DNA from: Mariprofundus sp.
GTDB taxonomy: Bacteria; Pseudomonadota; Zetaproteobacteria; Mariprofundales; Mariprofundaceae
Length of the DNA: 33,314 nt
Direction: 5' to 3'
NCBI GenBank assembly: GCA_030950555.1
Contig: JAUZRH010000180.1
Span: forward strand, 1-33,314
In this document: piece by piece, positions 1 through 33,314 of the stretch
Layout of the letters: every line of letters starts with the position of its first letter
Numbering within the stretch: the first letter of the stretch is position 1
The notes under the pieces: generated by a model
Seen by the model: only the letters and a program-made list of their open reading frames with translations
Databases searched by the model: none
What the model was told of the DNA's origin: nothing
Translations under genes and position numbers: made by a program

Positions 1-148
1 TCGCCTTCTGCGTTGCAGCATCAGTCACTACTAAAGGCAGTAGGCTATCGCGCCCATTCAGGGCTTGCTTATGCGCCAAACAGTGCGCCTTGAATCCGAA
101 CTCTTATCCTTCGCATAACGGGACAATTATTTATTTCCGCAGCCCTTA
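1..148. repeat. MITE-like dispersed repeat, copy A (cut by the window edge)
   Basis: This is the right-hand part of a repeat found five times in the window. It shares with the copies at 14263 and 26678 the order of a GCCTTCTGCGTTG block, a TAAAGGCAGTAGGCTATCG block, the GCGCCCATTCAGGGC hairpin, CTTGCTTATGCGC and GCGCCTTGAATCC. It ends in the conserved terminal sequence TTTCCGCAGCCCTTA. Orientation matches copies B and D. The left terminus lies outside the window. It has no coding capacity; the open frame across it (90-335) runs into the terminator at 262 and resembles no known protein. Confidence 0.85.
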
Positions 149-261
149 TCTTCGTGCCCTTCGTGACTCTGTGGTGGAAAGTATCTGGCTGTTTTATGGA
201 TGTCGTGAAGAGTCGAAGATATGGCCTTACTGGCTTTGTGGTGAGTTTCTTTATTTTTTTA

Positions 262-295
262 GCAAAAAAAAGGCGACCAACTGGCCGCCTTTTTG
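262..295 (-). terminator. Rho-independent terminator of the phosphoribulokinase gene
   Basis: An inverted repeat pairs GGCG with CGCC and CCA with TGG, flanked by an A-run on the left and a T-run on the right. Read on the minus strand it is a GC stem followed by eight T residues, starting 14 bases beyond the stop of the phosphoribulokinase gene. The symmetric A/T tracts mean it could also stop transcription arriving from the left. Confidence 0.8.
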
Positions 296-308
296 CTTAA
301 CATCTATC

Positions 309-1175
309 TTAAACGGATTTGCGTTTCTTTTCTAACAACTGATGAATCATTGGAGCGAGAATCAGTTCCATTGCCATCACCATCTTCGCAGCAGGCAATA
401 CAATCGTATTACGACGCGACATAAATGAACCATTCAACATTGACAGTAACCATGGAAAATCAACGCCCCACTGGTCTGGTTTACGAATACGAATCACAAT
501 CAAACTTTCATCTGGTGTAGGAACATCACGTGCAATAAATGGATCAGATGTATCTACCAGAGGTACACGTTGAATATTCATATCTGTATTTACAAACTGA
601 GGTGTAATAAAGTGAACATAATCATGCATACGCGAAAGAATGTTATCAACCACAGCTTCCGAAGAGTAACCACGCATGGCTGTATCACGATGAATTTTCT
701 GAATCCACTCAAGGTTTACAACGGGAACGACACCTAACATCAGATCAACAAAAGGACGTACTTCATCAACACCACCGTGAAGTCCTTCATAGAAAAGTAG
801 ATCAGATCCTTCACCGATTTCACGCCAATCAGTAAATTTACCAGCCTCTACACCATAAATCTTCGCTTCTTCATCATCGTGGACATAGGTGCGTGCTAAA
901 CCACGACCTGTACGACGGTAGGAATCAAACAGCTCAGCAATCTTATCAAAGAGATTTGCTTTATCTGAAAAGTGACTCAGACGACCGCCATCAGCTTCAA
1001 TGTTTTTTGCCTGCTCACGAAATTCCATACGATTAAATTTATGAAAACAGTCACCCTCTACAATGGCAGGTGTGACACTTTCACGGCGAAAGATATGCTC
1101 TAACGCTAATTTTGCAGTGCTTGTTCCTGCTCCGGATGAACCGGTCACAGAAATTACTGGATATTTTGCTGACAT
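309..1175 (-). CDS. cbbP: Phosphoribulokinase (Calvin cycle)
   Basis: Phosphorylates ribulose 5-phosphate with ATP to ribulose 1,5-bisphosphate, the CO2 acceptor for RuBisCO, in the cytosol. The 288-residue length matches the bacterial class I enzyme. The P-loop GSSGAGTS is at residues 12-19, followed by VEGDCFHKFNR, YVHDDEEA, the FTDWR segment, LLFYEGLHGG and GVVPVVNLEWIQKIHRD. The HDDEEA, FTDWR and DPFIAR segments resemble Rhodobacter-type CbbP more than the E. coli PrkB paralogue, so a true Calvin-cycle role is inferred. The ATG is preceded by AGGAG at good spacing. A promoter lies about 95 bases upstream and a terminator directly downstream, so the gene looks monocistronic. No RuBisCO gene is in the window. 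The symbol prkB is also used for this family. Confidence 0.93.
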   Translation of the reverse strand: MSAKYPVISVTGSSGAGTSTAKLALEHIFRRESVTPAIVEGDCFHKFNRMEFREQAKNIEADGGRLSHFSDKANLFDKIAELFDSYRRTGRGLARTYVHDDEEAKIYGVEAGKFTDWREIGEGSDLLFYEGLHGGVDEVRPFVDLMLGVVPVVNLEWIQKIHRDTAMRGYSSEAVVDNILSRMHDYVHFITPQFVNTDMNIQRVPLVDTSDPFIARDVPTPDESLIVIRIRKPDQWGVDFPWLLSMLNGSFMSRRNTIVLPAAKMVMAMELILAPMIHQLLEKKRKSV

Positions 1176-1851
1176 TTTTTTCTCCTAAAAGCAATAGTAT
1201 CTGGCAGTTAAATAGCCCAAAACTATAAAGCCGCCGCTCCCCTTCGACATTCACCCGGAAGATCGTGCATTATACCTTGAAATATAAGAAAAATTCAAGT
1301 AAATCAACCAAGAGCCACTTAAAAACCAGATCATGGTGATAAAACAGATCGTGGCATTGATGTTTTCCATTACAAAAACGTTGAAATATTAGGCATCACT
1401 CATTTTCCAATTTACACATTAAGGCTTTTCTTAAGACGGGAAAGGCTTCGCCAAATAGTCGATTCCCTCAATCCAACCCTCTCCCTCAGGGAGAGGGCTG
1501 GGGTGAGTCGATCAATAAAAAACGCCCATGATTCATCCTGCTTACGGAAGATGAAGATATATCTTTCCGTTGCGAGGTAACGTAAAGCGTTAGCTATTTT
1601 TTATGGTTGGTGAAGGAAGCCTTTTTTTAAATCATCTTTTGATGATCGGTCCATCTTATGACCAAAATTTATTTTTTAAAAAAAGTGTCAACTACTTTTG
1701 GGGTTATATGAAGGATGCCGATACTTGTTCTAGTGGCCATTTTCCCTGTTATGAGGGGACGAATATGATGAATCAGCGGTTGTGCTGGGTTGTTGGTGGC
1801 TCTGTTTTTGTTAGCGTTCGCATTATCAGCCGTTATAAACAGGAGTTATAT
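1176..1851. other. Intergenic region between phosphoribulokinase and ispH
   Basis: A 676-base gap between divergent genes. The left end holds the phosphoribulokinase promoter. At 1477-1497 is a near-perfect palindrome (CCCTCTCCCT, one base, AGGGAGAGGG) followed by CTGGGGTGAG; this is a widespread class of bacterial intergenic repeat. A weaker hairpin (ACGGAAGA with TCTTTCCGT) lies near 1544-1571. An open frame from 1603 runs into ispH, but its translation up to 1851 resembles nothing known and lacks a ribosome site, so I read it as untranslated leader. Confidence 0.6.
1269..1298 (-). promoter_or_regulatory. Sigma70-type promoter for the phosphoribulokinase gene
   Basis: On the minus strand there is a TTGAAT hexamer (1293-1298), an 18-base spacer and a perfect TATAAT (1269-1274), about 95 bases before the start codon. 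It is the best promoter match in this gap. Assignment is by pattern only; the 5' leader of roughly 85 bases could carry regulation that I cannot identify. Confidence 0.6.
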
Positions 1852-2811
1852 ATGCAGCAACAGGCCATCCCCGTTACGCTTTATTCCAAATCAGTGTTAT
1901 TGGCTGAGCCGCGTGGTTTTTGTGCGGGCGTTGATAGGGCTATTGAAATTGTGGAACGTTCGCTAGCTGTTTATGGCGCACCCGTTTATGTGCGTCATGA
2001 AATTGTCCACAATCGTTATGTTGTGCAGGGCTTGAAGGATAAAGGGGCTCTATTTGTTGAAGAGGTGGATGATGTGCCAGATGGTGCATTGTTGATTTTT
2101 TCTGCACATGGCGTCAGTCAGGCTGTGCGTAAACGTGCGGATGGTAGGGGGTTAAGGCTTATTGATGCGACCTGTCCGCTAGTCACTAAGGTGCACTTGG
2201 AGCTGTTGCGTCATTACCAAAACGGTGATCAGGTTATTCTTGTTGGCCATGCTGGTCACCCTGAAGTGGAAGGTACGATGGGGCAGGCGCCGGTTGGTGC
2301 TGTGCTGCTTGTGGCGACACCGGCAGATGTTGCATTGTTACAGGTTAATGACCCTGAGCGAGTGGCTTTTGTAACTCAAACAACACTTAGTATTGATGAT
2401 ACAGCTGATGTTATCGAAGCTCTGCGAGCGCGTTTTCCTCATCTGAAGGGGCCAAAACGTGAAGATATCTGTTATGCCACGAGTAATCGTCAAAGAGCCA
2501 CAAAAGCTCTGGCGGCATCCAGTGATGTGGTACTGGTTATTGGTTCTGAAAACTCATCGAACTCAAACCGTTTGCGTGAAGTGGCAGAGCGATCTGGTGC
2601 AACTGCCTATTTAATTGATGGCGTGGAGGATTTGGACCCCTGTTGGTTTTCTGCACATGATCGCGTTGGTATTACAGCCGGAGCTTCGGCACCGGAAGTG
2701 TTGGTTGAGCAGGTTGTGGCTTGGTTGCACGCGCGTGGTTACGCGGAACCTGAGCTGATATCTGTGGGCAAAGAGAGTGTGAACTTTGGCTTGCCGGAGC
2801 AGCTGCGCTGA
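1852..2811 (+). CDS. ispH: 4-hydroxy-3-methylbut-2-enyl diphosphate reductase
   Basis: Last enzyme of the MEP isoprenoid pathway: reductive dehydroxylation of HMBPP to IPP and DMAPP by a [4Fe-4S] protein. The three cluster cysteines are visible in [16 protein letters not shown] (C24), [13 protein letters not shown] (about C108) and [11 protein letters not shown] (about C209). Substrate-binding motifs [26 protein letters not shown] and TQTTLS are present. I start at ATG 1852, which has AGGAG six bases upstream and gives 319 residues, close to the family norm. The frame stays open 83 codons further upstream, but that stretch has no family similarity. A 42-base gap leads into pheA. In many gammaproteobacteria serC precedes pheA; here ispH does. 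Confidence 0.95.
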
Positions 2812-2853
2812 TTTGGCGTGGATTGCCTTTGCTCCAGCTGCTAGCGTGCAGGC

Positions 2854-4005
2854 ATGGCTGAATTAGAGAAAAAACTAAGCATATTGCGTCAATCTATTGA
2901 TGCAGTCGACGATGAACTGCTGGAGCTGATCGGTAAAAGAGCCCGCTTAGCAGGACAAGTAGGCGAGGCTAAACAAGATAGTGTGAATGCACCATTCTAT
3001 GTACCTAGTCGAGAAGCCTCTATTATACGACGAATGTTGGAGCGTAATGCATTAGCTGCGACAAATGCCCATGAGAGTAAAATTCCTGATGCAGCGATTC
3101 ATGGTATCTATCGAGAAATTATAGGTGCTTGTCTGGCGCTTGAACATCCGATGACGATCGCTTATCTGGGCCCGGAAGGGACGTTTAGTCATACTGCGGC
3201 CAGCCGTCAATTTGGCTCCTCTGTCGCATATCTGGCCTGTAGTTCATTAGAGCAGGTGTTCGATGAAGTGGAGGCGGGACGTGCGACCTACGGTGTAGTA
3301 CCCGTGGAAAATGCCTTTGAAGGGGCGGTAACCCCAACCTTGGATCTGTTTGCTGATATGGAGCGTGATCTCTTTATCTGTGCGGAAGTGCAACTCTCTA
3401 TTCACCACCACCTTTTTACCTATGCCGACTCCTTGGCTGATATTGATATTGTAATTTCTCATCCTCAACCGCTAGGGCAGTGCCGGAACTGGCTGGCAGA
3501 GCATTTGCCGCAGGCTCAGATGATGGACGCCTCCTCTACGATTCGGGCGGCCCAGATTGTAGATGAGGCAAAATCGTGTGGGTCGCAGACGCTGGACTGG
3601 AAAAGATGCGCGGTAGTCGGTCCCTATTCGATCGTGGATCGCTCTGATCTGTCACTATTGCAGAGAAATATTGAAGATTTTCATGACAATACGACCCGTT
3701 TTTTTGTAATCGGTCAGCATGACTCACCGGCTTCGGGCTTGGATAAGACATCGCTCGTGATGTCGATTCAGGATGAACCGGGTGCACTGCATCATTTGAT
3801 CGCTTCATTTGCTGGGCGTGGTATTGGTTTAACTCGAATCGAATCACGGCCATCGAAAAAGAAGTTGTGGGAGTATGTTTTTTTTGCAGATATTCAGGGC
3901 CACCGGGATGATGCGGCGGTGGCTGAAGCAATAGCCGAGATTAAGTCTAAGCCGGGCGGCTTTATTAAGGTGCTGGGTTCCTACCCTGTCTCTAAACCGT
4001 TATAG
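2854..4005 (+). CDS. pheA: Bifunctional chorismate mutase / prephenate dehydratase (P-protein)
   Basis: Converts chorismate to prephenate and then to phenylpyruvate for phenylalanine synthesis. Of its 383 residues, about 1-92 form an AroQ-type chorismate mutase (RQSIDAVDDELLELIGKRA, then FYVPSREASIIRRM). About 98-280 form the prephenate dehydratase, with YLGPEGTFSHTAA, the GVVPVENAFEGAV segment and the catalytic TRF in NTTRFFVIG. About 295-375 are an ACT domain with DEPGALHHLIASF and the ESRP motif tied to phenylalanine feedback inhibition in the family. There is no strong ribosome site before the ATG. A 236-base gap precedes hisC, so pheA may be transcribed with ispH rather than with the genes downstream. 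Confidence 0.95.
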   Translation: MAELEKKLSILRQSIDAVDDELLELIGKRARLAGQVGEAKQDSVNAPFYVPSREASIIRRMLERNALAATNAHESKIPDAAIHGIYREIIGACLALEHPMTIAYLGPEGTFSHTAASRQFGSSVAYLACSSLEQVFDEVEAGRATYGVVPVENAFEGAVTPTLDLFADMERDLFICAEVQLSIHHHLFTYADSLADIDIVISHPQPLGQCRNWLAEHLPQAQMMDASSTIRAAQIVDEAKSCGSQTLDWKRCAVVGPYSIVDRSDLSLLQRNIEDFHDNTTRFFVIGQHDSPASGLDKTSLVMSIQDEPGALHHLIASFAGRGIGLTRIESRPSKKKLWEYVFFADIQGHRDDAAVAEAIAEIKSKPGGFIKVLGSYPVSKPL

Positions 4006-4241
4006 ACTTTTCTCCACAAAGGGGATGCCTAACTAAGCGTGACGGTTTCAATTGCCTCTTGTGCGTGGTGTTGGGCGTAACGCTTTTCAACAAGCGGCGC
4101 TGAGTGCTTAGCAAGGATAGTGCGGAGCCGCACAAGTTGTATCTGCTTTTATTTGCATGCTTCGCCGTAAAAACGGTTGAGCATACTGAACTCTTATGGT
4201 GCTAATGAATGATGTTGAATGTTTAAATTATTGGTGGGTGA

Positions 4242-5345
4242 ATGATGATTGATTGGATGGAAAAAGCGGTACCGCAGACGGCGGCACTCTATCCCTATGT
4301 GCCGGGTAAGGTGCTTGAGCAGCTGTTGCGTGAGAAGGGTTTGACTAGGGCTGTGAAGTTAGCGTCGAATGAGAATCCCTATGGGCCATCACCAAAAGCT
4401 ATTGCTGCGCTGCAGCAGGCTGCCGTTGGAGTACATCGTTACCCAGATGCTGATGCTACTGAATTGAAAGAGGCTTTAGCCTGTTTTCACCAGCTTGACA
4501 AAGAGCAGGTGATTGTGGGTAACGGCTCCAATGAAGTGTTAGAGCTGCTCATCCGTACCTTTGCTGGCCATGGTGATGAGGTGATTTATAGCCAACGTGG
4601 TTTTATTGTTTATAGCTTAGCGACACAAGCGGCTGGTGCTACTGGTGTGGTGGTGCCTGAAGCAGATGGTTTGAGTCATGATCTGGATGCTATGGCAAAG
4701 GCTGTGAATGCCGCAACGAAAGTGATCTGTATTGCGAATCCTAATAATCCAACCGGTACCCTACATCGCGTGGCGCGTTTGCAGTCTTTCCTAGATCAGT
4801 TACGGCGTGATCTGCTGGTTATTATTGATGAAGCTTATTATGAATTTGTGGCGGCAGAGCTCGGTGACAGTGTGAGGCTGTTAAAACATCCCGGTTTGGT
4901 TATTAGTCGGACCTTTTCTAAGGCTTATGGGTTAGCGGGTTGCCGGGTTGGTTATGCGCTGACAGATGCGGCTATTGCAGCCTTGGTGAATCGTTTTCGT
5001 GAGCCGTTTAATGTTAGTTCATTGGCGCAGCTTGCAGCTGTTGCAGCCTTGCAAGATGGCGCGTGGGTGCAGGCGCGGGTGGCTGATTGCGTGGCTGAAC
5101 GAACAAGGCTTGAGGCAGCATTGCAAACATTTGGCCTGTATGCTGCTAAAAGTAATGGGAATTTTGTTTTATTACGTCATTCGCGTGCGGCAGCGATAGC
5201 TGCACAGCTTGAAAATAGGGGTATTATTCCCCGTCCTCTGGCGCCTTATACGATGCCAGACTATTTACGTATTTCTGTCGGCACGGTAGAGGAAAATAAT
5301 CTCTTTTTAGCGGCTTTAAGTGAGCTTATGGATAGCATACGATGA
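4242..5345 (+). CDS. hisC: Histidinol-phosphate aminotransferase family, likely aromatic aminotransferase
   Basis: PLP-dependent aminotransferase of 367 residues. Visible family features are KLASNENPYGPSPKA, the NPNNPTGT motif, the DEAYYEF segment and the Schiff-base lysine in SRTFSKAYGLAGCRVGYAL. HisC makes histidinol phosphate from imidazole acetol phosphate. Copies sitting between pheA and tyrA commonly also transaminate phenylpyruvate or prephenate, so an aromatic role is inferred from context. Two ATG codons stand in tandem at 4242 and 4245, after a GGTGGG stretch. The stop overlaps the tyrA start by four bases (ATGA). The preceding gap contains a short palindrome, GTGCGG-AG-CCGCAC (4120-4133), and no gene. 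Confidence 0.9.
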   Translation: MMIDWMEKAVPQTAALYPYVPGKVLEQLLREKGLTRAVKLASNENPYGPSPKAIAALQQAAVGVHRYPDADATELKEALACFHQLDKEQVIVGNGSNEVLELLIRTFAGHGDEVIYSQRGFIVYSLATQAAGATGVVVPEADGLSHDLDAMAKAVNAATKVICIANPNNPTGTLHRVARLQSFLDQLRRDLLVIIDEAYYEFVAAELGDSVRLLKHPGLVISRTFSKAYGLAGCRVGYALTDAAIAALVNRFREPFNVSSLAQLAAVAALQDGAWVQARVADCVAERTRLEAALQTFGLYAAKSNGNFVLLRHSRAAAIAAQLENRGIIPRPLAPYTMPDYLRISVGTVEENNLFLAALSELMDSIR

Positions 5346-6220
5346 TGCAGGATATTGAACATCTGGTCATTATCGGTACGGGGTTGATTGGTGGATCCGT
5401 CGCTTTGGCCTTGCGAAAAGCAGGTGTTGCGAAGCGTATTACCGGTGTTGGTCGTCGACTTGAAAATCTACAGTTAGCTGTAAAGCTGGGTGTGATTGAT
5501 GATTATAGCCTTGATATTGGCGCCGCGGTAACTCAGGCTGATATGGTGCTGGTGAGTGTGCCAGTGGCTGCATCGGCTTCAGTGTTCCAGGCTATGGCAG
5601 CAACTTTGCCGGCCAATGCCGTGGTAACTGATGCCGGGAGTAGTAAGCAGTCAGTGATGGCTGCGGCGAATCAATATCTACCAAATCCTAACCGTTTTGT
5701 GCCAGCCCACCCGATTGCGGGTACGGAAGAATCAGGTGCGGCAGCAGCGTTTTCCGAGCTGTTTGAAGCGCACTGGTGTATCTTGACGCCGGATTTACAT
5801 ACTGATGCTGAGGCACTCGAAAGGGTACATGCATTGTGGACGGTGACGGGTAGCAAGGTGATTGAAATGGATGCCGCTACACATGATGAGCAGTTGGCGG
5901 CCGTTAGTCACTTACCACATATGGCGGCTTTTGCACTGGTAAATGCGGTGCGTAAGAGCGGTGGCGCAGATCCTTTCCAATTTGCTGCGGGTGGTTTTCG
6001 TGATTTCACACGCATTGCTTCCTCCTCTCCGGAGATGTGGCGAGATATTGCGCTATGTAATAGGCCAGCGCTGACGTTAAAATTGGATGCTCTGATCACT
6101 GAATTAGGCGTATTGCGTAGGGCTGTGGATGGCGGTGATACAGATTTACTGCTGAAAGAATTTTCACAAGCCCGCAAAGCTCGAGATAGTTGGTTGTTAA
6201 AACATGGAGATGCATTGTGA
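5342..6220 (+). CDS. tyrA: Prephenate/arogenate dehydrogenase
   Basis: Oxidative decarboxylation of prephenate (or arogenate) towards tyrosine. The 292 residues begin with the dinucleotide-binding GTGLIGGSVALALRKAG (about residues 11-27). The DAGSSKQSVM segment, HPIAGTEESGA and the later HDEQLAAVSHLPHM follow, all typical of TyrA. It is a stand-alone dehydrogenase with no fused chorismate mutase or AroA. Its ATG overlaps the hisC stop and its stop overlaps the aroA GTG, both by four bases, which points to translational coupling. Whether prephenate or arogenate, and NAD or NADP, is preferred cannot be read with confidence. Confidence 0.93.
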   Translation: MMQDIEHLVIIGTGLIGGSVALALRKAGVAKRITGVGRRLENLQLAVKLGVIDDYSLDIGAAVTQADMVLVSVPVAASASVFQAMAATLPANAVVTDAGSSKQSVMAAANQYLPNPNRFVPAHPIAGTEESGAAAAFSELFEAHWCILTPDLHTDAEALERVHALWTVTGSKVIEMDAATHDEQLAAVSHLPHMAAFALVNAVRKSGGADPFQFAAGGFRDFTRIASSSPEMWRDIALCNRPALTLKLDALITELGVLRRAVDGGDTDLLLKEFSQARKARDSWLLKHGDAL

Positions 6221-7563
6221 ATACAGGTGGAATACTGATTGCTGGCCCTGCTGCAGGAGCGCTAAAAGGGGCGTTGATGATACCCGGGGATAAATCGATG
6301 TCTCATCGCTCTGTGATGCTGGCTTCACTAGCCGATGGTGTTACCGAAATTCGGGGTTTTTTAGCCGGCGAAGATAACGTCGCAACAGCACAGATGTTTA
6401 TGGCTATGGGTGTGAAGATTGACTGGCTTAAAGATGACAAGACAGCGCTGCGTGTGCATGGTGTTGGCTTGCATGGCTTAAAGCCCGCACATAGCGCGTT
6501 GAATGCTGGTAATGCGGGTACTTGTGTTCGTCTAATGACTGGTATTCTTGCGGGGCAAGCTTTTGAGAGTTCTGTCACGGGCGATGCATCGCTTTGTAAG
6601 CGACCGATGCGCCGGGTCGTTGACCCTGTACGTCGCATGGGTGCAACAGTAACTGGCGCTGAGGGTGGTGATCTACTGCCCCTTACTATTTTTGGGGGCA
6701 AGCTTAAAGCCATTCATCATATCTCTGAGGTGGCAAGTGCGCAGGTGAAGTCATGTGTGCTATTGGCCGGACTGTATGCCGAAGGCGTGACGCGGGTGAA
6801 TGAACCTAAACCGACCCGTGATCATACCGAGCGTATGCTGCCGCTATTCGGACAGCCTGTTGATGTGGCCTTGGATGGTACGATTTTGCTGGATCCAATA
6901 GGGGAATTAACAGCCCCTGAGCATGCTATTGATATCCCTGCCGACCCTTCATCGGCCTGTTTTTTTGCAGTTGCAGCAGCGCTTGTTGAGGGTTCAGATA
7001 TCACACTGAAATCGATTGGTATCAATGCGCGTCGAGATGGTTGGCGCCGCGTCATGAATGATATGGGGGCGCAGTTGTCACTTGAAAACAAAACAACGGT
7101 GGGTGAAGAGCCTGTTGCTGATCTGCGTGTGCAATTCGGTGGTCTACACGGCATGCGGGTGAATGCGGATGATGTGCCTGATGCGATAGATGAATTTCCT
7201 GTGCTATTTGCTGCCGCGGCGCTGGCGGATGGCCAATTTGTACTGACGGATGCCGCAGAGTTACGGGTGAAGGAGTCAGATCGTATTGCCGCGATGGCAG
7301 CAGCTCTCTGTTCAACAGGTGCTCAAATAGATGAGCAGCCGGACGGGGCGGTGATCGATGGGGTCGGTTGTCTACGTGGTAATGTGGATGTGGATGCGCA
7401 TGGTGATCATCGTATTGCTATGGCTATGGCGGTTGCAGCTCAGCGCGCGGATGGTGAAGTGCGCATTCACAATGCTGCAGCCATTGCCACAAGTTTTCCA
7501 AATTTTGTGCCGCTGGCACAATCGATAGGCATGAATGTGCGTTGGGCGGAGGAGGGAGCGTGA
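6217..7563 (+). CDS. aroA: 3-phosphoshikimate 1-carboxyvinyltransferase (EPSP synthase)
   Basis: Sixth step of the shikimate pathway: joins PEP and shikimate 3-phosphate to form EPSP. Family motifs in order are IPGDKSMSHRSVMLASL, LNAGNAGTCVRLMTG, GDASLCKRPMRRV, SAQVKSCVLLAGL, TRDHTERML, IPADPSSACFF, LRVKESDRIAAMA and DHRIAMAMAV. The glycine in NAGT is the residue that is alanine in the naturally glyphosate-tolerant CP4 enzyme. I start at GTG 6217, which has GGAGA six bases upstream and overlaps the tyrA stop by four bases, giving 448 residues. The frame extends nine codons further upstream without support. The stop shares one base with the cmk start. Confidence 0.94.
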   Translation: MNTGGILIAGPAAGALKGALMIPGDKSMSHRSVMLASLADGVTEIRGFLAGEDNVATAQMFMAMGVKIDWLKDDKTALRVHGVGLHGLKPAHSALNAGNAGTCVRLMTGILAGQAFESSVTGDASLCKRPMRRVVDPVRRMGATVTGAEGGDLLPLTIFGGKLKAIHHISEVASAQVKSCVLLAGLYAEGVTRVNEPKPTRDHTERMLPLFGQPVDVALDGTILLDPIGELTAPEHAIDIPADPSSACFFAVAAALVEGSDITLKSIGINARRDGWRRVMNDMGAQLSLENKTTVGEEPVADLRVQFGGLHGMRVNADDVPDAIDEFPVLFAAAALADGQFVLTDAAELRVKESDRIAAMAAALCSTGAQIDEQPDGAVIDGVGCLRGNVDVDAHGDHRIAMAMAVAAQRADGEVRIHNAAAIATSFPNFVPLAQSIGMNVRWAEEGA

Positions 7564-8258
7564 TGAGCGAATGGCAGGCTATAGCAGGATTAAAAATCGC
7601 CATTGATGGGCCCTCAGGTAGTGGTAAGGGAACCGTTGCCAAACTACTGGCGCAAGAGATCGGTTTGACAGTACTTGATACTGGCCTGTTATATCGTTTG
7701 ACTGCTGCAGTGGCGTTGGATCAGGGCTTGGACTTGAAGGATGAACTTGCTGTTGCAGCGATGGTAAACGATATGTTGGCAAATTTAACATGGAGTAGTG
7801 CAGGTATCCGCTATCAAGATGAAGAGTGGGCCGACCGTTTGCGCACAGAGGCCGTGGGGGCGGCGGCATCAACTGTGGCAGCCATGCCAAAGGTTAGAGA
7901 AGGTTTATTGAGTTTGCAGCAGCAGTTAGCCTGTGCAGGTTGTATTATGGATGGTCGTGATATTGGTACGGTCGTGCTGGCAGATGCGCCAGCAAAGTTT
8001 TTTCTGACGGCCTCTATACGCGAGCGTGCACGCAGGCGTTGGACACAGTTGAAGGGACTTGGTCATGCCGATGATCTGGATGCGGTATTACTGGATCTTA
8101 AAAAGCGTGACCAACGTGATAGAGAGCGTCAGCATGCCCCACTCGTTCAGGCAGTCGATGCCATCGCTATTGATTCTACGACATTACGTGTAGACGAGGT
8201 GGTTGATCGGATGTTGGGAATTCTAGCACGTCGAGAGCTGATAAAAGCAGTTCTGTAA
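7563..8258 (+). CDS. cmk: Cytidylate kinase
   Basis: Phosphorylates CMP and dCMP with ATP, recycling nucleotides from RNA turnover. The P-loop IDGPSGSGKGTVAKLLA is near residues 14-30. It is followed by LDTGLLYRLTA (nucleotide-binding region), CIMDGRDIGTVVLADA and the LID-like SIRERARRRWTQLK. The 231 residues match the usual length of about 225. ATG 7563 follows a GGAGGAGGG purine run and overlaps the aroA stop by one base (TGATG). The neighbour pair cmk-rpsA is conserved across proteobacteria. Confidence 0.95.
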   Translation: MSEWQAIAGLKIAIDGPSGSGKGTVAKLLAQEIGLTVLDTGLLYRLTAAVALDQGLDLKDELAVAAMVNDMLANLTWSSAGIRYQDEEWADRLRTEAVGAAASTVAAMPKVREGLLSLQQQLACAGCIMDGRDIGTVVLADAPAKFFLTASIRERARRRWTQLKGLGHADDLDAVLLDLKKRDQRDRERQHAPLVQAVDAIAIDSTTLRVDEVVDRMLGILARRELIKAVL

Positions 8259-8336
8259 ACAATAGAGATGTAAAAGAACAATACACAATACTGAATAACA
8301 ATTCGATAGTGAATTGAGTCATTAGGATGGTACACA

Positions 8337-10163
8337 ATGAGTGAAGCTGTGAAGCAGAGCCAAATACAGGACGTAGATGCAGTGGATGTTGCTGCTGAAT
8401 TAAGTGCGGCTAACGAAGCTACGGCGGATAAAAATGCAGCGCTAACAGAAAACGTAGCGCAAGATATTAAATCTGTCACGGTGGCGCCTGATACAGTAGA
8501 AGCCGAGGACTCTTTCAAGCTGATGTATGAGGCTTCTTTGAAAGAGAAAACGGAAATTCGCCGTGGTGAGATCATTACAGGTATGGTCGTTGGTGTCAAT
8601 GCTGATGTGGTAGTCATTGATGTAGGCATGAAAGATGAAGGAACCATTCCATTGGCTGAGTTTGCACAGGCTGGTATGGCTGTGCCAGCAGTGGGCGACC
8701 AGTTACAGGCACTGATTCAGAGTGCAGGCGACTCTTCAGGTGTGAGTCTGTCGGTTTTGGCGATCAAGCAGCGCCAAGCTTGGGATCAGTTAGAAGCAGC
8801 GGTGGCTGATGAATCCACTGTAGAAGCGGTCATCACAGCTGAGACGAAAGGCGGTTTTCGAGTCAAATTGAATGGTCTGAATGGCTTTATGCCACGCTCG
8901 GAAGCCGATACCAATATTCATGTTGAACCGGCAACACTGGTGGGTCAAACATGTCAGGTGGCTGTGCTGGAAGCCCGTCGCCGCCCGGAAAATATTGTTG
9001 TTTCGCGTCGTCGTCCGATGAATGCTGTGCTTGAACAGGAGCGCATGGCCTTTTTTGAAACGCATAGCGTGGGTGATAAGCTTAGTGGTGAAATAAAACG
9101 CCTGGCTGATTTTGGTGCTTTTGTTGATCTTGGTGGCGTTGATGCACTGTTACATGTCTCTGATGTATCATGGCGTAGAATTAAACATCCGTCTGAAATG
9201 TTGGCAGTCGGTCAGCATGTTAGTATAGAAATTGTGAAGCTGAATGCAGAGACGGGCAAAGTATCCGTTTCGATGAAGTCGCTGCAATCAGATCCATGGG
9301 AAAATGTTGAAAACACCTATGAACCGGGTATGCGTTTGACTGGTACGGTACGCCGTCTGTTAGATTTTGGTGTGGTGGTTGAGCTGGAGCCAGGCATCGA
9401 AGGGATGATTCATCGCTCTGAATTGAGTTGGACCAATCGTGATATAAATCCGGCAAGCGTTGTGGCTGAAGGTGATGTGGTTGATGTAGCGGTACTTGAA
9501 ATGGACCCATCAGCCCGTCGTATTCGTCTGAGTTTGAAGGCTGTCAGTGAAAATCCATGGCAGCAGTGGATGGCAGATCATCCAGCTGGCTCACATGTGA
9601 CCGGTAAAATCAAAAATATCACAGATTTTGGTTTTTTTGTGCATGTGGCGGACGGCATGGATGGTTTGGTTCATATGGAAAATCTCAGTTGGGACAAATC
9701 TGGCGCTGAAGCCTTGAAGAGTTTTCAGAAAGGGCTGGATGTTGAAAGTGTTGTGTTGGGTGTCGATGTCGAAAAAGAGCGTATCGCGCTCGGTGTTAAG
9801 CAGTTAACAGATGACCCCTTTAGCCTCTTTTTAGCAGGATCAAAACGCGGCAGTAGTGTGAATGGTGTTGTTGTAGAAGTGAAACCTGCGGGTGTGGTTG
9901 TGCAAGTGGCTGAAGGTGTGCAAGCCTTTATGCCGATGCGTGAAGTGCCTCGTGACCATGATGAGTTGAAAGTGGGCTCAGAAGTAGAAGCAAAAATTAT
10001 TGAAGTAAATGAAAAACGTCGCCAGGTTAGCCTCTCTATTCGCCAGCATTTGGTGCAAGAGGAGCGGGAAGCGATGCGTAATTACTCCCGTCAGACGGCT
10101 GATGACTCTGCTCCATCGGCATTGGCATTGGAGCTGCAACGCAAGTTGTTTGGCAAAATATAA
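8337..10163 (+). CDS. rpsA: 30S ribosomal protein S1, with extended N-terminus
   Basis: Binds mRNA on the 30S subunit and promotes translation initiation. Six S1/OB-fold repeats can be followed, roughly at residues 78-145, 160-228, 248-317, 333-403, 420-490 and 507-575. Typical sequences are DFGAFVDLGGVDALLHVSD, GIEGMIHRSELSWTN and DFGFFVHVADGMDGLVHM. The protein has 608 residues against about 557 in E. coli. The excess is an acidic, alanine-rich leader of about 54 residues before the SFKLMYEASLKE segment that matches the normal N-terminus. The start at ATG 8337 is supported by AGGA nine bases upstream; no ATG appears at the conventional start position. Confidence 0.95.
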   Translation: MSEAVKQSQIQDVDAVDVAAELSAANEATADKNAALTENVAQDIKSVTVAPDTVEAEDSFKLMYEASLKEKTEIRRGEIITGMVVGVNADVVVIDVGMKDEGTIPLAEFAQAGMAVPAVGDQLQALIQSAGDSSGVSLSVLAIKQRQAWDQLEAAVADESTVEAVITAETKGGFRVKLNGLNGFMPRSEADTNIHVEPATLVGQTCQVAVLEARRRPENIVVSRRRPMNAVLEQERMAFFETHSVGDKLSGEIKRLADFGAFVDLGGVDALLHVSDVSWRRIKHPSEMLAVGQHVSIEIVKLNAETGKVSVSMKSLQSDPWENVENTYEPGMRLTGTVRRLLDFGVVVELEPGIEGMIHRSELSWTNRDINPASVVAEGDVVDVAVLEMDPSARRIRLSLKAVSENPWQQWMADHPAGSHVTGKIKNITDFGFFVHVADGMDGLVHMENLSWDKSGAEALKSFQKGLDVESVVLGVDVEKERIALGVKQLTDDPFSLFLAGSKRGSSVNGVVVEVKPAGVVVQVAEGVQAFMPMREVPRDHDELKVGSEVEAKIIEVNEKRRQVSLSIRQHLVQEEREAMRNYSRQTADDSAPSALALELQRKLFGKI

Positions 10164-10175
10164 AAAATAGCTTAT

Positions 10176-10209
10176 GCTCTACAGCTGGCGTAGAAGCTTG
10201 CTGTAGAGC
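10176..10209 (+). other. Perfect 10-bp hairpin between rpsA and ihfB
   Basis: GCTCTACAGC (10176-10185) and GCTGTAGAGC (10200-10209) are exact reverse complements with a 14-base loop. The 3' side is not followed by a T-run, so it is not a classical Rho-independent terminator. It ends 31 bases before the ihfB start. It could be a processing site, an mRNA-stabilising 3' end for rpsA, or an attenuator of ihfB. Confidence 0.6.
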
Positions 10210-10240
10210 TATCCTGTATGATTCTCGGGGGGAGAGACTA

Positions 10241-10525
10241 ATGACTAAATCTGAACTAGTAGAACTTATTGCAGAACAACAGCTTGACATTAGCAAACGT
10301 GAGGCTGAGGTAGTTATAAGTACTATTTTCTCGGTTATAGGTGATGCACTTGCAAGTGGCGAGCATGTGGAGTTGCGTGGTTTTGGCAGCTTTACGACTA
10401 AAGCACGCCAGGCTCGCATAGGTAGGAATCCTAAGAGTGGTGAAGCGGTCGCCGTAGCTGCGAAAGCTGTACCGCATTTTAAACCGGGCAAAGAGATGCG
10501 TGAACGGGTTGATCACGCGGACTGA
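10241..10525 (+). CDS. ihfB: Integration host factor, beta subunit
   Basis: Nucleoid-associated DNA-bending protein of the HU/IHF family; IHF acts as an alpha-beta heterodimer in replication, recombination and transcription. The N-terminus MTKSELVELIAEQQ, the VELRGFGSFT arm base, the RIGRNPKSGE beta arm with the DNA-intercalating proline, and PHFKPGKEMRERV match IhfB closely. The 94 residues are the usual length. A GGGGGGAGAG ribosome site precedes the ATG. Position downstream of rpsA and upstream of lapAB is the conserved gammaproteobacterial arrangement. Confidence 0.95.
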   Translation: MTKSELVELIAEQQLDISKREAEVVISTIFSVIGDALASGEHVELRGFGSFTTKARQARIGRNPKSGEAVAVAAKAVPHFKPGKEMRERVDHAD

Positions 10526-10532
10526 AACTGAC

Positions 10533-10865
10533 ATGGTCAAACCCATTCTTCATTTGCCGGATATCCAAATAGTTAATTGGATCAATGTGTTGGTGGTATT
10601 GGTACTGACATCTTTTGCTACAATGTTTGCATTAGAGAATCTCTCGACTGTGGAACTCTCTTTTCTCTCTATTGTTAGCGACCCTATTCCACTGTATCTA
10701 CCTGTATTTATTGCTTTTTTGTTTGGTTTTGGTGGTGGTGTTTTAGCCATGGCCTTCTCTCGACGTAAGCATAAAGAGGAGATTTCTAGCTTACGTGCAG
10801 AGCATGATCGACTGCAACTAGAGGTTGATAACCTCAGAAATATCCCCCTGCAAGACGACGTATGA
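10533..10865 (+). CDS. lapA: Lipopolysaccharide assembly protein A (LapA family)
   Basis: Small inner-membrane protein with two predicted helices, about residues 17-37 (WINVLVVLVLTSFATMFALEN) and 50-75 (LYLPVFIAFLFGFGGGVLAM). A basic stretch RRKHKEE and a C-terminal coiled-coil-like segment follow. In E. coli LapA works with LapB and FtsH in controlling LpxC and hence lipopolysaccharide synthesis. I start at ATG 10533, seven bases after the ihfB stop, giving 110 residues. A GTG at 10500 would add 11 residues and overlap ihfB; neither has a strong ribosome site. The stop overlaps lapB by four bases. Confidence 0.85.
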   Translation: MVKPILHLPDIQIVNWINVLVVLVLTSFATMFALENLSTVELSFLSIVSDPIPLYLPVFIAFLFGFGGGVLAMAFSRRKHKEEISSLRAEHDRLQLEVDNLRNIPLQDDV

Positions 10866-12004
10866 ATACCTTACTGCTCACTGTTACCGCTGTTGCGTTG
10901 GTTTTGTTGGTGGTGCTTTTATTGCGCCCCCAGCAGGAGCCGCCGGAGAGTGGCCAAGAGGATGTGGACGCGCGTATTTCGCCCCTGTTACGTGGTATTA
11001 ATTTTCTTTTGTCTGATGAGCCGGATCTAGCCTTGCAGGAGATGGTGCAGGTTGCTCGTTTGCGATCAGAAGCTGCGGAAGTGTATATGGCGCTTGGTGA
11101 GATGTTTCGCTCAAGAGGTGAAATTGGTCGTGCGGTACGCATCCATCAAAATCTATTGGCGCGGCCTGATCTGGCAAAAAGCTTACATCTTCAGGCGCAT
11201 ATAGCGCTGGCAAAAGACTTTCAAACGGGCGGACTGTTGGATCGCGCTCTGGCACAATATAGTAAAGCCTTAGCGTTAAAGTCGGACCATGCCGATGCGT
11301 TGGAAGCAAGCCTTAGAATTCGTGAACAGAGCTCTGAATGGCAGCGAGCTGAGGAGTTATTATCTCGTTTGGAGCAGGTTCGTAATACCTCCTATGGCTC
11401 ACATCGTGCTTATCTATTTTCTGAAATGGCCGCTCACTGTTTGCATGAGGGTGATTTGGAAGGGGCAAGCATGCATGCAGCAAGTGCCATTGAATTGGAT
11501 AGTAGTTGTGTGCCAGCTCGCATTGTTACGCTTCAAATGGCCATGGCTGCCGGGGATGATGAGGCCTCTATACATCAGATAGAGGCGCTGTATCGTCATG
11601 CCAATGAGCATTTTTCACTGGTGATTAAAAAAATAGTGGCTTACCCTGAGTTTTATCGTACGAAAGCCCAGGCGCTTCTTAGCGATTTTTTAAAGTTAAA
11701 ACCAGATGCTGAAATAGCCCTGAGCTGGTTAGAGGCTGTCGCTGATTTACAATCCAGAGCAGCACTTTTACAGCTTTATCATGAACTTAATTTTGCTCCG
11801 TCATCCCTGCGTGAGTCTTTGCGTCTACAGGCAGTTGTTGGCGAAGCGGGCGATGCACATGCTGTTTTTGCCAGGAAATGGCGTAAAGCAGCTAAAAATT
11901 ATAGTTGTGAAGTGTGTGGTGTGGCGGTGATTGATATACGATGGCAGTGCCCACAGTGTCATAGCTGGGGTTCACTGCACCCGAAAAGAGAAGAGGTGAT
12001 CTGA
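10862..12004 (+). CDS. lapB: Lipopolysaccharide assembly protein B (TPR protein with zinc ribbon)
   Basis: Membrane-anchored TPR scaffold that in E. coli (YciM) brings LpxC to FtsH for degradation and so sets lipopolysaccharide levels. The 380 residues have one N-terminal membrane helix (about 3-21), a long helical region with tetratricopeptide character, and a C-terminal rubredoxin-type zinc site made of CEVCG and CPQCHSWGS. The start overlaps the lapA stop (ATGA) and the stop overlaps the pyrF start (TGATG), so lapA-lapB-pyrF are translationally coupled. Length and both termini agree with the family. Confidence 0.93.
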   Translation: MNTLLLTVTAVALVLLVVLLLRPQQEPPESGQEDVDARISPLLRGINFLLSDEPDLALQEMVQVARLRSEAAEVYMALGEMFRSRGEIGRAVRIHQNLLARPDLAKSLHLQAHIALAKDFQTGGLLDRALAQYSKALALKSDHADALEASLRIREQSSEWQRAEELLSRLEQVRNTSYGSHRAYLFSEMAAHCLHEGDLEGASMHAASAIELDSSCVPARIVTLQMAMAAGDDEASIHQIEALYRHANEHFSLVIKKIVAYPEFYRTKAQALLSDFLKLKPDAEIALSWLEAVADLQSRAALLQLYHELNFAPSSLRESLRLQAVVGEAGDAHAVFARKWRKAAKNYSCEVCGVAVIDIRWQCPQCHSWGSLHPKREEVI

Positions 12005-12681
12005 TGCATGATCGATTGATGGTGGCTCTAGACGTGTCTACAGCAGCGCAGGCATTGGCTTTGCGAGATGAGTTGGGTGATGCTGTTGGTTGGTTTAAAA
12101 TTGGTTTGCGCCTGTTTGTCGCTGAAGGACCACAGCTGGTAGCACGTATCAAAGAGAGTCATAAAGTATTTCTGGATCTGAAATTTCATGATATTCCGAA
12201 TACTGTTGCACAGGCTATCGAGAGTGCGGGCCAGTTGGGTGTGGATATGGTGAATGTGCATGCTGCTGGTGGCACTGAGATGTTGGCGGCAGCTGTGAAA
12301 GCGGCGGCTCCTTTTTCCAATATGCAACTCATTGCCGTAACTGTGTTAACCAGTGATAGCATGCCAAAGGAGCAAGCCGCAGCGGTTGCCTTAGAGCGAG
12401 CGGTGATGGCACAGGCTGCGGGGATTGCTGGTGTGGTGTGCAGTGTGCATGAAGTGGCGGCGATTAAATCACGGTGTGGTGGTGGTTTCATAACAGTCAC
12501 ACCAGGTATTCGTTGGGGTGATCAGTCGCTACAGGACCAGAAAAGAGTAGCTGATCCGGCTGCGGCCATTCAAGCAGGCGCTGATTACTTGGTGGTGGGG
12601 CGCCCGATTATTAAGGCGCCTAAAGCACGTGTCGCTGCCCTGCAAGCCCAAAAGATGATGCATGATGCTATTCGCCTTTAA
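12004..12681 (+). CDS. pyrF: Orotidine 5'-phosphate decarboxylase
   Basis: Final step of de novo UMP synthesis. A TIM-barrel enzyme of 225 residues with VALDVSTAAQAL at the N-terminus, the catalytic lysine-aspartate motif in FLDLKFHDIPNTVAQAI, MVNVHAAGGTEML, the VTPGIRWG segment and the phosphate-binding YLVVGRPI. It is the last gene of the lapA-lapB-pyrF unit and is followed after 40 bases by the cyclase gene on the same strand. Nothing odd is seen. Confidence 0.96.
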   Translation: MHDRLMVALDVSTAAQALALRDELGDAVGWFKIGLRLFVAEGPQLVARIKESHKVFLDLKFHDIPNTVAQAIESAGQLGVDMVNVHAAGGTEMLAAAVKAAAPFSNMQLIAVTVLTSDSMPKEQAAAVALERAVMAQAAGIAGVVCSVHEVAAIKSRCGGGFITVTPGIRWGDQSLQDQKRVADPAAAIQAGADYLVVGRPIIKAPKARVAALQAQKMMHDAIRL

Positions 12682-12721
12682 GTGATGACATTGTGCTTTA
12701 GCCGTAGAAATGTTTAAGTAG

Positions 12722-14128
12722 ATGAGCGTTGTTAAAGAGAGTCATGCTTTGACGATTCTACTTGTTGCGAATGATCTGGAAAATATTGATTTTTTGCGAA
12801 CGACGCTTGCATCGCTTTATACGCTCAATGTGGTCACCCATGGTGACAGAGCACTGCGTATCTGCGGTGCTATTGATCCACCGAGCTTGGTGTTGCTGGA
12901 TGTAATGGTGGAGGGCGTAGATGGCTATGAAATATGCCGAACGCTAAAATCAGACCCTTGTACTAAAAATATTCCTGTTATTTTTGTCACCTCTAAGGGT
13001 AATATTTATGATGAACTGCTTGGCTTTCAGGTGGGAGCCGTGGATTTTATCCATATGCCGATTAACGCGGCGGTGATGCTTGCTCGAGTGCAGGCCCATA
13101 TGAAGTTAAGTAAGACACTTTGCAAGTTGGCGTCGGCCCATCATTTTATGCGTGAAACATTTGGTCGCTACCTCTCTGATGAAGTGGTGACGGCCTTGGT
13201 AGATACGCCAGATGGTTTGCGCTTGGGTGGTGACAAGCGTGAATTGACTATCGTGATTTCAGATCTGAGAGGGTTTACCTCAATATCAGAGCGGTTAAGT
13301 GCCGAAATAGTCGTTGATATGCTTAATATCTACCTAGATGAGATGACATCGGTCATTCAAAAACACTTAGGTACGATCAATGAATTTATTGGTGATGCTA
13401 TTTTGGTTGTTTTTGGAGCACCCGTAGGGCGGCAAGATGATGCGATGCGAGCTGTCTGTTGTGCTGTAGAGATGCAGTTGATGATGGAAAAAGTGAATAG
13501 TCGTTATCAGGAGAAGGGCTATCCGCAAGTAAAAATGGGCATTGGTATTAATACAGGCAGTGCAATTGTTGGTAATATAGGCTCGGCTAAGAGAAGTAAA
13601 TATGCGGTTGTTGGCATGGTTGTGAATTTAGCCTCTCGCATTGAATCTTATACCATTGGCGGGCAGATATTAATTTCTGAAAGGACACGCATTTGTTGTA
13701 AACTACCGCTTCGTATTGATGATGAGATTAAAGTGATGCCCAAAGGCGTTCATACTGATGTTACGCTGTATGAAATTGGTGGGGTTTATGGTGAGCAGCC
13801 ACTGATGTTGGCGGAGAAAATATCTGAGCCTTTGGTTGAGCTGATAACACCGATCGATGTGCAAATATCTTTACTTGAAGGGAAATTTTCACGCGATACT
13901 TTTCCTGGCACGATTTTGCGTTTGAATCACCTTGAATTTGAGCTGGCCTTGGAGCAAGACTGCGCGACCTTGAGTAGTTTAAAAATACTGCTGCCAGGTT
14001 GTTCTGCGGGTTGCTATGTAAAGGTGGTGCGTACTGTTTCAGTTGAACCCATTATTGTTCAGGCATCGATTACGTATATGTCGGAAGTGGTGAAAAGTAT
14101 GCTGCATAAGTGGCTGCTAAACCCTTGA
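12722..14128 (+). CDS. Receiver-domain class III nucleotide cyclase with atypical specificity residues
   Basis: A 468-residue signalling protein with no membrane segment. Residues about 10-128 are a response-regulator receiver with the phospho-acceptor D60 in VLLDVM and T90. The usual acidic pair is A16-N17 (D18 follows) and the usual lysine near the domain end is M112, so phosphorylation may be impaired. About 145-315 form a class III cyclase with metal aspartates D181 (VISDLRGFT) and D225 (FIGDAILVVFGAP), N302 and transition-state R306. The two purine-specifying positions are E221 and A295, where adenylate cyclases of this group normally have lysine and threonine. Residues about 385-468 form a beta-rich tail, possibly PilZ-like but lacking a clear RxxxR motif. 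The product, cAMP or cGMP, cannot be assigned. Confidence 0.88.
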   Translation: MSVVKESHALTILLVANDLENIDFLRTTLASLYTLNVVTHGDRALRICGAIDPPSLVLLDVMVEGVDGYEICRTLKSDPCTKNIPVIFVTSKGNIYDELLGFQVGAVDFIHMPINAAVMLARVQAHMKLSKTLCKLASAHHFMRETFGRYLSDEVVTALVDTPDGLRLGGDKRELTIVISDLRGFTSISERLSAEIVVDMLNIYLDEMTSVIQKHLGTINEFIGDAILVVFGAPVGRQDDAMRAVCCAVEMQLMMEKVNSRYQEKGYPQVKMGIGINTGSAIVGNIGSAKRSKYAVVGMVVNLASRIESYTIGGQILISERTRICCKLPLRIDDEIKVMPKGVHTDVTLYEIGGVYGEQPLMLAEKISEPLVELITPIDVQISLLEGKFSRDTFPGTILRLNHLEFELALEQDCATLSSLKILLPGCSAGCYVKVVRTVSVEPIIVQASITYMSEVVKSMLHKWLLNP

Positions 14129-14204
14129 TAGAAGTTTTGCCGCCAACACGATTGGCGCTCTGATCCGCTTTCTCTACCTGATCGGGCGCCGTAGGCGGCG
14201 TGGA

Positions 14205-14235
14205 ATGCACTTGCAGAACAAAGCTGCAAGTGCAT
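14205..14235 (+). other. Perfect 12-bp stem-loop downstream of the cyclase gene
   Basis: ATGCACTTGCAG (14205-14216) and CTGCAAGTGCAT (14224-14235) pair exactly around the 7-base loop AACAAAG. A short T-run (TGGTTTTTGG) follows about 10 bases later, so this could act as a weak terminator for the plus-strand operon. It sits 27 bases left of repeat copy B, between convergent transcription units. Confidence 0.55.
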
Positions 14236-14262
14236 GAGCATAATGGTTTTTGGGGTAGGACT

Positions 14263-14456
14263 TTAGGGCCGCGGAAAGAATAAATCATCCACGTGCTGGT
14301 CTATAAGTCCGCCTTCTGCGTTGCCACAGAGTTGCTACTAAAGGCAGTAGGCTATCGCGCCCATTCAGGGCTTGCTTATGCGCTTGATTTGGCGCCTTGA
14401 ATCCAACTACTATACTGCGCATAATCTGGATACTTTATTCTTTCCGTGGCCCCTAA
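14263..14456. repeat. MITE-like dispersed repeat, copy B
   Basis: A full 194-base copy. The left end reads TTAGGGCCGCGGAAAGAATA and the right end, reverse complemented, reads TTAGGGGCCACGGAAAGAAT, giving imperfect terminal inverted repeats of roughly 22 bases. By eye it is about 92% identical to copy D at 26678 and has the same orientation. The interior carries the short GCCC-ATTCA-GGGC hairpin and no open frame of note. It lies between the convergent cyclase and purM genes. Confidence 0.9.
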
Positions 14457-14536
14457 GGCGATGACACTTCAAACATATAAAAACTGGCACGTCGAGTTAT
14501 AAAATATGTCTTTATGGTGAACATAAGCTTCATCAA

Positions 14537-15589
14537 CTAATCGACCAGCGTAACCACTTCTCCATCTACAACATGAATACGCCCCATACGATAGACCGTT
14601 TCGCCAGCACCGCCTAACACAGCTTCTGCTTTTAGTGCTTCTGCTTCCGACAAGACAACCACAAAACCAATGCCCATATTAAATGTGCGATAACATTCCT
14701 GCTTTTCCACATCGGCAAAATTCAGCAGATATTCAAATACTGGCGGCACAGGCCATGAGGAGATATCTACTGTTGCAGCCAGCCCTTCAGGAAGAATACG
14801 TTCAATATTATCAAACATGCCGCCACCTGTAATATGGGAATAGCCATGCACGTCAATACCCTCTTTGAGCATCGCTTTAACAGCTGGTACATAGAGCCTA
14901 GTTGGCGCCAATACCGCATCAATCGCTGCTGAGCCATCAGCAAGCAGATCGTTTGCGATATCCGCATCCCCCACTTCAATCAGCTTACGGATCAGAGAGA
15001 AACCGTTGGAGTGCGGCCCACTTGAGGCTAGTCCTAACATCACATCACCATCAGAGATGCTCGTTCCATCAACAATTGCAGCGCGATCCACAACACCGAC
15101 GGAAAAACCACCAATATCATAGTGACCCGGTGCATACATACCCGGCATCTCTGCGGTTTCGCCACCAATCAGAGCACAGTCACAGATACGACAGGCTTCA
15201 GCAATTCCTTCCACAACAGCCGCCATGGTTTCATTATCCAACTTGCCGCTTGCCAAGTAATCAAGAAAAAAGAGCGGTTCAGCGGCTTGTGCTGCCATAT
15301 CATTAACACACATAGCAACCGCATCAATACCGGCAACATGGGGCCGTCCATGCTGTTGCAGTAGGAGTAATTTTGTCCCTACTCCATCAGTAGCGGCCAC
15401 GAGAACCGGCTCCTGCATATGTTTGAAATTAGCACTGAACAGGCCACCAAAACCGCCCAAGCCGCCAATCACTTCAGGGCGGCTTGTCGATGCAACAGCT
15501 TGTTTAATGCGACCAACAAAGGCATTGCCAGCATCAATGCTAACGCCTGCATCGGCATAGGTGAGGGTAGGTTTATTATTTTTTGTCAC
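14537..15589 (-). CDS. purM: Phosphoribosylformylglycinamidine cyclo-ligase (AIR synthetase)
   Basis: Fifth step of de novo purine synthesis: ATP-dependent ring closure of FGAM to AIR. Signature sequences are LTYADAGVSIDAGNAFVGRI, PEVIGGLGGFGGLF, VAATDGVGTKLLL, MCVNDMAAQAAEPLFFLDY, LIGGETAEMPGMY, SSGPHSNGFSLIRK, APTRLYV and HITGGGMFDNI. I start at GTG 15589, which has AGGA six bases upstream and gives 350 residues, matching the E. coli N-terminus. The frame is open 27 codons further upstream but that part overlaps gyrB and has no similarity. It lies 10 bases after the gyrB stop, an unusual place; purM is normally beside purN. Confidence 0.94.
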   Translation of the reverse strand: MTKNNKPTLTYADAGVSIDAGNAFVGRIKQAVASTSRPEVIGGLGGFGGLFSANFKHMQEPVLVAATDGVGTKLLLLQQHGRPHVAGIDAVAMCVNDMAAQAAEPLFFLDYLASGKLDNETMAAVVEGIAEACRICDCALIGGETAEMPGMYAPGHYDIGGFSVGVVDRAAIVDGTSISDGDVMLGLASSGPHSNGFSLIRKLIEVGDADIANDLLADGSAAIDAVLAPTRLYVPAVKAMLKEGIDVHGYSHITGGGMFDNIERILPEGLAATVDISSWPVPPVFEYLLNFADVEKQECYRTFNMGIGFVVVLSEAEALKAEAVLGGAGETVYRMGRIHVVDGEVVTLVD

Positions 15590-15599
15590 ATGAAATCCT

Positions 15600-19192
<3,593 letters not shown>

Positions 19193-19197
19193 TGCTT

Positions 19198-20298
19198 CTA
19201 AATCCGCATGGGCATAATAACATAGCGTGATCTGTGGCTATCTTCACCATGCACCAAAATAGGAGAAAGCTCATCCTTGAGTTCCATACATATAGAGTCT
19301 GTATGAATAACACTTAAAACGTCACGTAGATAACGGCCATTAAAACCAATCGCAATCTCCTGACCTGTGTAGTCTGCATCTATACGCTCGTCTGATTCCT
19401 CTTGCTCACTGTTTTGGGCGGAGATATCTACGCCTTTCTCACTAAAAATAAGGCGTATATCATGGGTAAATTCATTGGCTACGATCATATTGCGACGTAG
19501 TACCTGATCCAGAACCGTCCGCTCCATTTTTGCAGTATCCGGATTATCGACAGGAATCACATCCTGATAGACCGGAAAACGAGCATCAATCAGCTTGGAT
19601 GTGAGTGTATTGGCGCCGGCCATCAGACGAATTTGACTATCATTGATTAATAATTCCACATCACCCTGATGTTCATCACATAATTTACGCATCTCAACCA
19701 CAGCTTTTCTCGGTACAATACAAGAACCTTTGCGAGCCACCTGTTCTAATTGATATTCTGACAGAGCCAAACGATGGCCATCAGTGGTTACCAAACGAAT
19801 GTTCTGCTCCTCATCCAGTTCAAATAGTGTGCCTGTTAAATATTTTCTTGTTTCATCTGTGGACATGGCAAAAGAAGTTGCACCAATCATCTCAGCAAGG
19901 GCTGTAGCGGGCAAAATAACCGAAGTGGCATTCTCCTGATCTGTCATTGCCGGATATGCTTCAGCAGATTGTGTAATCACTTTAAATCGAGAACGTCCGC
20001 TGGCAATCATAATAAAACCATCACCTGTAGTCAGTGAAACATCAAGATTTTGATCTAACTCTTTAATAATATCGAAGAGCTTTTTAGCTGATACAGTAAT
20101 TGAACCACTCTCTTTTACGGTTCCTTCAATACGACTGCAAATCCCCACTTCCAGATCAGTGGCTGTCATGCGCAAACTGTCCTCATTTGTTTCTATCAAA
20201 ACATTGGCTAAAATGGGAATGGTGTGTCTCTTCTCAACAATACTTTGGCAACGCTGCACCAACTGTAATAGCGGGGTCCTGGATAAAGTTACTTTCAT
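19198..20298 (-). CDS. dnaN: DNA polymerase III beta sliding clamp
   Basis: Ring-shaped processivity clamp that tethers DNA polymerases to template. The 366 residues are the standard length. They start MKVTLSRTPLLQLVQRCQSI and show KRHTIPILANVLIE, RFKVITQSAEAYPAM, LVTTDGHRLALSEY, FPVYQDVIPVD, AIGFNGRYLRDVL and the C-terminal YVIMPMRI, matching the family throughout. A double AGGA ribosome site precedes the ATG. recF follows after five bases. A 263-base gap with DnaA-box-like sites separates it from dnaA, so dnaN may have its own promoter there. Confidence 0.97.
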   Translation of the reverse strand: MKVTLSRTPLLQLVQRCQSIVEKRHTIPILANVLIETNEDSLRMTATDLEVGICSRIEGTVKESGSITVSAKKLFDIIKELDQNLDVSLTTGDGFIMIASGRSRFKVITQSAEAYPAMTDQENATSVILPATALAEMIGATSFAMSTDETRKYLTGTLFELDEEQNIRLVTTDGHRLALSEYQLEQVARKGSCIVPRKAVVEMRKLCDEHQGDVELLINDSQIRLMAGANTLTSKLIDARFPVYQDVIPVDNPDTAKMERTVLDQVLRRNMIVANEFTHDIRLIFSEKGVDISAQNSEQEESDERIDADYTGQEIAIGFNGRYLRDVLSVIHTDSICMELKDELSPILVHGEDSHRSRYVIMPMRI

Positions 20299-20324
20299 TC
20301 CTAATTCCTTTTATTAAGCTTTTT

Positions 20325-20540
20325 TTAAAAAATCATCGTCATCATAGGGGGTGTGGATAGTGTGGATAACGCTATTAGCTTATGAAATAATGAGCTTTTT
20401 TCTTTTTTCAGCCTGTGTAATCGCTACATAATAAACTGTGTGTAAGATGGGTATAAATCATTATCAGCCGGATAGCTTAGCAATATTTATAGTTATACTC
20501 AAATAATCCACAACTGTTCAGCCCCTGTTTACACAAGATT
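20325..20540. repeat. Origin-like unit 1, between dnaA and dnaN, with DnaA boxes
   Basis: The unit opens with ATCATCGTCATCATAGG and two abutting 9-mers, TGTGGATAG (20352-20360) and TGTGGATAA (20361-20369). The second is a perfect reverse-complement DnaA box and the first differs by one base. Later come a GTGTAAGATGGGTATAAAT block and a third block at 20491-20537 (AGTTATACTCAAATAATCCACA, split here as AGTTATACTC plus AAATAATCCACA). The same order recurs in units 2 and 3. An AT-rich stretch with a T-run at about 20395-20410 lies after the box pair. DnaA boxes between dnaA and dnaN can serve autoregulation or a bipartite origin. Confidence 0.7.
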
Positions 20541-20561
20541 TTGAGCCAACCAAGTCACTCT

Positions 20562-21932
20562 TTAGCGTTTTAACTGCGCTATAATACGACTAACTTCTTC
20601 ATTAAAATCTTCATCATCATTTCGCATTTTTGCAATTTTTCGAACAGCATAGAGAATGGTCGTATGATCTCTACCGCCAAAACGAGCACCTATTTCCGGT
20701 AGTGAGAGCGTGGTCAGTTCTTTACTAGCATACATCGCTATTTGACGAGGAAAAGCAATGGTACGACTGCGCTTACTAGAGGTCATTTCACGAATATTGA
20801 TATTATAGTAAGCTGCAATCTGTTTCTGAATATCTTCAATAGAAATAGCACGTAGCTCTTCATGCAGCAGATCACGCAATACGTGGCGAGCAAAAGTTAC
20901 ATCAATGGTACGCCCGGTAAGCGTTGCATGCGCAGTTAAACGCGTTAAAGCCCCTTCAAGTTCACGTACGTTATTGGTAATTCTCGTCGCTAACAGATTT
21001 GCCACATCCTGATCCATATCAACACCAGCTAACTCCGCCTTACTTGAAAGAATGGCTAGCCTTGTTTCTAAATCAGGCGGCTGAATATCTGCAACCAAAC
21101 CCCAATTAAAGCGAGAACGTAAGCGTTCCATCAAGTTAGTCAGGTCTCTTGGACTGCGGTCAGAGGTAAGAATAATCTGCTTTTTCAATTCATACAGTGC
21201 ATTAAATGTATGAAAAAACTCTTCCTGGGTACGATCTTTACCAGCAATAAATTGGATATCATCAATAATCAGTATATCTACTTGTCTATATTGATTACGA
21301 AAATGATCAGTGGAACCATTGCGAATAGCCTGAATCAACTCATTGGTAAAACGTTCACCTGTTCGGTAAGCGATACGATAACTATTTTTTGCGATGAGGG
21401 TATTGGCAACAGCATTAATCAGATGCGTTTTTCCCAGTCCAACACCACCATAGAGATAGAGTGGATTATAAATAGCACCTGGTTTTTCCGCCACGGCCTG
21501 CGCTGCAGCATGACAAAACTCATTACCTGAACCGACAACAAAATTTTCAAACGTAAATCGAGGATCAATAAACCCATCGACCAAGGAAGCTTCAATAACG
21601 ACGGCCTCATCAGATTTACGGCTCTCTTGTTGGGCAAGGCTACTGTCTACAATATAAGAAATTTCAACATCAGCTTGTGTGTACTCATGGGCTAATTCAA
21701 GAATTCTTTTGGCATAACGGCTTTTAAGACCATCAAGAAAGAAATTACTCGCAACAGAAAGCGTTAATTTTTTTCCTTCTTCTTTGTTCACAATAGGCGC
21801 GACCCAGGCATCAAAACTGGATCCCGGAAGCTCATCTTTTAAATGGCTTGAAATATGTTTCCATATTGGTGTTCTATTTTCAATCGTCATCGGCTGAATA
21901 GTACAGTCTTGGCGATTATCATCCAGTTCCAT
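20562..21932 (-). CDS. dnaA: Chromosomal replication initiator protein DnaA
   Basis: AAA+ ATPase that binds DnaA boxes, melts oriC and loads the helicase. Domain I is at the N-terminus (WKHISSHLKDELPGSSFDAW), followed by a short linker. The AAA+ domain carries Walker A YGGVGLGKTHLINAV and Walker B ILIIDDIQFIAGK. The C-terminal box-binding domain carries REMTSSKRSRTIAFPRQIAM and the signature FGGRDHTTILYAV. From ATG 21932 it has 456 residues; a GTG one codon earlier is also possible. The ribosome site is weak. It lies between origin-like units 1 and 2, consistent with self-regulation through DnaA boxes. Confidence 0.97.
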   Translation of the reverse strand: MELDDNRQDCTIQPMTIENRTPIWKHISSHLKDELPGSSFDAWVAPIVNKEEGKKLTLSVASNFFLDGLKSRYAKRILELAHEYTQADVEISYIVDSSLAQQESRKSDEAVVIEASLVDGFIDPRFTFENFVVGSGNEFCHAAAQAVAEKPGAIYNPLYLYGGVGLGKTHLINAVANTLIAKNSYRIAYRTGERFTNELIQAIRNGSTDHFRNQYRQVDILIIDDIQFIAGKDRTQEEFFHTFNALYELKKQIILTSDRSPRDLTNLMERLRSRFNWGLVADIQPPDLETRLAILSSKAELAGVDMDQDVANLLATRITNNVRELEGALTRLTAHATLTGRTIDVTFARHVLRDLLHEELRAISIEDIQKQIAAYYNINIREMTSSKRSRTIAFPRQIAMYASKELTTLSLPEIGARFGGRDHTTILYAVRKIAKMRNDDEDFNEEVSRIIAQLKR

Positions 21933-22004
21933 CACTAAAAGGCTCTCTAGGCTGCTTAATTTTACGCTCTTGGCGGTTCTTTTACTTCTTTATAAATCTC
22001 TATA

Positions 22005-22220
22005 TTTCAAAATTCATCGTCATCATAGGTGCTGTGGATAGTGTGGATAAGTCATTTATTTGATGCTGTTATTACTTTTAAAGCTCACCCAGGATGTGAG
22101 TAAGCCAGCTGCAATGTTGTGTAGTAAGCGGGTATAATATGCAACCACCTGCCAATCACTGCTCATAATCAAAGTTATACGCAATTCATGCACAGTTGAT
22201 TGTGGGTGCTATACACAGCT
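22005..22220. repeat. Origin-like unit 2, upstream of dnaA, candidate oriC
   Basis: Same orientation and block order as unit 1. It has TTCATCGTCATCATAGG, the abutting 9-mers TGTGGATAG (22033-22041) and TGTGGATAA (22042-22050), then TGTGAGTAA, a TTGTGTAGTAAGCGGGTATA block near 22120, and a third block at 22173-22217 starting AGTTATACGCAATTCATGC and ending GCTATACACA. The last contains TTATACGCA, TCATGCACA and CTATACACA, all near-matches to the DnaA box. The position directly upstream of dnaA is the usual site of oriC. Confidence 0.75.
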
Positions 22221-23010
22221 TTATTCTGCACGATCAAGCATGCGCCAAATCATTCACCGCAAAGCAAGACCGCACTGAATAATTCGATAATCTGGAAATA
22301 ATTTGGTCTATAGCTAAATCCGTCTTAGCCAAAGGCAGGTTTTCCTTTTAAGGTGGGGCAACAATGATGGTATAGTGATTCAAGCTTGAAAATGTCTTTG
22401 CTCGTCATTGCCTCGAAGGCGCTTGAGCGGCGTTCATGCCACGCGATAGGGTTAGCAAAACAAACCATTTTTCTTGGTTTGTTTCGTCATCACTGAGTAT
22501 TTTATATGGTCAGCCCAAATGCTTCTATGCCGCCATCCCCGAGTGCTTTAATCGGGGATCCACTGAGTGCAGAAGCATGGGAGGCGTGCCTAAGTCGGCT
22601 TATGCTTAACTCAGTACTCGTGTCTTATTAGAAGTTCTGCGGGACTAAAGTCCCATCCCCAAGAAGAGAAAACAGAGCATTCCTTTGAAATGGATTCTCA
22701 TCTTCACGGGAATGACGGGCGTAACGCTTAACCCCCCAAACCATTAAGGTCAGAAGTGTGTGAAATGTTATTGAAGCATACTGCCTTCGCCTGCCAGCTA
22801 TGATCTTTGGGGGTGCGACTAAAGTCGCGCAGCAATATCCGAGTGTATGCGTGACCACGCGACTTCGACGCAACTCTGGCTGGAATGAAGGGTATGGTAC
22901 TGCGTATGCTGAACGAGACATTGGGAATGCTCCGGAGTGGGGGAATTTATTTGCCATTGATGGATTTTATAAGTGTTTCTTTAGCCTTTATGATTTTGTA
23001 ACTTATCTTA
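22221..23010. other. Gene-free region with multiple stem-loops between origin-like units 2 and 3
   Basis: No convincing gene is present; the open frames at 22628-22957 and 22800-23027 resemble nothing and overlap palindromes. Structures include a 10-bp hairpin AAACAAACCA / TGGTTTGTTT (22458-22484) and a nested stem-loop at 22519-22578. Two short palindromes of one type occur, GGGACT-AA-AGTCCC (22641-22654) and GCGACT-AA-AGTCGC (22815-22828). A TTCACGGGAATGACGGGCG segment near 22696 resembles the common GGGAATGACG intergenic repeat. rpmH and rnpA, frequent neighbours of dnaA, are absent. Confidence 0.65.
22519..22578. repeat. Nested stem-loop (60 bases)
   Basis: The outer stem pairs ATGCTTCT (22519-22526) with AGAAGCAT (22571-22578). 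The inner stem pairs ATCCCCGA (22535-22542) with TCGGGGAT (22552-22559) around GTGCTTTAA. The inner part resembles the widespread ATCCCCG palindromic repeats of bacterial intergenic DNA. Function is unknown; a structured RNA or a repeat remnant are both possible. Confidence 0.6.
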
Positions 23011-23228
23011 TTTTTCAAAATTCATAGTCATCATAGGTGCTGTGGATAGTGTGGATAAGTGCTTATTTTGTTTGCCTGATTGATCTAAGCAGCCTTTTAT
23101 CATGTGAGTAATGAATCTGGAATGTTGTGGAGTAAGTAGGTATAATTGTAGGCTCTTGTTGTGTGGATGCGTTTATTCATAGTTATACGCAATTCATCCA
23201 CAGTTGATCATGGGTGCTATACACATCT
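23011..23228. repeat. Origin-like unit 3, about 1 kb upstream of dnaA
   Basis: Closest relative of unit 2. It has TTCATAGTCATCATAGGTGC, the 9-mers TGTGGATAG (23041-23049) and TGTGGATAA (23050-23058), then ATGTGAGTAA, a TTGTGGAGTAAGTAGGTATA block near 23125, and the third block at 23181-23225. That block differs from unit 2 at only a few bases and contains TCATCCACA, closer to a DnaA box than the unit 2 version. An extra TGTGGATGC is at 23161. No gene lies inside. Confidence 0.75.
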
Positions 23229-23347
23229 TACCCAAGATCAGATATTGTCATGCGGCGTATGCCGTAAGCTTACGATTCTCCTGACATTCTCGGACAGCTT
23301 CCTAGAAACTCGGTGTTCCAGTTTTTATATTTTGAAGTGTCATCGCT

Positions 23348-23514
23348 TTAGGGCCTCGGAAATAATAAAACATCCAAAAGGTGCGCAGGATAGAAGTTTG
23401 GATTCAAGGCGCAGAAACAGGCGCATAGCTGGGACTATGTAACTGTTTCTGCAACGTAGAAGGCGAGCTTATAGACCAGTAGACTTGGATGTTTTATTAT
23501 TTCCGCGGCCCTAA
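23348..23514. repeat. MITE-like dispersed repeat, copy C (inverted, divergent interior)
   Basis: A 167-base copy with the best-preserved ends. The 30 bases at 23348-23377 and the reverse complement of 23485-23514 differ at one position, starting TTAGGGCC and running through CGGAAATAATAAAACATCC. Orientation is opposite to copies A, B and D. The GCGCAGGATAGAAG and GGATTCAAGGCGC blocks are kept. The central GGGCTTGCTTATGC part is replaced by a nested hairpin: GCAGAAACAG with CTGTTTCTGC, and inside it CATAG with CTATG. Confidence 0.88.
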
Positions 23515-23547
23515 GTCGGGAATCCACGCTGAAACGCTCTGCTATGT

Positions 23548-23563
23548 GCTCCCACGCAGGAGC
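23548..23563. repeat. Short palindrome of the common GGGAACG intergenic type
   Basis: GCTCC and GGAGC pair around CACGCA, followed by TTGGGAACG. This matches the widespread bacterial intergenic repeat with a CCCACGCAGGAGC core. It lies about 55 bases beyond the ccoI stop and has no T-run, so a terminator role is doubtful. Confidence 0.45.
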
Positions 23564-23619
23564 TTGGGAACGCGGAAAAATCAGCAAAATAGCTTTCTGC
23601 CACAAAACCTTAAAAGTAC

Positions 23620-26115
23620 TCAGCGGCGCGTATGACGGCGAATGAGTATGGCATTTCCTATGACTAGCAAAGAACTCAAGGGCATGGCAACAGCCGCAAA
23701 AACTGGCGTCACCCAGGCCGCCATTGCAGCGGGAACAAGCAGCAAATTATACGTTATAGATAGCATCAGATTCTGAGACACTGTTCTCATCGTTCGCTTT
23801 GCTAAATCCAATGACCAGCAGATTCTTTTTAAATCACTGCCCATCAATACAATATCTGAACATTCCATCGATAAATCAGTACCACTGCCCATCGCCATAC
23901 TCACATCAGCCTGAGCCAAACTAGGTGCATCGTTCAGACCATCCCCAACCATAAGGACATGCTCACCTAGCTTTTGTAGATTGATCACCTCAGCCACTTT
24001 ATCTTCAGGCAGTAGCTCGGCAACCACATGGATCCTTGCCGTTGTATGGCTTGCCAAGGTGTTCTTCATATAAAGAGCTGCTGCCTGCGAATCACCGGTC
24101 AATAGGGTGATACCGATCTCTCTTTTTGCAAGTTCAGTAATCAGTTGAGCTGCCCCTTGGCGCAATTGATCTTCAATATGCAAAAGACCCAGTAGCACCC
24201 CGTCAACAGCCACAAAGACCGCTGAACCCATTTCAGCCTCAATTCTGCCATAGGCATGATAAAGATCAGCAGCAATAAGCACGCCCTGTTGCTTCATCAA
24301 CTTTTCATTGCCTACCCAAACGTCGCACGCTTTCGCCCCATCCTTTACCCGCGCCCTCACCCCCAATCCAGCTAACATCTGTTGATCGGAACTATCCATA
24401 AAAGACAAGCCTTCTGACTCAAGCGACGCACAAATAGCCTTGGCAATTGGATGGGTGTAATTTCGCTCCACGGCTCCTGCTAGCATCAGCAGGCGCTCGT
24501 TATCCTCACTACCAATAAACGCAGAAACGCGCATGCAGCCCTCGGTAAGCGTGCCTGTTTTATCGAGCACAACATGCGTAACCCTTGCCAATTTTTCCCA
24601 TGCTTCGCCATCACGCACCAGCACGCCGCTCCTTGCTGCAAAGCCAGCACTCACAGCCATAGCCATGGGTGTTGCCAAGCCCAGCGCACAGGGACAGGTG
24701 ATAATCAGCACAGCCGTCGCAGCCAATAATGCGGCATGAAAATCGTAATAAAACCACCAATAGCAGAGGGTCAGAGATGAGAGCAGTAGCGTTGTCGCCA
24801 CAAACCACGGCACAATTCGGTCAGTTAAGCGCTGCACTGCGGCTTTAGAACCCTGCGCTGACTCTACCAGCTGAACAATACGCGCCAACACCGTAGCAGC
24901 CCCCATCTGCTGCACCTGCATCAGAAGCACCCCTTCACCATTCACCGTGCCACCTGCTAATTTATCACCTACAGTTTTATGTACGGGTCTTGATTCACCG
25001 GTAAGCATCGATTCATCGGTGTGAGAGTCACCAACCAGCACAAGACCATCTGCAGGTACTTTATCGCCCGGCTTTACACGCAGCTTATCACCGATCACCA
25101 GTTTTCTAACAGACACCCGCTGCTCGCTGCCATCAGGACATAAGCGCGTTGCCATCTTGGGCTGAAGTTCCAATAGACGCAGTGTTGCCGAAGAGGCACT
25201 TCCCTTGGCCATAGCTTCAAGGTAACGGCCGAGCAAAATCACGAATAGAAAGGTGACGACTGTATCAAAATAGACATGGTTTCCACCCAGATATGTTTGC
25301 CAGAAAGAATAACCATAGGTCGTCACTGCGCCTATCGCTATCGGCAGATCCATACTTAGATGACGATACCAGACGCCTCGTATTGCCGTCGTCAGGATCG
25401 TAGAACCACTATAAAAAAGTACCGGCGTCGCAATTGCAAAACTAATCCAGTGAAAAAAGTGGCGAAAGTCACTACTAATGCCCGAAAAAGCACCAGCGTA
25501 GAGAGCGATGGAGATCCACATCATATTCATCGCGCCAAAGCCGGCAAAGCCCAAGCGGAACAACAACTGCCTATGTAGTTTTTTTTGCAAGCCCTCAGCA
25601 TTTTCCAGATTAAAGGGGGTCGCGGCATAACCGAGCGCTGCCAAGCGTTGCAAAATATCAGGCAGCTCTACCTGTTCAGGGTTCCAACGCAAAAACAGGC
25701 GGTGATGTACCATATTCACTTCGCCCTGCAGTACACCCTCACACCCTGCTAGCCCCCTCTCAATCAGCCATACACAGGCTGCGCAATGAATCCCTTCAAC
25801 CATAAGCTGTGCTTGATAACTACCATCAGCGCCTTTTTTAACAAAATCCGCCTGCACCTCTTCTAAGGCGTACTGATCGACATCCGCGGGTACAGCAGGT
25901 GGCGGTGCAAGAGAAGCCTGCTGTTTTTCTATACGCTGATAAAAACTATCCAGACCTGCTTGATGAATAATCTGACAGACACTCAAGCAGCCTGAGCAAC
26001 AAAACAGCTTTTTTTCTGCATTAATCTCACCATAACATTGATTTGCACTACTAGCGGGTAGTCCGCAATGAAAGCAGTGCGCTGGAGAAGTGCCATCAGG
26101 CACGGCTTCTTTCAT
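23620..26115 (-). CDS. ccoI: Copper-translocating P-type ATPase for cbb3 oxidase assembly
   Basis: FixI/CcoI-type P1B ATPase of the inner membrane, needed to supply copper to the CuB site of cbb3 oxidase. Of 831 residues, the N-terminus has a cysteine-rich metal site (CFHCG, then CCSGC) and a heavy-metal-associated domain with GIHCAACVWL near residue 110. Membrane helices flank the transport motif CPCALGLATPMAM near 475. The phosphorylation motif DKTGTLTEG is near 517, TGES near 375 and the hinge GDGLNDAPSLAQAD near 722. It starts 12 bases after ccoH. The small ccoS gene that often follows is not seen downstream. Confidence 0.95.
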   Translation of the reverse strand: MKEAVPDGTSPAHCFHCGLPASSANQCYGEINAEKKLFCCSGCLSVCQIIHQAGLDSFYQRIEKQQASLAPPPAVPADVDQYALEEVQADFVKKGADGSYQAQLMVEGIHCAACVWLIERGLAGCEGVLQGEVNMVHHRLFLRWNPEQVELPDILQRLAALGYAATPFNLENAEGLQKKLHRQLLFRLGFAGFGAMNMMWISIALYAGAFSGISSDFRHFFHWISFAIATPVLFYSGSTILTTAIRGVWYRHLSMDLPIAIGAVTTYGYSFWQTYLGGNHVYFDTVVTFLFVILLGRYLEAMAKGSASSATLRLLELQPKMATRLCPDGSEQRVSVRKLVIGDKLRVKPGDKVPADGLVLVGDSHTDESMLTGESRPVHKTVGDKLAGGTVNGEGVLLMQVQQMGAATVLARIVQLVESAQGSKAAVQRLTDRIVPWFVATTLLLSSLTLCYWWFYYDFHAALLAATAVLIITCPCALGLATPMAMAVSAGFAARSGVLVRDGEAWEKLARVTHVVLDKTGTLTEGCMRVSAFIGSEDNERLLMLAGAVERNYTHPIAKAICASLESEGLSFMDSSDQQMLAGLGVRARVKDGAKACDVWVGNEKLMKQQGVLIAADLYHAYGRIEAEMGSAVFVAVDGVLLGLLHIEDQLRQGAAQLITELAKREIGITLLTGDSQAAALYMKNTLASHTTARIHVVAELLPEDKVAEVINLQKLGEHVLMVGDGLNDAPSLAQADVSMAMGSGTDLSMECSDIVLMGSDLKRICWSLDLAKRTMRTVSQNLMLSITYNLLLVPAAMAAWVTPVFAAVAMPLSSLLVIGNAILIRRHTRR

Positions 26116-26127
26116 AAGCCTAAAAAA

Positions 26128-26628
26128 TCAGGGCTTAACAACAATGCGCTGAGCTGTATTAAAATGATCAGTCCCTGAATCAATGCGGGCAATTAGGTCC
26201 CAATTACCGACCAGAGGGAATGCCACAGGAGCTGCAAATGTACCAATATCAACCAACTTTAAGGCCACCTCAAAATCAGAGGTAGCGCTATTGGGCCGAT
26301 AGGCAGAAAGCACCACTTTCCCCGTGCGCACCGGTTGCCCCTGGTGATCCATCACATAGAGCCTGAATGTCTGTTCGTGATTGACACGTATTTCCTGAGG
26401 CAGCAATAGCTGCAAGCGCCAGGCTGTCGGGCTCAGCGCTTTACGCAGCTGCTGATCGTGAAAATATCTTTTGCCCTGCTCATAATAATTATCCACAACC
26501 AAGTTGGGCGGAAAGATAAAGGCATAGGTAATAAAGCCAATATTGACCACCAGTGTCACGGCAACAACGGCAAGGATACCTCTAAGCCATGGATTTTTCA
26601 GATCCTCTTTTACCTGATCACTTAACAT
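26128..26628 (-). CDS. ccoH: cbb3 oxidase assembly protein CcoH (FixH family)
   Basis: Membrane-anchored assembly factor of 166 residues: a short cytoplasmic N-terminus, one membrane helix (about 17-40, ILAVVAVTLVVNIGFITYAF) and a periplasmic beta-rich domain. Family marks are the KNPWLRGI start of the helix, VVDNYYEQGKRY directly after it and the GNWDLIARI segment near the C-terminus. In other bacteria CcoH is needed for stable cbb3 complex formation. GGAG precedes the ATG by five bases. It is separated from ccoG by 537 bases that include repeat copy D, so ccoHI probably has its own promoter. Confidence 0.9.
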   Translation of the reverse strand: MLSDQVKEDLKNPWLRGILAVVAVTLVVNIGFITYAFIFPPNLVVDNYYEQGKRYFHDQQLRKALSPTAWRLQLLLPQEIRVNHEQTFRLYVMDHQGQPVRTGKVVLSAYRPNSATSDFEVALKLVDIGTFAAPVAFPLVGNWDLIARIDSGTDHFNTAQRIVVKP

Positions 26629-27165
26629 AAAAACTCCAACCTTCCTATATGACTCATTGATCTGTTTCTAAAATATCTTAGGGCCGCGGTAAGAATAAAT
26701 CATCCACGTGCTGGTCTATAAGTCCGCATTCTGCGTTGCCACAGAGTTACGAGTAAAGGCAGTAGGCTATCGCGCCCAGTCAGGGCTTGCTTATGCGCTT
26801 GATTTGGCGCCTTGAATCCAACAACTATCCTGCGCATAATCTGGGTAATTTATTTTTTCCGCAGCCCTTAGCACTGACACCTCAGATACCTTCTCTGCCG
26901 CAAGCGGCTTTCACCTTGTCCTACGACTACCCCTGATTGCCCTTTCATTCGTTCCCCAGGGGAGCTTCTCTTGCTTCGCAATTACCTTCTGTTGCAGTGT
27001 GTATTCGTGGCTAATCTTGTCTGCGACTACTTGGCTTATCTTTGTACGTAATCAGCAATTCTTTACCGCACAAGCAAGCGTTGCCGGTGGGAGTGCGCGA
27101 TCACGAATTTAGACATAGACCCTACACAGCATGCAAAAAAGCCATGTCTATGAAACAGCCCAAGC
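26629..27165. other. Repeat-containing gap between ccoG and ccoH
   Basis: A 537-base gap. Repeat copy D fills 26678-26870. The other 295 bases (26871-27165) contain no plausible gene on either strand. A TAGACAT / ATGTCTA inverted repeat with a loop of about 30 bases lies close to the ccoG stop and could be a weak terminator. I see no convincing promoter for ccoH by eye. Confidence 0.6.
26678..26870. repeat. MITE-like dispersed repeat, copy D
   Basis: A full 193-base copy in the same orientation as copy B, differing from it at about 15 positions by eye. The left end is TTAGGGCCGCGGTAAGAATA and the right end is TTTTTTCCGCAGCCCTTA. The element is flanked by TTA on both sides if the ends are placed at GGGC and GCCC; in other copies the right flank reads TAA, so target duplication is not established. 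It sits inside the cbb3 oxidase locus. Confidence 0.9.
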
Positions 27166-28578
27166 CTACTTACCACGAGGACTTATAAACACTGATTCAT
27201 ACGTCAGCCTTATAAATGGCGGCTCCACACTTTTAAAGATAAATTGAAACGGCGTCTTTTTATTTTTTAAAACGCCGCGTTTGGCAGCTAAAAACAGATG
27301 AAAGGGCACCATCTTACCAGCTTTCAGCGTAATCTTATCACCTTTGTTGCCAACAATAAAAACACCATCCAAACCAACGCTAGTCATCGTAAAATGGAGG
27401 TCACCTTTTGTTTTATTCAGCGCTTTTATGGTGTATTTGTTTTGCACATCACCATTGCTCATCTGAATATAAAGCGGCTGTCTGGCATGCACAATGGACA
27501 GCTCAACCGGTGGAATATGCGTAAGTCCATACACAATACCACCCACAGCTAAAAAGAAGATCGCTAAATAGCTTATGACACGAGGCCGTTTAAATAGTGG
27601 TGGTAGTTGTTCACCCTGCATCTCTTTTTCAGAAGCATAATGAATCAGACCGCGTGGCCGCTTCACTCTATCCATGATCGAATCACAGGCATCAATACAG
27701 AGTCCACACGTGATGCACCCCTCCTGCATGCCTTCACGGATATCAACACCCGTTGGGCAGACACCCACACAGAGGTGGCAATCGATACAATCACCGCGAG
27801 ATTCACTACCCTTGCCACTCACCTTCCCTCGGGGTTCTCCTCGCTGCACATCATAGGTGGGTAAAATAGAATCTTTATCCACCATCACACTTTGAATGCG
27901 CGCATAAGGGCAGAGCCAGAAGCAAACCTGTTCACGCATAAAGCCCGCAAACACATAGGTGCCAAAGATAAAGGCTGCCAACACAACCCATGCTTCAATC
28001 GGCGCATCCAAGCTCACATAGCGATACCAGAGATCAAAAACATCCGTAAAATAGGCCGCAAAAGTGACGCCTGTGATAATAGAGATCATCAGCCAGAGTG
28101 TATGCTTAAACAGTTTCAAACGTATTTTTCGACCATTCCACGGTGCTGCATCCAGTTTACGGCGTTGAACGGGACTACCTTCAATCTTCTCTTCGAGCCA
28201 TGTGAACCAATCTGTCCAAACTGTCTGAAAACAGAAATAACCACACCAAACACGCCCAGCAACAGCCGTCACGGCAAACAGTGTTATCGCTAATAAGATC
28301 AATACCAGTGCCAGCATCCATATATCCTGGGGCCAGATTGTCAGCGCAAAGAGATGGAACTGCCGCTCGGGTATATCAAAGAGAATGGCCTGCTGCCCAT
28401 CCCAACGAAAATAAGGCATGATAAAATAGAGTAGCCAGAGTGCGGAACCATACCATTTCAACGTGCGAAAACGGCCCGTAAGTCGCTTGGCATGAATTGT
28501 TTCACCACCCACATTCACATGGTAATGATGCGCCTCTTCATAAAGGTCGGACACCATCCCCTTTTCAGAATCAGTCAT
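27166..28578 (-). CDS. ccoG: Cytochrome c oxidase accessory protein CcoG (FixG/RdxA), Fe-S protein
   Basis: Polytopic membrane protein with two [4Fe-4S] clusters, thought to act as a copper reductase during cbb3 oxidase assembly. The 470 residues show about five membrane segments, NapH-like motifs GRVWCGYFCFQTVWTDWF and EQVCFWLCPYARIQSVM, and a ferredoxin pair CIDCHLCVGVCPTG and CITCGLCIDACDSIM around residues 260-300. The C-terminus is an immunoglobulin-like periplasmic domain. AAGGAG stands six bases before the ATG. Because a terminator lies upstream at 28729, ccoG is transcribed separately from ccoNOQP. No palindromic FNR site (TTGAT-N4-ATCAA) was seen before it. Confidence 0.95.
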   Translation of the reverse strand: MTDSEKGMVSDLYEEAHHYHVNVGGETIHAKRLTGRFRTLKWYGSALWLLYFIMPYFRWDGQQAILFDIPERQFHLFALTIWPQDIWMLALVLILLAITLFAVTAVAGRVWCGYFCFQTVWTDWFTWLEEKIEGSPVQRRKLDAAPWNGRKIRLKLFKHTLWLMISIITGVTFAAYFTDVFDLWYRYVSLDAPIEAWVVLAAFIFGTYVFAGFMREQVCFWLCPYARIQSVMVDKDSILPTYDVQRGEPRGKVSGKGSESRGDCIDCHLCVGVCPTGVDIREGMQEGCITCGLCIDACDSIMDRVKRPRGLIHYASEKEMQGEQLPPLFKRPRVISYLAIFFLAVGGIVYGLTHIPPVELSIVHARQPLYIQMSNGDVQNKYTIKALNKTKGDLHFTMTSVGLDGVFIVGNKGDKITLKAGKMVPFHLFLAAKRGVLKNKKTPFQFIFKSVEPPFIRLTYESVFISPRGK

Positions 28579-28728
28579 ATCAACTCCTTACTTTTATATA
28601 ATACCAGAACATACAGTATATATCGATATAATAATATACAATACAAGAGAAGCAAGACATCATTGCAACGATGGCGAGCAGCGCACTGAAAAGTGCACTC
28701 TCAGCCGATCTATCTTATCGTTCAAACA

Positions 28729-28760
28729 TAAAAAGGGAGGCTCAATGACCTCCCTTTTAC
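28729..28760 (-). terminator. Rho-independent terminator of the ccoNOQP operon
   Basis: The inverted repeat GGGAGG (28735-28740) and CCTCCC (28749-28754) has an 8-base loop, an A-run on the left and a T-run on the right. On the minus strand the stem is followed by five T residues. It begins 15 bases after the stop of the small ORF that follows ccoP, so that ORF is inside the operon transcript. Confidence 0.85.
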
Positions 28761-28774
28761 TTACTACTTAGCGA

Positions 28775-28888
28775 CTACTCTGAATCATCTTTGCTGTTGA
28801 TAATTTTTATAAAACGATAACCGAGGTAAAGACCCACAATAAGTGTCCCTACCACCGCTAAGATCACGCCAATAACCACTTCGTCCAT
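28775..28888 (-). CDS. 37-residue single-helix membrane protein downstream of ccoP
   Basis: A short frame reading MDEVVIGVILAVVGTLIVGL, then YLGYRFIKIINSKDDSE, followed by TAG. Residues about 4-27 form one hydrophobic helix, with an acidic N-terminus, a basic RFIKII boundary and an acidic tail. AGGAG lies six bases before the ATG, partly inside the ccoP stop region, and the gap to ccoP is only nine bases, which suggests translational coupling. An operon terminator follows at once. I do not recognise the family. By size and place it could be an accessory subunit of the cbb3 oxidase, comparable in kind to CcoM of Pseudomonas stutzeri, but no homology is claimed. Confidence 0.8.
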   Translation of the reverse strand: MDEVVIGVILAVVGTLIVGLYLGYRFIKIINSKDDSE

Positions 28889-28897
28889 ATAAGACTC

Positions 28898-29761
28898 CTA
28901 TTTTCCGCCACCTAATTCATGAACCTTCACAGCCAGCATCTTGATTGACTCAGGCGTTAACTTTTCGCCAAAGGCTGGCATAATAGCAATGCGTGTATTG
29001 GGCACATCTTCCTGATTTACACCATAACGAATCGTTCTCAGCACCTCGTCCTTGCTACCACCAAAGCGCCAGATCCCATCAGTCAGATTCGCAGCGCCAC
29101 TGCCCAACTCATTAATCGCGCCACCCTTAGCATCTTCACCATGACAGCCAGCACAGCCCGCTTCATTAAAGTGAATCAAGCCTTTAGGTGTCGCTTTTCC
29201 TTCAGCTGCAGCCACCACAAAATCAGCTAGCAGATTGATTTCAGCATCCGGCAGTTCACCCTTATGGGCAGGCATATCACCCTCACGTCCATCAGTAATG
29301 GTCTCTACAATCGTGTCAAAGTCACCACCATACAACCACGCATCATCCGCCAAGTTAGGAAATAGACCCGGTGCACCCTGCCCACCAGAACCATGGCAAG
29401 CCGCACAGTTATCACCAAATATAGCCTTGGCCGATGAATCAGCAAAGTTACGCATGCCGGCATCATCCAATAATTCCTGACCACTCATCTGAGCAACTTT
29501 TTTCAAAAAAGGCGCTTTAACAGCATCATTTTCAGCAACAGCCTCTTTGAACTCCTTAATCTGAGTCCAACCAAGCAGCCCTTTGGTTGATTCATGAAGC
29601 AGCGGGATCGACGGATAGAGGAGCAGGTAGACCACACAGAAGATCCAACTAGCATGAAAGGAGATCATCCACCAGCGAGGAATTGGATTCGTTAACTCCC
29701 TTATGCCATCCCATTCGTGGCCTGTATCTGGGACTTGTTCCGGCTTATTTGGTTTGGCCAT
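28898..29761 (-). CDS. ccoP: cbb3-type cytochrome c oxidase subunit III, dihaem c
   Basis: Membrane-anchored dihaem cytochrome c that feeds electrons into the cbb3 oxidase. I start at ATG 29761, which follows GGGAGG at good spacing, giving 287 residues; the frame runs nine codons further upstream without support. The N-terminus has the family sequence DTGHEWDGIRELTNPIPRWW and one clear membrane helix (about 28-50). Two haem c motifs are CAACH and CAGCH, each within a class I cytochrome c domain, with MPAHKGELPDAE and MPAFGEKLTPE supplying candidate axial methionines. It overlaps the ccoQ end by 17 bases. Confidence 0.95.
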   Translation of the reverse strand: MAKPNKPEQVPDTGHEWDGIRELTNPIPRWWMISFHASWIFCVVYLLLYPSIPLLHESTKGLLGWTQIKEFKEAVAENDAVKAPFLKKVAQMSGQELLDDAGMRNFADSSAKAIFGDNCAACHGSGGQGAPGLFPNLADDAWLYGGDFDTIVETITDGREGDMPAHKGELPDAEINLLADFVVAAAEGKATPKGLIHFNEAGCAGCHGEDAKGGAINELGSGAANLTDGIWRFGGSKDEVLRTIRYGVNQEDVPNTRIAIMPAFGEKLTPESIKMLAVKVHELGGGK

Positions 29762-29957
29762 GGTCAACCTCCCTCTTCTCATCTTCATTTACAAAGTCAC
29801 GATACTGTTCAAAATTATCACGGTTTGATGGCTTAAACACCCATATATAGAGAGCCACCATCAACAGCGTCAGCACCACAGCCATAATTAAGCCTGTTAC
29901 ATCAGCTCGCGTCATCGCCTGCCAATCGGTATGGAAAAACGCCTGTAGACTACTCAC
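29745..29957 (-). CDS. ccoQ: cbb3-type oxidase small subunit CcoQ
   Basis: A 70-residue protein with a single membrane helix at about residues 20-42 ([20 protein letters not shown]) followed by [17 protein letters not shown], typical of CcoQ/FixQ. The role in the family is to stabilise the assembled oxidase and, in some species, to protect it from oxygen. The start overlaps ccoO by eight bases and the end overlaps ccoP by 17, placing it firmly in the ccoNOQP order. Confidence 0.9.
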
Positions 29958-30591
29958 GGTAATCTTTTCCTTTCTCGAATTTCACCATCGTACCTAGCAC
30001 CTGTAGATAGGCGACCATGGCATCCATCTCATTTTTACCTGTCACGGCCGCTTTAGCACCCGTAAAATCAGCCTCGGTATAAGGCACACCAACCATCGAC
30101 AGGGCACGCATCTTCTTCTCGGTCAGCGTCGCATCAAGCAAGTGTTCTTCAAAGAAGGCGTAATTTGGCATCACCGATTCAGGCACCAAGGAGCGCGGTG
30201 CACGCAAGTGCTGTACTTGCCATGCGTTAGAGTATTTACCACCAACACGTGCCAAGTCCGGCCCTGTACGCTTGGAGCCCCACTGGAATGGATGATCATA
30301 CTTAGATTCTGCGGCCAGTGAGTAGTGACCATAACGTTCCTTCTCATCACGGAAGGGACGAATCATCTGTGAGTGACAGAGATAGCAGCCCTCACGGATA
30401 TAGACATCACGCCCTTCAAGCTCAAGCGCTGTATAAGGACGAATGCCATCCTCCTCTTTGGTCAGCTTCTCAATGGTACTATCCAGATAGTAGAGCGGAA
30501 CAATTTCCACGATACCACCAATCGATACAACGATTGCCACCATAGCAATCAGACCCCAGATATTTTTTTCGAGTTTCTCCTGAAATGTCAT
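29950..30591 (-). CDS. ccoO: cbb3-type cytochrome c oxidase subunit II, monohaem c
   Basis: Monohaem cytochrome c subunit of 213 residues. One N-terminal membrane helix (about 12-34) is followed by the periplasmic domain with the haem c motif [50 protein letters not shown] and the axial-ligand region [10 protein letters not shown] come next, all hallmarks of CcoO/FixO. It lies nine bases downstream of ccoN. It carries electrons between CcoP and the haem b centres of CcoN. Confidence 0.96.
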
Positions 30592-30600
30592 ATCAGCCCC

Positions 30601-32025
30601 CTATGCCTTAACTGGCTGCACTGCAGCTTTTTGCTGACCAGCACCACGTATAGTCATCACCACATTATACAACATAAGTATAGCACCTAGCAGCACTAGC
30701 AAACCGCCGACAGAGCGCAACACATAATAAGGGTGCATCGCAACAACCGTTTCAGCAAAGGTGTAGGTCAGGTTACCGTAGTCATCAGTCGCACGCCACA
30801 TCAGCCCTTGCATAATGCCAGATACCCACATAGCACAGATATAGATTACCGTACCTATGGTGTGAATCCAAAAATGCGTATTAACCATGGTGACCGAGTA
30901 GATTTCTGTTTTCCACAAGCGTGTGAGCAGATGATAGATCGCACCAATAGAGACCATCGCCACCCAACCCAGAGCACCCGAATGAACGTGACCAATCGTC
31001 CAGTCTGTATAGTGAGATAGTGCATTCACCGTCTTCAACGACATGACTGGCCCTTCAAAGGTGGACATCGCATAGAAGGCCAACGAAACCACCAAAAAGC
31101 GCAGCACATAGTCATCACGTAACTTGTGCCAAGCACCCGAGAGCGTCATCAAGCCATTGATCGCACCACCCCATGATGGGATAATCATGGCAATCGAAAC
31201 CGCCGCACCAAGTGAACCGGCCCAGTCAGGTAGAGCGGTATACTGCAGATGATGTGCACCCAGCCAGACATAACCAAACATCAAAGCCCAAAAATGCAGC
31301 ACTGATAAACGATAGGAGAAGATCGGACGATCCGCCTGTTTGGGAATAAAGTAATACATAATGCCGAGAAAACCTGCTGTCAGGAAGAAGCCAACCGCAT
31401 TATGACCCCACCACCATTGAATCATCGCATCATGCACGCCAGAGTAAATGGAGTAGGATTTGGTCAACGTAACAGGAATGGCCAGTGAATTGACCACATG
31501 TAGATAGGTAATCATGATCATCATACCAAGGAAAAACCAGTTCGCCACATAGATATGTGAGGTTTTACGATTGGCAATAGTCATAATAAAGTTGAACATA
31601 TAAGAGAGCCAGACGATGGCGATAGCAATATCAATTGGCCACTCTAATTCAGCATATTCTTTGCCCTGCGTCCAACCCAGCGGAAAGGAGATTACCGCAG
31701 CCACAATAATCAGATTCCAGCCCCAAAAGGTAAACCAGGCTAAGTTATTACTCCACAATGGCACCGCACAGGTACGTTGCACAACATAAAAGGAGGTCGC
31801 CATCAGCGTACAGCCACCAAACGCGAAAATCACCGCATTGGTATGCAATGGACGCAGACGCCCAAAACTGAGATATTCGTTAAGATTCAGCGATGGAAAC
31901 GATAATTGCCATGCAATAATATCGCCCACCAATGCACCGACAATCAGATAAACCACTGCGCAAAGCGCAAAAGATTTCACAATCGCCATGTTATAGTTGG
32001 GTTGTCCGGAGACTCTTGCGTCCAC
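30601..32025 (-). CDS. ccoN: cbb3-type cytochrome c oxidase subunit I (catalytic)
   Basis: Catalytic haem-copper subunit that reduces oxygen with high affinity and pumps protons. The 474 residues hold about 12 membrane helices. Metal-ligand histidines are in [45 protein letters not shown] and [17 protein letters not shown], as in C-type oxidases. The start is GTG 32025 with a strong AGGAGGAGGGG ribosome site. It leads the operon ccoN-O-Q-P plus small ORF. No FNR palindrome or clear sigma70 promoter could be recognised in the 171 bases up to bioB. Confidence 0.97.
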
Positions 32026-32196
32026 TATCCCCTCCTCCTGTTTTAATGAATTTTAATCGCTCGACATACTATATTTAAAAGATGCATTGTATATGCTTTT
32101 TTTTATAACACCAACATGACAACACCCTTCACCTTTTGCTCCGCCCATCACTTCCGTCTACTGTTCGCCGCCTTGATTAAGCAACAGGAGATGAAC

Positions 32197-33171
32197 ATGC
32201 GTTATAATTGGACTGTAGAAGAGATTGAAGCACTATTTGATCAACCCTTTAACGACCTGATGTTTCAAGCCCAACAAAGCCATCGGGCCAATTTTAACCC
32301 TAACGAGGTCCAACTCTCCACCCTGCTCTCTATCAAAACAGGAGGATGCCCGGAAGATTGTAAATATTGCCCACAATCATCCCGCTACACCACGGAAGTT
32401 GAGTCTGAGCTACTGATGAAGAAGGAAGAGGTGATGAAGGCTGCCCTCATCGCCAAACAGAAGGGCGCTTCCCGTTTCTGCATGGGTGCTGCCTGGCGCG
32501 AGCCCAAAGGGCGCGCTTTTGACTTGGTTTTGGACATGATTCGCGAAGTCAAAGCGATGGATATGGAGGCATGCGCTACGCTCGGCATGCTGACCGCGGA
32601 ACAGGCATCAAAGCTAAAAGAAGCCGGTTTGGACTACTACAACCACAACATCGATACAGACCCTGACTATTATCAAGAGATCATCTCCACCCGTAGTTAT
32701 GAGGATCGATTAGATACCCTAAAAAATGTGCGCGCAGAAGGCATGAGCGTCTGTTGTGGTGGCATTGTTGGCATGGGTGAATCATCCCGCAATCGCGCTG
32801 CCATGATCACCCAGCTGGCGCGCATGAGCCCACATCCCGAGTCAGTGCCTATTAATATGCTCGTTAAAGTGGAAGGCACACCTATGCAAGATGTGGCCGA
32901 TCTCGATCCTTTTGACTTTATTCGTACCATTGCCGTTGCTCGCATTACCATGCCAACATCGCATGTGCGATTGTCAGCAGGACGTGACGTCATGAGTGAA
33001 GAGATGCAGTCACTCTGCTTTCTGGCCGGGGCCAACTCTATCTTTTACGGTGAAAAACTACTGACCACCGGCAACCAAGATGCCGAAAAGGATCAACAGC
33101 TATTTAAACGCTTAGGCATTCGCCCAGAGGAACAACCCACCCCATCCAGCCGACGCATCGCTAACGCTTGA
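32197..33171 (+). CDS. bioB: Biotin synthase
   Basis: Radical SAM enzyme that inserts sulfur into dethiobiotin. The 324-residue form starts at ATG 32197, six bases after AGGAG; a longer frame from 32116 adds 27 residues with no family similarity. The radical SAM cysteines are in [16 protein letters not shown]. Later motifs are [40 protein letters not shown] and [26 protein letters not shown]. The gene is divergent from ccoN. No other biotin genes are in the window. Unlike the other plus-strand genes, its coding strand is not G-rich. Confidence 0.96.
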
Positions 33172-33178
33172 ACTGAGC

Positions 33179-33314
33179 TAAGGGTCACGGAAATAATAAA
33201 GTGTCCCAAGCTGCGTAGGATAGAAGTTCGTCTTCAAGGCGAAGAGTTTGGCGCATAAGCAAGCCCTGAATGGGCGCGATAGGTAGTCATATTGCTTTTA
33301 AAAAGTGGCTGATT
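33179..33314. repeat. MITE-like dispersed repeat, copy E (cut by the window edge)
   Basis: Begins seven bases after the bioB stop with TAAGGGTCACGGAAATAATA, the shared terminal sequence. It continues in the inverted orientation (like copy C) through GCGTAGGATAGAAG, TCAAGGCGAAG and GGCGCATAAGCAAGCCC, then TGAATGGGCGCGATAG. After that it departs from copies A, B and D (GTAGTCATATTGC). The other end lies outside the window. Confidence 0.85.

Follow-up and report, generated by a model that had tools for sequence, protein, structure and literature searches.

The textbook view gives each bacterial chromosome one complete oriC. The DNA analyzed here (the window, 33,314 bp, which is contig C91 of a 2.58-Mb MAG) raises the question of why three origin-like units should stand around one dnaA gene. 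A preliminary description of the sequence had reported three units of the same orientation and block order, and had proposed that an ancestral oriC was duplicated, possibly with a division of labor between initiation and dnaA autoregulation. The coordinates, orientation and order of blocks proved correct to within a few bases: three units of about 211 bp lie on one strand, in a gyrB-recF-dnaN-dnaA gene order that is backed by NCBIfam equivalogs. The features of the locus are as follows.

19198-20298, minus strand: dnaN (TIGR00663, 317 bits versus a cut-off of 138).
20299-20328, plus strand: AT-rich leader of unit 1 (82% AT including adjoining bases; repeated left of the other units).
20329-20538, plus strand: unit 1, the apparent oriC module in the dnaA-dnaN gap (family profile E 2.9e-36; model R1 114 bits).
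20333-20351, plus strand: unit 1 trinucleotide run and GC spacer TCATCGTCATCATAGGGGG, DnaA-trio-like.
20352-20369, minus strand: unit 1 abutting DnaA-box pair TTATCCACA CTATCCACA, facing the AT-rich side.
20437-20512, no strand assigned: unit 1 distal boxes TGTGTGTAA and TGGGTATAA and opposite-strand boxes TTATACTCA and TAATCCACA, in conserved columns.
20562-21935, minus strand: dnaA (TIGR00362, 545 bits versus a cut-off of 344).
22010-22220, plus strand: unit 2, a complete second module (BLAST, family profile and genome-wide model).
22014-22032, plus strand: unit 2 trinucleotide run and GC spacer (0 mismatches to the single-unit consensus).
22033-22050, minus strand: unit 2 abutting DnaA-box pair.
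22094-22217, no strand assigned: unit 2 further boxes, namely TGTGAGTAA, the degenerate pair TGTGTAGTAAGCGGGTATAA and opposite-strand TTATACGCA, TCATGCACA and CTATACACA.
22245-23005, no strand assigned: unit 2-unit 3 spacer, composed of dispersed repeats.
23018-23228, plus strand: unit 3, a complete third module (BLAST, family profile and genome-wide model).
23022-23040, plus strand: unit 3 trinucleotide run and GC spacer TCATAGTCATCATAGGTGC.
23041-23058, minus strand: unit 3 abutting DnaA-box pair.
23102-23225, no strand assigned: unit 3 further boxes, including opposite-strand TTATACGCA, TCATCCACA and CTATACACA.

When unit 2 was compared by BLAST with its own whole genome, the only matches lay inside the window, namely the left block of unit 1 (E 7.3e-12) and, at 75% over 221 bp, unit 3 (E 1.8e-33). 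The 211 bp of units 2 and 3 align gap-free at an offset of exactly 1008 bp, with 149/211 positions identical, and unit 1, aligned with one single-base gap, shares 122/211 positions with unit 2 and 110/211 with unit 3. As first described, units 2 and 3 are most alike, and a tree joins them with 99% bootstrap support. The window genome is a fragmented MAG of 316 contigs, and such copies might reflect a chance likeness of unrelated DnaA-box clusters or an artefact of assembly. With the DnaA-box positions masked, 66/122 (units 2 and 3), 61/122 (units 1 and 2) and 48/122 (units 1 and 3) positions are identical, whereas the largest value from 5000 random placements in the window was 47. Hence, in all three pairs the likeness outside the boxes, which the preliminary description had asked to be checked by alignment, is greater than chance. 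It is concentrated in a 22-bp trinucleotide/AT block having 19-21/22 identical positions (null maximum 14). The copies are also non-identical and all on one contig, and multiple copies are found independently in the closed genome G001 and on long contigs of G002, G004, G008, G009, G010 and G012. We therefore consider chance or artefact scarcely credible as an explanation.

Read from the dnaN side, the module begins with a pyrimidine/AT-rich leader (74-84% AT), which is followed by the trinucleotide run TCATCATCATAGG, a short GC spacer and the abutting box pair TGTGGATAG-TGTGGATAA (boxes A and B), which faces the AT side. Beyond the pair lie a spacer of variable sequence and near-constant length, box C, the tandem pair D/E and, at the far end, boxes F, G and H in reversed orientation. 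From box A to box H, 51/51 family units measure 183-187 bp, and so rigid a module shows which oriC positions and spacings matter. Two blocks of the preliminary description were present and could be resolved further: its GTAAG...GGTATAA block is a degenerate tandem DnaA-box pair (family consensus TGTGgAcAg-aTGTGgATAA), and its right block comprises three boxes of opposite orientation. The sequence GGTATAAT was considered as a promoter and rejected; the family consensus at this position is a DnaA box (TGTGgATAA), and thus the resemblance to a -10 element is probably incidental. An Rfam search of 19900-24000 gave no match to an RNA element.

The AT-rich leader of about 30 bp at the left of the units is also part of the repeat. 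In unit 1 the core begins 30 bp before the dnaN start codon, and the leader, a predicted part of the unwinding region, overlaps the dnaN leader and ribosome-binding site. Some 30 bp to the left of the core stands a TACTxCCT-like motif, which is the dnaN ribosome-binding site at unit 1. It is kept at most of the extra units that no gene follows; owing to this persistence the motif may belong to the unwinding region.

We applied to the module the criteria of the basal unwinding system (BUS): a DnaA-box, a spacer of up to 16 bp and DnaA-trios. The abutting boxes are oriented toward the trinucleotide run and the AT-rich region with a short spacer between, as in a BUS. In the 3' to 5' direction leading away from the boxes, a 4-nt spacer is followed by 3'-GAT ACT ACT (A/G)CT ..., with 3'-GAT ACT ACT GCT ACT-5' in unit 1; the 4-nt spacer to 3'-GAT-5' is found in most genus units, including 3/3 window units. 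The published DnaA-trio rule is NAN repeated at least three times (PMC8287927). About half of the genus units have such a run, and the best run in the window units is two. Three genomes of one more distant genus (G070, G072 and G073) have 3'-GAT GA(T/C), which is near the canonical DnaA-trio.

Conservation of the module was examined with an iterated profile seeded with the three window units, which found a match in 39/39 dnaA loci examined. A genome-wide model found the unit in 22/23 genus genomes and, at the order level, 70/78 genomes matched it at E<=0.01. In almost every family genome examined, the dnaN-proximal unit lies approximately 30-40 bp ahead of the dnaN start, and thus the search of relatives suggested at the outset did recover the module. 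In G026, G051 and G032 the unit still precedes dnaN, though dnaA is on a different contig. Two genus relatives are single contigs (2,537,610 and 2,301,665 bp), and GC skew was sampled from the closed genome G001 and a large G004 contig. In G001 (sampled GC 51%) the skew is positive at 0.06-1.22 Mb and negative in most samples at 1.33-2.49 Mb, the exception being one sample of unusual GC at 2.35 Mb; the sign change at dnaA/dnaN places the origin switch there. The skew of G004 is broadly consistent around 0.96 Mb, with some local reversals. Given a DnaA-box cluster beside dnaA/dnaN, the skew switch (in G001 and broadly in G004) and the conservation in relatives, unit 1 appears to be the oriC module of the family (probably Mariprofundus, Zetaproteobacteria).

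Within the window, GC skew tracks gene orientation and flips at a convergent gene pair near 14.3 kb (14100-14540); on the right side it is positive solely in the non-coding 22.0-23.5 kb. Window-local skew does not by itself mark an origin.

Full-length extra copies were found in 10/22 genus genomes having a unit (8/16 of those of high quality). G000 and G002 have three units, and G001, G004, G007, G008, G009, G010, G012 and G019 have two. In fragmented genomes these numbers are minima, because some contigs stop near dnaA and only the best candidates were scored. The top-scoring candidates in each genus genome included no full-length unit remote from dnaA, and the extra signals at G021:C67 and G016:C12 are weak partial matches. 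Carriage of the unit by a mobile element was rejected, as the genus units found are confined to dnaA/dnaN. Repeats do adjoin units 2 and 3: the spacer between them is several dispersed repeats patched together, which recur at dozens of genome sites, and a palindromic MITE-like element at 23348-23514 (about 167 bp with 30-nt terminal inverted repeats) has at least about 40 close copies in its own genome, many at contig ends.

Other observations on the genomes surveyed are these. The multi-unit high-quality genus genomes (G000-G022) are larger (p 0.016, kinship uncorrected). Two G051 contigs (C3 and C8; L229 and L230) each have a dnaN-like gene behind an origin unit, either a duplicated dnaN-origin pair or a strain mixture. 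A dnaN-recF-gyrB contig like those of genus 1, with its own unit, occurs in the other-genus genome G034 (C193, L238) and is probably MAG contamination. G056 encodes a second DnaA (G056:C7:13-1293, 45% identical) that is either contamination or a paralogue.

The placement of the extra copies bears on the division of labor first proposed. Extras lie upstream of dnaA in G000, G004 and G007, the only genomes in which box clusters flank dnaA. In the window, the start of unit 2 lies about 74 bp ahead of the dnaA start codon, and the G004 and G007 units occupy the corresponding position. In the seven other multi-copy genus genomes (7/10) every copy is on the dnaN side, within an expanded dnaA-dnaN gap, and G026, of another genus, has two units ahead of dnaN. 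As most extras are downstream of dnaA, autoregulation of dnaA cannot be their general role, and a split between initiation and autoregulation fails as the general reason for extra copies. From its position, window unit 2 could possibly serve dnaA autoregulation.

Are the extra copies simply neutral duplications en route to loss? Copy number does vary among close relatives (one in G003, two in G001, G009 and G010), and the distances between copies vary even among sisters, as transient duplications would have it. We compared units within each genome by use of functional columns defined from single-unit genomes alone. Mismatch was 11-20% in functional columns versus 29-68% in spacers, in 14/14 comparisons (p 0.019 to 4e-12), and the 183-187 bp span was retained by 12/12 genus extras. 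Spacer divergence of as much as 68%, with functional columns staying at 11-20%, requires long-term purifying selection, and neutral persistence is thus very improbable. The extras, whose spacers have diverged while functional columns and box span were kept, are under selection rather than decaying. The trinucleotide block of the extras has 0.10 mismatches per column, versus 0.07 in their dnaN-proximal sisters, and boxes A/B of the extras have 0.14. As the block is conserved as well as the boxes, the extras retain the unwinding side of the module plus the binding side.

Trees were used to trace the history of the copies. Constraining all extras to one clade was rejected (delta lnL 119, AU p 1.7e-41). 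The upstream copies of G000, G004 and G007 cluster together (92-94), units 2 and 3 of G000 are a later split (99), and the extras of G012, of G008/G019, of G002 and of the G001/G009/G010 group look like further events. Rejection of a single clade of extras argues for repeated duplications or homogenisation and against one ancestral triplication; the extras would have arisen either by independent duplication or by homogenisation through gene conversion. Hence, of the duplication proposed in the preliminary description, a family oriC module that was duplicated and its extras selected survives, and a single event does not, given the rejected clade and the lineage-specific positions.

What are the extra copies selected for? 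They might be DnaA-binding regulatory platforms, with unit 1 as the sole origin. Such platforms could titrate DnaA, loop to unit 1 through DnaA-DnaA contacts (as oriC1-oriC2 do in H. pylori and B. subtilis) or, where upstream, control dnaA transcription. The dnaN-proximal copy has the highest score in 10/10 multi-copy genomes and is always the nearest to the family consensus, which suggests that unit 1 is primary and the extras somewhat relaxed or specialised. Some extras have altered boxes (G002_u2, G007_u2 and G008_u2) and, given the lower scores everywhere, may be specialists in binding only; these properties keep the regulatory role alive. It would also suit the three genomes in which extras flank dnaA, including the window with unit 2 so near the dnaA start, and in genus genomes lacking an upstream unit the 400 bp ahead of dnaA contain no DnaA-box cluster. 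However, binding or titration needs no trinucleotide block, AT-rich leader or rigid 183-187 bp span, all of which the extras keep, and most extras are not ahead of dnaA. We regard a purely regulatory role as possible and somewhat doubtful.

The retained unwinding block and rigid spacing lead us to favor over binding-only extras a compound origin, in which two or three complete modules are present and the dnaN-proximal one initiates mainly (a probability of roughly 0.55). Unit 1, just upstream of dnaN, would be the family oriC. DnaA would bind the abutting pair and the other boxes and, judging from the anatomy, a DnaA filament would be led across the trinucleotide run and into the leader, whose AT-rich DNA would then open. 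Units 2 and 3 would be later copies of the whole module, unwinding block included, that were selectively kept near dnaA, and every extra would most likely still build a DnaA complex able to open. The copies are all found within 3 kb, and firing at any of them would therefore replicate the rest passively; together they would form a single origin zone dominated by the dnaN-proximal copy, and the top score of this copy is consistent with such dominance. More tentatively, at slightly under even odds, we propose that the origin of this genus evolves by repeated duplication of a complete oriC module, giving two or three origins within 3 kb that are each competent to unwind independently and are all under selection.

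One close known layout is the continuous dnaA-dnaN oriC with a BUS (B. subtilis incC). Its elements match in order and in orientation: box pair, short spacer containing GC, trinucleotide run, AT-rich stretch and dnaN. The likeness extends to the first triplet, 3'-GAT-5' in most genus units including those of the window (rule in PMC8287927). In contrast to the BUS, the triplets after the first mostly read 3'-ACT-5' and not NAN, and two or three copies of the entire module are present. The bipartite origins of B. subtilis, Helicobacter pylori and other Epsilonproteobacteria resemble G000, G004 and G007 in that box clusters flank dnaA. In described bipartite origins the DUE is in just one sub-region (PMC4285127; PMC5043019) and box patterns differ between sub-regions, whereas the sub-regions here are copies of one complete module, each with the trinucleotide block and leader retained. 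Closely related species of the family form a natural series with one, two or three copies of a rigid module, placed on one side of dnaA or on both. Origin redundancy and the way in which bipartite architecture arose become open to test.

We scored 75 dnaA loci of distant phyla for sequence common to both sides of dnaA and found no module repeated across the two sides. The sole strong case of sharing besides the genus controls (L122) was on inspection a dispersed palindromic repeat. Pseudomonas aeruginosa also has two candidate origins beside dnaA, two autonomously replicating regions cited in PMC4403523; the survey included two dnaA loci of Pseudomonas viridiflava, and neither was above shuffled sequence for side-to-side similarity. 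A search confined to the open-access literature gave no report of a repeated oriC module in Zetaproteobacteria. More than one oriC on a natural chromosome is known from the DU1 duplication of Mycobacterium bovis BCG Pasteur and the dnaA-dnaA locus of Acidaminococcus fermentans, and the reported multi-oriC cases are large duplications or engineered (PMC2448323; PMC4403523). In M. bovis BCG and A. fermentans whole gene blocks are duplicated, whereas here the origin module of roughly 240 bp is duplicated alone, in several species, and is retained as its spacers diverge.
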